NCBI RefSeq assembly: GCF_000379685.1 | Contig: NZ_KB903249.1 | Coordinates: 476,795-540,794 of the forward strand | DNA length: 64,000 bases | Direction: 5' to 3' | From: Catelliglobosispora koreensis DSM 44566 | GTDB taxonomy: Bacteria; Actinomycetota; Actinomycetes; Mycobacteriales; Micromonosporaceae | Shown: one piece after another, positions 1-64,000 of the stretch | Layout: every line of letters begins with the position of its first letter | Position numbering within the stretch: the stretch's first letter is position 1 | Notes under the pieces: generated by a model | Databases searched by the model: none | What the model saw: the letters and a program-made list of their open reading frames with translations, nothing else | Told to the model about the DNA's origin: nothing | Made by a program: the position numbers and the translations under genes

Positions 1-22
1 TCCCAAGCATGGAGTGAGTTAA

Positions 23-34
23 GAGAGCGCTCTC
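23..34. promoter_or_regulatory. LacI-type operator-like palindrome
   Basis: The sequence GAGAGCGCTCTC is a perfect 12-base palindrome with an AGCGCT core. LacI-family repressors of sugar-utilisation genes in actinomycetes commonly bind palindromes with this core. A second, imperfect AGCGCT-centred site follows at 87-100. The site may control a gene to the left of the window or the VOC gene at 170; the assignment is inference. Confidence 0.35.
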
Positions 35-86
35 ATGCCTTTGTGAGCTTCCTATTACAGACATCAAAAGATGTCAACTATTCTCT

Positions 87-100
87 GAAAGAGCGCTTTC
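87..100. promoter_or_regulatory. Second AGCGCT-centred operator-like site
   Basis: The sequence GAAAGAGCGCTTTC shares the AGCGCT core with the palindrome at 23-34, and the two centres lie about 66 bases apart. Two spaced half-palindromic sites upstream of one start would fit a looping repressor. No LacI-family gene is visible in the window, so the regulator and the target are unknown. Confidence 0.3.
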
Positions 101-169
101 TGTTTCCCACCGGCCCCGCATCCTTCTCTCTGAGACACATCCGCGTTCCTGTGTGTCTATGGTGGGGGA

Positions 170-541
170 ATGGATATGAAGCTGGAGTTGATCGCCGTGC
201 CCGTTTCCGACGTCGACCGGGCGAAGGCTTTCTATACCGAACAAGTGGGCTTCAACGCCGATCACGACCACCGGGTTAGCGACGAGATACGTTTCGTTCA
301 GCTGACACCGCCCGGATCGGCGTGCTCCATCGCCATCGGCACCGGCCTTGGCGGCGTCGCGGCACCGGGATCGGCACAGGGACTGCAGGTCGTCGTCGAA
401 GACGCCGCGGCGGTCGCCCGGGAGCTCGCCTCGCGTGGCGTTGAGGTCAGTGAGGTCCAGGAGTTTCCGTGGGGCAAGTTCGTCTTCTTCCAGGACCCCG
501 ACGGCAACGGCTGGGCGGTCCAGGAAATGCTGCGCCAGTGA
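170..541 (+). CDS. VOC family (glyoxalase/bleomycin-resistance fold) protein
   Basis: This 123-residue protein has the vicinal-oxygen-chelate pattern. It opens with the strand-helix MKLELIAVPVSDVDRAKAFY and closes with FVFFQDPDGNGWAVQEM, a typical second betaalphabetabetabeta module. Members bind a metal and act as lyases, dioxygenases or resistance proteins. The glutamate of the C-terminal WAVQE segment is the usual metal ligand, while the N-terminal ligand position is less clear. It is a single-gene unit, convergent with the response regulator that ends one base downstream at 542. Substrate cannot be read from the sequence. ATG at 170 is followed by a second ATG at 176 that could equally be the start. 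Confidence 0.85.
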   Translation: MDMKLELIAVPVSDVDRAKAFYTEQVGFNADHDHRVSDEIRFVQLTPPGSACSIAIGTGLGGVAAPGSAQGLQVVVEDAAAVARELASRGVEVSEVQEFPWGKFVFFQDPDGNGWAVQEMLRQ

Positions 542-1198
542 CTACACCGTGACGAGGCCGGTTTGGTAGGCGATGACGACAAGCTGGGCGCGATCGCGGG
601 CGCCCAGCTTGGTCATGGCCCGGCTCACGTGGGTGCGCGCGGTCGCTGGGCTGAGCACGAGTTCACTGGCGATCTCCTCATTGGACAGTCCCTGCCCGAC
701 GAGTCCCACGATCTCTCGTTCGCGGGTGGTCAGCACCGCTAGCTGTTCGTCGGCCACGCGCGCGGCAGCGCCGGCCGCCGCGAAGCGGCCGATCAGGCGG
801 CGTGTGATTTTGGGCGCCAGCAAGGCTTCTCCAGCCGCCACGACGCGAATGCCGTGCAGGAGTTCAGCGGGGCCGCAGTCTTTGAGGAGGAAGCCGCTGG
901 CACCGGCCTGCAATGCCTCGAACACATAGGCATCCGTGTCATAGGTTGTCAAGATGATGATGCGGACCGCTTCCAGGCCAGCGGTTTGCGTGATGCGCCG
1001 GGTCGCCTGAATGCCGTCGAGCACGGGCATGCGAATGTCCATCAAGATGACATCGGGGTTAGTGGAGCGGGCCATGGTGACGGCTTCGGCACCGTCAGCG
1101 GCCTCGCCCACGATGTCGATGTCGTCCTCGACATCGAGCAGCATGCGAAATCCCGCGCGCACCAGCACCTGGTCGTCGGCTAGCAGGACCTTAATCAT
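542..1198 (-). CDS. NarL/LuxR-type response regulator
   Basis: The 218-residue protein has an N-terminal receiver domain with acidic pair D8-D9, phospho-acceptor Asp54 in VILMDIRMP, and a conserved Thr and Lys further on. A C-terminal LuxR-type helix-turn-helix follows (TTREREIVGLVGQGLSNEEI). It is the output partner of the histidine kinase immediately upstream: the kinase stop and this ATG overlap by four bases (1195-1198), so the two are translationally coupled. The stop at 542 lies directly against the stop of the convergent VOC gene. The divergent oxidase operon starting at 2558 is a reasonable but unproven target. Confidence 0.95.
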   Translation of the reverse strand: MIKVLLADDQVLVRAGFRMLLDVEDDIDIVGEAADGAEAVTMARSTNPDVILMDIRMPVLDGIQATRRITQTAGLEAVRIIILTTYDTDAYVFEALQAGASGFLLKDCGPAELLHGIRVVAAGEALLAPKITRRLIGRFAAAGAAARVADEQLAVLTTREREIVGLVGQGLSNEEIASELVLSPATARTHVSRAMTKLGARDRAQLVVIAYQTGLVTV

Positions 1199-2391
1199 GC
1201 GGCTGCCACCAGCCCGGCCCGCACGGGAAGCTGTGCTAGCACTTCGAATCCGCCGCCTGTGCGTGGGCCCGCGATGAGCGAACCGCCTAGCAGCTCACAT
1301 CTTTCGCGCATGCCCACGATGCCGCGGCCGCTGCCCGCTTCGAACGCTGAGGAGCCGACGCCGTCGTCGCTGACTTTGACGACAAGTTCGTCGCCGTCAT
1401 AGGCGACCGTCGCTCGCACGGTGACGCCGGAACCGGCGTGGCGGATGGCGTTTGTCAGCGACTCCTGCAAAATCCGGTAGGCCGCGCTGTCCAGTGCACT
1501 TGGCAGTTCCTTGGCGTTGGCGGGCAGCTTGATCTCCACCGACAGGCCTGCTTCGCGGGCGACCCGCACGAGCTCGGAGACCTGATCCATCCCGGGTGCG
1601 GGCGCTCTGGTGTCATCGGAGCCATCGGTGAGTACGCCCAAGGTCGCCCTTAATTCCTGCAAGGCGCGGGCACTGGTCCGTTCGATCGTGGTGAGGGTCT
1701 CCCGAGCCTGCTCCGGACGTTTGTCGAGCACGTGTGCGGTCGCACCGGCCTGCACGTTGATGATGGCGATCGCGTGCGCGACCGTGTCGTGCACTTCGCG
1801 CGCTATGCGCATCCGCTCGGCGTCCACGCGCCGGCGAGCCTCTTGCTCACGGGTCCGCTCGGCCCGCTCGGCCCGCTCATGTGCTTGTGCCGCAAGGACG
1901 CGGCGCATCCGCACCGACTCGCCCAGGATCGTGGCCATGATGGCGGTGCCGATGCGGAACATCAGCCAGCCCATCCGGTTCGGGTCAGAGGTGTCGGCGG
2001 TGATGATCCAGCCGATCGCCAGCGCGGTGAGCCCTCCCATGGCGATGCGCATCGAGCGGATGCCGTCACCGTGCGCGGTCAGCGTGTAGGCCGCGACGAA
2101 GAACGCCACCCAGCCGGGGCCATCGGGATATCCCGCGGCGTAGTAGCAAAGGCTCATCGCGCCAATCGCCACGAACACCGGCACCGGCCACCGTCTGCGG
2201 ACAATAAGCAGCAGGCCACTGCCCATGAGCACGATGGCGGGGAACAGGTTTTCGGTCGGGTCGACGCTCGTGCCCTGGCTGGCGGCGGTGTGCCGGGTGC
2301 CCTGCCATTGCATCAGCGCGATGAAGATCGCGAGCGCGGTGTCTTGCACCCACAGCGGCAAACGAACCAGGCGGCCCAGCACGGGATTCAT
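1195..2391 (-). CDS. NarL-family sensor histidine kinase
   Basis: From the ATG at 2391 the protein is 398 residues. The N-terminal third carries about four to five hydrophobic segments without a large extracellular loop. A charged coiled-coil linker (AHERAERAERTREQEARRR) leads to a HisKA_3 dimerisation domain with the phospho-acceptor at about His201 (AREVHDTVAHAI). A HATPase domain follows with SDDGVGSSAFEAGSGRGIVG as the nucleotide lid. The frame stays open upstream to 2559, but that stretch is not kinase-like and would run into the divergent gene, so I use 2391. The sensed signal is unknown, and membrane stress is a guess from the intramembrane-sensing layout. Confidence 0.93.
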   Translation of the reverse strand: MNPVLGRLVRLPLWVQDTALAIFIALMQWQGTRHTAASQGTSVDPTENLFPAIVLMGSGLLLIVRRRWPVPVFVAIGAMSLCYYAAGYPDGPGWVAFFVAAYTLTAHGDGIRSMRIAMGGLTALAIGWIITADTSDPNRMGWLMFRIGTAIMATILGESVRMRRVLAAQAHERAERAERTREQEARRRVDAERMRIAREVHDTVAHAIAIINVQAGATAHVLDKRPEQARETLTTIERTSARALQELRATLGVLTDGSDDTRAPAPGMDQVSELVRVAREAGLSVEIKLPANAKELPSALDSAAYRILQESLTNAIRHAGSGVTVRATVAYDGDELVVKVSDDGVGSSAFEAGSGRGIVGMRERCELLGGSLIAGPRTGGGFEVLAQLPVRAGLVAAA

Positions 2392-2557
2392 GCGCCGATG
2401 GTAACCGCAGCTCAGCCCGGCCCGAATCCGGCAGCGAGCGCATCCGGGTACGTTCCGGAACGTAGTCGACCAGGCTAGGTCCGCTAACCAGCGCCGTAGC
2501 GCAACTGTCGCTTCACAGGCGACGCCAAGAATCGTCTCGCAGCCGAGGATCAAACGC

Positions 2558-2998
2558 ATGATGATGCGCCGGATCTATGTTGCCATCGTGGGACTTCTGC
2601 TCGCCTCGGGCGCGCTGCAGTTCTACTTCGCCGCCATTGGGGCTTTCACCCGGCCACGCACCGATGACTCGTTTGCCCTGCACGTGCTCAACGGCCGGAT
2701 CTTCGCACTGTTGGCACTTGTCGCGATTCTCGCCGCGGCGCTGGCCCGCGCTCCGGGCCGGCTGATCGGCCGGACCGCGCTCACGCTCGGCCTGACCATC
2801 GTGCAGACGCTGATTATCGTGCTGGGTAACGTTATCGGTGGTTCGACCGAGCAGCGGACCACGGCCGTTTCCCTTGCCATACTGGGATTGCACGCCGTCA
2901 ACGGCATGGCCATCATGGGCGTCGCCGGCGGTGTGCTCACGGAAGCGCGTGCTCACCTCAAGGCCGCTCCTGTGTCCAAAGTGGAGCTCGCGCGATGA
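2558..2998 (+). CDS. Small DUF6220-like integral membrane protein
   Basis: The 146-residue protein has four hydrophobic helices, at about residues 5-25, 45-65, 75-95 and 105-130. Aromatic and His residues sit within them (LQFYFAAIGAF and ALHVLNGR). The layout and the conserved helix-2 His resemble the DUF6220 family of actinobacterial membrane proteins. The stop codon overlaps the start of the multicopper oxidase by four bases (ATGA at 2995-2998), so the two are coupled and probably act together. A role in membrane redox or copper handling is inference. It is transcribed divergently from the two-component system. Confidence 0.75.
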   Translation: MMMRRIYVAIVGLLLASGALQFYFAAIGAFTRPRTDDSFALHVLNGRIFALLALVAILAAALARAPGRLIGRTALTLGLTIVQTLIIVLGNVIGGSTEQRTTAVSLAILGLHAVNGMAIMGVAGGVLTEARAHLKAAPVSKVELAR

Positions 2999-4824
2999 AT
3001 GGACAACAGCTCATCGCCGCCGACCTTTTGGCGGCGGCGGTGAGCGCCGCCGCGTGGCTGGCGACCGCGATCGCCGTAGCCTCCGGGCGCCGCCGGGTCG
3101 CCGTGGCAGCGGCGATAGCAGCCGTCGTGTCCACCGCCGCCCGGGTCGCGATTGTCATCGCCCTGGCCGGTCACGGCTGGTGGTTCGTGCAGGACAAGGT
3201 GACCCTCGCCTTGCCGTTGCTGGGTTTGGCCGCGGTGACGGCCGGCCTCACCGCGCTAAGGCGCGGCATTTCCCAAGCCGTGGTGCCGCTTTTCATGACC
3301 GGCTATGCCGCAATCTGTGGCCTGCTTTTTCAATTCCTTTGGGGGTACCCAGCGAGCCCGGCCCAAATCACCGCGAGCCTGGCTTTAGTGGGCGCGGCAA
3401 CGGCCGTGACGTGGTGGCTGCGGCAGCCGGCGGCACAACGAGCGGCGGTCCTCGCCGGAGTGGGCGCGGCCGTCCTGGGCCTGATCGCCGCCGCGCTCGG
3501 CTTCTTGCCGGGCGACCCGGCTCCCGCCGCACACCCGCACCACACCGTTTCCGTCGCGGACTTGCGCGGCCCGGTTGAGCCCGCCCCCGGCGGCACCGTG
3601 AAACGCTACGCCCTCACGGCACGGCAAGCCGAGATCACGCTCGCGTCGGGCCAGAAGGTGGCGGCGTGGACGTTTGACGGTCAGGTTCCCGGGCCCGCGT
3701 TGACGGCTAGCGTAGGGGACCTCGTCGAGGTGACACTGACCAATCTGGACATCGCCGATGGGGTGACGTTGCACTGGCACGGCTACGACGTGCGCAACGG
3801 TGAGGACGGTGCACCTGGCGTGACGCAGGACGAGGTCGCGCCCGGCGGGACTTTCGTCTACCGGTTCCGTGCCGATCAGGTGGGAACGTATTGGTATCAC
3901 ACGCATCAGGTCTCCGACCGTGGTGTGCGCCTTGGCCTGTATGGCAATCTGATCGTGCGGCCGCGGTCAGCGTCTGTGGGCACCGATCTCGTGCTGCCGG
4001 TGCATACGTTTGACGGTGTGCTCGCGATCGGCACGCACGACGGCATGGACAGCCGGCCCGTGCCTGCCGGTGAGCCCGTGCGGTTGCGGCTCATCAACAC
4101 CGACAACACCCCACATCGCTTTACCTTGAGCGGCAGCGCTTTCCGGGTCGTCGCCGCGGACGGCAACGACCTCAACGGGCCAACAGAGGTGCGCGATGTG
4201 GCGCTGCGGGTGGCCGCGGGTGCCCGCTATGACATCGCCTTCACGATGCCGTCAGGTCCCGTTGCCTTGCGGATCGACGATGGCCCGGTTGGCGTGGCCC
4301 TATCCGGCGGCGCCAGTGGCGAGCATCAAGACACGTCAGCGTGGCCGGAGCTGGACCTGACGTCCTATGGCACCCCGGCGTCGTGGGGCGGCCTGGACGC
4401 ACGGCCCGATAAGGACTTCGCGCTCGTGCTGGATCGCGGTCTGTCCATAGTGGACGGAAAGCCGATGTATGCGCACACGGTCAACGGTGGGGCGTACCCG
4501 AATATCCCCGAGCAGATAGTCCGCGAGGGCGACCTCGTCGCGTTCACGGTGGTCAACCGGGGTTTCGAGACGCATCCGTGGCATTTGCATGGGCACCGGG
4601 TGCTGGTGCTCGCCAAAGACGGCAAACCGGTGACGGGTAGCCCGTTGCTGCTGGACACGTTTGACGTGCGGCCAGGAGAGGTGTGGCGGGTGGCGTTTCG
4701 CGCATCGAATCCCGGTGTGTGGATGAACCACTGCCACAACCTCACGCACGCCGATCAGGGAATGGCACTTCACCTCTCCTACGAAGGCGTTGTCACCCCG
4801 TTTCATGGCGCGCACGGCGGCTAG
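2995..4824 (+). CDS. Membrane-anchored multicopper oxidase
   Basis: This is a 609-residue fusion. Residues 1-170 contain about five transmembrane helices, followed by two cupredoxin-rich regions. The four copper motifs are visible: HWHGYD (about 260), YWYHTHQ (about 300), HPWHLHGH (about 526) and HCHNLTHADQGM (about 579). The last carries the type-1 Cys-His pair and an axial Met. The enzyme should oxidise phenolic or metal substrates at the outer membrane face, coupling this to reduction of oxygen to water. Typical secreted laccases have a signal peptide instead of a polytopic anchor, so the anchor is distinctive. It is coupled to the DUF6220-like gene. Substrate is unknown, and copper tolerance is one possibility. 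Confidence 0.92.
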   Translation: MNGQQLIAADLLAAAVSAAAWLATAIAVASGRRRVAVAAAIAAVVSTAARVAIVIALAGHGWWFVQDKVTLALPLLGLAAVTAGLTALRRGISQAVVPLFMTGYAAICGLLFQFLWGYPASPAQITASLALVGAATAVTWWLRQPAAQRAAVLAGVGAAVLGLIAAALGFLPGDPAPAAHPHHTVSVADLRGPVEPAPGGTVKRYALTARQAEITLASGQKVAAWTFDGQVPGPALTASVGDLVEVTLTNLDIADGVTLHWHGYDVRNGEDGAPGVTQDEVAPGGTFVYRFRADQVGTYWYHTHQVSDRGVRLGLYGNLIVRPRSASVGTDLVLPVHTFDGVLAIGTHDGMDSRPVPAGEPVRLRLINTDNTPHRFTLSGSAFRVVAADGNDLNGPTEVRDVALRVAAGARYDIAFTMPSGPVALRIDDGPVGVALSGGASGEHQDTSAWPELDLTSYGTPASWGGLDARPDKDFALVLDRGLSIVDGKPMYAHTVNGGAYPNIPEQIVREGDLVAFTVVNRGFETHPWHLHGHRVLVLAKDGKPVTGSPLLLDTFDVRPGEVWRVAFRASNPGVWMNHCHNLTHADQGMALHLSYEGVVTPFHGAHGG

Positions 4825-4832
4825 CAGGGACG

Positions 4833-4862
4833 ATGCATAGCCGGGGTTGAATAGCTATGCAT
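4833..4862. promoter_or_regulatory. Inverted repeat in oxidase/hydrolase intergenic region
   Basis: ATGCATAGC at 4833-4841 is the exact reverse complement of GCTATGCAT at 4854-4862, with a 12-base spacer. The arms are AT-rich and lack a following T-tract, so this looks more like an operator for the gene at 4918 than a strong terminator. It lies 56 bases before that ATG. Confidence 0.35.
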
Positions 4863-4917
4863 TGACGGGTTTGATGGGCGCTACGTATCAGGCGCCTAGT
4901 CACAGGAGACCCCCACG

Positions 4918-6864
4918 ATGTTTGTGCGCTTCATGAGACGCAAGCCCGTCATCGGGGCCGCAGTGGCCGCCGTCGCGGCCGCTGGCGTGCTCCTCAATCC
5001 CTTCAACGCCGGAGCCCAGCCAGTGGCTGACAGCCGGCCGTTCGTCAGCGGCACGCAAACCGTGCCGGTATACGACTACGCCAGCGCTATCCGGGAACGC
5101 GTCGCGGTCGAGGTGCCTATCGACAGCGACAGCAACGGGGCTGCCGACCGGGTCATGGTGGACATCATCCGCCCCCGGGAGGCAGCCGCGGCCGGGGTGG
5201 ATGTGCCCGTCATCATTCAGGCCTCGCCCTACTACGCCTCCACGCCACCGGCGAACTTCGACGCCAGCGGCACCCGTCAGGTCTTCGAAACCTGGCTGGA
5301 CAACTACTTCGTGCCGCGCGGCTACGCCGTGCTTTTCGTTGACCTCATCGGCACGTTCCGCTCCTCGGGCTGCGACGATGTCGGTGGCGACGGGGAGATC
5401 GCCGGTGGCAAAGCCGTGGTCGACTGGCTCAACGGCCGCGCACCGGGCTTCAAGACCGACGGTTCAGCCGCGACAGCGGACTGGTCCAACGGCAAGACCG
5501 GCATGATTGGTGTGTCCTGGAACGGTACGATCGCCAATTCCGTTGCCAGCACAGGGGTCGCGGGACTGGAAACAATCGTTCCCATCGCGGCCATCTCCAG
5601 CTGGTACGACTACACCCGTGGGCACGGGGTGCCGTTCTGGGGCAAGTACGTCGGCTTCCTGCACGATTACGTCAGCAACTACAGCAGCCCGCGCTGTGTG
5701 CCGCTGAACAAGGAACTCGAAATCGCCTCGGACACTCCCACGGGAAGTTACAGCTCCTGGTGGGACCCGCGTAACTACCGGCTCAACGCGGGGCAAGTCA
5801 ATGCCAGTGTCTACGTGGTGCACGGGCTCAACGATGAGAACGTCAAGACTCGCCATTTCGGGGAGTGGTGGGATGAACTGGAGCGCTTCGGCGTACCCCG
5901 GAAGATCTTCCTGCACCAAGACGTTCACATCGACTCGTTCCGTTACCGCGATCTTTGGGTGCAGCGGCTGCATCCCTGGTTTGACCACTGGCTGCAAGGC
6001 CTGGCCAACGGCGTCATGGACAGTCCAATGGCGACGGTGCAGCGCGAAGACGGCACGTTCGTTTCCGAGAACACATGGCCTGCCGCTGGCGTGCAGCAGA
6101 CCGCGTTCACGTTAAGCAAACCGCAAAGCCGCGCCGCTGGCACGCTCACCATCGGCGGACAGCCGGGTGCGGGCACGGCGACGATGGCAAGCCGGGGCGA
6201 ATCAGACGACGACTTCGTCTACGACCCCACGGTCACGCGCACCGACCGTTTGGTCTTCCTCAGCAACGCGCTCAGCGCCCCGATGCGGGTATCGGGCACC
6301 GGCACCGTGCAAGTCAGGGTGCAGTCCGACGCGCCAGCGGCCGCGATCAAGGCACGGCTCGTCGACTACGGCACCGCCAACCGCTATGTCACCATGGCAA
6401 ATCTGCCGACGCAGACGTGCTGGGGTGGCGGGACCGCCGCGGACACAGGCTGTTACGTGAACACGGCAGTGGTGGCGCAACCGTCCGATCTGAACATCGT
6501 GGCCCGCAACATCGCCAACATCGGCCACTATCGCTCACTTGACCAGCTGGAACCGTTGCAGCGTGGCACCTGGTACGACTTGACCTTCGAGCTCAACGCC
6601 GACGATGTCATTTTCGCGGCAGGGCACCGGATCGGCCTGGTGTTCACGGTGGAGCAAAGCAATCCCGACCACGACCTTGACCGCATCAAGCTAACCATCG
6701 ACGCTGGTGGCTCGCTGCTGACCCTTCCCGTGCAGACGGTTCCGGTCAGCCTGCGTGAAGCCGGTCCCGTGGTGGCGCTCAAGGGCCGCGTCAAAGCACA
6801 CCCGGAGCCGGTCAAAGACCCGGCGATCCTGATCCGCCAGTTCCTCGAAACCGCTAACAGCTGA
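4918..6864 (+). CDS. Secreted X-Pro dipeptidyl-peptidase (CocE/NonD family, S15)
   Basis: The 648-residue protein begins with a Sec signal peptide (RRKPVIGAAVAAVAAAGVLL) that cleaves near residues 30-35. The alpha/beta-hydrolase core carries the nucleophile in GMIGVSWNG (Ser about 200), an Asp in VHGLNDENVK (about 304) and a His in HQDVHIDSF (about 340). The C-terminal beta-sandwich (PepX_C, about 400-620) is typical of S15 enzymes and cocaine-esterase relatives. It should cleave N-terminal Xaa-Pro dipeptides or esters outside the cell. AGGAG lies about 9 bases upstream of the ATG. It is monocistronic, with a strong hairpin just after the stop. Confidence 0.9.
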   Translation: MFVRFMRRKPVIGAAVAAVAAAGVLLNPFNAGAQPVADSRPFVSGTQTVPVYDYASAIRERVAVEVPIDSDSNGAADRVMVDIIRPREAAAAGVDVPVIIQASPYYASTPPANFDASGTRQVFETWLDNYFVPRGYAVLFVDLIGTFRSSGCDDVGGDGEIAGGKAVVDWLNGRAPGFKTDGSAATADWSNGKTGMIGVSWNGTIANSVASTGVAGLETIVPIAAISSWYDYTRGHGVPFWGKYVGFLHDYVSNYSSPRCVPLNKELEIASDTPTGSYSSWWDPRNYRLNAGQVNASVYVVHGLNDENVKTRHFGEWWDELERFGVPRKIFLHQDVHIDSFRYRDLWVQRLHPWFDHWLQGLANGVMDSPMATVQREDGTFVSENTWPAAGVQQTAFTLSKPQSRAAGTLTIGGQPGAGTATMASRGESDDDFVYDPTVTRTDRLVFLSNALSAPMRVSGTGTVQVRVQSDAPAAAIKARLVDYGTANRYVTMANLPTQTCWGGGTAADTGCYVNTAVVAQPSDLNIVARNIANIGHYRSLDQLEPLQRGTWYDLTFELNADDVIFAAGHRIGLVFTVEQSNPDHDLDRIKLTIDAGGSLLTLPVQTVPVSLREAGPVVALKGRVKAHPEPVKDPAILIRQFLETANS

Positions 6865-6873
6865 GGTCACCTG

Positions 6874-6901
6874 CCGCCGCCCGGTTCGGTCCGGGCGGCG
6901 G
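6874..6901 (+). terminator. GC-rich intrinsic terminator hairpin
   Basis: CCGCCGCCCGG (6874-6884) pairs perfectly with CCGGGCGGCGG (6891-6901) around a TTCGGT loop, followed by TCTTCG. It sits 10 bases after the stop of the secreted peptidase. Actinomycete terminators often lack a long U-tract. Confidence 0.8.
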
Positions 6902-6983
6902 TCTTCGTGAAAACGGCTACGCGGGCGGCCTGTGGGCAGTAATGTCATCAACCCAGCTGATTTTCACGGCGGGAGGCTGGCCT

Positions 6984-7322
6984 ATGAATCCCATACTCCC
7001 TGCGCGCGTGCTGGTCGCGACCGCTGAAAGCCTGCCTGGGCTAACGATTACAGCCGTTCTCGGTGAGGTGATCGGGGTGGCCGCGCGCAGTCTGAGCCCC
7101 TATAGCGAAGGTCTTCGCTCGATCGCCGATGGAAGCCCTGTGGCTCCCGAACGGCGCATCGAGCTGCTAACCAGATGCCGGATGGAGGCGGTCAACCGCA
7201 TGCGCCTGGCCGCTAGCGCACGTGGCGCCAACGCGGTCATCGCGATGCGGTTTGACCACCGCCAAGTCACGGAAACATCAAACGAGATCTGCGCCTACGG
7301 GACCGCGGTCGTGGTGTCCTAA
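6984..7322 (+). CDS. YbjQ family protein
   Basis: The 112-residue cytoplasmic protein matches the YbjQ (UPF0145) family. It has a [19 protein letters not shown] strand-turn-strand, a VIGVAARS segment, and the helix [20 protein letters not shown] before a final edge strand. YbjQ proteins form a symmetric pentameric fold once called a heavy-metal-binding domain; their function is not established. The ATG at 6984 is preferred over an in-frame ATG at 6942 because GGGAGG lies seven bases upstream. The stop overlaps that of the convergent response regulator by three bases (CTAA at 7319-7322), so no terminator separates them. Confidence 0.85.
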
Positions 7323-7963
7323 GTGGACCGAAGATAGGTGAGCACGGCCAGCACACGGCGGTTGGTGTCTTCGGTCGCGGGCAGGTTGAGTTTGGCCAAG
7401 ATGTTGCCGATGTGTTTGTTGACCGCCGCTTCAGACAACACCAGGGTCCTGGCGATGGCGGCGTTGGACTGGCCTTCGGCCACCAGCGCCAGCACTTCAC
7501 GTTCGCGGGCGGACAGTGTCGTGAGTGGATTTTGGCTGCGGCGCAACAACTGGCGCACGACTTCGGGGTCGACGACGGTGTCGCCAGCCGCCACCCGCTC
7601 CAGGGACGCGATGAACTCCTCCACGTCGCCAACACGATCCTTGAGCAGATAGCCGATCCCGCGCCCGTCGCCGCTGGCGAGCAGTTCGGTGGCGTAGGAA
7701 TGCTGCACGAATTGGCTCAGTGCCACGACCGGAAGACCGGGGTGCATCTGGCGCAACGTGACCGCGGCGCGAAGGCCTTCATCGGTGAAGCCTGGTGGCA
7801 TGCGGACATCGGTCACGACCAGATCTGGCGCGTCCACGGCGACAGCCGCGATGAGGGCGCCGGCATCACCGACGGCCGCGGTCACGGTGTGGCCGAAGCG
7901 GGCGAACAGGCCGGCGAGACCCTCTCGCAGCAGAACCGAGTCCTCGGCGATCACGATGCGCAT
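7319..7963 (-). CDS. NarL/LuxR-type response regulator
   Basis: The 214-residue regulator has a receiver domain with E7-D8 and phospho-acceptor Asp52 in [15 protein letters not shown], a motif typical of the subgroup paired with Putative_sensor kinases. The C-terminal LuxR helix-turn-helix ([21 protein letters not shown]) binds DNA. Its start lies inside the end of the kinase gene, a 13-base overlap, so they are co-translated. Third and last in a probable operon behind the amine oxidase and the kinase. Confidence 0.94.
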
Positions 7964-9243
7964 GGCAGTTCAATCCTGACAACAGTTGGGCCGTTTTGCG
8001 GGCTGGAGAGGAGAAGCCGTCCACCGGCGGCGGCGATCCGGTCGGCGAGGCCCGTGATTCCTGATCCCTGGGTGGGATTCGCGCCGCCGCGGCCCTCATC
8101 GTGTACCTCCACGTGAAGCATGCCTGGCGTTTGGCGGACCGTGACGGAGGCCTGGGTGGTTCCGCTGTGTTTGGCGACGTTAGTCAGTGCCTCGGAAACG
8201 GCGAAGTAAGCGACCGTCTCCACAGCGGCAGGCAGCCTGCCCACGTTGACATCCAAAGCGACCGTGAGCGTGCTGTCATCGGCGAGTTCCTCCAAAGCCG
8301 CGCGCAGGCCAAGTTCCTTGAGCGTGCGGGGGTTGATGCCGCGAATGAGGTCGCGCAGTTCAGCCATCAGAATCTTGGCCTGCTCATGTGCTGCCTCCAG
8401 CGCGGTGTGCCCGGGTGAATCCGGGGGGACGTCCAGTTTGGCCAGACTGAGCTGCATGGTGAGGTTGACGAGCCGTTGCTGGGCGACGTCGTGCAGGTCG
8501 CGTTCGATGCGGTGGCGCTCGGCGTCGAAGGCGTCGGCAAGCCGTGTCCGTGATTGGGACACCTCGGCCAGGGCCGGGTCCGGGCACAGCAGCAAGCGTG
8601 CCAAGGCCGCCTGCACGCCGCTGAAGGCCGACGCCGCGTAGAGCAGCACGGGGATCAGCAAGACGCCGACGACCGCTAGTGCCGCCGCGGGACCGGGGGA
8701 GTCGATCTCAATTGGCCCGAAGACGATCGGCCCGCTGGACAGCGGCACGGCGAAGGGCGCGGCGATCAGCCCGAAGATGAGCAGGCCAAAAAAGCCAAGG
8801 CCGCCAAGCCAAACCGGTGGCAGGATAGCCAGCGCGAGCAGATAGGCGAAGGCACGCCACGTGTTGGGGTCCAGGTAAAGGGTGCCAATGCGGTTGGCGA
8901 CAGCCGGGCGGTCATCGGCTAGCCGCAGCCGCCAGCGTTCCCCATAGCCGAACACAACGGCGAGCGGTGGACCGAGAAACACGACGATCGCGGCGGCTGA
9001 CATCGCCAAGACGGCGGCGACGGCCAGGCTGACGTTGGCCTTGGCGGCCGCGTAGCCGAGCGAGATCGGGCACAGGAGCAGCAGCCACAGCGCGGCGGAG
9101 CTGATCCCCGTCGTGATGGCATAGGCCAGTCCGCGCCAGGGCCAGGGGGACAACAGGAACCGGCGGCTAATGACCGCACGAAGCAACGTTGAAGGCATGC
9201 GCTTGACGCTATTGCCGGCCGCCTGCGGCCACACGGAGTCCAC
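7951..9243 (-). CDS. Sensor histidine kinase with Putative_sensor domain
   Basis: The 430-residue kinase opens with a polytopic Putative_sensor module ([20 protein letters not shown], then about four helices and a conserved [13 protein letters not shown] loop). It continues with a HisKA_3 domain ([20 protein letters not shown], acceptor His) and a HATPase domain ([20 protein letters not shown]). GTG at 9243 is used; ATG at 9198 is an alternative giving a more typical short N-terminus. The start lies only nine bases beyond the stop of the upstream amine oxidase gene, which suggests one transcript for sensor, regulator and oxidase. The signal is unknown. Confidence 0.93.
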
Positions 9244-9252
9244 CTAGACACT

Positions 9253-11136
9253 TTAGGTAGAGATAGCTCTACCGTTGAGGGCACTCTCCAGCCGCTCCCA
9301 GCGCGTCACGAGGTCGGCCATCATCAGCATCATGACGTCGGGGAAGGCGTAGAGGAACGTCCGATAGCGATAGTGGTCCAGGTAGTAGACCTCAACGTCG
9401 CTCAGGGCCGTGACGGTCGTGGTGCGCGCGTTGAAGAACAGGTCATGTGCGCCGAGCAGAGCGCCGCGCGCCATGGTGACGCTGTCGTAGATGCCGCCAA
9501 AGTCGACGTTTACGTCTCCGGCTGAGATCAGGTAGATGCCGTGGGCCACATCGTCTTCACGGCAGATCGCCTCGCCTGGAGCGAAGGACAACTCGTCGAA
9601 CATTGACGCGAGGGTTTCGAGCTCGGCATCCACCAGAGGCGCGAAAAGGCTGACCCCATAAGGATCGGCGCTATCACGCAGACAGGCCACCCGTTCTTTG
9701 AGGTCACGGTCGCTGATGTGTGTCATGCGCAGGCGGGCGAACCGTTTCATGCGGTCGATATCGCGGCGCTGACGGCGTGACGTCTCGGCGCTCGGCGGGG
9801 TGTAGAGCGACGTCTCGCCGCTGATCCGCGCGGCTTCCCGTAATCCGGACTCATAAGCGCTGTGGACACAACCCCAGTGGTACCCGTTGGTGGCTTCACC
9901 GGCGAAGAAGAGCCGGTCGTCCACCGGCTCGGCGAGCGTGGTGATGTCGGCCGGTGAAGCGTTGACACCGATGCAGGTGTAGGAACCGCGAGAGAACGGG
10001 TCGGCCGACCACGCCGTGCGCGAGATATGTTGCGGGGCAGGCGCTTGCGGGCCGAAGATGTCTTGAACCACGGTGGTGGCGTATTCGTGGACCAGCGAGT
10101 CGGGCCAGCTTTCCATCGCGCGGCCCAGCGATGCGCCCAGCAGCAGCACCAGAATCGGCTTGCCGTGCGACTTCCACATGCTGATGACGACAGTGGGGTA
10201 CTGGTCGGTCTCCCGGCACAGGTAACCGAAGACGTATTGCTCCTGTGACCAGAAGGGTTCCGGGTAGTGCAGCGCGATTTTGTTGAGGGTGCCGAAGCCA
10301 AGGCGGGCGATCGCGGTTCGCTTGTCCTGCGGCAGGTCAGGCTCGAAGGTCACGGTGTTGGCTTTGAGAACGCCGAGTGGCAAGGTGACGAGCACTTTGC
10401 TGGCTTCGAACACGCCGCCGTTTGTCGTGACACGCACCAGCCCGCCGTCAGAGGAGATGTGGCTAACGACATGTCCCAGCTTGATGTCCAGGCCGCTGGC
10501 GAGCGCGTCCACGACGGACTGATAGCCGTGGTGCAGGATGCTGTCGCCGTAGCCGTAAACGAGATAGCCGTCTTCCCAGAATTTCAGCGACAGCTTGTCG
10601 GCGTCTTCAGCGACGTCGTCGCGCAGGATCATATTCAAGTGGTACCGAACGGCCTGTTCGTCTTCGGGACTGAAGGCACGGGCGGCGAAGATTTGCTGGA
10701 TCGCCTCGGCGAGCGTGATGTCAGGATGCCCGCGTTTGCGGGCGATGTCGGCGCGTTGCTCGATCTCGTGCAGCAGGCTGTCGGCTAGCTGAAGCGTCCG
10801 GTCCTTTACGGCTTTGCCCGTGATCTGGCCACCCGCGCCGAACAGGTCCAGGTTGTCGAAGCCACCGGTGTAGGAACTGTCGCCGCCGATATAGCTGTAA
10901 GGGATTTCGAGGGTCTCGACGAGGTCGGTGATCGGATTGCCATCGGTGCCGTGGATCCAGTGCGCGCCCAGGTCAACGCCATGGTGGTCGGTCCAGATGC
11001 GACCGCCGATCCGGTCGCGTGCTTCCAGGATGGTGACGGGATGGCCGCGGTCGTGCAGGGCTCTTGCCGCGGCTAGTCCCGCGATCCCGGCTCCGATGAC
11101 CAGCACACTTGGCAAATGCCCGCTTTCGTCCGTCAT
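9253..11136 (-). CDS. FAD-dependent amine oxidase fused to a cyclic-nucleotide-binding domain
   Basis: Residues 1-430 of 627 form a flavin amine oxidase of the polyamine/monoamine oxidase group. Visible are the FAD-binding Rossmann motif [15 protein letters not shown] with E37-A-R-D, the GGRIW turn, DLGAHWIHG, and a C-terminal FAD motif ([20 protein letters not shown]). After a linker of about 60 residues, residues 505-610 resemble a cNMP-binding domain ([20 protein letters not shown], then an [12 protein letters not shown] strand pair). The canonical phosphate-cassette Arg is not evident. The fusion suggests that a nucleotide or another ligand gates amine oxidation. There is no signal peptide, so it is cytoplasmic. 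First gene of a likely operon with the kinase and regulator downstream. Confidence 0.85.
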
Positions 11137-11149
11137 GTACGAATCGTAC
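11137..11149. promoter_or_regulatory. Perfect inverted repeat abutting the amine oxidase start
   Basis: GTACGA-A-TCGTAC is a perfect dyad with a one-base spacer, lying directly against the start codon of the amine oxidase gene on the minus strand. Binding there would block transcription or translation initiation. A second dyad, CACCAA-N7-TTGGTG, lies at 11195-11213 in the same divergent region. Both are operator candidates without a known regulator. Confidence 0.4.
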
Positions 11150-11194
11150 GAAGTTTGTGCGCCCGAGAACAGTCCCAGCTCGTCGCCTTGCCGA

Positions 11195-11213
11195 CACCAA
11201 ATTTGTGTTGGTG
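11195..11213. promoter_or_regulatory. CACCAA-N7-TTGGTG inverted repeat
   Basis: Perfect six-base arms separated by seven bases lie in the divergent region between the amine oxidase and the metzincin gene, ending 27 bases before the latter's ATG at 11241. The position suits an operator or a promoter-proximal site for the metzincin gene. Confidence 0.35.
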
Positions 11214-11240
11214 ATGGCGGCCGGGCGGTCTCACATAGAT

Positions 11241-14180
11241 ATGACGATGCCGCTTTACCGCCGTTACTGGCGCGGGCCAGCCCTGGCCGCCGCCGTAATA
11301 GTCTTGATAGCCGCGCAGCCGGCCGCCGTGGCCCAAGCGGCCGCGAGCCTTTCGCTGAACCCAGCGAGCGCCCGCCCAGGCGCGCAGATCACCGCCACGG
11401 GAGCGGGATTCCCCACCTTCGGCGGCAACCAGATCAAGCTCGCCATTGGACAAACGGTGCTGACAACCGTCGCCTACCAGCCACCTGGGTTCACGGCGGT
11501 CTTCAGCGCTCCCAACCTGACCCCCGGCTTCCACACCGTGACCGCTTGTGTGGCGAACAATGGCGTGTGCTCGACCGCGCCCGGAACGTCGGCTCAGGCG
11601 CGGCTGCGCATCGAGCCACCGCCTACGCAGACGACACCGCCCCGCACTCCCGTGCCGCCGCCGCCTCCGGCCACCCCGGGTGACCTGCAGATCTCCCTGG
11701 ACCCGCTGTGCTGCGATCCGCCAGCGCCGAGCAACCCGGTCAACCTGGCCGGACCGAAAAGCCCCACCCCTGGCCCGGCTATTCAGAACCCTGGGCCAGC
11801 CCCGGACTTCCCCGATCTTTACCTCCTGGGAGTTGAGGTCACCCAGAACATTCAGGACCTCAAGTCACAGATGCCGCTCGTGGCCGACCGCAAGACCTGG
11901 ATCCGCGTGCACCCGCGAGCCAACGTAGGCAACTGGGCTCCGGTCGATGGGGCGATTCTGGTCAAACGCGGTGGCGAGCAAGAGATTCTCTACCCGGTCA
12001 ACGGGCCGCTCAGCGTGGGCCTGACGACCGACCGCACCGAGACCGACTCCGCGCTCAACTTCGTGCTCGATCCGAAGTGGTATGCCGAAGGCAACCTGAG
12101 CGTCTCCGCGCTCGTGTGGGCCTATGGACCGTCCACACTGGACGATAAGGAACCCAACCCCGAGAACAACTTCATGAAGTTAAACGTCAACTTCAAGAAC
12201 GCGAAAAAGCCGAACATCCACGTCGTCCCGCTCGACGATGGGGCTGGCCCGGGACCAAATCCCAGCCTCGCGTGGACGGTCAGTTCAGCGCAGTTCGTGT
12301 CCAACAACATTGTCCGCTACCACCCGCTGGCCGACACCAACCTCACGCTCTACCCGATTCCGCTCAGCCCCGCCACGGGCGGTGGCAACGGCGGGCTCGC
12401 CGCGATCTCCGCCTGGGATCTCTCCAGCGGCACCGGGCGCACGCAGCCACTGCAGAAACTGTTCTGGTATCACCAAGTGCTGAACCTGCCAGCCGATGAG
12501 CGCCTGTTCGGCATGTTCGACAGCTCTATTCCCAGCGGTGGCTACACCGGCTGGGCCAAGTCGAGCTTGAAGTCCGCGTGGACCATGCCTTCCGGGACGA
12601 CCCCTTCGCACGAAGCTGGTCACCTCACCGGACTCGGGCATGTGGATTGTGTTGGCAGCGAGGAAGCCGGTGGGGCGCTGGACAAGACCCACCCCAACGC
12701 GGCACCCAACTGCTCCCTGGCACCGGTGAACGCCATGGGCTACTTCGGGATGACAGTCTTCGACACCCCGTTCAACATCTACAGCAACAACCCGTCGCAC
12801 CCGAAGGCGGCGTTCCCGTTGATGAGTTACGCCAGCACCAAGTGGAACGACGCCTACCACTGGTGCCTGATGCTCACCTACTACGAGGTTCCTTGCTCGC
12901 CTGAGGGCATTGGCGTGCCGGGCAAACCGATTCCGAACCCGACGCGCAACACGGTCGACTGCGATGAGTCGGTGACCGGTCCTAACGGGATGGAGCTGAA
13001 GATCTGCCTCGCCGATCCCAGCACTCCCAACTACAACGAATACCCGACGATGCCAGCCACCAAGCTGAAAATGGCGATCCCAGCCAAACCTCAGGCATGG
13101 GTGCTCGTGACCGGCGTGCTCACCAAGGACGGCGGCACCATCACACAAGCCGCTCTGGTCGACAAGCTCGCACCGTCACTGGCGGCACTGGCCGCCGAAG
13201 AAGCCACCGGAAGCGGTGCGGTAGGCAAGAACGAGATCGCCGTGCGCGACAGTGCCGGAGCGGTCATCGCCCGCGTCAAGGTTGGCGAACTCGGCTCGGC
13301 TGACATGGTGCACCTGCACGGCGACAAGGGCACCGAAACGGCGGTCGGTGAATTCGCCAAGGTGATTCCCGTCGCCGGCCAAATCAGTGCGATCAGCCTG
13401 CTCTCCGACGGAAACGTCAAGTCGACGCGCAAGGTGAGCAACGCGGCTCCCGCGATCGGCGGCCTGGCCGTGAACACGGGCGCCGACGGCACCCGCATCA
13501 CGTGGAACGTCAGCGATCCCGATGGTGACGCGGTGCGCTCGACGGTGTTGTGGAGTGCCGATGGCGTTCGCTGGCTGCCGGTCGCGCTGGACACCGACGT
13601 GACGTCTGTCCTTATTGGACCCGGCGTCGCCGTGCCGGGCGGCACGGCCGTCAAGGTGAAGGTCATCGCGAACGATGGCGTGCGCAACACCGAAACCGTG
13701 AGCACGCCTTTCGCTATGGCGGCCCGCAAGCCGCTGGTCAGTATTGGTGAGCTTCCGGATGGGTCGACGATCCCGCGCTACTTCCTGGGCGACCTGAGCG
13801 CGTTCGCGTTCGATCCCGAAGAAGGCGACCTGGCCGGATCGGCGATCTTGTGGAAGTCCAGCCTCGACGGCGACCTCGGCTCTGGCAGGACGCTGTCGTT
13901 GCGGCGGCTGTCGCTGGGCGAGCACACGATCACCGCTTCGGTGACGGACGGCTCCGGGGCCAACGGGATCGCCACGCTCAAACTGACCGTTGTTGATGGG
14001 GGTGCGGGCGCACTGCGTACCCAAGGAGCAGAACCTGATGCTGAACGGCGGCTCCTGGCCGGCGCGGCTGTTCCACCTGAGCACCTGTGGCTCTGGCTCG
14101 GGGCAGGCGGCGCCGCGGCGGTCGCGATCGCCGGCGTGGTCTGGTTCCTGATCCGCCGCAGGCGTTCCGTCATCGCCTGA
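11241..14180 (+). CDS. Secreted, C-terminally membrane-anchored metzincin-type metalloprotease
   Basis: The 979-residue protein starts with a signal peptide ([19 protein letters not shown]) followed by an IPT/TIG-like domain ([20 protein letters not shown]) and a Pro-rich linker. A catalytic region carries [11 protein letters not shown] (first His about 457), which is the metzincin zinc signature HExxHxxGxxH. A plausible Met-turn lies about 75 residues later (FPLMSYAST). Ig-like domains follow at about 740-900. The tail has one transmembrane helix and RRRR, giving an extracellular protease tethered to the membrane. ATG 11241 or 11247 gives the best signal peptide; the frame is open further upstream. 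No close named family is recognised. Confidence 0.8.
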
Positions 14181-14186
14181 GGAAGG

Positions 14187-14216
14187 CTGCCCGGCGGGAG
14201 GACCCCCGCCGGGCAG
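14187..14216. terminator. Bidirectional terminator hairpin
   Basis: CTGCCCGGCGGG (14187-14198) pairs perfectly over 12 bases with CCCGCCGGGCAG (14205-14216) around AGGACC. It lies between two convergent genes, the metzincin ending at 14180 and the S8 protease ending at 14223, and can serve both. Confidence 0.85.
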
Positions 14217-14222
14217 ACCGCA

Positions 14223-15680
14223 TTACTGAACCGCCGCTAGAGCGTCGACTTCACCGGCGCCGTAGAAGCCGTTGCGGTTACCACCGGTGCACGTGGCCTT
14301 GAACTGGTCAAGACCCGGGCGTGGGTCGTAAACGCCGGGCGGGCAAGGCAACGCGACACTGGTGCGCTCCAGGAACGAAGCCAGTGCGGCGGGCGTCAGG
14401 CCCGGGTGTGCCGAAAGTGCCAGCGCGGCAACGCCTGCGGCGTGCGGGCTGGCCATCGACGTTCCCTGTAGGTAGCCGTAGCCGTTGATGCCGGTCGCCG
14501 TGTTGTACGTGGTCGACAGGATCGCGTTAGCGGTGGTCGACACGGCCGGGTTCGGCTGGCGGGTGTCGCCACCCGGTGCCGCGACGTCCACGACAGCTTG
14601 CCCATAGGACGAGTAGTAGCTCTTGAGCCGCACCCGGCCGACGGCCGAAACCGTTACCACGCCGGGAGCTTCACCCGGCAGCACGACGCAAGCGTTGTTG
14701 ATGAGCCGTTCTTCGACCGGAGCGCTGCCATCGTTGGGGCTGCCGTCGTCAATGAACTTGTGCTGCAAGTCCACATTGGAGTTTCCGGCTGACGCGATGT
14801 TCAGCACACCACGGCTTTGCGAGTAGCGGATGGCCCGCTGGACCGCCTGCCACACCGGCCGCTGGCGCGCGTCGTTGCGGCAGTTGAACTCCCACGGGTC
14901 GATGAAGTAGCTGTTGTTGGTGATTTGCATGCCGTTTTCGGCCGCCCAGATGAAGCCGCAAATGGCCGCCTCGGGGTAGATGAATCCGGCGTTGGTCACG
15001 ACTTTGACCGACGCGACCTTGACACCCGGTGCGACACCGGCGACGCCGATGCCGTTGAGTGCCGCCGCGATGGTGCCGGCGACATGGGTGCCATGCGTTG
15101 AGGTGGTTGGATTCCACGCGGCTTCGTTCGTGTCGACCACTCCGCCGAGGCACGAGGCGCTCTTGGACTTGTCGATCTGAGTCGCGAGGTCCGGGTGAGA
15201 ACTGGAGATGCCGGTGTCGAGCACGCCAACGACGACGTTGGAGCTGCCGGTCGTGATCGCGTGCGCCGCCTCAAGGTTGATTTGCGGCATGTTCCATTGC
15301 AGACCCCAAAGTGGCTCACCGGCTGGGTTTCCGGTGGCTTGCCCGATGGGAGCGTCGACCGTCTCCATGACCTCTTCCTCGTCGAGCCGGGTGCGCAGGC
15401 TCGCCGTGGACGCGACCGCTTCAACGCCGCTGCCGGCGACATCGGTCTCGAAGGACAGGCTGGTGGACTGGACGACCAGCACGCCAATTTGCGGGTAGCT
15501 GGCCACGATGGTGCCGCCTGCTGAGGCGACCCGATCCGCGGCCTGGCCGACCGCGTGGCCTTGAGGCGCGACCACCAGGTAGGTCGTGTTTGGACCGGTT
15601 GCCGCTGCGGGAACGGAACCGACGGCGGTAGCCGCGAGCCCCATCGCGAGAGCGGTAACCGTGATACGCCTGAATCTCAT
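14223..15680 (-). CDS. Secreted S8 family (subtilisin-like) serine protease
   Basis: The 485-residue preproenzyme has a signal peptide (RFRRITVTALAMGLAATAVG), a pro-region of about 100 residues (YLVVAPQGHAVGQAADRVAS), and an S8 catalytic domain. The triad is visible: Asp in VVGVLDTGISSSHPD, His in STHGTHVAGTIAAA, and Ser in LQGTSMASPHAAGVAA. An oxyanion-hole Asn is likely in IASAGNSN. There is no C-terminal extension, so it is a minimal secreted subtilase. ATG at 15680 is used because it starts the signal peptide; the frame extends to 15716. It is transcribed divergently from the LysR gene at 15870, a plausible but unproven regulator. Confidence 0.93.
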   Translation of the reverse strand: MRFRRITVTALAMGLAATAVGSVPAAATGPNTTYLVVAPQGHAVGQAADRVASAGGTIVASYPQIGVLVVQSTSLSFETDVAGSGVEAVASTASLRTRLDEEEVMETVDAPIGQATGNPAGEPLWGLQWNMPQINLEAAHAITTGSSNVVVGVLDTGISSSHPDLATQIDKSKSASCLGGVVDTNEAAWNPTTSTHGTHVAGTIAAALNGIGVAGVAPGVKVASVKVVTNAGFIYPEAAICGFIWAAENGMQITNNSYFIDPWEFNCRNDARQRPVWQAVQRAIRYSQSRGVLNIASAGNSNVDLQHKFIDDGSPNDGSAPVEERLINNACVVLPGEAPGVVTVSAVGRVRLKSYYSSYGQAVVDVAAPGGDTRQPNPAVSTTANAILSTTYNTATGINGYGYLQGTSMASPHAAGVAALALSAHPGLTPAALASFLERTSVALPCPPGVYDPRPGLDQFKATCTGGNRNGFYGAGEVDALAAVQ

Positions 15681-15841
15681 GTGGTGGACACTAGGTGGCC
15701 GTCCGGTCACCCACAATCATCAAAGCCGATGGAAGTGGCGGCGTCGCTTCTCTAGGCGGACGCCGCCTCTTCGCCGGGGGGGATGGATGGGATGGATGAC
15801 TCCGTGTCATAACAGCATCAGCCAGGCAAAGGCCATCCGTC

Positions 15842-15861
15842 TTATCCCAATAGGGCATAAC
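15842..15861. promoter_or_regulatory. Candidate LysR-type binding site
   Basis: TTATCCCAATAGGGCATAA is an imperfect dyad 10 bases before the LysR start and in the divergent region shared with the S8 protease. LysR regulators typically bind T-N11-A dyads near their own promoters. The motif fits by position and symmetry only. Confidence 0.35.
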
Positions 15862-15869
15862 ATTCGTGT

Positions 15870-16811
15870 ATGCAGGACCTGGACCTTCGGCACCTGCGCG
15901 TTATATGCACGATCGCCGACTCGGGAAGCCTCAGCAAAGCCGCCGTCACCCTGGGCATTTCCCAGCCGGCGCTTACCGCCATGTTGCGCCGCATCGAACA
16001 GCGTGTCGGCGGTGTCCTTTTCGCCCGCGGCACCCACGGCGTCCAGCCAACCGACCTCGGGCAGTTCGTGCTCGGGGGAGCGAGGGCCGTCCTGGCCGAG
16101 ATGGACAGCCTCGCCGAGGGCACCGCGCAACGGTTGCGGGACACATCGCGGATCCGGGTCATCGGCTATTCCGGGCCACTGCTCATGGCCTTCGCACAAC
16201 TTTTCGGCAACCCAGAGGTGCTCGCTGAGGATTCGACGAGCGCTATCTGCCAGAAGGTGATTGAAGGTTATGACTTCGGGCTAACGATCCGTTTTGGATC
16301 CTTTGCCGCCCCGATCCCGAAGGCATTGCACGCCAAGCAAATCATCGACGAACCCGCCTACATTGGGCTGTCCGTGAGCGATCCGCTGGCCAACTCGCCA
16401 CAGGTTTTGCTGACCGACCTGGCCGATTCAGACTGGATCGTGCCGCCCGTGCTCGACGACGGCGAACACCTTGCCCTGTTTCGCGTGTGCGCTGAGGCTG
16501 GCTTCACGCCACGGGTAAAGAATCAGTCCCCTGGGTCCGGCATGATCCGTGAGATGGTCGCCGCCGGAGGTGTGGCGCTCTTTCAGCCCTTGGCCCGCCG
16601 CGATGACCCGCGCATCATCATCCGCCCACTGCGCGACAATCCGTTGCGGGTGCAGCGGCACCTCGTCTGGCGGTCCGGCACACCCCGCGCCGCGGAGGCA
16701 TACACAGCCGCGGTCAACGCCTATCTCGAACTCCTGTCAGCACTTCCCGCCGACGCCCGCGCCGATGTGCAGGCCGGCATCCGCCTAGGCGACGACCCCG
16801 CAAGTGCATGA
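15870..16811 (+). CDS. LysR family transcriptional regulator
   Basis: The 313-residue protein has an N-terminal winged helix-turn-helix (LRHLRVICTIADSGSLSKAA, then LGISQPALTAMLRRIE). A periplasmic-binding-like effector domain follows at about 90-295. A conserved Arg/Pro wing (RGTHGVQPTDLG) links the two. It is probably an autoregulated activator or repressor responding to a small ligand. It sits alone between the S8 protease (divergent) and the GDSL hydrolase (same strand, 130 bases downstream); either could be a target. Confidence 0.93.
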   Translation: MQDLDLRHLRVICTIADSGSLSKAAVTLGISQPALTAMLRRIEQRVGGVLFARGTHGVQPTDLGQFVLGGARAVLAEMDSLAEGTAQRLRDTSRIRVIGYSGPLLMAFAQLFGNPEVLAEDSTSAICQKVIEGYDFGLTIRFGSFAAPIPKALHAKQIIDEPAYIGLSVSDPLANSPQVLLTDLADSDWIVPPVLDDGEHLALFRVCAEAGFTPRVKNQSPGSGMIREMVAAGGVALFQPLARRDDPRIIIRPLRDNPLRVQRHLVWRSGTPRAAEAYTAAVNAYLELLSALPADARADVQAGIRLGDDPASA

Positions 16812-16941
16812 CTCACTCATCTTTTGTCCACAAACGACGAGCCGCGGCGGGCGGTTAGCCGGCTGAGCTAGGCCTTACGGCGAAATCGCTGGCGGATCAA
16901 CGGATATATGTCCCCTCCTTGTGCCCGTACTACTGTTGTCT

Positions 16942-19731
16942 ATGTCGAGGCAGACAAGCATGGGCAGTGCGGTCACCGCGCTAGTGCTTCTGGTTTTCAC
17001 CGCGGTAACGAACACCGCCTCAGCTTCCGGGCCTCGGTCTAACGCCACCTACGTGGCATTGGGTGACTCCTATGCGGCAGGGGAAGGGCTCGATCCCTTC
17101 GAAAGCGGAACCCAGGAAAACGATGGCGCGCAGAAGAACACCTGCCGCCGTTCGCGAACTGACGCCTACGCCACACAGCGACAGGACGGGACCTTCCGCG
17201 TGCGTCCCGGCGTGCTCGCGGCAAACCGTGGGTTTTGGGCGTGTTCAGGTGCGACTACCGAGACGATGACCTTGGATGTTGGCCAGCTGCCCTCGAGCGA
17301 CGGAAGGTATCAGCACTCGCAGCCGCGCCAGGTTTCCGACACGGTCGGCGCCGACACCAAGTGGATCACCATCTCGGCGGGTGGTAACGATGCCTACTTC
17401 GGGGACTTGGGCAAGGCGTGTGCCATGGGGTACAAACCGTTCACCGGCAAGGTGTGGCGACCGCCGGGCGAGCCGGGCTGCGCGGAACGCCTCGAGCGCT
17501 CGAACGCCAAGCTAACTCCGCCCGGCAGTAGTGAGCTCGACCTCGCGCTGCACGACGTTTACCGTGACCTGCTGAACAAGGCGCCCAACGCCCACCTCGT
17601 GGTGGTCGGATACCCCAAGGTCTTTCCCGACACCTTCGAACAGGGTCTCTCGCTGGCTGGGCTTACCGTCGAGCAGCGTACCTATCTCGGCTTGCCCGGA
17701 TCCGCGGCGATGCTATGCCGCACCAACGGTCGTGTTCTGAGCTATTGGGCGGGCGTCGCCGATGTGTATGCGACGGAACTGAGCGCCTTCATTCAGCGGC
17801 TAAACCTCGCGGCGCTGCGCCAGGTGTCGGCCCTGGCCAATGATGGCTTCGCTGGCCGGATCTCCTTCGCCAACACTTGGGACGCCTCTGTGCCACACAA
17901 TTGTTCCGGTGACACGCCTGGGGTTTCGGTTAACGGCGTGCTGTTGAGCATCTTCCGTGGTGTTGGCCCCAAGAAGTTAGTTTCCACCGCGACGTTTCAC
18001 CCTAATCGCGGTGGGCAGACCATGATGGCGGCCCAAGTCGAAGCCGCGTTCCAGGGTGCGTTGACTAGCCTTGGCAGCACCTGGCAGATCGAAGGTGAAG
18101 TCGGCCAAGAGCTTGCACCGCAACCACTGCACTACTCAGGTGGGCAGGGACAGGTTGTCGCCACCGTCACTGCGGACTCAACGGTGCCAAGCTGGCTATC
18201 TCTTTCAGCAGACCAGGGCGCGGTGACCCTGGGAGGCACGCCGGATCAGCCGGGCTCCTGGAACTTCTCGATCCTGTTGCAGGACACGGCGAATCACAGC
18301 CTTACGATGCCGGTCAGGCTGACTGTCGCCCCGTCCACGACCCCACCGCCGAGCGGGCTCGGCACGGTGGTCGCTGATCTCGGTCTCAACAGCTACGGCT
18401 TGCAACTGAGTCCACAAGGGACACTGTTTTCCTACTACCCCCAGCCTAGCGAGAACTCGACCTGCGATCTGAGGGTGCACGACACTGCCAGCGGCGCCGA
18501 TCACCTTGTCGAAGCCGGCCTTTCCTGCGGCTCCGGTGTCAACGATTCGCGATGGTCAGCGACCGGCAACGCGTTGCTGTTCGCCCGAGACAGTTTCACT
18601 GCCAGGCAACTGCTCGTGTGGGACGCGGCGACACATGCCGTGACACAGATCGCCCCGAATGTCACGCATCCTTGCTGTGGCTCGCTGTCCAACGTGAAGA
18701 TCTCAGCCGACGGACGCTATGTCTTCTTCTTCGGCTATGACGGTCCGGCCGGGCATGCGAATTATCTCCACGACCGGCAGACAGGAGTTTCCATTCCGCT
18801 GTCCAATAGCAACGGTGGCGTCAATGTCACGGCATGGGCGCCATTCGGGCACCGGATGTTCGGCATGCAAACGGATGGCCAAGGAAACACGGTGCGTCTG
18901 TGCACAGGTCTGGCGACGACGTGCGACCAGACCTTATGGTCCGGCTCGCAGGATTTCTACGTTTCGCCAGTTCTCTATCCCTGGTCGTCTGATCAAACGC
19001 GGATCCCAGTGGGCGTGGCGGAAGGACGCCTGGTGCTGTTCAACGCCGCGACGGGCAGCACAACACAGGTGCCGCAGCACGCGGATACCTTCCTGGCCTG
19101 GAATCCAGCGCAGGATGCGCTGATCACGTTAGGTGACTTCACTCCTGAGGGCAGGACTATCTACCGCTGGCCGCTCGGCAGCCCTACCGCGATTCCGATC
19201 GGTCTCGTGCCGCCTGGCCTTCAGGCATTGCCCTCGCCGGACGGCTCGTCCATTTTGATCCATTCCTATGGACAGCCGACGACGAAGCTCAATACGGCCA
19301 CCGGCCAGGTCACAACCACCACTATTCCCGCTATCGCGGAGTCGCTGCGCTGGAGCAGTGACGGCACCTATGCCTTCGCGCGTACCACCGGCTGGCCCAA
19401 CCGTGCCTTGGTGGTGTGGCGTCCAGACACCAACGCGATTGCGACCGTCACCTCAGAGGGCCGGTGCATCTACACCTTCGGGTCCACGAGTATGGGCCGG
19501 TATGTCTTGGCCATCGCCTCCCCGATATGTGGCCAGGAACCACCGTATGGCAGCTACGTCTTTATCGATCTGGCTACGAACGCCGTCATTGGAGACCTCA
19601 CAACGATCTCCCTCAGGCAACGCATTGACAGTTCGCCCTGGTCAAGCTCCACCGGGATCGCGTTTGTCTACGACCAGGACTTCGGTGCGAACAAGTGGAA
19701 GCTGCTCCTGGTCAAGCCGAGAACGTCCTGA
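16942..19731 (+). CDS. Secreted SGNH/GDSL hydrolase with Ig-like and beta-propeller domains
   Basis: The 929-residue protein has a signal peptide (about 1-30), then an SGNH hydrolase domain (about 35-370). Block I is YVALGDSYAAGEG (nucleophile Ser), block III is ISAGGNDAYF, and block V is FHPNRGGQ with the catalytic His. An Ig-like putative-carbohydrate domain follows (about 385-470, WLSLSADQGAVTLGGTPDQPG). About 450 residues of TolB/PD40-like beta-propeller repeats come next (KISADGRYVFFFG, LPSPDGSSILI). The enzyme part should be an extracellular esterase or lipase. The propeller may bind substrate or a partner. The start is uncertain: ATG 16942 gives a clean signal peptide, while GTG 16921 is in frame. 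Six Cys in the hydrolase part suggest disulfides. Confidence 0.85.
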   Translation: MSRQTSMGSAVTALVLLVFTAVTNTASASGPRSNATYVALGDSYAAGEGLDPFESGTQENDGAQKNTCRRSRTDAYATQRQDGTFRVRPGVLAANRGFWACSGATTETMTLDVGQLPSSDGRYQHSQPRQVSDTVGADTKWITISAGGNDAYFGDLGKACAMGYKPFTGKVWRPPGEPGCAERLERSNAKLTPPGSSELDLALHDVYRDLLNKAPNAHLVVVGYPKVFPDTFEQGLSLAGLTVEQRTYLGLPGSAAMLCRTNGRVLSYWAGVADVYATELSAFIQRLNLAALRQVSALANDGFAGRISFANTWDASVPHNCSGDTPGVSVNGVLLSIFRGVGPKKLVSTATFHPNRGGQTMMAAQVEAAFQGALTSLGSTWQIEGEVGQELAPQPLHYSGGQGQVVATVTADSTVPSWLSLSADQGAVTLGGTPDQPGSWNFSILLQDTANHSLTMPVRLTVAPSTTPPPSGLGTVVADLGLNSYGLQLSPQGTLFSYYPQPSENSTCDLRVHDTASGADHLVEAGLSCGSGVNDSRWSATGNALLFARDSFTARQLLVWDAATHAVTQIAPNVTHPCCGSLSNVKISADGRYVFFFGYDGPAGHANYLHDRQTGVSIPLSNSNGGVNVTAWAPFGHRMFGMQTDGQGNTVRLCTGLATTCDQTLWSGSQDFYVSPVLYPWSSDQTRIPVGVAEGRLVLFNAATGSTTQVPQHADTFLAWNPAQDALITLGDFTPEGRTIYRWPLGSPTAIPIGLVPPGLQALPSPDGSSILIHSYGQPTTKLNTATGQVTTTTIPAIAESLRWSSDGTYAFARTTGWPNRALVVWRPDTNAIATVTSEGRCIYTFGSTSMGRYVLAIASPICGQEPPYGSYVFIDLATNAVIGDLTTISLRQRIDSSPWSSSTGIAFVYDQDFGANKWKLLLVKPRTS

Positions 19732-19772
19732 GTGGACAGACGCAACTAGCGCCCTCTTGCTAGCCTGCCACC

Positions 19773-19964
19773 GTGATCGCTGAAGGCATGTTCTTCTTCT
19801 GGATCGTCATGATCCTGGTGAGTTTGTTCGCCCAGTATTGGATCATCCGGCTGGCAGTGCGTGGCGGGGTTGAGGACGCGGAGAGGCGGCGGCTGGCGAA
19901 AATAGCCGAGCTGCAGTTTTGGGATGAGGTCGAGGCTAAGCGCCGGGCGGCTGACGCCGACTAG
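19773..19964 (+). CDS. Small single-pass membrane protein
   Basis: The 63-residue protein starts at a GTG. It has one hydrophobic helix at about 6-28 (FFFWIVMILVSLFAQYWIIR) and a charged amphipathic tail rich in Glu, Arg and Ala. Third-position GC is high and the frame is clean. The stop overlaps the stop of the convergent 36-residue gene within CTAG at 19961-19964. I do not recognise a family. A small membrane-protein partner or regulator is the most that can be said. Confidence 0.6.
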   Translation: MIAEGMFFFWIVMILVSLFAQYWIIRLAVRGGVEDAERRRLAKIAELQFWDEVEAKRRAADAD

Positions 19965-20071
19965 TCGTCGGTGCGGCGAGCGGCCTTCTTCGTCTTCTTG
20001 TCAGCGCGTTTTTCCTTGAGCGTCTTGCCGGCCTTCTTGGAACCGTTCTTCTGCGGGGACTTTTCGGCCAT
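19961..20071 (-). CDS. 36-residue Lys-rich conserved small protein
   Basis: Reading the minus strand from the ATG at 20071 gives a 36-residue basic protein. It starts MAEKSPQKNGSKKAGK, continues TLKEKRADKKTKKAA, and ends in RRTDD and a stop. Small proteins of this pattern (a Lys-rich N-terminus followed by a KSLKEKRAEKK-like core) recur in actinobacterial genomes; I know of no assigned function. Its length escapes usual gene-finding cut-offs. The stop shares CTAG with the convergent membrane-protein gene. The charge suggests nucleic-acid or ribosome association, which is inference. Confidence 0.7.
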   Translation of the reverse strand: MAEKSPQKNGSKKAGKTLKEKRADKKTKKAARRTDD

Positions 20072-20439
20072 GACGAATCCAATCGGCAGGGAAGCCCTGA
20101 TGGCCGGACGGCTACCGGAGCGCCTGAGAGCCTCAGCCTACCCCGAACCGCCCGATTCACGCGGCCTCTAATGGAACGGATGGCAGCATGGTGTCCTTCG
20201 GAGCGATCGTTAAGACGCACGCGCTAGGGCCTCTAGTTCATTGGCAGATGTACACGGTTGTTCTCGCCGGTTGAAATCGAAAGGCGGCATATCGCGGCAT
20301 GATTTCTTTCATCGGGGGCACGCACCCATCACTGAATACCTGGTGCCGAGACTTGGCAGGCAAAGACCAAATGTGCATCCACAGTGTGCCGGTGCGTACG
20401 TCGTCAAACTTGGCCATAAACCATTGTTAAACTTTGGCT
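20072..20439. other. Intergenic region left of tnpB
   Basis: No credible gene is visible in these roughly 370 bases. The region presumably holds the promoter of the 36-residue gene and the left end of the tnpB element. A TTCAT at 20237-20241 is one possible target-adjacent motif at the left end, but I could not identify the boundary or a subterminal hairpin with confidence. Base composition is lower in GC than the neighbours from about 20240 onward. Confidence 0.4.
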
Positions 20440-21683
20440 GTGCATTTGCGGTACTACTACCGGATCTATCCGACGCCTGTTCAACGTGATCGCCTGGCGA
20501 GGGCCTTCGGATGTGCCCGGGTGGCGTTCAACGATGGCCTCCGTGCACGTCAGCAGGCACACGAGGCCGGACTGCCTTATATCTCTGATGGTGCGCTGTC
20601 CAAAGCATTGACCGAGGCGAAGCAGAGTCCAGCGCAGGCATGGCTGGGCGAAGTTTCCGCCGTGGTGCTGCAACAGGCGCTGGCGGACTTGAACGTGGCC
20701 TACCGCAACTTCTTCAAATCAATGACAGGGAAACATAAGGGGCGCAACATCGCCCCGCCTAGGTTCCGGTCACGCAAGGACAATCGGCAGGCAATCAGGT
20801 TTACCAGCAATGCGCGATTCAAGGTGCTCGACAACGGCCGACTGCGCTTGCCGAAGATCGGTGACGTGGAGGTTGTGTGGTCACGACCGCTACCGTGTGC
20901 TGCGTCGTCCGTTACGGTGATCGCGGACGCAGCGGGGCGCTATCTTGTGTCGTTCGTGGTGGACGTAGACACAAAACCCCTGCCACCGCGCGATTCAGAC
21001 GTGGGTATCGACCTCGGGCTGGTCCATTTCGTCGTTCTGTCGAACGGCACCAAGGTCGCAAGTCCGAGGTTCCTGAGGCGCGCCGCACACAAATTACGCA
21101 AAGCACAGCAGAATTTGGCACGAAAGACCAAGGGCAGCAACAATCGTAAGAAAGCCCGGCGCGCAGTTGCCAAGGCTCACGCCCGAGTTGCCGACACACG
21201 CAGAGACTGGCTACACAAACTGTCCACCACGATAATCCGCGATAACCAAGCGGTATATCTGGAAGACCTTTGCGTGGCCGGACTTGGGCGGACCCGGATG
21301 GCGAAATCGGTATATGACGCAGGTTGGGCTATGTTCGTGAACATGCTGGAGTACAAGGCTGCCCGTGCCGGGTGCACACTGGCCAAAGTGGACAGGTTCT
21401 TCCCGTCCACGCGCACATGTTCGGCATGTGGTCGGTTGGGCGAGAAGTTGCCGCTGTCGGTGCGGGAGTGGGTGTGCCCATGCGGCGTATCTCATGACCG
21501 GGATATCAACGCGGCGTTAAACGTTAGGGCCGCCGGACGGGCGGACCTCAACGACCGTGGAGCGCAGGTAAGACCAGTAGTGATGCTGGCGCAGCGCGGT
21601 GAAGCGGTAATCCACCCAGACGCGGTGTGTTACACACGCAGCGTGGAGGGAATCTCCGTCCTTTAGAGCGGAGAGAACGTCAA
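20240..21683 (+). mobile_element. Solitary tnpB (IS1341-like) element, left boundary uncertain
   Basis: The element comprises tnpB and a right end ending near TCAA at 21680-21683. It lacks tnpA and terminal inverted repeats, as expected for IS200/IS605-type elements. The left limit is a rough estimate from the drop in GC; only the right end is supported by a recognisable structure. Confidence 0.55.
20440..21666 (+). CDS. tnpB: IS200/IS605-family TnpB RNA-guided endonuclease
   Basis: The 408-residue protein has the OrfB helix-turn-helix N-terminus (RYYYRIYPTPVQRDRLARAF). The split RuvC nuclease follows, with Asp in VGIDLGLVHFVVLSNG, Glu in VYLEDLCVAGLG and the final Asp in HDRDINAALNV. A zinc ribbon (CSACGRLG then CPCG) sits between the last two. 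TnpB cuts DNA next to a short motif under guidance of an omega-RNA made from the element's right end. Start codons are non-ATG: GTG 20440 or TTG 20434. No TnpA transposase is nearby, so this is a solitary, possibly immobile copy. The nuclease residues look intact. Confidence 0.93.
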   Translation: MHLRYYYRIYPTPVQRDRLARAFGCARVAFNDGLRARQQAHEAGLPYISDGALSKALTEAKQSPAQAWLGEVSAVVLQQALADLNVAYRNFFKSMTGKHKGRNIAPPRFRSRKDNRQAIRFTSNARFKVLDNGRLRLPKIGDVEVVWSRPLPCAASSVTVIADAAGRYLVSFVVDVDTKPLPPRDSDVGIDLGLVHFVVLSNGTKVASPRFLRRAAHKLRKAQQNLARKTKGSNNRKKARRAVAKAHARVADTRRDWLHKLSTTIIRDNQAVYLEDLCVAGLGRTRMAKSVYDAGWAMFVNMLEYKAARAGCTLAKVDRFFPSTRTCSACGRLGEKLPLSVREWVCPCGVSHDRDINAALNVRAAGRADLNDRGAQVRPVVMLAQRGEAVIHPDAVCYTRSVEGISVL

Positions 21684-21703
21684 GATGCGGGAACCGCCTA
21701 AGC
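21560..21703 (+). ncRNA. Probable omega-RNA (3' scaffold and guide) of the tnpB element
   Basis: A hairpin at the tnpB stop, TCTCCG (21653-21658) with CGGAGA (21669-21674), is followed by GAACGTCAA. This matches the usual right-end layout of IS605-type omega-RNA scaffolds, in which the RNA overlaps the 3' end of tnpB. The guide would be the roughly 20 bases after 21683. The 5' limit is an estimate. The guide lies in the leader of the downstream glycosyltransferase gene. Confidence 0.55.
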
Positions 21704-21799
21704 CAAGGCATACCCTCCGGTAGGCACCACACGCGACGGTCCATGCCGGGCTGTCGCGACCCTGGCCGCTTCAAGCGGCACGACGGAAGGTGCCATCTT

Positions 21800-22597
21800 T
21801 TGTTTACGTTTGTCATCCCCGCGCACAACGAACAAGACACGGTCGCGACCGTGGTCGCTCAAGCTTTGCAGGCATGCCATCCAGGTGACCGTGTCCTGGT
21901 TGTGGACAGTGCCTCGACCGACGGAACGGGTGGGAAAGCGGCAGCGGCCGGTGCCGAGGTCCTCGTTGGCCCGCTGGGCAAAGGCGCGGCCATGAACGCG
22001 GCGCTGGGAGTCGTTGATACGCCGTGGGTGTGCTTCCTCGACGCCGATCTTGGCTCTTCGCGTGCCAATGTGCCCGCGTTACTGCGGGCCGCGGCGGTGG
22101 GCGGCACGGCTGATCACGTCGCGGGGGACTGGGAATATGACGACCCTGGCACGATTCTGAGCAACACTTTTACCCTCTATGAGCCGTTGGTGACCCGGTT
22201 CTTTCCGGAAGTCGCGGGCAAGCTGGGCGCCAATTCGCTGACCGGTTACCGGGCGGTGCGCCGCAGTTATCTGAATACGTTGCTGCCCAACGACTTCGGG
22301 GTGGAAGCGCACATCAACATCACCGTTGGGTTAGCGGGCGGCACCATAGCGGTCCAGCACCTGGGTGTGATCGCCAGCCGGTTCCGGTACAAGCCGGCGA
22401 TGGGCACGGAGATCGCCGCCGCGGTGCTTCGGCTCGCCATGTCGAGCGGGCGTCTCGATCCACTGGACCGTCCGCTGTGGAACGACTGGGTCAGCGAAGG
22501 CGCGGCCACGATCGCCGGAATCGACGAGGCGGGTGGCCGGTCACGGGCGCTGGCCAGTTTGTTCACAGCTATTCGCCGTCCTATGCCGACGTATTGA
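21800..22597 (+). CDS. Family 2 glycosyltransferase, GpgS-like
   Basis: The 265-residue cytosolic GT-A enzyme has the nucleotide-binding strand TFVIPAHNEQDTV, the VDSASTDGT loop, a GKGAAMNAAL segment and the metal-binding DxD in CFLDADLGSS. Further on, LTGYRAVRRS and a GVEAHINI segment resemble glucosyl-3-phosphoglycerate synthase, which makes the precursor of methylglucose lipopolysaccharides. The similarity is partial and the protein is shorter than known GpgS. The TTG at 21800 has GGAAGG about nine bases upstream; an ATG at 21743 is in frame but would read through the element junction. It lies just downstream of the tnpB right end, so insertion may have replaced its original promoter. Confidence 0.75.
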   Translation: MFTFVIPAHNEQDTVATVVAQALQACHPGDRVLVVDSASTDGTGGKAAAAGAEVLVGPLGKGAAMNAALGVVDTPWVCFLDADLGSSRANVPALLRAAAVGGTADHVAGDWEYDDPGTILSNTFTLYEPLVTRFFPEVAGKLGANSLTGYRAVRRSYLNTLLPNDFGVEAHINITVGLAGGTIAVQHLGVIASRFRYKPAMGTEIAAAVLRLAMSSGRLDPLDRPLWNDWVSEGAATIAGIDEAGGRSRALASLFTAIRRPMPTY

Positions 22598-22630
22598 CCC
22601 ATTCACATTTGGAAACTAGTTTAACTGTTT

Positions 22631-24610
22631 ATGAAGTTTCTCGTTGTGGTGCCGGTGGTGCTTCTCGCTGTCGCAGGTTCGGCCGCGGTCAATCCAGCTC
22701 AAGCCGCGGTCAGTTTGGCCGCGGTGGCTCCCGTCAAGGCGGCTGCCCGCCTCGCGACAGCTAGCACCGACGACGGAAACGTCCCGCGCAATGTGCTCGA
22801 CAGCAACCTGTCCAGCCGCTGGTCGGCCCTTGGCGACGGTCAGTGGCTGACCGTCGACATCGGAACGGTGCAGACCGTCAACCTCGTGCGGATCGCCTTC
22901 TACAGCGGCGACACCCGCCGGTCCACCTTCGAGCTCCGCACCTCAACGAACGGCACCACCTGGACGACGGTCTGGTCCGGACAGAGCAGTGGCACCACCA
23001 CCGGTCACGAGACGTTCGCCATCGCGGCGACTTCGGCTCGCTACGTGCGTTACGTCGGTCATGGCAACTCGGCCAACCTGTGGAACAGCCTCACCGAAGT
23101 CGAGGTTCACATCGCCGCCGTGACGAGTGCGCGCCTGGCGCTCGGCACGGATGGGCGGCTGCAATACTTCCCGCACACGAATGGCGACCGCATTCCTGAC
23201 TTTTCCCGTGCGGGTTACGGCGGCGGGGGAGTCTCGCTACCAACACTTCAAGTGCGCCAAACCATTTCAGCTGGTACTGGAGACGACGGCGCCCGCATCC
23301 AGTCGGCACTAGACGCCGTCGGTGCCCTGACCCCTGACAGCAACGGTTTTCGTGGCGCTGTGCTGCTCAACCCCGGCAGTTACGAGGTTTCGGGGACGCT
23401 GACACTGAGCAAGAGTGGGGTCGTGTTGCGCGGCTCAACAGGAACCGTGATCACGGCTAGCGGAACGAGTACCCGCAATCTCATTGAAGTCAAAGGAAGC
23501 GGCAGCCGCAGCGAGGTTTCCGGATCTCGCCAGCGGATCACCACGTCCTATGTTCCCGTTGGCGCGCATACGTTCACCGTCGCCAACGGCGCGGGCTTCA
23601 GGGCCGGCGATGACGTGGTGGTCGTGCGCACCCCGAACCAGGAGTGGATTGACGCCAGCGGAACGGATGCGTGCAGCACCAAGGGAACGTCTTATGACAC
23701 GTCCGATGTGGACGGTTCGACGTGCTTGTCAACGACGGCATGGACTCCCTCGGCGCGGACGATCCATTATGAGCGCAAGGTAACCGCTGTGAGCGGAAAC
23801 CAGGTCACCATCGACTCGCCGGTGGTGGAGGCGATGCAGTCCCAGTTTGGCGGCGGCGCGCTTTACAAATACACGTTCAGTGGACGCATCCAGCATGTCG
23901 GCGTGGAGAATCTGCGCGCCGAGTCCAGCTTCGCCTCCGCGACCGATGAGGCGCATGCCAGCTGGATGGTGGCGTTGACCAACGTGCAGAACGCGTGGCT
24001 GCGCAACCTCACCTCGCTCCACTTTGTGCAGGGCACCATGCGGGCCGGCACCGGGGTCAAGAACCTTACCGTCACCGACAGCGCGTCTCTGGATCACAAG
24101 TCGCAGATCACGGGCGGCCGGCGTTACCCGTTTGACCTGGAGGGCGCCTCGCATGTGCTTGTCATGCGCAGCTTCGCGCAGACCGGGCGGCATGACTTTG
24201 TCACCGGCGCTAACAGCCCTGGCCCCAACGTGTTCCTCGACAGCCGTGCCGAGCAGTCCTACTCCGAGTTGGGCCCGCACCACCGCTGGGGCACCGGCAC
24301 GCTGTTCGACAACATCGTGCACCAGTCCAGTAGCGGGTCGCAGCAGATCGGCGCCTACAACCGCGGCAACTCCGGCACGGGTCACGGCTGGTCCGGCGGA
24401 TATCAGGTGTTCTACAACTGCCTGGGTGACAAGTTCAAGGTGGCCAATCCACCGAACGCGCGCAACTGGGTGATCGGGTGCCGTGGTCCAGCGCGGGAAG
24501 GCAACGGCGAGTTTGACTCCTTCGGCACACCGGCCGGGCCGTGGAGCCTGTATTTGCAACAGCTTCAGGACCGGCTTGGCGTCACCGCGTTGCGCAACAT
24601 CGGCTACTAG
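22631..24610 (+). CDS. Secreted CBM32 (F5/8C) plus right-handed beta-helix protein
   Basis: The 659-residue protein has a signal peptide (MKFLVVVPVVLLAVAGSAAV) and an N-terminal F5/8 type C (CBM32-like) domain at about 35-160 (NVLDSNLSSRWSALGDGQWL). From about 210 there is a pectate-lyase-superfamily beta-helix (GDDGARIQSALDAVG, VLLNPGSYEVSGTLTLSKSG). Such proteins bind and cleave or depolymerise acidic polysaccharides outside the cell. The catalytic residues cannot be assigned by eye. It may be a polysaccharide lyase or a GH of a beta-helix family. Its stop overlaps that of the convergent ligC by four bases (CTAG at 24607-24610). Confidence 0.82.
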   Translation: MKFLVVVPVVLLAVAGSAAVNPAQAAVSLAAVAPVKAAARLATASTDDGNVPRNVLDSNLSSRWSALGDGQWLTVDIGTVQTVNLVRIAFYSGDTRRSTFELRTSTNGTTWTTVWSGQSSGTTTGHETFAIAATSARYVRYVGHGNSANLWNSLTEVEVHIAAVTSARLALGTDGRLQYFPHTNGDRIPDFSRAGYGGGGVSLPTLQVRQTISAGTGDDGARIQSALDAVGALTPDSNGFRGAVLLNPGSYEVSGTLTLSKSGVVLRGSTGTVITASGTSTRNLIEVKGSGSRSEVSGSRQRITTSYVPVGAHTFTVANGAGFRAGDDVVVVRTPNQEWIDASGTDACSTKGTSYDTSDVDGSTCLSTTAWTPSARTIHYERKVTAVSGNQVTIDSPVVEAMQSQFGGGALYKYTFSGRIQHVGVENLRAESSFASATDEAHASWMVALTNVQNAWLRNLTSLHFVQGTMRAGTGVKNLTVTDSASLDHKSQITGGRRYPFDLEGASHVLVMRSFAQTGRHDFVTGANSPGPNVFLDSRAEQSYSELGPHHRWGTGTLFDNIVHQSSSGSQQIGAYNRGNSGTGHGWSGGYQVFYNCLGDKFKVANPPNARNWVIGCRGPAREGNGEFDSFGTPAGPWSLYLQQLQDRLGVTALRNIGY

Positions 24611-25668
24611 AGTCCGCTGAGGACGGTGCTGAGGTCTCGGTTGAGGGGCCGCTCAAGCTGTTCGAAGGTGCATGACTGCGGGGCCCGGTCGGGACGCCAG
24701 CGGGAAAACTGCGCCGTGTGCCGGAAACGGTTGCCCTCCATATAGTCGTAGCGAACCTCGACGACCCGTTCTGGCCGCAGTGGCGTGAAAGACAGGTCCT
24801 TGCCTGCGTTCCAGCGCGATCCACCGGACCAGCGTTTGTCGGGCACGTTTTCGGCGAGCTTAGCCCAGTTCCATGGGTGGTCTTCAAACGTGGTGACCAA
24901 AGGCTGAAGCTCCTCGAACAGGCGCAGCCGTTCGCTCATCGGCAGCGCGCCGATCACGCCTATCGAGGCGAGCGTGCCGTCGTCGTTGTAGAGCCCGAGC
25001 AACAGGGAGCCGATCGCGTTGGCCCCGCTCTTGTGCGGGCGGTAGCCGGCGACGACACAGTCAGCCGTGCGCTCGTGCTTGATTTTGAACATGGTCCGCT
25101 TGTCCGGGACGTACAAACCGTCGAGTGGCTTGGCGATGATGCCGTCGAGGCCGGCGCCTTCGAAGTCGTGAAACCATTGGCGGGCAAGCACAGGGTCGGT
25201 CGTGGCCGGGGTGATGTGCACGGGCGGTTTCGCGGCCGCGAGCGCTTCCTCCAGCAGCGCCCGGCGCCGCGCGAACGGCTGTGCCGTCAGGTCCTCGTCG
25301 CCGAGGGCCAGCAGGTCGAAGGCGACGAACGCGGCTGGTGTCTGCTCGGACAGCAACGTGACGCGTGACTTGGCCGGATGCAGGCGCAGTTGCAGTGCTT
25401 CGAAGTCGAGCTTTCCTTCGCGTACCAGGATGATCTCGCCGTCAACGGCACATCTGACCGGCAACTCCGCTAAGAACGCGGTGACGAGCTCCGGGAAATA
25501 CCGCGTCATCGGCCGCTCGTTGCGGCTGCCGATCTCGATCTCGTCGCCGTCCCGGAACACGATCGAACGGAATCCGTCCCACTTAGGCTCGTAGGAGCAG
25601 TCGTCAGGAAACCCGGACACCGGTTTGGCGAGCATCGGCGAGACCGGCGGCATGACAGGCAGCTTCAC
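24607..25668 (-). CDS. ligC: ATP-dependent DNA ligase, LigC type
   Basis: The 353-residue enzyme has the adenylation-site Lys29 in EPKWDGFRS (motif I), DGEIIL (motif III), GLDGIIAKP (motif IV) and KIKHERTADCVV (motif V). An OB-fold domain follows at about 215-340. Length and the opening VKLPVMPPVSPMLAK match actinobacterial LigC, an accessory ligase that seals nicks in base-excision or gap repair alongside the essential NAD-dependent LigA. The GTG at 25668 overlaps the stop of the upstream TetR frame by GTGA, supporting this start and suggesting coupled translation. Confidence 0.95.
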   Translation of the reverse strand: MKLPVMPPVSPMLAKPVSGFPDDCSYEPKWDGFRSIVFRDGDEIEIGSRNERPMTRYFPELVTAFLAELPVRCAVDGEIILVREGKLDFEALQLRLHPAKSRVTLLSEQTPAAFVAFDLLALGDEDLTAQPFARRRALLEEALAAAKPPVHITPATTDPVLARQWFHDFEGAGLDGIIAKPLDGLYVPDKRTMFKIKHERTADCVVAGYRPHKSGANAIGSLLLGLYNDDGTLASIGVIGALPMSERLRLFEELQPLVTTFEDHPWNWAKLAENVPDKRWSGGSRWNAGKDLSFTPLRPERVVEVRYDYMEGNRFRHTAQFSRWRPDRAPQSCTFEQLERPLNRDLSTVLSGL

Positions 25669-26281
25669 CCTGCCATTGTGCCCGCCTGCGCGGGTGGCCG
25701 TGTGGTGAGTTGGGCCAGATGGGTGTCGAGCAGGCTGATCTGGGTCTCGGGTGGGAAGGCCGCGGGGGCAAAGAGCGCTTGCACGATGAGTCCCAGAGCG
25801 AAGGACTGGACGGACGCGGCGGCACTGTCCGGATTGGAGGGTGGCAGCTCGCCTAACCGTTGCGCGGCTTGGATGTGCTGACGAAGACGTTCCCTTGAGT
25901 GCGCGTAGCGCAGGCCATGCTGGTGGGACAGTTCGGCATCGGCGAGGGCGGCGTCCCAGGAGCTGACCCAAATGCGGTTGCTGGCAGCCGCTTGCGGTGT
26001 CAGCGGGAGGATGCCGAGCAAGGCCGCGCGCAGGGCGGCGAGCCCTTCGGGGCATCGGGCCGGGGGCGGGCCGCTCTGCGTTCGCCGAGCAACTGCAGCG
26101 CGTATTCCACGAGGTCCCGTTTGCTTGGGAAGTAGTGCGTGACCAGGCCTGTCGTCGCGCCCATCTCGGTGGCGACCGCGCGCAGGGTCAGGCCGGTGAA
26201 GCCGTGCTCAGCGAGCACGCGCCAGACCGCTCCAGAAACGTCCCGGCGGCGGGCTTCGTGATCTCCCTTGCTGCGTGGCAT
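25665..26281 (-). pseudogene. TetR/AcrR regulator with a single-base frameshift
   Basis: The N-terminal DNA-binding half starts at ATG 26281 (VLAEHGFTGLTLRAVATEMG, then TTGLVTHYFPSKRDLV). The C-terminal ligand-binding half continues in a different frame from about 26045 to 25665 (LPLTPQAAASNRIWVSSWDA). The switch point coincides with a GGGG run at 26049-26052. Adding one base there restores a normal 205-residue TetR protein. It is therefore a recent frameshift, a sequencing slip, or a programmed event. The C-terminal frame's stop overlaps the ligC GTG start. An intact protein would be expected to regulate its divergent or downstream neighbours. Confidence 0.75.
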
Positions 26282-26330
26282 GCGGACAGGATACATTCGC
26301 ACAACATCTGTTATGTGAATGTGAGGCCCG

Positions 26331-26673
26331 ATGTTCGCCAACCCACTGCGAGAAAACGCCCAACTGCGTGCTCTTGAGCCGTGGCACGCCGAAGAATTCC
26401 CGAATCGGCTGCTGGCTCGAACCCTCGGCGGAAGGCAAAAGGCTGTTCGTCCAGGTAGTGCGGGCGATGCTGGACTGGGCTTTCCGCGTGCGCGGGCTCG
26501 CGCACGCCCAGTGGCGCACCCAGCCCGCCAACGAGCGCAGCAGCAATGTCGCGAAGAAACTGGGCATGACGCTCGACGGCACGCTACGGCAGAGTTTCCC
26601 CAGACCCGTCGGTAGCGGCCGGGGTGACCTTCAGATCTGGTCACTCCTAGCTTCCGAATGGCTTGAGCCCGCT
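26331..26673 (+). pseudogene. GNAT acetyltransferase remnant with internal deletion
   Basis: A typical GNAT N-terminus begins at ATG 26331 (MFANPLRENAQLRALEPWHA) but loses homology after about 25 residues. The rest of a GNAT domain resumes in another frame (RAMLDWAFRVRGLAHAQWRT, then ANERSSNVAKKLGMTLDG). About 60 residues of the domain core, including the central beta-strands, are missing. The acetyl-CoA pyrophosphate loop (Q/RxxGxG/A) is not recognisable. The remnant runs in frame into the DUF4440-like gene. The loss is recent enough that the flanking parts remain well conserved. Confidence 0.65.
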
Positions 26674-27084
26674 GTGAAAGCGCCTGGCACCAAGGCACAG
26701 CTCGATGAGCTCACGCACGCGTTCCTTGGCGCCTTCACCAACACCAAGGGCAGGCGTCCCAACGTTGGCGTGATCTGGGAACTGTTCATTCCACAGGGGA
26801 TGATCGTCAAGAACGTGGGCGCGGATCCAGTTGTCTACGACGTGGAGGCATTCATCGAACCGCGGGAGAAAATCCTCACCGACGGGACGTTGACGGAATT
26901 CTCCGAATGGGAAGTCTCCGAGCGCACCGAGATCTTCGGCTCCATCGCGCACCGGTTCAGTGAATACCGCAAGTCCGGATTCCTTGACGGCACCTGGTTT
27001 GAAGGATCCGGGCGCAAGACGACCCAATTCGTCTTAACGCCGTCTGGCTGGAAGATGAGCTCGATGGCCTGGGACGACGTCTAG
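26674..27084 (+). CDS. DUF4440 / NTF2-like protein
   Basis: From GTG 26674 the protein is 136 residues. It has a cone-like NTF2/SnoaL pattern: an N-terminal helix (LDELTHAFLGAFTNTKGRRP), IWELFIPQGMIVKNVG, a strand run ending TEIFGSIAHRFSEYRKSG and TTQFVLTPSGWKMSSMAWDD. Small NTF2-like enzymes of this kind have diverse or unknown functions. The frame is continuous with the preceding GNAT remnant, and a true fusion start near 26275 is possible. The start here is inferred from where family similarity begins; the upstream ribosome-binding site is weak. Its stop shares CTAG with the convergent membrane protein. Confidence 0.7.
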   Translation: MKAPGTKAQLDELTHAFLGAFTNTKGRRPNVGVIWELFIPQGMIVKNVGADPVVYDVEAFIEPREKILTDGTLTEFSEWEVSERTEIFGSIAHRFSEYRKSGFLDGTWFEGSGRKTTQFVLTPSGWKMSSMAWDDV

Positions 27085-27704
27085 CGTACGAGGCGGCCGA
27101 TAACGAGCAGCACGAAGGGGATCGCGCCCAGCGCCCAGCCGGCGATCGCGGTGATCACCAGTGCCCTGCTTAACAGTGGCGCCGGCTTGCGTTGCTCCTG
27201 CCTGGGCGCGCTGGCGTGCGCTTCGAGCGGACCGGCTGACACCTCATCAGGGGTGTAAAGCCCACCGGCGCAAGCCATCGCGGCAAACGGTATGAGCACG
27301 AAGACAAGCCAAGCGGCGTAAGCGCCGGCTGACCCTCCGCCGCGGCCGCCGGAAAGCGTCGCGGAAATTGACGGAGTCACCAGCCAGGCCAGCACCGCCA
27401 TAGCCGCGCCATAGGCCAAAACGATGGCGGCGTTGCCCCAAGCCCGGCTTGGCCGCCGGCCGCGATCGCGTGCGGTGATGGCGTGAAGCGTTGTGCCAAC
27501 CGGGACCGCGATCGCGAACAGAGTGAACATGACGAACCCGGTTTCCAGCAAGTGCCTGCGCACCGACCGCAGGGAGGCGACCTGATGCGACAGGTCCTCA
27601 AGCCAGATCGCGCCCGCGACACTAACGCTCGCGGTGAGCAGGGTTAGAACAAGGCGAAGGATGCGGCCGTGCTTAGCCACCGAGGGGTCGATCACGGCCG
27701 ACAT
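27081..27704 (-). CDS. Integral membrane protein of unknown function
   Basis: The 207-residue protein has five to six hydrophobic helices (for example LRLVLTLLTASVSVAGAIWL, VMFTLFAIAVPVGTTLHAIT and LVITAIAGWALGAIPFVLLV) with a Gly-rich loop after helix 4. No enzymatic motif is seen and no family is recognised. ATG 27704 is used; it lies four bases from the stop of the upstream membrane-protein gene, so the two are probably one operon. The stop overlaps that of the convergent DUF4440-like gene (CTAG 27081-27084). Confidence 0.7.
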   Translation of the reverse strand: MSAVIDPSVAKHGRILRLVLTLLTASVSVAGAIWLEDLSHQVASLRSVRRHLLETGFVMFTLFAIAVPVGTTLHAITARDRGRRPSRAWGNAAIVLAYGAAMAVLAWLVTPSISATLSGGRGGGSAGAYAAWLVFVLIPFAAMACAGGLYTPDEVSAGPLEAHASAPRQEQRKPAPLLSRALVITAIAGWALGAIPFVLLVIGRLVR

Positions 27705-27708
27705 CGTA

Positions 27709-28125
27709 TTACCCGGCGTCGCGCCATCTCCACGCGAGCCACACGATGAAGCAAGTGGTGGCGATTTCGATGACGCTGAAGAAGACGTAGTACATGGTTG
27801 GCGTGCCAAGGAACAATGTGGCCGACTGAACGGCGGTCATGACGGCGCCGGCCGCGATGTTAAGCCGCCGGCTCGTGCGGGGCTTGGTGAGTCTAGATAG
27901 GACAATCATCCAGATCGGGATCTGCATCAACGCTGAGGCGCCGAGCAGGAATCCCTCGGTGATCTGAAGGCCGTCGACTTCACCGGTCAGGTACTGCCGC
28001 AATAGTGCCGAATCCATTAGGCCGACGATGTCGCAGTACAAATAGTTGAACATGACAAAAATCCACAGGGTGGAAAGTTTGGCTCCCATGTCCTGAAACG
28101 TAGGCACGGCACCGCCGGCGGACAT
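27709..28125 (-). CDS. DUF6326-like membrane protein
   Basis: The 138-residue protein has four helices: about 18-38 (LSTLWIFVMFNYLYCDIVGL), 55-75, 88-106 and 110-130. A conserved Asn-Tyr-Asp patch sits in helix 1. The pattern LSxLWIFVxFNxxYxDI is typical of the DUF6326 family, small bacterial membrane proteins of unknown role. It is the first gene of a two-gene unit with the membrane protein at 27081 and is divergent from the kinase gene at 28218. Other ATG starts (for example 28089) are possible. Confidence 0.75.
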   Translation of the reverse strand: MSAGGAVPTFQDMGAKLSTLWIFVMFNYLYCDIVGLMDSALLRQYLTGEVDGLQITEGFLLGASALMQIPIWMIVLSRLTKPRTSRRLNIAAGAVMTAVQSATLFLGTPTMYYVFFSVIEIATTCFIVWLAWRWRDAG

Positions 28126-28217
28126 CCCGCCGCGGAGCGAACCTCCATCGCTCTCAGGAGCTACTGAGATTTGGGCGCGTGGGTGAGGCCCAGCGCCGGC
28201 GGGCAGGGCACGATGAG

Positions 28218-29495
28218 GTGGTGAACAGACTGCGTCCGCCCCGAGCCCGTGTGGCGCTCTACCTTGTGTTAGGGCTGGTTTTCGGCGTCCTGTGGTTCAC
28301 GGTGGTCGTCGGGCTCTGGATCGGCGGGCTTTTCGGGCAGCTGTTGCTTCTGGCCTTCCCCAGCATCGTGGTGGCGCAACTGTTGCTGCGGCCCGTGGGG
28401 CGCTTCGAGCGCTACTGGGTGCGTTCGCTGCTGGGCCAGGAGGTCCCAGCGCCCGAACCGTTGCGCTTCAGCCAGGGGTCTGGTGCTATCAACGCGATCC
28501 GGCGGTGCTTTGCGGTCTTCCAGGACGGGCATAGCTGGCGGGTCATGGCGTGGGTGGGTGCCCGCGTAGTCCTTGGGCCGCTTGGCTTCGCCATCGTGGT
28601 GCTGCCTGTCGCGCTGTTGCTGGCGCCGCTTGCCCTCGTGGCCGGGGTTGCTTCCACAGCAAGGATTTGGCTGCTCCTAGCGCCGCTGGGCCTGGTGCTG
28701 TCGCCGTTGCTATGGCGGGCCGCGAACGCCGTGGCTGGCCTGCACCGGCGGCTGGCGGTGTGGGCGCTCGGGCCGGATCGCAGTCAGATCGTCGCGGCTG
28801 CTCTGGCCCGTGCGGCTCAGGCGGAAGAGCAGGTGCGCATCGACCAGGAGCTGCATGACAGTATCGGTCACATGCTGTCGATGATCGTCGTGCAAGCGGG
28901 CGCGGGAGCGCACGTTTTCGATGCCGATCCCGCTTTCGCACGGCGTGCTCTGGGCACTATCGAGGTGCGTGGACGGGCCGCCCTAGGCGAGCTTGACCGC
29001 ATCATCTCCAGCATCTCTGGTGGCTTGCAGACCGGACCGTTGCCAGAGGGGCAAAACTTGGCGGGCCTCATCGACGGCGCACGCGAGGCGGGCATGAACG
29101 TCGTCTCGCGACTCCACATGACAGACCTGCCCCCGGCACTGGGCCGCGGCGTTTTCCGCATCGTGCAGGAGGCGCTCACCAATGCGGCCAAGCATGCCCC
29201 AGGCGCCGCTGTGCGTGCCGATGTCGCGGCGAGTCAAACAGCGGTCGCGATCTCGGTGGTGAACGGCCACGGTGGCGGGCCCGCGGTGCCGGGGCGCGGC
29301 CTGGCGTCCATTCGGGACCGGGCGGTGTTGCTCGGCGGTCAGGCCACCATCGGGCTCACTGACGACGGCGACTTCGCGGTCAACGCTGTGCTGCCGATCG
29401 CGGCGGCCTTTCCCGAAGGCACGGAACTGGTTTGCGCCCTGTCGCGGCGGTGCGCGTGCATCGGGTGCACGACGCGGCGTAGCGTGCTCGGATGA
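28218..29495 (+). CDS. Sensor histidine kinase, NarL family
   Basis: The 425-residue kinase begins with four hydrophobic helices (LYLVLGLVFGVLWFTVVVGL) in a Putative_sensor-like module. A HisKA_3 domain follows (DQELHDSIGHMLSMIVVQAG) and then a HATPase domain whose lid is unusually short (VVNGHGGGPAVPGRGLASIR). GTG 28218 is chosen because CAGGG lies nine bases upstream; GTG 28179 is in frame. The stop overlaps the response-regulator ATG by four bases. It faces the ABC/DUF2975 operon, and such kinases often control neighbouring ABC-2 transporters. Confidence 0.9.
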   Translation: MVNRLRPPRARVALYLVLGLVFGVLWFTVVVGLWIGGLFGQLLLLAFPSIVVAQLLLRPVGRFERYWVRSLLGQEVPAPEPLRFSQGSGAINAIRRCFAVFQDGHSWRVMAWVGARVVLGPLGFAIVVLPVALLLAPLALVAGVASTARIWLLLAPLGLVLSPLLWRAANAVAGLHRRLAVWALGPDRSQIVAAALARAAQAEEQVRIDQELHDSIGHMLSMIVVQAGAGAHVFDADPAFARRALGTIEVRGRAALGELDRIISSISGGLQTGPLPEGQNLAGLIDGAREAGMNVVSRLHMTDLPPALGRGVFRIVQEALTNAAKHAPGAAVRADVAASQTAVAISVVNGHGGGPAVPGRGLASIRDRAVLLGGQATIGLTDDGDFAVNAVLPIAAAFPEGTELVCALSRRCACIGCTTRRSVLG

Positions 29496-30133
29496 ACATC
29501 GCCATCGTCGACGACGATCCCCTGGTACGCATCGGACTGCGCGCCATCCTGTCTACTGTGGAGGGCTGGGAGGTCAGCGCGGAGGCAGGCGATGGGCAGG
29601 CCGCGGTGCGGTTAGCGACGGGAACGCCTGCGCCAGACGTGATACTGATGGACATCCGCATGCCCGGCATGGATGGGCTCGAAGCGACCCGTCGCATCAC
29701 CGAACACGATGGTGCGCCGAAGGTTCTGGTGCTGACCACTTTTGACATCGACGAGTACGTGTTCGAGGCGCTGCGTGCTGGGGCGAGCGGTTTCGTCCTC
29801 AAACGCGTTCCGCCCACGGAACTCATCGAAGCCGTCCGGGTGGTGGCAAACGGTGAGTCCCTGCTGTTTCCGGCTTCGACCCGGCGGGTCATCGAGCGAT
29901 TCGCCGTGGCGGCAAGCAAGCCGCTGCCGGAACTGTCCGAACGCGAGCAGGAGGTCCTTCGCCTGCTCGCGCGCGGAATGTCGAACACGGAAATCGCGCA
30001 GCGGCTCTTCTTGTCGGTGCAGACGGTCAAGTCACATGTCGCCGCGATCCTGATGAAACTTGGTGTTCGTGACCGCACGCAAGCCGTGATCGCCGCCTAC
30101 GAAACGGGATTCATCAAGCCTGGTGCGGTCTAG
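29492..30133 (+). CDS. NarL/LuxR-type response regulator
   Basis: The 213-residue regulator has D7-D8-D9, phospho-acceptor Asp54 (VILMDIRMPGMDG), and a conserved Lys near 105 (GFVLKRVPPTELI). A LuxR helix-turn-helix lies at about 150-205 (LSEREQEVLRLLARGMSNTE). It is translationally coupled to the kinase. The stop lies four bases before that of the convergent ABC permease. The likely targets are the ABC operon or its own operon. Confidence 0.95.
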   Translation: MNIAIVDDDPLVRIGLRAILSTVEGWEVSAEAGDGQAAVRLATGTPAPDVILMDIRMPGMDGLEATRRITEHDGAPKVLVLTTFDIDEYVFEALRAGASGFVLKRVPPTELIEAVRVVANGESLLFPASTRRVIERFAVAASKPLPELSEREQEVLRLLARGMSNTEIAQRLFLSVQTVKSHVAAILMKLGVRDRTQAVIAAYETGFIKPGAV

Positions 30134-30137
30134 CTCG

Positions 30138-30944
30138 TCATCGGTGCGCGTCGGTGCGTTGCAGCCGTAGCCAGCCGAGCAGTGCGAGGCCTATGCCCCA
30201 GGCGAGGAGGACCATGACCGAAGAGGTCATCGTCATGCCGGGCACCTGGCGGGTGATGAGGAATATCGTGCCGGAGCCGGGCAGGATCTCCGCTATCGCC
30301 GAGGTGAACGTGCCGAATTGCCGTAGTACCAAGGGTAGGACGAGCATCAGCAGGAACAACGTGACCAGTGCCCCGGCTGTGTTGCGTAGCACGAAACCGA
30401 TCCCGGCCGCGATGGCCGCTCCGGCCGCGAAGACGGCAGCGACGGTGCCGACAAAGCCCGGAAACTCGTTGAGCTGCAAGGTAAGGGCGGAATTGGCGGT
30501 CGTGAACGCGGTCAGTGCCGCTAGCACAGCCACCAGCACTCCGGCACCTGTCGCGGTCGCGACGGTCACGAGGAAGCGGGCGAAGAACAAGACAGTTCGC
30601 CGCGGCGTCCACTGCAACGCGGGAACGATGCCACCGGTGGCGTAGTCAGCGGTCACCGAAATGGCGGCGAGGCTGAAGAGCGCGAATTGTGCTGGCAGGG
30701 CGATGAAGCGGACCTCGGTCCACGCCGGCTGACTGGGCAGGTCCGCCGGGCGGGCGGCGGACTCGAAACCGGCGATGGTGCCAAGAGCCAGCATCACGAA
30801 CGCCGCCGCGGCAAGGAACCACCAGGTCGCTTTGACGCTCCACAGCCGGCTCCACTCAGCCGTGCACGTCCTGGCGAAGATCTGTCCCAGGGAGACGTTG
30901 GGGCGCAAGGCATCGCGGCTGGGGGTGATCGTGGTGGCCGTCAT
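30138..30944 (-). CDS. ABC-2 type transporter permease
   Basis: The 268-residue protein has an N-terminal cytoplasmic segment (AEWSRLWSVKATWWFLAAAA) and six transmembrane helices, typical of ABC-2 permeases that partner single-domain ATPases. The ATPase gene directly upstream overlaps its start by four bases (30941-30944). The pair should export a lipid, peptide or antibiotic-like compound; the substrate is unknown. Convergent with the response regulator. Confidence 0.9.
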   Translation of the reverse strand: MTATTITPSRDALRPNVSLGQIFARTCTAEWSRLWSVKATWWFLAAAAFVMLALGTIAGFESAARPADLPSQPAWTEVRFIALPAQFALFSLAAISVTADYATGGIVPALQWTPRRTVLFFARFLVTVATATGAGVLVAVLAALTAFTTANSALTLQLNEFPGFVGTVAAVFAAGAAIAAGIGFVLRNTAGALVTLFLLMLVLPLVLRQFGTFTSAIAEILPGSGTIFLITRQVPGMTMTSSVMVLLAWGIGLALLGWLRLQRTDAHR

Positions 30945-31855
30945 GGCGTTTCCTTTCGGCTGTGGTGTTCCACGCTGCCGTTGGTCAACTCGAGGTAGGC
31001 GTCTTCGAGGGACTGGCTGACCTCGGATAGGTGGTGCACGGGGACATTCAGGGTGTGCGCCAGATTGCCAATGTCTTCGGCGGTGCTGTTGGCGACCTTC
31101 AGCTCTTGTGGGTCCACGCGTTCGACGGCCAGGCCCTGCTCACTGAGCCGGGTGAACAACAGGTCCGGCGCTGGGGTGCGCACGCGCACTTGACGGTTTC
31201 CCAGCCCGTTCAGGATGTCCTGTGTCGTCGCGTCTGCGATCAGGTGGCCGCGGCCGATGACCAGCAAGCGATCGGCTGTCTGCTGCACTTCGCTCATCAG
31301 GTGGCTGGACACGAGCACGGTGCGGCCTTCGTCGGCGAGCTGGCGCAACAGGTCGCGGATCCACAGCACACCGTCTAGGTCCAAGCCGTTGATGGGTTCG
31401 TCAAACAGGAGGACTTTTGGCTCGCCAAGGAGCGCGGCGGCGATGCCGAGCCGCTGGCGCATTCCTAATGAGTACCCCTTGATGGGTCTGCCAGAAGCAC
31501 CGGTGAGCCCGGCCTGTTCGATGACCTCGTGCACCCGGCGCATCGCAATGCCGTTGGTTTTGGCGGCGATGCGCAGGTGGTTGCGGCCGGTGCGGCCCGG
31601 GTGCATGAAGCTGGGGTCCAGCAGGGCACCGGCTTCGCGCAGTGGTTCGGCGAACGTCGCGAAGGGCTTGCCGTTGATGAGCGCCTGTCCCGAAGTCGGC
31701 CGGTCGAGGCCGAGCATCATCCGCATCGTGGTGGACTTGCCGGCACCGTTGGGGCCGAGGAAGCCGGTGACCTTGCCGGGCTCGACGTCGAAGTTCAGGT
31801 CGTCGACGGCCAGGATGCTGCCGTAGCGTTTGGTCAGTCCCCGGACCTCAATCAT
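30941..31855 (-). CDS. ABC transporter ATP-binding protein
   Basis: The 304-residue ATPase has Walker A GPNGAGKST (about 34-42), the Q-loop region, signature YSLGMRQRLGIAAALLGEP, Walker B VLLFDEPINGLD, and the switch His in SSHLMSEV. A C-terminal extension of about 85 residues (DRLLVIGRGHLIADATTQDI, then a substrate-gating-like domain) resembles multidrug and bacitracin-type exporters. The start overlaps the HTH gene stop by eight bases. Second last of a four-gene operon. Confidence 0.95.
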   Translation of the reverse strand: MIEVRGLTKRYGSILAVDDLNFDVEPGKVTGFLGPNGAGKSTTMRMMLGLDRPTSGQALINGKPFATFAEPLREAGALLDPSFMHPGRTGRNHLRIAAKTNGIAMRRVHEVIEQAGLTGASGRPIKGYSLGMRQRLGIAAALLGEPKVLLFDEPINGLDLDGVLWIRDLLRQLADEGRTVLVSSHLMSEVQQTADRLLVIGRGHLIADATTQDILNGLGNRQVRVRTPAPDLLFTRLSEQGLAVERVDPQELKVANSTAEDIGNLAHTLNVPVHHLSEVSQSLEDAYLELTNGSVEHHSRKETP

Positions 31856-32063
31856 CGCTGTCTCTTTCCCAGCGCAGGATGTCTCCCGGCTGACAGTCGA
31901 GGGCTTCGCACAGTGCTTCCAAAGTGGTGAAACGCACCGCCTTGGCCCGGCCGTTCTTCAGGACGGCGAGATTGGCGGGAGTGATTCCGATGCGGTCGGC
32001 TAGCGCGCTGACGGAGATCTTGCGTTTGGCCATCATGACATCGATATCGACGATGATGGACAT
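31848..32063 (-). CDS. Cro/C1-type HTH regulator (YozG-like)
   Basis: The 71-residue protein is almost entirely one helix-turn-helix (VSALADRIGITPANLAVLKN, then FTTLEALCEALDCQPGDILR). This is the small YozG/HTH_26 type that commonly sits beside DUF2975 membrane proteins. It overlaps the upstream DUF2975 gene by one base (TGATG) and the downstream ATPase start by eight. It is probably an autoregulator of the operon; a dyad at 32593-32609 is a candidate site. Confidence 0.92.
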   Translation of the reverse strand: MSIIVDIDVMMAKRKISVSALADRIGITPANLAVLKNGRAKAVRFTTLEALCEALDCQPGDILRWERDSDD

Positions 32064-32560
32064 CAGATCACCTCGTCGAGTTCGGCCTCAAGGTGCGCGG
32101 CCCGGGCGTCGCGGGCGACGGCTTGCGCCAGCAGCATCCGCAGAACGAGCACGAGGAGAGCGGCGCCGAGGATGGCCACGACGATTCCGCCCATGATGAG
32201 GAACATTCCAGGGGTATCGCCGTCGCCGGAGCTGGCCAGAATGATCACGAGCGCCGCCGCTAGGACCGCCGCTGCCAGGATCGCGCCGATCACGATGTCG
32301 ACATAGCGGAAAGCGGCGTGGGAGAACACGGTTCCCCGTTTCACCATGGTCACCAGCCGCCATATGCAGATCAGGATGACCTGAAAGGTCAGCAGGCCCA
32401 GGAGCACGATGGAGATCACGGCGTAGGGACTGTTCCCGGCGGCTAGGCCTTCGTCAAGCTTTACCGCGTTGGCGTAGACCATAACGACTTGCAGGTAAAG
32501 CGAACCAGTGAGCAGTGCCGCGATGACGGCCCGCAGTGCGAGCACCGTCAGCTTTCCCAT
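32063..32560 (-). CDS. DUF2975 family membrane protein
   Basis: The 165-residue protein has four helices (LRAVIAALLTGSLYLQVVMV, VILICIWRLVTMVKRG, VDIVIGAILAAAVLAAALVI and a final one). A conserved TVFS segment between helices 2 and 3 (KRGTVFSHAAFRYVDIVIGA) is characteristic of DUF2975. It is paired with the small HTH regulator, a common gene couple whose function is not established. First gene of the four-gene ABC operon; GGGAG lies about six bases before its ATG. Confidence 0.88.
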   Translation of the reverse strand: MGKLTVLALRAVIAALLTGSLYLQVVMVYANAVKLDEGLAAGNSPYAVISIVLLGLLTFQVILICIWRLVTMVKRGTVFSHAAFRYVDIVIGAILAAAVLAAALVIILASSGDGDTPGMFLIMGGIVVAILGAALLVLVLRMLLAQAVARDARAAHLEAELDEVI

Positions 32561-32592
32561 CGTTTCTCCCTCGATCGAACCACGATGGGAAT

Positions 32593-32609
32593 CTACCGTT
32601 ATTCGATAG
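32593..32609. promoter_or_regulatory. Dyad upstream of the DUF2975 operon
   Basis: CTACCGTTATTCGATAG carries CTA-x-CG / CG-x-TAG arms around a five-base AT-rich centre, 33-49 bases before the DUF2975 start. It is a candidate binding site for the small HTH protein at 31848. Confidence 0.4.
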
Positions 32610-32623
32610 GTTCGGCAACTCTC

Positions 32624-33493
32624 TCAGCGGGCGAGCCCGCTGTGATAGCTGGAGTAGAACGGCTTCCACGACAACACCTCGCGGGCGCGGGCGTTGCGCA
32701 CGCGAAACGAGGGAAAGCCGAGGCGGCCGCCAGGCTGAGCCGGTGGCGAGCCAGCGCTGGCCGTGACGTAACCCATGACATCGAGCCACTTCGCGGGCTG
32801 ATCGTCGGCCACGATGAGCGTTTGGCGCGACGGCCACCGAGCGATCGTGGCCAGGGTGGCCATCGCCATATCTTGAATGTGCACCAGAGACACGTAGCGC
32901 TGTCCGTCGCCCGGCAGCCGCAGCTTTCCCGCCGCGGCCCTTGAGAACCAATCGTCGTCAAGACCGGTGCCGGGACCGTAGAACAGGCCACCGCGCAGGA
33001 TCGCCCAGTCGGCAGTGGACGTACGGACGGCGTTTTCCATGTCGAGGCTTGCCGCGATCGCCCGCCCCGCTGGGCTGTCGTCGATCGTGGGAGCGGTGTC
33101 CTCATCGGCCCACGCGTCGCCCGCACCGCTGTTCACCATCGCGATGCTCTGCTGGATTATCCGTGCGACACCCGCGTCACGGCAGGCCGCGACCCAGACA
33201 GGCGTGCCTTCCCGCCTGAGCTGATCGTTGGCGTCGAAGTCGCCGCGCCCGGCTGGCCCCGGCAGGCTCGTCGCCAGGTTGACCCCAATGTCGCAGCCCT
33301 CGAGCGCCGCGGCGAGTTGATCGCGGTTGAAGATGTCGGCTTGCCTGACCTCGGCACCACAGGCGGTAGCCACCGTGGCCGCCTCTGGCCGGCGGGCGAG
33401 GGCGAGCACACGGTGCCCAGCGGCGGTCAGCCTGGGTATCAAGTGTCTGGAGTAGACGCCCGTAGCACCGAGAACAGCGATCGTTAGACCCAT
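32624..33493 (-). CDS. NAD(P)-binding Rossmann (NmrA/epimerase-like) protein
   Basis: The 289-residue protein has an N-terminal dinucleotide motif (IAVLGATGVYSRHLIPRL) and the extended-SDR pattern: VRQADIFNRDQLAAALEGCD, then a probable SIAMVNSG strand. The classical YxxxK pair is absent or displaced. Members reduce or isomerise small molecules or act as redox sensors. ATG 33493 is preferred over the ATG at 33502. The next gene on this strand starts 64 bases after its stop; the operator dyad lies in this gap. Confidence 0.8.
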   Translation of the reverse strand: MGLTIAVLGATGVYSRHLIPRLTAAGHRVLALARRPEAATVATACGAEVRQADIFNRDQLAAALEGCDIGVNLATSLPGPAGRGDFDANDQLRREGTPVWVAACRDAGVARIIQQSIAMVNSGAGDAWADEDTAPTIDDSPAGRAIAASLDMENAVRTSTADWAILRGGLFYGPGTGLDDDWFSRAAAGKLRLPGDGQRYVSLVHIQDMAMATLATIARWPSRQTLIVADDQPAKWLDVMGYVTASAGSPPAQPGGRLGFPSFRVRNARAREVLSWKPFYSSYHSGLAR

Positions 33494-33628
33494 GGCGCAC
33501 ACGGTAAGGCCTCTCGCCGATCATGCGCAGAGGTGTCAAGGACGCGACGATTGGCCGTTCCCCGTAGCTAAATGGGTAACCTGGACGACGGACTGCGCCA
33601 GCCGATGCCCTTGGTGGGAGCAAAACGT

Positions 33629-34708
33629 ATGAATTGGTTGAGGAATCGTTCTCGTCGTTCTTGGACGATGGCCTTAGCGGCGACGGGTATCAGCGGCATC
33701 GTCATTTTCAGTCTTGTCGCCGTTACTCTCGGTTACATTGGACGGTCCAAGGCGGACGATACGGCTGCTCCCGGTGCGTCGGCCTCGGCAGGCACAGTCA
33801 GCCCTAGCGCGGATCCAGGCGCCAGCGCTTCACCCAGCGCGCTGCCCAGCCCTTCCGCGAGTCCGTCAAAGCCAGCGCCCACGCAGAGCAAACCGGTTCT
33901 TCCACCGGCCTACACCCAGGTGTGCCCGCCGTTCCCCAAGTTTCCGGGACCCGACTGCACGGGCTGGCGGCACACCGGAGTGAAGCTGCGTAACTGTGAA
34001 AGCCCGATCCACGCCTCGAATGTCACGCTGGATTCGTGCTATTTCCCCGATGGGATCATGGTTATCGGCTCAAATGTCACCATCAAACGGTCGCAATCGC
34101 ACGGGCCGGTCAACGCGCACTGGACGAACAACTTCGACTTCCGCAACCTCACCTTGATCGACGTCGAGATCGAGGAAGCCGACAACATGCACCCGGATCA
34201 GTCCGCGCTCAGTGGTCCCAACTTCACCTGCATCCGCTGCGACGTGCACCACATGGGCAGCGGCATCCACGTTGGCGATAACTCCACTGTCATCGACTCG
34301 TGGACCCACGACTTCGTCATGACACCCGGTGCCCACGGGGCCGGAATGGGCGAGGGCCAGGGCAACGGCGACCACAGCAAAATCATCCACAACAACATCG
34401 AATGCAACCGGCTGCCCGGGCAGCAGCAGATCTGCTCCTCGGCACTGTCCCTCTATGACGAGCCGACCCTCGACGACGTCCTCGTGCAGAACAATCTGTT
34501 CAACACCGTTGGCGGATATTGCGTTTATGGCGGTGGCGCCGATGGCACGCGGATCCGGTTCATAGACAACCGCTGGGGCAAGAAGTATCACCCCCGTTGC
34601 GGTGGCTACGGACCCGTCGCCGCGTTCCATCCCGGCAACACGGGCAACGTGTGGTCCGGCAACGCCTGGCAGGACGGCTCAGGCCCGGTGACCTTTAACG
34701 GGCAATGA
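33629..34708 (+). CDS. Membrane-anchored right-handed beta-helix protein
   Basis: The 359-residue protein has a basic N-terminus and one signal-anchor helix (about 14-36, TGISGIVIFSLVAVTLGYIG). A Pro/Ser-rich linker follows (about 60-95). The extracellular domain of about 265 residues has parallel beta-helix character: repeated short strands such as VTLDSCYFPDGIMVIGSNVT, Asn-ladder positions, and paired Cys residues. It resembles polysaccharide-binding or -cleaving proteins, but no catalytic residues can be named. GGGAG lies about nine bases upstream of ATG 33629. The stop overlaps the 3' end of the convergent hydrolase by 14 bases. Confidence 0.75.
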   Translation: MNWLRNRSRRSWTMALAATGISGIVIFSLVAVTLGYIGRSKADDTAAPGASASAGTVSPSADPGASASPSALPSPSASPSKPAPTQSKPVLPPAYTQVCPPFPKFPGPDCTGWRHTGVKLRNCESPIHASNVTLDSCYFPDGIMVIGSNVTIKRSQSHGPVNAHWTNNFDFRNLTLIDVEIEEADNMHPDQSALSGPNFTCIRCDVHHMGSGIHVGDNSTVIDSWTHDFVMTPGAHGAGMGEGQGNGDHSKIIHNNIECNRLPGQQQICSSALSLYDEPTLDDVLVQNNLFNTVGGYCVYGGGADGTRIRFIDNRWGKKYHPRCGGYGPVAAFHPGNTGNVWSGNAWQDGSGPVTFNGQ

Positions 34709-35573
34709 GGGCACGTAACGCCTTCGATATGTCGCTTGGTGCCTCCTCGGCCATGAAGTGTCCAAAGCCGACGGTGGTGTGCTCGAGGTCCGGAGCCCAG
34801 GCGCGCCAAAGTGCTTCGGCGTCAAAGCCGAGCGCCGCGCCCCAATCCTGTTGCAGCACAGCCACTGGCATAGGCAGCTGATTGCCTTGCCGCAGATCGA
34901 CGGTGTCGTGCTGAACGTCGATAGTGGCCGACGCGCGGTAGTCGGCGACGATCGAAGTGACGGCTTCGCGTGACGCGTCCAGATAGACCTGGCGGATGCT
35001 GGCCGGGATGGCCGACGGGTCGCGGGTCCAGGTGTCGAGGAAGTAGCCAAAGAACTCGTCCGCAGCCGCGCTGATCATCTTCTCCGGCAGCCCGGGCGGT
35101 TGTGCCATCAGGAACAGGTGGAAGCCTATGGCCGCGGTGGTGCCGTGCATCACGTCCCACATGTCCAGCGTCGGCAGCACGTCGAGGCAGGCCAGATGAC
35201 TGATCGTGTCAGGGTGGTCAAGACCGGCGCGGAAGGCGACCAGGGCACCGCGGTCGTGGCCGGCCAAGGCGAACCGGTCGTGCCCAAGCGCCTTCGTTAC
35301 CGCGACGGCATCGGCGGCCATCGTGCGCTTGGAGTAGATGTCTTCGCTTGTGGCGGCCGGCTTGCCGCTGGCGCCATAGCCACGCAGATCGGGGACGATC
35401 ACGGTGTGATCGGCGGCGAGGTCAGCCGCGACATGCCGCCACATCAGATGCGTCTGCGGGAAACCGTGCAGGAGCACGATCGGGCTGCCTGCTCCGGCAT
35501 GCGCGACGTTGAGCATCACACCGTCAGCGCCAGCGATCGCGTCGTACTGAAACCCAGGAATACGTTTGGTCAT
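34695..35573 (-). CDS. Alpha/beta hydrolase, haloacetate-dehalogenase-like
   Basis: The 292-residue protein has HGFPQTHLMW (oxyanion hole), PDLRGYGASGKP, and the nucleophile elbow AGHDRGALV, with Asp in place of Ser as in dehalogenases. The C-terminal His lies in GFGHFMAEEAP. These features match fluoroacetate dehalogenase-type enzymes that hydrolyse C-halogen bonds via an ester intermediate. Whether the substrate is a haloacid or an epoxide is uncertain. ATG 35573 is used. Divergent from the SARP gene with about 50 bases between. Confidence 0.85.
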   Translation of the reverse strand: MTKRIPGFQYDAIAGADGVMLNVAHAGAGSPIVLLHGFPQTHLMWRHVAADLAADHTVIVPDLRGYGASGKPAATSEDIYSKRTMAADAVAVTKALGHDRFALAGHDRGALVAFRAGLDHPDTISHLACLDVLPTLDMWDVMHGTTAAIGFHLFLMAQPPGLPEKMISAAADEFFGYFLDTWTRDPSAIPASIRQVYLDASREAVTSIVADYRASATIDVQHDTVDLRQGNQLPMPVAVLQQDWGAALGFDAEALWRAWAPDLEHTTVGFGHFMAEEAPSDISKALRALIAR

Positions 35574-35627
35574 GAACCCAGGCTGCCGTGAGCCAATGAG
35601 CATCTGATGAGCGTTAGGCTGACGGGG

Positions 35628-37550
35628 ATGCCAGTCGAGTTCGGGGTGCTAGGGCCGGTTTCGGCCTGGACCGGGGAAGGTGCCCGGATCAACCTGCGCG
35701 GTCCGCGTCACCGGGCCGTTCTGGCGCGTCTGATCGTGGCCCGCCGTCGCCTTGTACCACTGGATGTTTTGATCGATGATTTGTGGCCCGAGGCGCCACC
35801 ACCGGATGCCGCCGGGGCGATACGCACGTTCGTCGCTGCGCTGCGGCGTGAACTGGAACCGGGCCGTGCCCCGCGGACCCCGGCAAAGCTGCTCGTCACC
35901 GAGGGGCCGGGATATGCCCTGCACGCTGAGCCTGACAGCGTTGACGCCTGGCGCTTCGAAACGGCCGTCACTGCTGCCGCGCGACCGAACGCGGAGAAGC
36001 TGCAAGAAGCACTGAACTTGTGGCGTGGTCCCGCTTATGCCGACTTCCCGGACGACCTTTGGGCACATGGCGAACGGTCACGGCTCAGCGAGTTGCGGTT
36101 GCAGGCAGTGGAACAGCTTGCCACGGTTCGCCTCGAACTCGGGCTGGCCGACATGGTTGCCGCGGATCTCGATGCCCACACCGCTGAACATCCCTGGCGG
36201 GAAAACGCCTGGCGGCTCCTTGCCCTTGCCCTGTACCAAAGTGGCCGTCAGGCCGACGCGTTAGCCGTGGTGCGGCAAGCCAAATCGATGCTGGCCGGGC
36301 AACTCGGCCTGGACCCCGGTCCGGCACTGGCGCGACTAGAGGCCAGCATCCTGCGCCACGATCCCCAATTGCTTCCCGCGCAAGTGCTGGCGGCAAAGGT
36401 TTGGGCCAACGCCACAGCCGCCTACGACCGGGCCGTCGCCGCAGATGCGCGCACCAGACTGGAATCGACCGTCAGCATCCTGCGCGGCCTGGCTGTCACT
36501 GGCGGAAGCGGACTGCGGTCAGCTCGCGAGCACCGTGTCGCCGCGGTGACGGCAGCCGAACAGCTCGGCGACCCGCACCTGACCGCTCGCGTGATCGGTG
36601 CCTATGACGTGCCCGCTATTTGGAGCCGTGTAGACGATCCTGAGCAGGCCGCTCACATCGTGGCCGCCGCCCGCCGCGCGCTCCGCTCGTTGCCAGCAGG
36701 GGAAAACAACGCGACCCGCGCTCGGCTCCTCGCGACCATAGGCCTGGAAACCCGGGGTGTACTCGACCCAAGTGCCGCTGCCGCCGCTGCCGAAAGCGTG
36801 GCGATCGCCCGGAACCTGAACGACCCCAACGTTGTCGTGTTCGCGCTCAACGCCTTGTTCATGCAGTCGTTTGGCCACTGTGGACTGGCCGCCGAGCGGG
36901 ACGCCATCGGCAGCGAACTGATCGAGGTGTCGGCCCGCCACGGCCTGACGACTTACGAAGTGCTGGGTCACCTCATCCGCCTGCAGTCCCGTAGCGCTTT
37001 GGCGGACTTCACCGCCGCCGACCGTCATGCGGAGGCAGCGGATGCGCTTGCCCAGCAACATGATCTGGCGTTGGTCGGGGTGTTCACCGCGTGGTATCGC
37101 GCCCTGCGCCAGGGTGTCCCCGGCGCCTATCTCAAGGCCGCGGCACTGCTTGACAACGCTGGCATGCCGGGACTGTCCGATGGGCTGCTTCCTATGGCAC
37201 TGCTATGTCTTCAAGTGCGCCATGGGCAGACTGTCCACCTTGATGAGTCCGCGAACTGGGGACCCTACGAGCCGTGGGCACGCCCGCATCTGCTGCTGGC
37301 ACAAGGACTTCACGCTGAGGCACGCGAAGCTGCCGAAGCGATCCCGCCGCCGCCGGCTAACCACACACAGGAAGCCCTGTGGGCTCTTGCCGGGCTGGCC
37401 GCCCTGCGGACCGGCGACCGTGACCTGGCGGCCCGTGCCTACGAGGCTCTGCTGCCAGCCGGTGGTGAACTAGCGGGCGCTGGCACCGGTCTGTTCACTC
37501 TCGGTCCCGTGCGCGACCTGTTAGCCGAACTAGCCGCTGGCGTGGCTTAA
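35628..37550 (+). CDS. SARP-type transcriptional activator with TPR-like C-terminus
   Basis: The 640-residue protein opens with an OmpR-type winged helix (VEFGVLGPVSAWTGEGARIN, then VLIDDLWPEAPP). The bacterial transcriptional activation domain follows (LQEALNLWRGPAYADFPDDL, then LYQSGRQADALAVVRQAKSM). The remaining 380 residues are helical, TPR-like repeats (about 255-635). There is no P-loop: unlike AfsR it lacks the NB-ARC domain, giving a medium-length SARP. SARPs usually activate secondary-metabolite genes; no cluster is visible here. ATG 35607 is an alternative. Its stop is shared within TTAA with the convergent SDR gene. Confidence 0.88.
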   Translation: MPVEFGVLGPVSAWTGEGARINLRGPRHRAVLARLIVARRRLVPLDVLIDDLWPEAPPPDAAGAIRTFVAALRRELEPGRAPRTPAKLLVTEGPGYALHAEPDSVDAWRFETAVTAAARPNAEKLQEALNLWRGPAYADFPDDLWAHGERSRLSELRLQAVEQLATVRLELGLADMVAADLDAHTAEHPWRENAWRLLALALYQSGRQADALAVVRQAKSMLAGQLGLDPGPALARLEASILRHDPQLLPAQVLAAKVWANATAAYDRAVAADARTRLESTVSILRGLAVTGGSGLRSAREHRVAAVTAAEQLGDPHLTARVIGAYDVPAIWSRVDDPEQAAHIVAAARRALRSLPAGENNATRARLLATIGLETRGVLDPSAAAAAAESVAIARNLNDPNVVVFALNALFMQSFGHCGLAAERDAIGSELIEVSARHGLTTYEVLGHLIRLQSRSALADFTAADRHAEAADALAQQHDLALVGVFTAWYRALRQGVPGAYLKAAALLDNAGMPGLSDGLLPMALLCLQVRHGQTVHLDESANWGPYEPWARPHLLLAQGLHAEAREAAEAIPPPPANHTQEALWALAGLAALRTGDRDLAARAYEALLPAGGELAGAGTGLFTLGPVRDLLAELAAGVA

Positions 37551-38350
37551 GAGCGGCCGTGGCGGCGGCGCATGCCTGCCGCTAATGGAGCGTTGTCGAG
37601 GTCGCCGGCCGCGATGCGAGTGGCGATGGTGCGCCGGACCATGCGCGCGGCCAAGCCTGGCAGATGCCGTGCGATGGCGATCTCGAACCAGCCGCGGCGA
37701 GTGGTCGCCACGTCGCGCAGCGGCTTGCGGGCGGTCGCGGCGCGCATGATGGCCGCGATGACTCCCTCGACCGGTTCATAGCGTGACACCCCTTGAAGGG
37801 AAAGGCCTGCCTCAGCGGTGGCATCGTGAATCGGCGACGGCACCATGCTCGGGTAGACCACGGTGACGCCGACGTGGGTGCCGACCTCTAGGCGCAGAGC
37901 GTCGGCATAGGCGGCCACCGCCCGTTTGCTGACCCCATAGGCCGCGGCGAGCGGTAAGGCCAGAAAAGCCATCCGGCTGGAGACGAAGATGACGCGCCCG
38001 CGTGAGCTTTCCAGAGCGGGCAGAGCCGCCGCCGTTACCGACCAAGCGGCGAGAAGGTTCACCTCGATCTGCTGTCTGGCTTCGGCTCCCGGGGCGAGTT
38101 CGGCCGGCGCAGGGCCGCCGACCCCGGCGTTGTTGATGAGCAGATCGAGGCCGCCGAGCAACTCGACCGCTTGCGCGACAGCGTCTTTGACGGCCTGCGG
38201 ATCAGTGAGGTCGCAGCGGATGACGTCGTCCCCGCGCAGATCAAGGCCGGCCACACGTGCGCCGCGTGCCTTGAACTGTGTGGCCAGGAGCCTGCCAAAC
38301 GTGCCGTCGGCGCCGGTGATGACAACACGCCGTCCACTTAGGTCAGTCAT
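37547..38350 (-). CDS. Short-chain dehydrogenase/reductase
   Basis: The 267-residue SDR has the cofactor motif VVITGADGTFGRLLATQF, the NNAGVGG structural motif, Ser in VIFVSSRMAF, and the Tyr-Lys pair in AAYGVSKRAVAAY. It should be an NAD(P)-dependent alcohol or ketone oxidoreductase. Its start overlaps the FMO stop by four bases (38347-38350). It is the last gene of the TetR-FMO-SDR operon and probably acts in the same catabolic route. Confidence 0.92.
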   Translation of the reverse strand: MTDLSGRRVVITGADGTFGRLLATQFKARGARVAGLDLRGDDVIRCDLTDPQAVKDAVAQAVELLGGLDLLINNAGVGGPAPAELAPGAEARQQIEVNLLAAWSVTAAALPALESSRGRVIFVSSRMAFLALPLAAAYGVSKRAVAAYADALRLEVGTHVGVTVVYPSMVPSPIHDATAEAGLSLQGVSRYEPVEGVIAAIMRAATARKPLRDVATTRRGWFEIAIARHLPGLAARMVRRTIATRIAAGDLDNAPLAAGMRRRHGRS

Positions 38351-39630
38351 GTGCGCCGCATCTCCCGTTCCATCAAGGCCAGGTAGCCGTCAAAGTCGAT
38401 GCGCATCGCAGGGCGCCGGTCGCCCCAGCGCTGGTGTGCCGCTTTGAGCTGCTGCGCACAGTCGGCACGCTGGCGTTGTGGCGAGGGCAGGGTGTAGTCA
38501 CCGGACAGGTAGGCGGCGATGAGCTTTCCTTGTGCCTCAACGACAGGCAATGCCGCGCCCGTGGACTGCATGAGCCCAGCGAACATCAGCCCCGGCGCGG
38601 TGAGGTGAAACACCCTGCGGTACAAGGGCATCATCTCCGCCGACGGCTTGAGCAACGCGGGGTCTAGGAAGGGGAGATCTATCCGGTACCCGGTGCACCA
38701 CACGATCACATCGACATCGTCACTGGTTCCGTCGGCGAAAGACACTGTCTTGCCGTCGATACGCTCGATGCCACGCCTGGGCCGGATTTCGCCATGGCTG
38801 ATGCGTGACAGGAGAGCGTCGGACAACGTGGGATGGTCTTCGAGGAAGCCGTGTTCAGGGCGCTGCAATCCGTACCGTTCCAGCGATCCGACCGTCACCC
38901 GCAGCATGGTCTGGCTGATGCGCTGACGCAACCGCCAGGGCAGCCGTTTGGCGAGCGCACCGTTGAGGGTGTCAGAAGGCTTACCTAGCAAGTGTTTCGG
39001 CACGACCCACACACCGCGGCGCATGGACAGCAGGGTCCGGTCGGCCACATGGGAGGCGTCGACCGCGATATCCATCGCCGAGTTGCCGCCGCCGACGACC
39101 AGCACACGTTTGCCCTCAAGCTGTTCCGGTCCGCGGTAGTCGTGGCTGTGCAACTGCTCGGCGGCGATCGTGCCCGGATAGTCGGGCAGCTTGGGGACAC
39201 TGTTGTGTCCATTGGCGACGATGACGGCGTCGAAGCTGTCGCTGACACCCTCGGCGGTGACTTCCCACCGGCCGCCAGGGGTCTGCGTAATGCCGGTGAC
39301 GGTGTGCCCAAAGGAGATGTGTTCGTTTAGCCCAAACCGCGCCGTGTATTCGGCCAGGTAGGTGGCGATGTGCTCGTGGCCGGGATAGTCGGGCCAGTGC
39401 GCCGGCATGGGGAAGTCAGCGAACTCGGTGCGGCTCTTGCTGGTGTTGAGGTGCAGTGTGCGGTAGGCCGAGGAGTGAACCGCCCCGAACACCCAGAGCC
39501 CGCCCGGCTCGCTGCCCGCGTCAAAGCACCGTGCGGGAATGCCTTTGTCCCTCAGCGCTTTGAGGGTGGCCAGCCCGGCAGGCCCGGCGCCGATGACGGC
39601 CGCGCGGGGGAGAGAGGATTTATCCAGCAC
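38347..39630 (-). CDS. Flavin-containing monooxygenase
   Basis: The 427-residue enzyme has FAD motif VIGAGPAGLATLKAL (about 12-17), the FMO hallmark pattern (PGTIAAEQLHSHDYRG, compare FxG...HSxxY), and an NADP motif RVLVVGGGNSAMDIA. It should oxygenate soft nucleophiles or ketones (Baeyer-Villiger or N/S-oxidation) using NADPH and O2. It lies between the TetR regulator and the SDR with tight spacing (18 bases and a four-base overlap), so the three are one operon. Confidence 0.93.
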   Translation of the reverse strand: MLDKSSLPRAAVIGAGPAGLATLKALRDKGIPARCFDAGSEPGGLWVFGAVHSSAYRTLHLNTSKSRTEFADFPMPAHWPDYPGHEHIATYLAEYTARFGLNEHISFGHTVTGITQTPGGRWEVTAEGVSDSFDAVIVANGHNSVPKLPDYPGTIAAEQLHSHDYRGPEQLEGKRVLVVGGGNSAMDIAVDASHVADRTLLSMRRGVWVVPKHLLGKPSDTLNGALAKRLPWRLRQRISQTMLRVTVGSLERYGLQRPEHGFLEDHPTLSDALLSRISHGEIRPRRGIERIDGKTVSFADGTSDDVDVIVWCTGYRIDLPFLDPALLKPSAEMMPLYRRVFHLTAPGLMFAGLMQSTGAALPVVEAQGKLIAAYLSGDYTLPSPQRQRADCAQQLKAAHQRWGDRRPAMRIDFDGYLALMEREMRRT

Positions 39631-39647
39631 ACGATGGATAATGCGGG

Positions 39648-40265
39648 TTAGCGGTACATCCGGTCAAGCCACCGGTGCACAAAAGCCCGGAACTCCCTGG
39701 GTTTGGCCCTTCCCCCGGCCACGTGCGCGTGCACCGCCCAGACCAGGCTGCGCACCGCGAGGTGCGGCGTCGGCTCGCTGAGCAAGCGCTTGCGGTGAGC
39801 CGCGGCCAGGATGTCTTCCACCGCTTGATACAGGGGAGTGGCATAAGCCGCGTCCAGCTCGGCGTGCAACTCCGGCTCAGACCACCGGCGCAACCACAGC
39901 CCGGTGGTTTCGGGCACCTGCTCCAGGAAGTCGACGAACGCGTCGAGCAGCGCGTGCAGGTGCTCGAACACATCCTCGGGGGTGTCTTTCACGCTGCGGT
40001 GCGCGGTGGCGACCGATGCCGTCAGGGCCTGGGTCTCGGCTTCGAAGACACGGGCGAAACACGCTTGGTAGAGCTCGGCTTTGGTGCCCACATGGTGGTG
40101 AACCGTGGCCACATCTATGCCGGCGGCGGTGGCGATTTCCCGCATGCTGACGGCGTCGAAGCCCTTGCGGGCGAACAGCCCGGTGGCCGCGATCAGGATC
40201 GAGTCAGCGGTGTCGCGTTGCTCGGCCCGTCGCGGCCGGCCTGGCCCACGGCGAGGTGTAGTCAT
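39648..40265 (-). CDS. TetR/AcrR family transcriptional regulator
   Basis: The 205-residue repressor has a DNA-binding N-terminus (SILIATGLFARKGFDAV is close to ILIAATGLFARKGFDAVSMR, then AAGIDVATVHHHVGTKAELY) and a helical ligand-binding domain. It is divergent from the MFS transporter gene, and a near-perfect dyad lies between them at 40285-40304. It probably represses both the FMO-SDR operon and the transporter until a substrate of the FMO appears. Confidence 0.92.
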   Translation of the reverse strand: MTTPRRGPGRPRRAEQRDTADSILIAATGLFARKGFDAVSMREIATAAGIDVATVHHHVGTKAELYQACFARVFEAETQALTASVATAHRSVKDTPEDVFEHLHALLDAFVDFLEQVPETTGLWLRRWSEPELHAELDAAYATPLYQAVEDILAAAHRKRLLSEPTPHLAVRSLVWAVHAHVAGGRAKPREFRAFVHRWLDRMYR

Positions 40266-40284
40266 GGCGCCTATCCTGCCCTAC

Positions 40285-40304
40285 AATCCAGCGAACGTTG
40301 GATT
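40285..40304. promoter_or_regulatory. TetR operator candidate between TetR and MFS genes
   Basis: AATCCAGCGAACGTTGGATT has arms AATCCA and TGGATT with an inner CG/CG pair, one mismatched pair on each side of it. It is the only strong dyad in the 59-base divergent region and is centred to occlude both promoters. Confidence 0.5.
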
Positions 40305-40324
40305 TAAGTGTCGAGGAGTCGTGA

Positions 40325-41653
40325 ATGACGACGGACAGGCTACCCCGCACCGGCCTGCTCACCTTCGCAGGCGGCTCACTCGGCATGGGCATCTGGGTCA
40401 CCGTGCCCGGCCTGCTGTTGCTCTACTTCCTCACCGAGATCCTCGCCGTTAGCCCCTGGCTGGCCGGCCTCGTGCTACTCGTTCCGAAGATCTTCGACGT
40501 CATCGTGCATCCGTGGGTCGGCCACCTGTCCGACAACGGGCTGCGCCGCCGCGGTCACCGTCGCGGCCTCATGCTCGCCGGGTGCGCCTTGCCCCTCGCC
40601 TTCGCCGGGCTGTTCGCTTTGCCAGGCGACTTCTCGGGCACACCGGCCGCGTTGTGGGTCATGGGTTTCTTCATCGCGGGCAACCTGTTTTTCGCGTTCT
40701 ATCAGGTGCCCTACCTGTCGACACCGGCCGACCTTTCCATTGGGTACCACGAAAGAACGCGCCTCATGGGTTTCCGCATGGTGGTGCTGACCCTCGGGAT
40801 CCTCCTCAGTGGAGTGCTGGCCCCCGTCATCACCGGCGGGCAAGACCCCACCCGAGGCGGATATTCGTTGATGGGCCTCATCCTTGGCGCGGCCATGCTG
40901 GGCGTCATGCTTGTGGGGCTGCGCGGCGTTCGCCAGCTCACCGCCGCCGCCCCCACCGCGATCACCAGCACGCACAGCCCTGGGCTACGCAAACTCCTTG
41001 CCGCCCTTGGCGATCGGCAGTTCCGCTGGCTGGTCATCTCTTACCTGCTGATGTCCACCACGACGCATCTGGTGCTCGCCGCGGTGCCCTACTTCGCCGA
41101 ATACGAACTCGGGCGAACAGGTTTGACGACAGTGCTTGTCGCCGCATTCGTGGCACCGGCGCTGATCGCGACCCCGATATGGGTGGTGGTTACCCGCCGC
41201 ATCGGCAAACAGCCGGGGCTGCTGCTAGCTCAGGTCACCTTCGCGGCCGGGTCACTGGTGCTGGCAGTCGGCCGTCCCGCGGGCATTCCCGTGCTCGTCG
41301 GCGCCGTCGCGATCCTGGGCATCGCTTTCGCCGCTATGCAACTGCTGCCGTTTTCGATGATGCCCGATGTCATCCGTTCCAGCGGGGCTGAGGGAACGGC
41401 GAAAGCCGGTGCCTACACGGGAATGTGGACCGCCGCGGAGGCCACGGGCGGCGCGCTCGGGCCGTATGTTTACGCGGCTTGCCTGGCCATCGGTGGCTTC
41501 GTGGCCAGCGGCGCGGGACAGACCGTCATCCAGAACTCCAGCGCTCACACCGCGATCCGTCTCGGGTTCGGGCTGGTGCCCGCGGCGCTGATGGCGCTAG
41601 CCGTGCTGTGCCAGCGAAAGTACACACTCGACAGTCAGCTGCGGCGAGGGTGA
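40325..41653 (+). CDS. MFS transporter, GPH (glycoside-pentoside-hexuronide) type
   Basis: The 442-residue protein has twelve hydrophobic helices. GPH hallmarks are KIFDVIVHPWVGHLSDN between helices 2 and 3, FSMMPDVI near helix 10, and repeated aromatic/Gly helices. Typical members co-transport sugars or sugar acids with a cation, though relatives move other substrates. The divergent arrangement with the TetR-FMO-SDR operon suggests uptake or export of the FMO pathway substrate. Confidence 0.88.
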   Translation: MTTDRLPRTGLLTFAGGSLGMGIWVTVPGLLLLYFLTEILAVSPWLAGLVLLVPKIFDVIVHPWVGHLSDNGLRRRGHRRGLMLAGCALPLAFAGLFALPGDFSGTPAALWVMGFFIAGNLFFAFYQVPYLSTPADLSIGYHERTRLMGFRMVVLTLGILLSGVLAPVITGGQDPTRGGYSLMGLILGAAMLGVMLVGLRGVRQLTAAAPTAITSTHSPGLRKLLAALGDRQFRWLVISYLLMSTTTHLVLAAVPYFAEYELGRTGLTTVLVAAFVAPALIATPIWVVVTRRIGKQPGLLLAQVTFAAGSLVLAVGRPAGIPVLVGAVAILGIAFAAMQLLPFSMMPDVIRSSGAEGTAKAGAYTGMWTAAEATGGALGPYVYAACLAIGGFVASGAGQTVIQNSSAHTAIRLGFGLVPAALMALAVLCQRKYTLDSQLRRG

Positions 41654-41687
41654 TCAGGAGGGCAGAGGCTTGCCCCTGCCCTCCTGA
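41654..41687. terminator. Bidirectional terminator hairpin
   Basis: TCAGGAGGGCAG (41654-41665) pairs perfectly with CTGCCCTCCTGA (41676-41687). It lies between the convergent MFS and M6 protease genes and ends 5 bases before the M6 stop. Confidence 0.85.
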
Positions 41688-41692
41688 ACCGG

Positions 41693-44008
41693 TCAGCCAG
41701 CGGCTGAAGGGTTGACCACGCTTACGGTCAGGACGTTGCCCGACTGAGCCGTAACCGTTGCTGTCACACCGTGTCCCGCGAGGATGACACTGTTCTGCGG
41801 GTTAGCGGTGCTGTAGTAAGCCGTCGGGTTGCTGTCGCTAAACGACGCGATGCCCGCGTTTGCCGGAGCGCACGCGGCCAGGGTCTGGACGGTCTTGGAC
41901 TGTCCTTTCCCGACAAGGATTTCCTTGTGCAGACACAACTCGGGCACGGGCTGCGTGCCGAAAGTCGCGTCAAACGGCTGACGGCGGTTGCTTGGCCTGG
42001 TGCCGTCGGAATAACTGAACGGCGCGGGACGCGCGTCGACAGGCAGGGCCTGACCCGAACCCGGGTGTTCCGAGACGTTGTTGTCTTCGGTGGTGTGATC
42101 GACGTACCAGACCAGCATGCCCGGGCGGAACGAGAAGAACTCGACCTTGTCGGGCGCGGAGATGTTGAAGCTGAACTGGTAGGGGCCGGTCCGCAGGGTG
42201 TCGTCGTAACCGGTGTACTGACGGTTCTCCAGCAGGTAGTACTGATCCGCCGTCGTGGAGACCGTGCCGGTGCTGCGTTCCCACTTGCCCGTTGGGGTCC
42301 ACGTGCCGGGCGTCTCGACGTCGTCACTGAAAAGCGTGGTGCCGCCGGACTTGGCGACGATGTCATCAAGGAACGCGCCAGCCAGGTGCACACCACCATC
42401 GGACTGGTAACGGAAGCGGAACAGCGTCGCCGCTCCGTTGGCGTCGTAGGAGAAGCGCAGCGTGGTCCACTTCCCGTTGGACGATCCGGAGACGACCTGC
42501 CCGGCACTAATCCAGTTGCTGCCGCCGTCGGTCGAATACTCGCCGTAGAGGTAGTCATATCCGGCTTCGATGTCATACCAAGCGCTCGCGGTCACGGTGA
42601 CCCGGGAAGCGGCTGGTATGGATCGGGTCAGCGATTCGTTCAGCTCGTCAGCGCTGCCAGTCCACCACGCGTACTGACCCGAGACCGGTGTCGTGTACGC
42701 CTTCGTCGTGGTCTTGTTCGGCAGGTTGACTTTGATCGCCTGCGCGTTGGCGGCATTGGCGTCCTGGGCCGGGTCGAGCAGCACGGTGCTGTTTTGGCCC
42801 AGGTTGACGTCGGTGTAGTCGAGCCAGCCGAGGAACAGCTTCTCCTCCGGGCCCATCAGGCCACCGACGGTGCCGATGCCTTCGTTCTCCTCGGCGCCGT
42901 GGCCAAGCCAAGAGCCCGAGCTCATCAGCGTCCAGAAGGCGGTGCCGTTTTCGCCGCCCGCGGTGTCGTAGTAGTCAGGCAGACCGAGGTCGTGGCCGAA
43001 CTCGTGCGCGAAGACGCCAAGCCCGCCGTTTTCCGGCTCGGTCGTGTAGTCGCCCAGCCAGTAGTTGGAGTTACCGATGCGCGCGCCGCCGGACTTGTTC
43101 TCCTGGCCGCCCACGGTCGGGCCGGTCAGGCCAAAGTCAGTGGCATTGACGAACCAGCGGTGCGACCAGATGGCGTCCTCGCCCTGGGCGCCGCCACCGG
43201 CGTCCTCACCTTCACCGGCGTGCACGGCCTGGAAGTGATCGATGTAGCCGTCACCCTCGTCATAGTTGCCGTCGTGGTCGAAGTCGTACCGGTCCCAGAC
43301 GTCAAACTGTGCCAGGTAGGCGTTGATCTGCTCAGGGCTCATCGTGCTCAGCGCGTCCTGGTACCAGGCGTTTCCACTGTCCTGAATGAACGCCCACGAG
43401 CCGCCGTTGTCCTCGATGGCGTTGTCGCCGTAGTAGGACGCGTTGTAGGGCACCTGAACCCAGTCACTAACAACGTTGGTCACCGAGTATTTGCCGGAGG
43501 AGAGCTGCTCGTAGTAGCTCTTCATCGACTCGCCGGGGCCGTTGAACAGGTTCTCGTAGTAGGCCGTGTTGAAGTCGGCGCTCCAGCCGGTCGAGTTGTC
43601 CACGGAACGGTTCGGCTGGGGGATCGCGTTGTGCGACGGGCCGGGGACCGTGCCGTACTTACCGAGACCTTCCGTTCCAAACTCGGCCAGAATGGTGAAA
43701 ATCTTGTCGGTCTTCTCGAACTCGACCTCGACGACGTTGTTCGTCGAAGCGTCGACCGTGACGTTGCCTTTGGCATCTACTTGTGCCTCGCCACGCGCAA
43801 CCATGGCGAGCGCGGCTTTGCGTTTGTCCGTCCACTGCTTGCTCAGAGGGCCCGGCCGGTTGTGTGGCCGGTGGTTCTCAGCCTTGACTTGGCCCTGATT
43901 AACGCTGTCCTGGCCGCCCGGTGTCGCGTCGGCGGGCCACTGCAAAGCAGTGATCACCAACGCTAGACCGGCCACGCCGGCGATAGCGGATATCGGGAGC
44001 TTTCTCAT
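41693..44008 (-). CDS. Secreted M6 family metalloprotease (immune-inhibitor-A-like)
   Basis: The 771-residue preproenzyme has a signal peptide (KLPISAIAGVAGLALVITAL), a pro-region, and an M6 peptidase domain. The zinc motif is HEFGHDLGLPDYYD, with SGSWLG as a likely Met-turn region (LMSSGSWLG). C-terminal beta-rich domains at about 460-690 include a MAM-like disulfide-free sandwich (FSFNISAPDKVEFFSF). M6 enzymes degrade host or environmental proteins and are calcium-stabilised. ATG 44008 is chosen because GAAGGGA precedes it and the signal peptide begins there. It is the first secreted enzyme of the 41.7-54 kb island. Confidence 0.9.
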   Translation of the reverse strand: MRKLPISAIAGVAGLALVITALQWPADATPGGQDSVNQGQVKAENHRPHNRPGPLSKQWTDKRKAALAMVARGEAQVDAKGNVTVDASTNNVVEVEFEKTDKIFTILAEFGTEGLGKYGTVPGPSHNAIPQPNRSVDNSTGWSADFNTAYYENLFNGPGESMKSYYEQLSSGKYSVTNVVSDWVQVPYNASYYGDNAIEDNGGSWAFIQDSGNAWYQDALSTMSPEQINAYLAQFDVWDRYDFDHDGNYDEGDGYIDHFQAVHAGEGEDAGGGAQGEDAIWSHRWFVNATDFGLTGPTVGGQENKSGGARIGNSNYWLGDYTTEPENGGLGVFAHEFGHDLGLPDYYDTAGGENGTAFWTLMSSGSWLGHGAEENEGIGTVGGLMGPEEKLFLGWLDYTDVNLGQNSTVLLDPAQDANAANAQAIKVNLPNKTTTKAYTTPVSGQYAWWTGSADELNESLTRSIPAASRVTVTASAWYDIEAGYDYLYGEYSTDGGSNWISAGQVVSGSSNGKWTTLRFSYDANGAATLFRFRYQSDGGVHLAGAFLDDIVAKSGGTTLFSDDVETPGTWTPTGKWERSTGTVSTTADQYYLLENRQYTGYDDTLRTGPYQFSFNISAPDKVEFFSFRPGMLVWYVDHTTEDNNVSEHPGSGQALPVDARPAPFSYSDGTRPSNRRQPFDATFGTQPVPELCLHKEILVGKGQSKTVQTLAACAPANAGIASFSDSNPTAYYSTANPQNSVILAGHGVTATVTAQSGNVLTVSVVNPSAAG

Positions 44009-44123
44009 CGTTGATCCCTTCTGGGGACGAAGGTGAAGCGGTTTGGCCGCCTGTGGGGTTAGCGTGCTTCCAGCCCCAGATGTCACCGGTCACGAGAGGA
44101 ATCAGTGGTAGAGCGCGGGAAGC

Positions 44124-44801
44124 TCAGCGCCCGCGGCGCCGCTGCGGGCCCTTGGCGGGCTTGGGCGCGCGGCGAGTTTTGGCTTCGGCGGGTGCGGCGG
44201 GGGTCTGGCCGCGCCCGCGACTGCTGTTGGCGGTCCGGCCCCGGACGATGCCAATCATTTCCTCGACGAGGTCGGTTTGCTGGTCCTGTATCCACACGAG
44301 CGCCACCGATGAGGCCGGGGCGTCAGTGACCACCTTGTAGGTGAGATCGCGCCGATGGTGAAGGCGCGCAAGGGATTGCGGGACGATGAGGACGCCAGCG
44401 CTAGCCGCGGCGAGTTCTGCGGCGGCGGATGTCGTGGCCGGACGGTGCTCCAGCACGGTGGCGGGCATTTCAGTCCACGTGAGCACATCGTCGAGCGGAT
44501 GCAACATGGTCTCGCCGGCGAGCTCAGCCAACGTGAGCTCTTCAGCTTCAGCGAGCGCATGGTCACGCGGAAGGACGACGACCGTCGCTTCGGTGTAGAG
44601 GGAAATGGCGTGGAATGTGTCCATGTCGACCGGCAGCCGGATCAGGCCCGCATCGGCTTGGGAGGCCAGCAGCTCATCGGCGGCTTGAGCGTCCTCAGCC
44701 GCGACGAGACGCAGCTCCACGTCGGGTAGTCGCTCAGACCAGGTGCGGCTCCACTTGCTCACCGTGACGCCGGGGACAACGAGCAACCGGAAGACAGACA
44801 C
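44124..44801 (-). CDS. LysR effector-domain-only protein
   Basis: The 225-residue protein matches only the C-terminal, substrate-binding half of LysR regulators (LPDVELRLVAAEDAQAADEL, ATVVVLPRDHALAEAEELTL). It lacks the N-terminal helix-turn-helix. The C-terminal tail is basic and Pro/Ala-rich, perhaps a nucleic-acid contact. Such proteins are often annotated beside DUF5997 genes, as here, where the starts are 22 bases apart. It probably binds a small ligand and acts with the DUF5997 protein. A cryptic upstream HTH was not found. Confidence 0.75.
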   Translation of the reverse strand: MSVFRLLVVPGVTVSKWSRTWSERLPDVELRLVAAEDAQAADELLASQADAGLIRLPVDMDTFHAISLYTEATVVVLPRDHALAEAEELTLAELAGETMLHPLDDVLTWTEMPATVLEHRPATTSAAAELAAASAGVLIVPQSLARLHHRRDLTYKVVTDAPASSVALVWIQDQQTDLVEEMIGIVRGRTANSSRGRGQTPAAPAEAKTRRAPKPAKGPQRRRGR

Positions 44802-44823
44802 CCCATTAGGCTACGCTGACGGA

Positions 44824-45222
44824 GTGAGCAAGCCTAAGAAGACCCAGGTGATGAAGCCGTCAACCGCAGCGCTCAAGCTTGAGGTCTACTTGCCGGCCAC
44901 GCCGCCGGAGTTCCAGGACAGCCTGATCTCGCGCGAAGAGCTAGACGAGTTGCAGCGCAACCCTCCGCCATGGCTCGTCGACTTGCGTAAGAACGGTCCG
45001 CATCCCCGGCACGTTGTGGCGGCCCGGCTTCGCGTGTCCAACAGCGGGCTCGCCCGCGGTGGCATCACCGAGCCGCTCACGACAGAACAGATCGCGGGCC
45101 TGAACGCTGACCCGCCGCCGTGGCTCATCCGCGAACGCGAGACGCATGCTGAGGTTTTGCGTGAGCAGCGCAGGATCGAGGAGCGGCGTGCGGACTTAGA
45201 GCGGGACTCCCGGCACGCCTAG
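44824..45222 (+). CDS. DUF5997 family protein
   Basis: The 132-residue protein opens SKPKKTQVMKPSTAALKLEV and contains the duplicated motif NPPPWLVDLRKNGPHPR / DPPPWLIRERET that defines DUF5997. Function is not known. GTG 44824 lies only 22 bases from the divergent LysR-effector start, leaving little room for two leaders, so both mRNAs may be leaderless. The 3' end overlaps the convergent regulator by 27 bases. Confidence 0.85.
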   Translation: MSKPKKTQVMKPSTAALKLEVYLPATPPEFQDSLISREELDELQRNPPPWLVDLRKNGPHPRHVVAARLRVSNSGLARGGITEPLTTEQIAGLNADPPPWLIRERETHAEVLREQRRIEERRADLERDSRHA

Positions 45223-47598
45223 CTCGTGCAGGATCGCGGCCTCGGCGTCACGATGCCTCGCGGCCGCGTGCGTGTCGGTCAGGTCGAGGATGGCGGCGAT
45301 GCCTTGGTGGGCAAGGGCTTCCTCCCGCTTGTAGGTCATCGTTCGCGCCAGCTCCAGTGCTCTGCGGAAGCGGGCTAGCGCCTCGTCGCGCAGGCCGGCG
45401 ATGCGGCACGTCTCGGCATAGCTGTTGCTGAAATCCATCTCCCACTGCTCTTCGGCCAGCTCTTCGAGGATGCTGAAGGCTTGCCGGTGAAAGTGCAACG
45501 CCTCGTCAAGCTTGCCCGCGTGGCGCAGCACGACCCCGAGCATGTTGCTGCACCAGGCGCGGTTGCGCAGGTGGCCGTCCTCCTCGGCGATGCCAAGTGC
45601 TTCGCGCAGCAAGGAATCTGCCGTCTCCGGAGACGACCGCGCTAGGGCGAGCCCGCGGGTCACCAGCGCGGTCACTCGAGGCGGCCATATTTTCTCGCCA
45701 GGCGGCGGTTCCAGCGCGGCATGAGCCAGCTCGGCGGCCTCGCTGAAGCGTCCTAATAGGAGCGACGCCCAGCCTTGATATGCCAGCGCATAGGCGATGC
45801 CCACCTGGTGACCGATAGCTGAATACTGTGCCGCGGCGAGACGGTACAGAGCCAGGGCGTTGTTGACGAACCCCCGGTCGTGTTGCAGGTAGCCGCGCCG
45901 CATGGCTAGCAACCCGGCCAGCTCAGGGTCGTCCACATCGGAGATCAGGGCAGCAGCGGCCGCGTATTCCGCCATGGCTTCGTCGGCACGCCCGGCGGTG
46001 TAGCGCGCGTATCCCAGATCGTCGCGCAACTCCGCCAGCCGCAACCGGTCGCCCAAACGTTCCGCCGCTTCCACCGCGAGTTCCAGCATGCGGTTCTCCT
46101 CGGCGGTGCCCGCGCGGCGGCGGAAGAAATACGGCCGCATCAGCATCGGCAGCTCGCTGACGAAGTCGTCGGCTCCGGTCTCGACGGCGTAGTCAAACGC
46201 GGCCACCAGATTGGCGTGCTCGAGGTCATACCAGGCGAGGGCCGCCTCACGCCCGTCAAAAGCCGGCACCGCAAGGGGAACGCGGCTGACGCGTCCGGTC
46301 CGCAGCACGTAGGGCATCGCGTCGTGCGCCGCCGCGGCACAGCTGAGGTAGTAGCCGAGCATCCGCTGGAGCGCGCTCGCCCGGCTGGCTTCGTGCTCCT
46401 CGGCTTGCGCCACGCGCCGGGCGTGCTCGCGCACGAGATCGTGCAACTTGTACCGTCCCGGTGCGGGCTCCTGCACCAGGTGCGCGTCGACCAAATCCTC
46501 CAAAATGGAGCGTGCCTTCGCCGGCGGGTTGTCTGCCAGCAGGGCCACGAGCTCGTGGCTGAAGCCAGCTCCCGGAAGCAGGCCCAACAGCCGGTAGACC
46601 CGTCGCTGCAACGGCTCCAGCTGTCGCAGCGACATGTCAAACGCGGTGTCTAACGATGAGGTGCCCTCGCCCAGCCGCTCGGCCAGAATCCCGACTGTCC
46701 AGCCAGGACGATGCCGCAGCCGTGCGGCGGCGACCCGGATCGCGAGTGGCAGCCCGCCACACAACCGCAGCACCTGCGACAGGGCCTGGGGATCGCGCTC
46801 ACCGCGGTCGTCACCGGCCGCGCGCGAGAACAGTCGCGCCGCATCGGTTTCCGGCATCGCCTCCAGCGAAACGGGCGGGACGGCTTCCAGCTCCACGAGG
46901 CGGTTGCGGCTCGTTATCAGCACAGCGCTGGATCCGGCGCCGGGCAGCAAGAGGCGTGCTTGTTCGGCGCTGGCCACATTGTCGAGCACCACGATGGCTT
47001 GCCGTTGCGATAATTCGGCTCGTAATCGGGCCGAGAGCTCCTGAGTACCAGAGGGAATGTTGGAAATTTCTAAAGCGCTGAGCAAGAATTGCAATGCTGA
47101 TCCGGGGTCGAGTGGTTCGCGCCCTGCCGAAAATCCAAACAGGTCAAGGTAGAACTGCCCGTCGGGAAAGTCCTCGGTGAGCAAATGTGCCGCGTGCACC
47201 GCGAGACAGGTCTTGCCCACGCCCGCCATGCCGTCGATGGCGACGGCTCGTGAACTCTTGACAAGCGACAGGACTTCCGCGAGTTCCTTTTCCCGCCCGG
47301 TGAAATCGCCGACGTCAAACGGAAGATGGTTACGTGCTTTCGTTTTCTGTTTCGCTGGTACCGGCTGAGCCCGTGAAGCCGCTTCCCAAAGCCGCCGCAT
47401 CGGCCGTGGGTCACGCTTGACCAGACGGCAAAGCGCCACGACCGTGTCCCAAGGCGGCACCGTCTGGCCAGCGAAGTAACGCGATAGGGAAGAGCTGCTG
47501 ATCCCTGTGTCGCGTTCGAGTGAGCGCAAACTGCGCCCGCTCAGGTCGCGGATGCGGCACAACAGCTGCGCGAATTCGGTGCGTGGCAAGTCGCTCAT
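45196..47598 (-). CDS. HTH / NB-ARC / TPR signal-transduction ATPase regulator
   Basis: The 800-residue protein has an XRE-type helix-turn-helix (about 5-70, LRSLERDTGISSSSLSRYFA). A STAND/NB-ARC ATPase follows with Walker A in DGMAGVGKT, kinase-2 IVVLDN, and the GxP-type LCGGLPLAIRVAA motif. A winged helix (KLHDLVREHARRV) and about 10 TPR-like repeats complete it (about 490-800). STAND regulators switch from an inactive ADP form to an oligomer after ligand binding and control development or secondary metabolism. ATG 47598 is preferred; the frame continues to 47745 without a signal. It lies just downstream of the S1 protease, separated by a hairpin. Confidence 0.88.
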   Translation of the reverse strand: MSDLPRTEFAQLLCRIRDLSGRSLRSLERDTGISSSSLSRYFAGQTVPPWDTVVALCRLVKRDPRPMRRLWEAASRAQPVPAKQKTKARNHLPFDVGDFTGREKELAEVLSLVKSSRAVAIDGMAGVGKTCLAVHAAHLLTEDFPDGQFYLDLFGFSAGREPLDPGSALQFLLSALEISNIPSGTQELSARLRAELSQRQAIVVLDNVASAEQARLLLPGAGSSAVLITSRNRLVELEAVPPVSLEAMPETDAARLFSRAAGDDRGERDPQALSQVLRLCGGLPLAIRVAAARLRHRPGWTVGILAERLGEGTSSLDTAFDMSLRQLEPLQRRVYRLLGLLPGAGFSHELVALLADNPPAKARSILEDLVDAHLVQEPAPGRYKLHDLVREHARRVAQAEEHEASRASALQRMLGYYLSCAAAAHDAMPYVLRTGRVSRVPLAVPAFDGREAALAWYDLEHANLVAAFDYAVETGADDFVSELPMLMRPYFFRRRAGTAEENRMLELAVEAAERLGDRLRLAELRDDLGYARYTAGRADEAMAEYAAAAALISDVDDPELAGLLAMRRGYLQHDRGFVNNALALYRLAAAQYSAIGHQVGIAYALAYQGWASLLLGRFSEAAELAHAALEPPPGEKIWPPRVTALVTRGLALARSSPETADSLLREALGIAEEDGHLRNRAWCSNMLGVVLRHAGKLDEALHFHRQAFSILEELAEEQWEMDFSNSYAETCRIAGLRDEALARFRRALELARTMTYKREEALAHQGIAAILDLTDTHAAARHRDAEAAILHELGVPGVPL

Positions 47599-47642
47599 GC
47601 GGTCTCCCGGTCGTGTAAGCGTCCTGCCACCACCCATTAAAG

Positions 47643-47670
47643 CAGGGCCGATGCGTTCGCACCGGCCCTG
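47643..47670 (-). terminator. Terminator after the S1/P-domain protease
   Basis: CAGGGCCG (47643-47650) and CGGCCCTG (47663-47670) pair, and the inner TGCG/CGCA extends the stem with one mismatch, leaving a TT loop. On the minus strand it is followed by CTTTAAT. It follows the stop of the protease gene by about 14 bases. Confidence 0.75.
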
Positions 47671-47683
47671 TGATCGGTCGTGA

Positions 47684-49483
<1,800 letters not shown>

Positions 49484-49564
49484 TTAGCCCGGGGGTTACC
49501 GGGCGTGCGCCGAAGGTAAGCGAAACCAGTGATAGTTGGCAATATCGAAACATATAATTCTACA

Positions 49565-49606
49565 CATCGGCCGGGAACAACATGATCGTGTCGTCCCCGG
49601 CCGATG
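49565..49606 (-). terminator. Terminator after the second S1 protease
   Basis: CATCGGCCGGG (49565-49575) pairs perfectly with CCCGGCCGATG (49596-49606) around a 20-base loop. It lies just downstream of the stop of the protease at 49611 on the minus strand. Confidence 0.7.
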
Positions 49607-49610
49607 GTGC

Positions 49611-50876
49611 CTAGAGCGTCGGCATCCATACCGCCGAGTTCCAGGCCCGGACCCCAGAAAGCTTGGTATACCAAGAGGTGCAATAGTCGGTTGCGGTCAC
49701 TATGCCGAGCGCCCGCTGGTAACCGGGCCGCGTACTCATGCCCTGATAGACCGCGCCACCGGAATCGCCGCGGCGGACGGTGTCGCATCCGCCGTCATCT
49801 CGCGTGAACATCGCCAAGTGCCGCACATAAACACCCTCGATCCAGGCGTCGGCGGTGGCATCCACCACGTGCTGCCGGCAGATCTGGCCGGTGGTGCGCC
49901 CGCTGGTGCAGACGCCCGCGTTGACACTGGGCGTGGTCCAGCTGGCCGCGCCCACGGGAACGGCAGTGCACGAGCCGGTGACATTGGCGCAGTTGTAAAC
50001 ATAGGCCGCGTAGGTCGAGCCGCTCAGCAGCGCCCAGTCGCCATAGACATCTTGCGTCCCATCGGCCGGAGCACCAAACTGGCCACCCATTGTCGTGGTG
50101 GAACGGGTTCCGAAGTAGTAACTGACCGGCGGCAACGTCGTGGAGGTGAACGCCGTCGCCCAGGCGTCCGGGAACGATGTCGCTGCGGGCAGGCAGTGGC
50201 CCGCTGTGAGCATGTAATACACCCCGCGCAAGACGACCGGGAACGCCGTTGAGCAATAGGGACGGACGGCTGTGTGCCTATCGTTCCACATGCTGTACCC
50301 GGCGCCACCGAAGTGAGCAGCGGTGTCCCGGTTACGGTCTGCCTCAACGAACTGCGGCGCCGAAACCTGCCGGAACACGATCGCGTCCCCAAAGCGCTGC
50401 TTCAGGCTGGCGCGCGCTTTCCCAGACTCGCCAGTGGCGTAAACCGTGGTGACTCCTCGCGTCCCGTCGACGCCGACCCCGACGATGCCGTCACGGTGAG
50501 CACCGCCGCGAATGAGCGCGCCAATCTTCTCCTTGGTCCCCTGCAGCTGAGCGTAGCTGCGCACCGTGCGCTGAACCGTGACACCAACGCCGCTGCGAAG
50601 GCCGGCGATTCGGGAACTGACGTCGGCTCCGTGCGGAGCGGTGACCGTGATCGTGTTTGGACCGTCGATGCGTGCCCCGGTGAACTGATCCGGGTTCTGC
50701 TCGACCATGAGGGCGATCTTTTCGTACGCCTCTTGCGTTTCGTCGGAGCTTTGCGCGACAAGGGTTCCGAAGGGCTCAAACGCTGGAACGGCCGGTGCGG
50801 CCACGGCCGCCGTTGCGGTGCTGGTGAAGACGGCTGCCGCCGAGACGGCGATGACCATCGTTCTGGTAAATCGCAT
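49611..50876 (-). CDS. Secreted S1 family protease (alpha-lytic/streptogrisin-like)
   Basis: The 421-residue preproenzyme has a signal peptide (FTRTMVIAVSAAAVFTSTAT), a long pro-region of about 170 residues (DETQEAYEKIALMVEQNPDQ), and a chymotrypsin-fold catalytic domain. His lies in MLTAGHCLP, Asp in YGDWALL and Ser in RRGDSGGAVYQG. Two Cys pairs are consistent with the alpha-lytic group. The pro-domain probably acts as an intramolecular chaperone. ATG 50876 gives the signal peptide; an upstream in-frame ATG at 50918 is unlikely. It sits next to, but separately transcribed from, the S1/P-domain protease. Confidence 0.9.
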   Translation of the reverse strand: MRFTRTMVIAVSAAAVFTSTATAAVAAPAVPAFEPFGTLVAQSSDETQEAYEKIALMVEQNPDQFTGARIDGPNTITVTAPHGADVSSRIAGLRSGVGVTVQRTVRSYAQLQGTKEKIGALIRGGAHRDGIVGVGVDGTRGVTTVYATGESGKARASLKQRFGDAIVFRQVSAPQFVEADRNRDTAAHFGGAGYSMWNDRHTAVRPYCSTAFPVVLRGVYYMLTAGHCLPAATSFPDAWATAFTSTTLPPVSYYFGTRSTTTMGGQFGAPADGTQDVYGDWALLSGSTYAAYVYNCANVTGSCTAVPVGAASWTTPSVNAGVCTSGRTTGQICRQHVVDATADAWIEGVYVRHLAMFTRDDGGCDTVRRGDSGGAVYQGMSTRPGYQRALGIVTATDYCTSWYTKLSGVRAWNSAVWMPTL

Positions 50877-51141
50877 GAGGGAGTCTGGCCCGCTGCGCCG
50901 CGCGGGCAACAGCGACAACCTTTACAGTTGGCCTACACACTTGTCAGGCGCAGGGCGGCTACTCGCAGTCCAAGCTCGCCGATGATCCGCTAGCACGCCG
51001 CCTCGTGCTCTGCCGCGCCGGCATCGTCGAGCATGGTGAGCGCCCGGTGCGGCCGCGCGTGCACCCGGGCCACATCCAGCACCTCTGCGGTGCTCGCGAA
51101 GGAGAACGCCGAACGACAGGACCACCTGGGAACGCTAACGC
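50877..51141. other. Intergenic region with a possible gene remnant
   Basis: No intact gene is visible. On the minus strand, one frame from about 51110 to 50940 reads a plausible helical segment (AEVLDVARVHARPHRALTML) interrupted by TAG near 50991, followed by RIIGELGLRVAALRLTS. It looks like the decayed C-terminus of a regulator or TPR protein. The promoter of the S1 protease should lie in the first part, next to 50877. Confidence 0.25.
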
Positions 51142-51171
51142 CGGCCGAAGGTGACGATCCACCTTCGGCCG
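51142..51171 (-). terminator. Terminator after the S8 protease
   Basis: CGGCCGAAGGTG (51142-51153) pairs perfectly over 12 bases with CACCTTCGGCCG (51160-51171) around ACGATC. It lies 21 bases beyond the stop of the S8/PKD protease on the minus strand. Confidence 0.8.
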
Positions 51172-51192
51172 ACGGTAGTTTCGCTGTGCTGA

Positions 51193-52908
51193 TTAGACCG
51201 GCTTGGTTTCGGTGTCGGTGGCGCCGCCGTTATCGGTAACGGTCAGCGTCACGGTCCGGGTTCCCGTACCGGTGTAAATCTTCGTAGTGGTGGCGCCGGT
51301 GCCGGACGAGCCGTCACCGAAGTTCCACGCGTACGAGGCGATGGTGCCGTCCGGGTCGGACGAACCAGTGCCGTCGAAGGTGCAGAAGCGCCAGATGAAC
51401 AGGTTCTGGCAGCTCGCGGTGAATGCGGCGACCGGGGGCAGGTTCGATGGAGGCTGTCCCACGGAAACGTTCTGCGAGGTGGAGCCGGTGGCACCGCCGT
51501 TGTCCGTCACTGTCAAGGTCACCGTGTAGGAGCCCGCGGCGGCGAACGTGTGCGAGACCGTGGCGCCGGTGCCGGTGGTGCCGTCACCGAAGTTCCACGC
51601 GTACGAGGCGATGGTGCCGTCCGGGTCGGATGAACCCGAACCGTTGAACGTGCACGACAGCGAGCCGGTGCCACAGTTGTGGGTGAAGCTCGCGACCGGC
51701 GGCTGGTTGCCGGGTGGGCCGTTGACGACATACAGCAACCGGTTCGGTGAGCCCGTTCCCGGGTTGGTCACCTTGTTCGGCGTGGAGTCGGCGACCATCC
51801 GGTCCCGCACCTGCTGGGCGGTCCAGCCCGGGTTGGCGCTGAGGATCAGCGCGGCGACGCCGGCGACGTGTGGTGACGCCATCGAAGTGCCGCTGATGGT
51901 GTTGGTGGCGGTGTCCGAGCTGAACCACGCGGACGTGATTCCGCTACCTGGCGCGAAGATGTCCAGGCAGGTGCCGAAGTTGGAGTAGGACGCGCGGGCG
52001 TCGTTACTCTCGGTCGCGCCAACGGTGATGGCCGCAGGGGTGCGGGCCGGGGTGAAGTTGCAGGCGTCGGCGTTGCTGTTGCCTGCGGCGAGCGCGTAGA
52101 CCACGCCAGAGTTGATGGAGTTGGTCACCGCGGTCTCGAGTGCGGCGTTGGTGCCAGTTCCGCCGAGGCTCATGTTGGCAACGGCGGGCTTGACCGCGTT
52201 CGCGGTCACCCAGTCGACGCCCGCGACGATACCCGCGAACGAGCCGGAGCCCTGGCAGTTAAGCACGCGGACAGCGACGAGCGACGCGCCCTTGGCAACG
52301 CCATACGCTCCACCCGCGACGGTCCCGGCGACGTGCGTGCCGTGCCCGTGGCAGTCAGTGGCGTCGTTGTCGTTGTCAACGGTGTCGCGCCCGTGGCTTG
52401 CCCTGCCACCGAAGTCCTGATGCGTGATCCGGATACCGGTGTCGAGGATGTACGCCCGCACGCCGCTGCCCGTGTTCGGGTACGTGTACGAGTTGTTCAA
52501 GGGCAGATCACGCTGGTCGATGCGGTCCAGGCCCCATGAAGGTGTGGGGGTTTGGGTGCCCTGGATGGTGACCGTGTGGTTCTGCTCGACGAACTGCACC
52601 GCCGGGTCGGCGGCGAGCTGCTTAGCGGCGGCCTCGGGCAGGTTCACCGCGAAACCGCGCAGAGCGGTGGAGTAGGTGTGGGTGATCGAGCCGCCGTGCT
52701 TGCGCACGAGCCGCTGCGCGACACCACCAACATCCGCCTTGCTGACCGTGGCGTCCTTGAACACCACGATGTAGGAATCGGCGACCGCGGTCGCGCCGCC
52801 GGCGTGCAGGATCGTGCCCTCTGCAGCCTGTGCGGGCGCACCGACCATAGCTAACGCGAGCACGCTAGCTGAGACGATGCCGAGACCCAGCATTCTTGGA
52901 TTTGCCAT
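51193..52908 (-). CDS. Secreted S8 serine protease (proteinase-K-like) with two PKD domains
   Basis: The 571-residue preproenzyme has a signal peptide (MLGLGIVSASVLALAMVGAP) and an I9 inhibitor pro-domain (DSYIVVFKDATVSKADVGGV). The S8 domain carries Asp in AYILDTGIRITHQD, His in GHGTHVAGTVAG and Ser in SGTSMASPHVAGVAAL. Two PKD domains at the C-terminus (about 405-570) share the sequence SYAWNFGDG and are encoded by partly identical DNA. The class is aqualysin/proteinase K with PKD domains for substrate or surface binding. ATG 52908 follows AGGAGGGG. Confidence 0.93.
   Translation of the reverse strand: MANPRMLGLGIVSASVLALAMVGAPAQAAEGTILHAGGATAVADSYIVVFKDATVSKADVGGVAQRLVRKHGGSITHTYSTALRGFAVNLPEAAAKQLAADPAVQFVEQNHTVTIQGTQTPTPSWGLDRIDQRDLPLNNSYTYPNTGSGVRAYILDTGIRITHQDFGGRASHGRDTVDNDNDATDCHGHGTHVAGTVAGGAYGVAKGASLVAVRVLNCQGSGSFAGIVAGVDWVTANAVKPAVANMSLGGTGTNAALETAVTNSINSGVVYALAAGNSNADACNFTPARTPAAITVGATESNDARASYSNFGTCLDIFAPGSGITSAWFSSDTATNTISGTSMASPHVAGVAALILSANPGWTAQQVRDRMVADSTPNKVTNPGTGSPNRLLYVVNGPPGNQPPVASFTHNCGTGSLSCTFNGSGSSDPDGTIASYAWNFGDGTTGTGATVSHTFAAAGSYTVTLTVTDNGGATGSTSQNVSVGQPPSNLPPVAAFTASCQNLFIWRFCTFDGTGSSDPDGTIASYAWNFGDGSSGTGATTTKIYTGTGTRTVTLTVTDNGGATDTETKPV
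51310..51630 (-). repeat. 51-base identical direct repeat within the PKD domains
   Basis: Bases 51310-51360 and 51580-51630 are identical over 51 positions and 270 bases apart. They encode the same Asp-Gly-rich PKD core. Identity at DNA level implies a recent duplication or ongoing gene conversion between the two domain copies. Confidence 0.8.
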
Positions 52909-53039
52909 CTCCCCTCCTAAAACCAATCGACCATGATGGCGGTCGATGTTTGAGGACAGGCTATTGCGCCAGGGCTCAGGTGAACATATGCCGATGCATA
53001 ATTTTCGCGACAGTGACTTGTGAATCCTCCGTGATTTGG

Positions 53040-53051
53040 CGAAATATTTCG
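53040..53051. promoter_or_regulatory. Perfect CGAAATATTTCG palindrome upstream of GH43
   Basis: A perfect 12-base AT-rich palindrome lies 30 bases before the GH43 start, in the region shared with the divergent S8 gene. The overlapping ATATTTCGATAT (53044-53055) also occurs, with one change, upstream of the S1/P-domain protease (reverse strand, 49542-49553), hinting at a common regulator. GC is far lower here than in the neighbours, typical of a promoter. Confidence 0.4.
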
Positions 53052-53081
53052 ATATAAGAGTGTGATGAGTTAGAATTCTTC

Positions 53082-54392
53082 ATGCGAAGAGGTTTGGTTC
53101 TGGCGGTCCTGACACTGGCAGCCGCCTTCGCCGTCCCGGCTCCAGCACTCGCCGTCACGGTCGCGCCATCCATGCTCATCGGGAGCGACTTTCCCGACCC
53201 GGACATCTCCAAGTTCGGCAGCACCTACTACGCCTACTCCACCAACAACGGCAACGGAAACGTTCCCGTCGCCACCGCCAGCAGCATCACCGGCCCATGG
53301 ACGCGCCGGCCCGATGCGCTGCCCGTGCTTGGAGCGTGGGCCAGCGGCGGCCTGACGTGGGCACCCGATGTGTCACAGCGTGCCGACGGAAAATACTTGC
53401 TGTACTACACGGCCAGGAGCCGCGCGGCCGGCCGTCAGTGCCTTGGCGCCGCCCTAGCGAACTCTCCCTTGGGGCCGTTCACCGCCGTTGGCACGCAACC
53501 GCTGGTGTGCGACGGTGGCGAAGGAGGTGACATCGATGCGGCTAGCTTTGTCGACACCACCGGCGTACGTTACTTGTTGTACAAAGATGACGGTAACGCC
53601 ATCGGCCAGCCCACAAGCCTTTGGCTGCAACGGGTCGCCGCAGACGGGGTGACGCTGCAGGGTGCCCGCACCGAGCTGCTCCGAAGTGGACTGCCGGAAG
53701 AAGGCGGCATCATCGAAGCCCCGGTTCTGACGAAGACCGGCGGCCGGTATGTGCTGTTCTATTCACTCGGTGGGTACGGCGGCGACGCCTACCAAACCAG
53801 CTACGCCACCGCGACGTCACTGACCGGCCCGTATACCAAGGCGTACCGGTCGCTCATGACGACGGCCAGTTTGGACAATGCGGTCCGCGGGCCGGGCGGT
53901 GCGGATGTGATTCGCGAACCCTCCGGCGATCACGTCGTCTTTCACGGCTGGATCAACAACTATTCGGCCCGCGCGATGTATGTCGCGGCGCTCGGCTGGG
54001 CCGGTGAATACCCCGTCGTGCGGGGCAGCCGTGTCCGCTACGAAGCCGAGCGCGGGCAGCTCAACCGGTGCTCAGCGCGCTCATCCGCGACCGCTTCACA
54101 AGGCCAGGCGGTCGCTTACCTTGACTATGCAGATAGCTGGGTCACCGTAACGGTTTTCGCGCCCCTGTCCGGCAACTACACCGCGCACATCGCCTACGCG
54201 GCCGGCTATGGCGACGCTCAGCATCTGCTTTCCGTCAACGGGGGAGCGGGCGCAGTCGTGAACTACCCGAATAGCGGCTGGGAAAACTGGCGCCAAGTGT
54301 CCGTCGGCGTCACCCTCAACGCGGGATACAACACCTTGCGGCTCAGCCACTACAGCCGCTGGGCCGAACTCGACTATCTCGAAATCGCCTGA
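53082..54392 (+). CDS. Secreted GH43-like glycoside hydrolase with C-terminal CBM
   Basis: The 436-residue protein has a signal peptide (RRGLVLAVLTLAAAFAVPAP) and a five-bladed beta-propeller of the GH43 type. The catalytic base Asp is in SDFPDPDISKFG, the pKa-modulating Asp in GDIDAASFVD, and the acid Glu in GGIIEAPVL. A C-terminal beta-sandwich of about 130 residues resembles a CBM35/CBM6 domain (YEAERGQLN, then YLDYADSWVTVTV). The expected substrates are arabinan, arabinoxylan or galactan side chains. It is monocistronic, bounded by a strong terminator. Confidence 0.85.
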   Translation: MRRGLVLAVLTLAAAFAVPAPALAVTVAPSMLIGSDFPDPDISKFGSTYYAYSTNNGNGNVPVATASSITGPWTRRPDALPVLGAWASGGLTWAPDVSQRADGKYLLYYTARSRAAGRQCLGAALANSPLGPFTAVGTQPLVCDGGEGGDIDAASFVDTTGVRYLLYKDDGNAIGQPTSLWLQRVAADGVTLQGARTELLRSGLPEEGGIIEAPVLTKTGGRYVLFYSLGGYGGDAYQTSYATATSLTGPYTKAYRSLMTTASLDNAVRGPGGADVIREPSGDHVVFHGWINNYSARAMYVAALGWAGEYPVVRGSRVRYEAERGQLNRCSARSSATASQGQAVAYLDYADSWVTVTVFAPLSGNYTAHIAYAAGYGDAQHLLSVNGGAGAVVNYPNSGWENWRQVSVGVTLNAGYNTLRLSHYSRWAELDYLEIA

Positions 54393-54398
54393 ACACAC

Positions 54399-54431
54399 GT
54401 CAGCGGCCGTCCGATGTGGACGGCCGCTGAC
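54399..54431. terminator. Strong bidirectional terminator
   Basis: GTCAGCGGCCGTCC (54399-54412) pairs perfectly over 14 bases with GGACGGCCGCTGAC (54418-54431) around GATGT. It lies between the convergent GH43 gene (stop 54392) and the carboxylase gene (stop 54441). Confidence 0.9.
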
Positions 54432-54440
54432 ATCTATCGC

Positions 54441-57400
54441 TTAGACGTCGCCGAGGCCCCGCTCGATCGCCGCGATGATCTGTGGGCGCAGTTCCGCCGA
54501 GCGGATGATGGCGTCCACGGACCCGACCTCCACCGCGCGCTGGATGCTGTGCACGCTGTCGAACTCGGCCGCGACCTCGCTGAGCTTTTCGGCCCGCACG
54601 GAGGAACGGATTTCCTGTAGCTGGGAGAGCAATGCCCCACGCTCGGGGCCGGTGGCCGCGGCCGCCTGGGCCTGCAGCTCGGACACTCGCGGATCCTTGG
54701 CCGTACGGGCATCCACGTCACCGGAGAACACCACCGCCGCGGCGGGTGCGCCGCCGAGCACCGAGGCGAACGAGCCCTCGATGGCGAGCACGGTCATGTT
54801 CGGGTTGAGTGCCTTGGAGAACACCACGAACGCGCCACCGTGGTACCGCGAGATCACGCAGAACACGATCGGGCCACGGAAGTTGACGATCGCCCGGCCG
54901 ATCTCCGCGCCGTATTCCAGCTGAAGTTTGCGCATCGACTCCGGTGAGCCGTCGAATCCGGACAGGTTGGCCAGCACCACGAGGGGGCGGTTGCCACTGG
55001 CGGCGTTGATGGCCCGGGCGGCCTTCTTCGACGACTGTGGGAACAGGGTGCCCGCCGTGTAGGTGTCGGGACCATCGGTGGGCGGGAACCCGCGCCTTGG
55101 CACCGAACGTGATTCGATGCCGATCAGGCACACCGGGATGCCGCCAAGGTGCACATCCTGCACGACCGTTGTCTCGGCATCGGCCATGCCTGCCCACCGT
55201 TCCAGGATCACGTGGTCCTGATCGGACAGTGCCCGCATGAGCGTGCGGATATCGAACGGCTTCTTACGGTCGGGGTTGTGCTCCTTGGAGAAGATCTCCC
55301 CGACGGTGGTGAAGTCGCTGTCCGGCACGGAATGCGGGAAGCTGGAGATGTCACGGTCGGCCGGGTCGGTGGTGGCGGCACGGCGTGGTCTGCTCTCGCC
55401 AGGAGCGATGTAGGCGTGCTCGTGGTGCGCCATCAGCACCTCTTGGGCGGCCGTCAGATCGGGAGCCCAGTACTGCGCCTGACCGTTGGGGCCCATCACA
55501 CGGTCGTAGCCACCGATGCCGAAGTTGTCCTCGGCAGACACTCCACCGGAGAAGTCCAGGGACTGCTTGCCGGTGAGCACCATCGCCGAATCCGGCGTCA
55601 TCACCAGGATTCCCTTGGTGTGCATGAGCATTGTCGCTTCGGCGTTCCAGTAAGGCTGCGCGCCAACGGTAATGCCGGCGATCACGATGTTGATTTCGCC
55701 GCCGTCCTGAGTGAACTCCACGATCCGCTTGAGGGCCGCCGCGACCCAGTCCATGTTCTCGGTTCCCGACGTCATCGAGATCCGGGCACCGGCTGACAGC
55801 GCATACCAGTCCAGTGGCACCCGCATCCGCTCGGCCAGGTTCAGCGCGGCGATGATCCGGGCACACTCTGGTTCGGACAGTGCGCCCAGTGCCTTGGTGG
55901 GGTCACCGAGCAGCACGACGCGGGTGACGCCCTCAGGGTACTGAACCGTTGGGGTGCTGGCGATGCCGGCGACGATGCCGGCCTTGTTGCGTCCCCGGGG
56001 ACGGTCGACGGGGACGAGTTCGCCCGTGTCGTCGAGGTCGTGTTCGGTGAACGTGCCGCCAGCTCCAGCCAGCAGGCCGGTCAGCTCATACGGGTACGTC
56101 GTGCCGCGCCGCCGTGCTGACAACACCTTCTGGCGGTAGTCGTCGATAGGCTCGATCGGGTCCGTTGTCGGCGAGGCGAGTGCTATCCGGGTACCAGCGT
56201 CGAAGGAAACCTCGACGGCGACGTCGGCGATCTCTCCCGTCGCGGCATTGCGCTGGCGGCCTAGGACGAGCACCGATTCCAGTCCCGCGCCCGCTGTGCG
56301 GGGAACCATGCGCTGGATGACGGTGTTGAGTTCCTGCACCGTTAGTTCGCTCGACGGCCAGACAAACAGCGTGATTCTGTTGGTGTCGAGCCGTTTCTTG
56401 GCCGGGCGCTGAGCCTGGACCCGGCGGATCGCGTCGAGGCAGCCGTCGAGCATGCCTTCCAGCGCTGGCAGGGCGATGACGCGGCCGTCGGCGTCGCGCA
56501 GTGGCGTGAGGTCACGGACCTGGCCCATCGCGGCGAGCCGCTCGTCGGCCGGGTTGCTTGGTGCGACACAACGGAAAAGGTAGACCTCTTCGTCGATCGA
56601 CGGCAGCCGCGTCAGGTCGAATTCGCGTAGCCGCGGCAGTTGCAGGCGCTGGGCGATCTGCGGGTGCAGCCCGCGGATGACCCTGTCCTCGCCAAGGCCT
56701 GGGCGGAACGTGAAGTGGTGGTGCATCGCCATGCCGGTCGGCCCGGCGACCGAAACCGTTACCCGCGTTAGCGAATCGAGCAGACCCGCTTCGTCGATGG
56801 CGTCTTTGAGCGTGGCCGCCATCGCTTCGGTGTCGGGCTGGCCCGCCCATGTCAGGTAGATGTCGGCAACCGACGCGGCATCGGCCAGACCGGCCACTTT
56901 GGACAGTGCGGCGGGCAGCTCGGCGAAGTCGGTCGCTGTCGCGATGAGCTGGAACCGCTTGCCATGACGGTCATAGCGCGCGGTAAAGAACGGATGGCCT
57001 TCGATAGTGGTGCAGGACGCCTCATCGACCTGACTCGTGCCGTAGTAGCGGCGGCTAAGCACCTCAAGCATCGGGCAGTTATCCGCGCCGGGCCGGCCGA
57101 TGCGCTGGCCGAGCAGACGCACCAGCGGCTCTGGCGAGGCGACCATGCTGTCGATGCGCTCACCGCGGTCGGCCGCGTCAGGGAACCGGTCGAGGTGACG
57201 CAAGTGCCCGCGGACCTCGTTGTAGACCTCGGCGCGCCTGCGGCGCAGCATCGGCTGGGCGGCCCAGCGGAAAACGATGCTGCGGGCGAGGTCGCTGATG
57301 ACCGGGAAGCGAACCTGGGTCGCCGAAACGAGGTGTTCCAGTGTTTGGCCGACCAGTTCGCGCTGGCCGTCGCCGGGCATCGGATCGGTCAGCCATTGCT

Positions 57401-59888
57401 GCAGCAACGCCACGATCAATGGCGCGTCGGCCGAAGCCCTTTGCTGTGCAAGGAAAATCCGGAAAACCGCTTCTTCCAATCCGGGGGTACGGTCGAAGCT
57501 GTCGATGCCATAGTGAGCCAGCACGCGGGCGAGCCTCTGGCGGAACGCGTCGGGCAGGCCGGCCCGTTCTACGTCAAGGCTTTGCAGATACGTGTGGAGG
57601 TATTCGCGTGGGCTGTGCACCCGGGTGTCGGTGTTGGTCTCCTCGCCGACCGGCCGGTTGCGGCTGAGCTCGGAAAGGTCGGCAAACACTTGCAGCAGCC
57701 CGGCTTCGGCCTCGACCGGCCGGTAGTCCAGCTCGGCGCGCCCGGCGAGGTAGGCAGATAGCGCACGGCGCTCATCGCTGGGGTCCACGTCATAGCCGAG
57801 CAGGAGACTGCGCAGATCAGCGATGCTCGCGGTCACGCGTGCCTGCGGGGTCAGCCCGTCCTGCTCCGGCGGCAGCTCCAGGTCGATCGTCTCGGTGGCC
57901 GCCTCGGCCTCGCTGCCGTCGCCGAGTGGTTCCAGGCGCAGCAGTGGCGCGCCGGTTTCCACTTGGCTGCCAACGGATACGTGAATCTCACGCAGCTTCG
58001 CCCGGACCGGTGCCCGCAGCACGGTCTCCATCTTCATGCTCTCGAGCACGAGCACGGGAGCGCCGGCCTCAACTTCGTCGCCGGCGGCGACGGGGGTGGC
58101 GACGACCAGTGCCGGGGCGGGGGAGCGCAGGATGCCACCTTCATCGCGGCTGACGCGGTGCGTGACTCCGTCCACTTCGACCAAATGGATCGGGCCGTGG
58201 GTGTCGGTGACGAGCCGGAAGCGGCGGCCGTTGACGACCACCCGTCCCGTGTGCTCATCAAAGCGCTCCAGCTCAACGTCCACATTGGACGCACCGTCGA
58301 TGCCGACGCGGAACCGGTGCGGCCCCACCTGTGCGACGGTCACCCGGTAAGCGGCGCCACGCAGTTTGAGGTCGATCGGCCGTCCGCTTTGGTGCTGTAC
58401 TTGCGGCCTGCCGCCGTGAGCGGTGGTCAGCAGACGCTGCTGCTCGATGAGAGCCGAGTCCTCGTAGGCCTCAATGGCCGCCGCGGCAAGCGCGATGCCG
58501 GAGTGTTTGGTGTTGACCAGGCGGCCCTCGGCGCGCACCCGGTCAATCCAGCCGGTGTCGGCGCTGCCGTCGATGACCTCGGGCTGGTCTAGCAGGTCAA
58601 GCAGGAAGCTCTTGTTGGTGGCGCCGCCCTCGATGATGACCGTGGTTTGTGCGACAGCGCGGCGCAGCCGGCCCAGCGCCTCTTCACGCGTCCGTCCAAA
58701 CGCGATGATCTTCGCGATCATCGAGTCGAAGTCGGCCGGGATCAGATCGCCTTCGCTGACACCGGTGTCGACCCGGACACCTGGCCCCGCTGGTAGCACC
58801 AGCCGCTCGATGCGTCCCGGTGAGGGCGCGAAGTCGCGGTCGGGGTCTTCGGCGTTGAGCCGCGCCTCGACCGCGTGCCCGACCTCGGGCGGGATCCGGT
58901 CGCCGAGCCGTTGTCCTGAGGCGACCTGGATTTGTGCCTTGACCAGGTCGAAGTCGGTCGTGACCTCGGTGATCGGGTGCTCGACCTGCAGCCGGGTGTT
59001 GACTTCGAGGAAGGCGAAGAGCTTGTCACCGGGGTGGTAGAGGAACTCGACCGTGCCGGCGCCCCGGTAACCCACCGCGAGCGCGAGCCGTTCGGCCGCC
59101 GCCTTGAGTTCGTCAGCCTGCTCAGGTGCGAGCACAGGTGAGGCCGACTCCTCGATGACCTTCTGATTGCGCCGCTGCACGGAGCAGTCTCGGACGCCGA
59201 GGGCCCACGCGGTGCCCTGGCCGTCGGCGATGACCTGAACCTCGACGTGCCGGGCGCCAGTGACCAGGCGCTCAAGGAAGACAACGCCGCTGCCGAAGGC
59301 GCGCTTGGCTTCCAGGCTGGTGCGTTCGTAGGCGTCGTCGAGGTCTTCGTCGTTGCGGACGACGCGAATGCCACGGCCACCGCCGCCAGCGGTGGCCTTG
59401 AGCATCAGTGGATAACCGATGTCAGCGGCCGCGCGCTTGGCCGCGTCCAGGCTGTCGACCGCGCCACGGCTCCAGGGCGCGACGGGCACGCCGACTTCTT
59501 CGGCGATCAGCTTTGAGCCGATCTTGTCGCCGAGTTGGCGCATCGCCTCGGCGCTCGGGCCGATGAAGGTGACGCCAATCCGCTCGCACAACTCGGCGAA
59601 CGCCGGGTCCTCAGCGACGAATCCCCAGCCCACCCAGGCCGCGTCGGCCCGTGTCTCCACGAGCGCCCGCTCCAGCACACCGTGATCCAGGTAGGGCCGT
59701 GCCGAAGCGGGGCCCAGGTTGTAGGCGTCGTCGGCTTCGCGGACGAAGGTCGCCATGCGCTCGGCCTCGGTGTACAGCGCGATGGTCTCGATGGGCGGCG
59801 CGGTGGCCTCGGCGTTTATCTCGCGAACGGCGTGGATAAGCCGCATAGCGGCCTCACCACGATTGACGATGGCGATGCGTCTAAACAC
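54441..59888 (-). CDS. Single-chain acyl-CoA (acetyl/propionyl) carboxylase
   Basis: The 1815-residue protein joins a biotin carboxylase (1-450; FRRIAIVNRGEAAMRLIHAV, ATP-grasp loop KATAGGGGRGIRVV), a BCCP domain with biotinylated Lys about 618 (LVLESMKMETVL), a long central region (about 700-1150), and a carboxyltransferase (about 1200-1800; GYDRVMGPNGQAQYW, NLSGFDGSPESMRK). The order resembles eukaryotic ACC and actinobacterial long-chain or fused acyl-CoA carboxylases, often annotated as fused acetyl/propionyl-CoA carboxylase alpha/methylmalonyl-CoA decarboxylase. It should make malonyl- or methylmalonyl-CoA for lipids or polyketides. GTG 59888 has GGAAGG about nine bases upstream. No epsilon or separate beta subunit is nearby. 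Confidence 0.92.
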   Translation of the reverse strand: MFRRIAIVNRGEAAMRLIHAVREINAEATAPPIETIALYTEAERMATFVREADDAYNLGPASARPYLDHGVLERALVETRADAAWVGWGFVAEDPAFAELCERIGVTFIGPSAEAMRQLGDKIGSKLIAEEVGVPVAPWSRGAVDSLDAAKRAAADIGYPLMLKATAGGGGRGIRVVRNDEDLDDAYERTSLEAKRAFGSGVVFLERLVTGARHVEVQVIADGQGTAWALGVRDCSVQRRNQKVIEESASPVLAPEQADELKAAAERLALAVGYRGAGTVEFLYHPGDKLFAFLEVNTRLQVEHPITEVTTDFDLVKAQIQVASGQRLGDRIPPEVGHAVEARLNAEDPDRDFAPSPGRIERLVLPAGPGVRVDTGVSEGDLIPADFDSMIAKIIAFGRTREEALGRLRRAVAQTTVIIEGGATNKSFLLDLLDQPEVIDGSADTGWIDRVRAEGRLVNTKHSGIALAAAAIEAYEDSALIEQQRLLTTAHGGRPQVQHQSGRPIDLKLRGAAYRVTVAQVGPHRFRVGIDGASNVDVELERFDEHTGRVVVNGRRFRLVTDTHGPIHLVEVDGVTHRVSRDEGGILRSPAPALVVATPVAAGDEVEAGAPVLVLESMKMETVLRAPVRAKLREIHVSVGSQVETGAPLLRLEPLGDGSEAEAATETIDLELPPEQDGLTPQARVTASIADLRSLLLGYDVDPSDERRALSAYLAGRAELDYRPVEAEAGLLQVFADLSELSRNRPVGEETNTDTRVHSPREYLHTYLQSLDVERAGLPDAFRQRLARVLAHYGIDSFDRTPGLEEAVFRIFLAQQRASADAPLIVALLQQWLTDPMPGDGQRELVGQTLEHLVSATQVRFPVISDLARSIVFRWAAQPMLRRRRAEVYNEVRGHLRHLDRFPDAADRGERIDSMVASPEPLVRLLGQRIGRPGADNCPMLEVLSRRYYGTSQVDEASCTTIEGHPFFTARYDRHGKRFQLIATATDFAELPAALSKVAGLADAASVADIYLTWAGQPDTEAMAATLKDAIDEAGLLDSLTRVTVSVAGPTGMAMHHHFTFRPGLGEDRVIRGLHPQIAQRLQLPRLREFDLTRLPSIDEEVYLFRCVAPSNPADERLAAMGQVRDLTPLRDADGRVIALPALEGMLDGCLDAIRRVQAQRPAKKRLDTNRITLFVWPSSELTVQELNTVIQRMVPRTAGAGLESVLVLGRQRNAATGEIADVAVEVSFDAGTRIALASPTTDPIEPIDDYRQKVLSARRRGTTYPYELTGLLAGAGGTFTEHDLDDTGELVPVDRPRGRNKAGIVAGIASTPTVQYPEGVTRVVLLGDPTKALGALSEPECARIIAALNLAERMRVPLDWYALSAGARISMTSGTENMDWVAAALKRIVEFTQDGGEINIVIAGITVGAQPYWNAEATMLMHTKGILVMTPDSAMVLTGKQSLDFSGGVSAEDNFGIGGYDRVMGPNGQAQYWAPDLTAAQEVLMAHHEHAYIAPGESRPRRAATTDPADRDISSFPHSVPDSDFTTVGEIFSKEHNPDRKKPFDIRTLMRALSDQDHVILERWAGMADAETTVVQDVHLGGIPVCLIGIESRSVPRRGFPPTDGPDTYTAGTLFPQSSKKAARAINAASGNRPLVVLANLSGFDGSPESMRKLQLEYGAEIGRAIVNFRGPIVFCVISRYHGGAFVVFSKALNPNMTVLAIEGSFASVLGGAPAAAVVFSGDVDARTAKDPRVSELQAQAAAATGPERGALLSQLQEIRSSVRAEKLSEVAAEFDSVHSIQRAVEVGSVDAIIRSAELRPQIIAAIERGLGDV

Positions 59889-60002
59889 CCGAAACAGCCT
59901 TCCGACGAAACCGAACAGGACTCCCTGAACTACCTTCGCAAGGACGCGCCAGAAGCGAACGGTCGCTTACGTCAGTAGTCCACAGTTATTTTTGTAACGC
60001 TC

Positions 60003-60860
60003 CTACAAAACGTCCCGCAGGACCATAGCGAAAGCGTCCGGGTCGCCCTTCATGAACGGGTCTTCGCCGATGAAGCCGCGATGATGGCTCGGGAAGATCA
60101 CGGGCTCGCTGCCGAGGCGCCTGGCCACGGCCAGCCCGGCACGGTAAGCCATCTGACCTTCGGATTCGGCTCCGACACCGATGACGACGCGAGTCTTCAC
60201 CTGGCGAAGAGCAGCGAAGTCGGGCTCGTAATGCGTGCAGGAAATGAGATTCTGCGCGAACAGGGGATCGTCGCGGCTGCCGTCGTCTTCAGCCGGCGTT
60301 CCCAGCTCGGCCGGGTCAGCTGGCGGACCGTCACCGAAATCTGACGGGAACTCGCCGCGATGATCAGCCAGGGCGATGAATCCGGCCATGCCGTAGCCGA
60401 ATCCCTTGTCTTCGTACAGGTCACGCAGCCGCTTTAGGGCAGCTAACGCGTTGTCCCGGTCCGGCAGCGCCTGAGCGGCAGGCGGCTCGTGTGCGACGAG
60501 CACCCGCACCAGCTCAGGATGCTGGGCGAGCAGGGCAAGCCCATTGACCGCGCCGCCGCTGCTGGCGAAAACGTCGGCGGGCCCGCCGAGGTGGCGGATC
60601 AAGCGGGAAAGATCATCGGCATGCTGATCGGGTGTTGACTCGCTGCCCGGGTCATCCTTCGTGCTGCGCGCGGTTCCGCGCGGGTCGTAGGTGACGACGG
60701 TGCGATCGGTGAACCGTGCCGCGAGGTCAGTGAACCCACTGGCATCCATCGGGGAACCGATCATGAGCAGCGCCGGAGCTGAACTGCCCGGCACGGCCCG
60801 AACGTCGTAGGTCAGGACCGCACCTGGCACTTTCAGCGTTTGTGTCTGAATCTCGATCAT
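60003..60860 (-). CDS. Alpha/beta hydrolase fold protein
   Basis: The 285-residue protein has the core YDVRAVPGSSAPALLMIGSP, TVVTYDPRGTARS, the nucleophile elbow FASSGGAVNGLAL (Ser) and a C-terminal His (FPSHHRGFIGED). The Asp lies in a strand before the final His. It is an esterase or C-C hydrolase without an assignable substrate. AGGAGG precedes ATG 60860 by about ten bases. It overlaps no other gene and is divergent from the DUF5994 gene at 60953. Confidence 0.85.
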   Translation of the reverse strand: MIEIQTQTLKVPGAVLTYDVRAVPGSSAPALLMIGSPMDASGFTDLAARFTDRTVVTYDPRGTARSTKDDPGSESTPDQHADDLSRLIRHLGGPADVFASSGGAVNGLALLAQHPELVRVLVAHEPPAAQALPDRDNALAALKRLRDLYEDKGFGYGMAGFIALADHRGEFPSDFGDGPPADPAELGTPAEDDGSRDDPLFAQNLISCTHYEPDFAALRQVKTRVVIGVGAESEGQMAYRAGLAVARRLGSEPVIFPSHHRGFIGEDPFMKGDPDAFAMVLRDVL

Positions 60861-60952
60861 TTGCGATTCCTCCTTCCCCCGCTTCGTACCCGGGAATCCG
60901 GTTCGCATGCCTGCTGGTTTCAATGCCAGGTTCATCGGGTATATCGATAAGA

Positions 60953-61429
60953 GTGAGATCATCTGATGGTAGTGCGCTGCGGCTATTGCTGGCTGAAAAG
61001 CACGTCAGCCGCGCGGTCTTAGATGGCGGCTGGTGGCCCCGGACATGGGACCCGGAGGCCGAGCTGCCAGGCCTGATCGTGGCGCTGTCGGCCCGGTACG
61101 GGCCGGTTCGCCAAATGCAGCTGAGCGGAAACGTTTGGCAGGGCCGCATCCGGCGTCTAGCGGCCGGCGGGCTTGTTGTGCGGCTGGGCTGGTTCAACAG
61201 CATGGACCCCGCACTCCTGGTAGCCCTTACTGAGCGCGGCGATCAGGTTGACCTCCTGGTAGTGCCGCCATCCACACCACAACCCGTGGCCGAGGAGGCG
61301 ATGAAGACCGCCGCCAGCTCCGGCAATCTCGTCCGTGCCCCGCAAATCTTGTCCGCCAAAACGATTGCCTCGCGGGAGAAGGCTGTGTGGGACAACGAAG
61401 GTGGCAGCACCACCGTCGCGTCACGATGA
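60953..61429 (+). CDS. DUF5994 family protein
   Basis: From GTG 60953 the protein is 158 residues. It contains the family core AVLDGGWWPRTWDPEAELPG, then PVRQMQLSGNVWQG and RLGWFNSMDPALLVALTERG. DUF5994 is an actinobacterial family of unknown function. The start is uncertain: this GTG is the first plausible one before the conserved core, while a GTG at 60842 would overlap the neighbouring hydrolase. Its 3' end overlaps the convergent transglutaminase-like gene by nine bases. Confidence 0.8.
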   Translation: MRSSDGSALRLLLAEKHVSRAVLDGGWWPRTWDPEAELPGLIVALSARYGPVRQMQLSGNVWQGRIRRLAAGGLVVRLGWFNSMDPALLVALTERGDQVDLLVVPPSTPQPVAEEAMKTAASSGNLVRAPQILSAKTIASREKAVWDNEGGSTTVASR

Positions 61430-62245
61430 CGTTTGTGGCGGGTCCTCTAGAGCGTGCACCGACATCGATTCCAGCACCGGTGCGCCGAAGGTAGTGACCA
61501 TGGCTACGTCTGCGGCGTCTCGTCCACGCCCGATGACGACGCGGCCCTTGCGGCGGCGATTATTGCGTGGATCGAACGTCCACCACCGGTCGCCAAGCCA
61601 CACTTCTATCCACGCGGCGAAATCCATCGGCGCACCGTCTGGCGGAACCTCGATATCGGGCAGATAGCCGAACACGTACCGGGCCGGAATGTTCAAGGCC
61701 CGGCAAAACGAGATCGCAAGGTGGGCGTAGTCGCGGCAAACACCAAACCGGGAGATGTTCACTTCGGACGCTGTCGTCCACGGATTGCTGCTGCCGTAAC
61801 TGAACGTCAGGTGCGAGTGGACGTAATCGCAGATCGCCCGCACGCGACTGGATCCGGCAGGCGTGGCACCGAATCGGGACCAGGCTTCACTTCCGAGGAC
61901 GTCAGGCAGGCAGAACCGGCTGGGCAAGGTGTAGAGGAGAACATCGTCGGGAAGGTCGTCCGGTGACTGCTGCGATGCCTGCTCGCTAAATTCCTCGGTG
62001 GCATCGGGCACCCGCATTTGCGCCTCATATCGCAGCAAGCTTCTGCCAGCGGGCAGTGCGAGTCGTGTGCACGCGTTGCCGTAGAGATCCGTGTAGCGGC
62101 GAACGGGCAGCTGCTGCGGCTGAATCGTCCATTGCTGGCGTATCAGCGAGACGGGCGCCGCATCGCGCGGTTCGACTTGAAAGATGGCAGGCGTGATCGC
62201 CTGCGCTAGGTAGACGAATTCGCATCCCACTCTTACTTGCCGCAC
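61421..62245 (-). CDS. Transglutaminase-like protein, catalytic His replaced
   Basis: The 274-residue protein has an N-terminal beta domain (Bact_transglu_N-like, about 5-90) and a transglutaminase core. Catalytic Cys170 lies in SRFGVCRDYAHLA and Asp225 in WWTFDPRNN. The position of the catalytic His, usually in an FHAW motif, is Ala210 (DFAAWIEVWLG). A Cys-only core suggests a non-enzymatic or altered activity. It follows the sigma/ECF-like genes on the same strand and may be part of one unit. Confidence 0.82.
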   Translation of the reverse strand: MRQVRVGCEFVYLAQAITPAIFQVEPRDAAPVSLIRQQWTIQPQQLPVRRYTDLYGNACTRLALPAGRSLLRYEAQMRVPDATEEFSEQASQQSPDDLPDDVLLYTLPSRFCLPDVLGSEAWSRFGATPAGSSRVRAICDYVHSHLTFSYGSSNPWTTASEVNISRFGVCRDYAHLAISFCRALNIPARYVFGYLPDIEVPPDGAPMDFAAWIEVWLGDRWWTFDPRNNRRRKGRVVIGRGRDAADVAMVTTFGAPVLESMSVHALEDPPQTSS

Positions 62246-62263
62246 AGGCCCTCCTAGGTCGCG

Positions 62264-62662
62264 TCACGACGCGTCAAGCAACGCCGCTAGTTCGAAACGT
62301 GCCCATTCATCGTGGTCTTCAAGCAGGCCGGTCCAAAACGCTGCTTGGCCAGGCACGGTGAGCTCGCCGATCAGATGCAGCGCATAATGGCGTTCGCTGC
62401 CACGGCGGTGCGCGATGGCGGTGATCCACGTTGGAATGTCGGGGGTTTCGGCGCCGCAGCGGGCGTCGAACGCGCACATCCACCACACCTCGCAGAACGT
62501 GGCACGAACCACGTGCATGGATTGGTGCGGATCGGGCACATGACCCTGCGCGGCGGCGAGAGCCGTTGGCGCGCAAGCGGTGTAGAGATGCTGGAACGCA
62601 CCGTGATCACCGGTGCCGACCCGGACGGCCAGCTGTTCCAAGGTTTGTTTGGTATCAAGCAT
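62264..62662 (-). CDS. ECF sigma-like region-2 fragment
   Basis: The 132-residue protein resembles the region-2 part of ECF sigma factors (GDHGAFQHLYTACAPTALAA, then HQSMHVVRATFCEVWWMCAF, then WITAIAHRRGSERHYAL). It has no region 4 for -35 recognition and diverges in the normally conserved -10 residues. It could be a decayed sigma factor, an anti-sigma decoy or a regulator. ATG 62662 is used because GGGGAC lies upstream and the similarity starts there. Confidence 0.6.
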   Translation of the reverse strand: MLDTKQTLEQLAVRVGTGDHGAFQHLYTACAPTALAAAQGHVPDPHQSMHVVRATFCEVWWMCAFDARCGAETPDIPTWITAIAHRRGSERHYALHLIGELTVPGQAAFWTGLLEDHDEWARFELAALLDAS

Positions 62663-62822
62663 TGTGGGTCCCCTTTTCAGTACACCTGTCGATTCCAGGC
62701 GCACCACCGGGGTCCCGGGTGGCACACTTACCCTTAGCTCAACGCGCGGGCCGGTGAAGACGTCGCGGCGTCGAGGCCGCGGGGACCAGAACCTTGACAA
62801 TGTGCCGCGATGGGCGACCTCG

Positions 62823-63545
62823 TCAGAGTGGCGGCTGAGGCCGCGCGAGCATGCCGGTGCGTAGCAAGCCGATGCAGCGGGTAATCAAACGGGAGACGTG
62901 CATTTGCGAGATGCCGAGTTCCTCAGCGATCTCACGCTGGCACAGGCCACGGCCGAAGCGCAGGCGCAGAATGTGTTGTTCGCGGGTGGGCAGCAGCGCC
63001 AGGTGCTGGCCGAGCACGTGCCTGTCAGCGACTGATTCCATCCGCGCGTCCAGCCCGCCGAGGCGCTGGCCGAGCTCGGTGTCTTCATCATCGGCCGTGG
63101 GCGCGTTGAGTGATCGGGTGCTGTAGGCCAGCCGGCTGTTGACGCCGTCGCGAGTGTCCTGTTCGGACAGTTGCAAGTGGACGGCCAGCTCAGCGATGCT
63201 CGGGGCGTGGCCAAGCGTTTGGGTCAGGCCCGGCACGGCACGGCTGGTTTGCATCTGCAGCTCCTGCAAACGACGGGTCAGATGCAGGCTCCAGCCGTTG
63301 TCGCGGAAGTGTTTCTTCAGCCCGCCCACGATGCACGGATAGGCGTACTGGGCGAAGGCCACGCCACGCGATGGGTCAAATCTGGATGCGGCTTTGACAA
63401 GTTCGAGCATGGCGACTTGAGTCAGATCGTCGAGTTCTTGCCCACGCCCCGCGTAGCCACGCGCGATCCGGGCAGCCATCGTCATGTGTGTGGAGACGAG
63501 AACGGCGCTTTGGCCTAGGGCATGTGTGGTGCTGGTCGGACCCAT
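62823..63545 (-). CDS. Alternative sigma factor, SigB/SigF type
   Basis: The 240-residue factor has region 2 (LDDLTQVAMLELVKAASRFD, then FAQYAYPCIVGGLKKHFRD), region 3 and a region-4 helix-turn-helix (LCQREIAEELGISQMHVSRL). This is the group-3 SigB/SigF/SigG type that directs stress or developmental transcription under anti-sigma control. No anti-sigma gene is seen adjacent. ATG 63545 has GAGGGAG six bases upstream; a TTG at 63560 is in frame. It heads a possible unit with the ECF-like fragment (160-base gap) and transglutaminase-like gene. Confidence 0.9.
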   Translation of the reverse strand: MGPTSTTHALGQSAVLVSTHMTMAARIARGYAGRGQELDDLTQVAMLELVKAASRFDPSRGVAFAQYAYPCIVGGLKKHFRDNGWSLHLTRRLQELQMQTSRAVPGLTQTLGHAPSIAELAVHLQLSEQDTRDGVNSRLAYSTRSLNAPTADDEDTELGQRLGGLDARMESVADRHVLGQHLALLPTREQHILRLRFGRGLCQREIAEELGISQMHVSRLITRCIGLLRTGMLARPQPPL

Positions 63546-63648
63546 GATCTTCTCCCTCAATGGAGGGACACAGCCTTGTGGTGCCGCCAGGGTCCAGAGC
63601 AGCGTTCCGTGTCTTTCTGCAGACTACGCTCTTTGACGCCACGCGGCG

Positions 63649-64000
63649 TTACGGGTTTGGCTCGGCGCTGATGATCACAGAATCCGGCGGCGGCGGTGGC
63701 GGGCGCTTGCTCACATGCCGGATCGCGGTGTTGAGCATCGCGACAATGGGCACCGCGATCAGCGCCCCGACGATTCCAGCCAAGACGATTCCGGCGGCGA
63801 TCGCGATGATGACGGCCAGCGGGTGGATGGACACGGCCCGGCCCATGATCAGCGGTTGCAAGATGTGCGATTCAACTTGCTGGACGACGATGACCGCCGC
63901 GAGGACGAGCAGAGCGGTGAAGGGACCTTCGTCGACGAGAGCCACGAGGACGGCGACGGCCCCGGACAGGGTCGCCCCGACGATGGGGATGAAAGCGCCG
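63649..64000 (-). CDS. AI-2E family transporter, C-terminal part (cut by window end)
   Basis: Only the C-terminal 116 residues are in the window. The frame runs open past base 64000. The hydrophobic segments [20 protein letters not shown] and [20 protein letters not shown], with [20 protein letters not shown] between, match the AI-2E/PerM exporter family. Members export small molecules or ions; the name comes from quorum-signal export in E. coli, which need not apply here. It ends with a Pro-rich cytosolic tail. Confidence 0.85.

Follow-up and report, generated by a model that had tools for sequence, protein, structure and literature searches.

The locus examined here raises three questions: whether a single gene of Catelliglobosispora koreensis truly joins a flavin amine oxidase to a domain of the cyclic-nucleotide-binding (CNB) type, whether the two-component gene pair beside it belongs to the same system, and what, if anything, the CNB domain binds. 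We analysed a window of 64,000 nucleotides, the term used here for the whole stretch of DNA, together with homologous loci in other genomes. The features on which the analysis turns are as follows, in window coordinates.

9253..11136, minus strand: amine oxidase–CNB fusion gene, 627 amino acids, an uninterrupted open frame with full-length homologues
9823..11085, minus strand: FAD amine oxidase domain, residues 18-438 (PF01593, E 7.1e-74; nearest solved structures LSD2, LSD1 and spermine oxidase)
10279..10281, minus strand: K286, aligned with the Lys of the LSD1 LNK motif (Lys in every one of the 40 aligned rows)
9652..9819, minus strand: linker, residues 440-495, with predicted helices at 454-473 and 476-487 (structure models; 66% mean pairwise identity)
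9370..9591, minus strand: CNB domain, PF00027 match at residues 516-589, the whole domain spanning about 496-620 (Pfam and structural matches)
9406..9453, minus strand: non-canonical phosphate-binding cassette, residues 562-577 (alignment against the consensus table of PMC2246266)
9424..9426, minus strand: R571, the equivalent of PKA Arg209 (Arg in 23 of 23 fusions)
9442..9444, minus strand: D565, which stands where PKA has Ala202 (Asp throughout the 23 fusions; Ala or Ser in 21 of 23 background domains)
7951..9243, minus strand: sensor histidine kinase, HisKA_3 and HATPase_c by Pfam, not common to the homologous loci and judged to lie outside the system
7319..7963, minus strand: LuxR-type response regulator, Response_reg and GerE by Pfam, likewise not common to the homologous loci and judged to lie outside the system

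The gene product is an FAD amine oxidase of the LSD1/polyamine-oxidase type with a C-terminal CNB domain. The Amino_oxidase match covers positions 1-442 of the 443-position profile, and the cNMP_binding family (PF00027) is matched at E 6.6e-9 with 36.1 bits, above the curated cut-off of 27.5. Both domains lie in one stop-free frame, as the initial annotation had read it, and the profile check that it proposed for the C-terminus bears this out more widely: all 22 aligned fusion C-termini match PF00027, and none matches any other Pfam family at E ≤ 0.01. The C. koreensis genome carries one full-length copy.

The same full-length fusion occurs in 21 genomes and one further, at 67-77% identity, with both domains spanned in all 21 homologous loci. 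The 21 genomes represent nine genera (Allorhizocola, Catellatospora, Crossiella, Saccharothrix, Umezawaea, Hamadaea, Lentzea, Actinokineospora and Nocardia), and the fusion is present in three actinomycete families, Micromonosporaceae, Pseudonocardiaceae and Nocardiaceae. Among 61 genomes, that of C. koreensis included, full-length homologues were found in two (G018 at 78%, G050 at 73%). A search of 394 genomes of the class returned G050 and G417 (70%); alignment extended beyond residue 508 only in G000, G050 and G417, out of 50 matching genomes.

In a tree of the oxidase columns, obtained by a quick search and with several long branches among its 17 standalone rows, all 23 fusions fall on one side of a branch with SH-aLRT support of 100. 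Within the fusion clade, Nocardiaceae and Pseudonocardiaceae rows group with support of 90 and 98, and the Micromonosporaceae rows are not resolved. The clade and its family groupings fit a single old fusion that was mostly inherited vertically. An artefact, whether a misassembly or the chance joining of two adjacent genes, is accordingly improbable in the extreme. This caveat had been raised with the initial annotation; it is excluded by the recurrence of the full-length fusion in 21 assemblies and others, by a frame free of internal stops and by the single clade. By eye, the 18 standalone relatives all stop close to the oxidase domain, and nine of them, scanned with Pfam, gave no PF00027 match.

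Searched against 397 genomes of the order, a profile of the linker and CNB domain matched nine at E ≤ 1e-20, always in an open frame of 650-859 amino acids; no short frame with such a match was found among the 397 genomes at this threshold. Since all nine matches lie in long frames, this form of the CNB domain was seen solely together with the enzyme in the order-wide search; the fusion is nevertheless sparse. The cassettes of these loci likewise carry the Asp and Arg, with Leu at 563 in one (L097). Because they partly repeat loci already counted (L099, L100 and probably L096), they were kept out of the 23. Among 296 genomes of the phylum, the C. koreensis copy scored 329.6 bits and the next best match 54.7, with 44 genomes, its own included, at E ≤ 1e-8. 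Plasmid relatives comprised nine records with partial oxidase-domain matches, none covering 80% of the query, and six short peptide patterns, scanned against viruses, gave no match.

Mean pairwise identity is 76.4% in the oxidase, 65.9% in the linker and 73.5% in the CNB domain, and dN/dS in eight pairs ranges from 0.09 to 0.39, from 0 to 0.74 and from 0.08 to 0.22, respectively. Judged from these ratios, which are as low in the CNB domain as in the oxidase, purifying selection on the two is comparable, which speaks against a decaying appendage.

The fusion gene had also been placed nine bases upstream of a kinase-regulator pair and in an operon with it. The pair is real, and nine bases do separate the fusion TAA from the kinase GTG if that start holds. 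This GTG has no ribosome site evident by eye. The true start may be the next in-frame ATG, 45 bases later, for a gap of 54 bases. The functional link did not hold. We compared all open reading frames of at least 90 amino acids within 8 kb of the fusion, all against all at E ≤ 1e-15, across the 21 homologous loci, two of which end at contig ends, and no shared family of any size includes an open reading frame of the window. The 45 largest shared neighbour families, antisense frames included, are each confined to one genus, save one common to Allorhizocola and Catellatospora, and the immediate neighbours of the fusion vary between genomes by eye. With no window neighbour recurring, the two-component system was rejected as a partner, and the pair is best seen as a local neighbour. 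In Allorhizocola (L053, 9846-11291), a 481-amino-acid frame starts nine bases after the fusion stop and is a different gene from the kinase here; different genes at this distance in two Micromonosporaceae indicate that so close a spacing is by itself no sign of a functional partnership. On the other side of the fusion, a divergent frame of 1023 amino acids (window 11109-14180, plus strand) has a hydrophobic C-terminal stretch and an RRRR tail, both noted by eye, and no Pfam family above cut-off. It contains an 11-residue stretch that we take to be a metzincin-like zinc site. Given the overlap of its TTG start with the fusion gene, a later ATG is likelier.

The oxidase half shares its FAD amine oxidase fold (PF01593) with LSD1, LSD2, spermine oxidase and N1-acetylpolyamine oxidase. 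By both sequence and fold, the nearest solved structures are LSD2 (TMq 0.64, 32% identity), LSD1 and the polyamine oxidases, represented by spermine oxidase. LSD1 additionally has SWIRM and tower parts, for neither of which the fusion frame has room, and neither LSD1 nor the polyamine oxidases have the C-terminal CNB domain of the fusion. The RLGFG-LNK motif with its Lys is common to LSD1 and the fusion. This Lys, K286, whose LSD1 equivalent we take to be the catalytic Lys, is invariant together with W296, W376, G413, E414 and T416 in all 40 rows (23 fusions and 17 of 18 standalone relatives, L049 being omitted), a set that comprises the active-site Lys and the FAD motifs GAG and GE-T. A covalently bound FAD, as monoamine oxidase has it, was set aside as a reading: going by the MAO motif, the place of the Cys would be S385 in the fusion. 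Amine oxidation by the chemistry of this family yields H2O2 and aldehydes.

The sequence W60-I-H62-G aligns with the WIHG of spermine oxidase, and W60 and H62 occur in 23 of 23 fusions. The corresponding Trp80/His82 and Trp62/His64 of the animal spermine and acetylpolyamine oxidases are described as substrate-cavity residues in the available part of the source (PMC3517346). Standalone relatives also frequently carry both residues (W60 in 17 of 17, H62 in 13 of 17), so that neither is specific to the fusion. Within positions 1-439, 65 residues never vary across the 23 fusions yet occur in at most three of the 17 standalone relatives. Together with the retained LNK Lys and WIHG, they suggest an active site that is LSD1/PAO-like in design but remodelled. 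The protein may plausibly be a polyamine oxidase. Among the 65 are C388 and C423 (window 9868-9975, minus strand), present in each of the 23 fusions, absent from all 17 standalone relatives and aligned with Tyr and Thr, respectively, in LSD1, at places that we presume to be near the flavin. The animal spermine and acetylpolyamine oxidases have Ser527/Thr528 (Ser473/Thr474) near the flavin; the alignment that sets C423 opposite a Thr is that with LSD1. A redox link or an altered substrate pocket through the two cysteines is possible. The assigned ATG puts the start of the protein right at the dinucleotide-binding motif, and 5 of the 18 standalone relatives (L009, L040, L042, L043 and L044) have a twin-arginine-like N-terminal stretch by eye. 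The fusion protein is probably cytosolic, a location that would suit an internal sensor.

The C-terminal half has a CNB fold. In the PDB, its profile matches PKG and PKA regulatory chains, with a best whole-sequence E of 2.6e-15 that sums over three weak domains; the best single domains among the five alignments listed range from E 1.2e-3 to 5.9e-6, and a bacterial regulator chain of 149 residues (2pqq) is matched at E 1.2e-10. The first structure model has a pLDDT of 60 overall, with blocks 481-560 at 82-91 and the cassette block 561-570 at 67. A second model from a deeper alignment reaches a pLDDT of 84 and a pTM of 0.77, with residues 565-570 below 50, so that the geometry of the pocket is not readable from it. 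The best 50 Foldseek matches of each model are oxidases; CNB chains were found in the VIA list of the first model, where parts of residues 455-625 align with them at Z 16-17. The best matches are tied between the nucleoside-binding PKA-R of Trypanosoma cruzi (6ftf; Z 17.1, rmsd 2.4, 133 residues) and PKG (3ocp; Z 16.7, rmsd 2.2, 127 residues).

The phosphate-binding cassette departs from the canonical one. The PKA-family consensus, GELALIYGTPRAATVVA, has 17 letters (consensus table of PMC2246266), and the cassette here has 16, one residue short. Of the elements of the canonical cAMP/cGMP cassette FGE[LIV]AL..R (Glu200, Ala202, Arg209), the fusions keep the Arg alone. The initial annotation had considered the phosphate-cassette Arg not obvious; in fact, R571 aligns with it, and Arg occupies this place in every one of the 23 fusions. 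At the Glu200 place (residue 563), His occurs in 11, Ala in five, Gly in four, Ser in two and Thr in one, with Glu in none. The Ala202 place (residue 565) is Asp in 23 of 23 and never Ala or Ser. In the β2–β3 loop, the Gly169 place (residue 528, assigned from alignments) is Asp in 22 and Glu in one, instead of the Gly that marks cAMP-binding CNB domains. G562, D565, F567, A570, R571 and T572 are invariant in all 23. Background actinomycetal CNB domains (n = 23) have Glu in 22, Ala or Ser in 21, Arg in 21 and Gly in 20 at the same places, in a convenience sample of the profile's own matches and the window genome's domains, some near-identical, of which 23 of 24 loci were aligned (L107 not, L105 in part).

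Single departures of this kind have precedents. In the consensus table of Kannan et al. (PMC2246266), Epac reads GQLAL.. and has no Glu at the same place; the accessible text of that work links Arg209 and Gly169 as an allosteric pair and describes families with the Arg but without Gly169, the MarR and AsnC types. The acid at the Ala202 place has a parallel in the trypanosomatid PKA-R, which is also among the tied best fold matches. In the part of the study available (PMC10959531), Glu at the Ala202 place and loss of the Arg go with nucleosides replacing cAMP. With the Arg restored and the acid kept, the protein responded to cIMP with an EC50 of 24 µM; the acid clashes with the cyclic phosphate, and its removal too was needed for nanomolar potency. 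An acid together with an Arg thus does not shut out cyclic nucleotides in that system, and the fusion CNB domain may weakly bind some cyclic nucleotide. The trypanosomatid protein has Glu at both 200 and 202 and no Arg (PMC10959531), whereas in the fusions the 200 place is not acidic, the 202 place is Asp and the Arg is retained; the combination that marks nucleoside-binding PKA-R is thus not found in them.

Conservation of oxidase and CNB domain as one polypeptide makes in-built regulation the natural reading. The loss of the Glu, the Asp in place of Ala or Ser, the cassette one residue short and the acid in the β2–β3 loop together make a ligand other than canonical cAMP or cGMP likelier. We favour, by a shade better than an even chance, an amine oxidase that carries its own regulatory CNB domain, with a ligand that would more likely be altered than be canonically held cAMP or cGMP. 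On this reading, R571 and D565 would hold a small ligand in the CNB pocket; its binding would shift the C-helix of the CNB domain and the helices of the linker and so change oxidase activity allosterically, as in the mycobacterial Pat acetyltransferase. The putative ligand would probably be related to the usual ones, whether as a different cyclic nucleotide, in a different pose, or as a nucleoside or another small metabolite. The retained phosphate Arg favours an anionic, cNMP-like ligand, a point that counts against an altered ligand. The initial suggestion that the ligand may differ is therefore strengthened by the lost Glu and the Asp for Ala/Ser, though not for the reason then given, an Arg that was not obvious.

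If the differing cassette still binds its usual ligand, the CNB domain would be an ordinary cAMP (or cGMP) switch, with amine oxidation under direct cAMP control. This reading draws on the unbroken conservation of R571, on the Epac precedent and the cIMP response noted above, and on three class III cyclase matches (PF00211) in the genome. The genome also has six PF00027 matches and one DAC cyclase match; with all these, second messengers are probably made in this bacterium. Elsewhere in it, some 1 kb separates a gene with a CNB domain from one with a class III cyclase domain (L103 and L109, C4:254644 and C4:255874). The ordinary-switch reading also has an enzymatic precedent in mycobacterial Pat (Rv0998/MSMEG_5458), which is activated by cAMP through a fused CNB domain, according to the portion of the report available (PMC5861322). 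The invariant Asp at the Ala202 place, where an acid collides with the cyclic phosphate in the trypanosome protein (PMC10959531), and the acid at the Gly169 place in all 23 fusions weigh the other way, and we regard an ordinary switch as unlikely.

A CNB-like domain that binds no small ligand and serves dimerisation, docking or oxidase stability would account for the departure from the canonical cassette in a different way. D565 and R571 might pair and so close the pocket. CNB folds without ligand are familiar from the KCNH channels. For PDZ-GEF, the available text of PMC2246266 reports an unliganded crystal. The cassette is, however, among the invariant parts of the fusions, with six residues identical in 23 of 23 and the Arg kept, which is unusual for a retired pocket; a ligand-free domain seems to us unlikely.

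Comparison with known systems would place the fusion among CNB-regulated enzymes. Pat is the best NCBIfam match of its CNB domain, at E 7.4e-7 and with 28.3 bits well short of the cut-off of 460, and, like the fusion, is an enzyme with a fused CNB domain, but that domain is N-terminal and the enzyme, a GNAT acetyltransferase, is unrelated. In second place, and at the top for two of the four C-termini compared, is the family 2B encapsulin (E 2.9e-5, 23.4 bits, likewise well short of its cut-off of 400), described in part of its source as having a putative CNB domain, internal, however, to a capsid protein (PMC8346489). Table 1 of PMC2246266 lists the Bact_Pyrredox family, a bacterial joining of CNB to a flavin-type oxidoreductase as in the fusion; unlike the fusion, it has tandem CNB domains on a pyridine nucleotide-disulphide oxidoreductase and the cassette GEMGLISGRRRGATVRA.

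The C-terminus also weakly matches the CNB domain of the Pycsar TIR effectors (PycTIR, E 1.4e-5), whereas the fusion has no TIR match. In Pycsar systems, a class III cyclase partner adjoins the CNB effector. No class III cyclase (PF00211) was found on the contig of the window (C1), the three genome matches lying on C13, C4 and C2. With weak CNB matches only and no cyclase match on the contig, a Pycsar defence role was rejected.

In the open-access literature, we found no paper on the pairing of amine oxidase and CNB domains, nor any with the scope widened to oxidoreductases. The one paper that came up for the pair names two unrelated genes, and none of the 15 titles listed, out of 358 on CNB domains and acetyltransferases, deals with it. 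The fusion is a new domain combination within what is probably a known kind, the CNB-regulated enzymes, and the altered cassette is its truly interesting point. A bolder proposal, which we hold tentatively and think rather unlikely, is that the fusions define a new class of CNB sensor with the cassette G-x-[HY]-D-[LMI]-F-x-x-A-R-T, re-tooled for a non-canonical ligand. Candidates for that ligand would include purine nucleosides, non-standard cyclic nucleotides and, held by the added acid, amines or aldehydes of the enzyme's own pathway; amine oxidation would then be gated by feedback within one polypeptide. Such re-tooling may be likened to that of trypanosome PKA, reached by another route. 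The 23 aligned sequences pinpoint residues 563, 565, 571 and 528 as the exact sites for a test. The fusion ties amine breakdown to a sensor domain within one protein, kept over three actinomycete families, and, if the altered cassette does bind a new ligand, it would join the few CNB domains whose ligand is neither cAMP nor cGMP.
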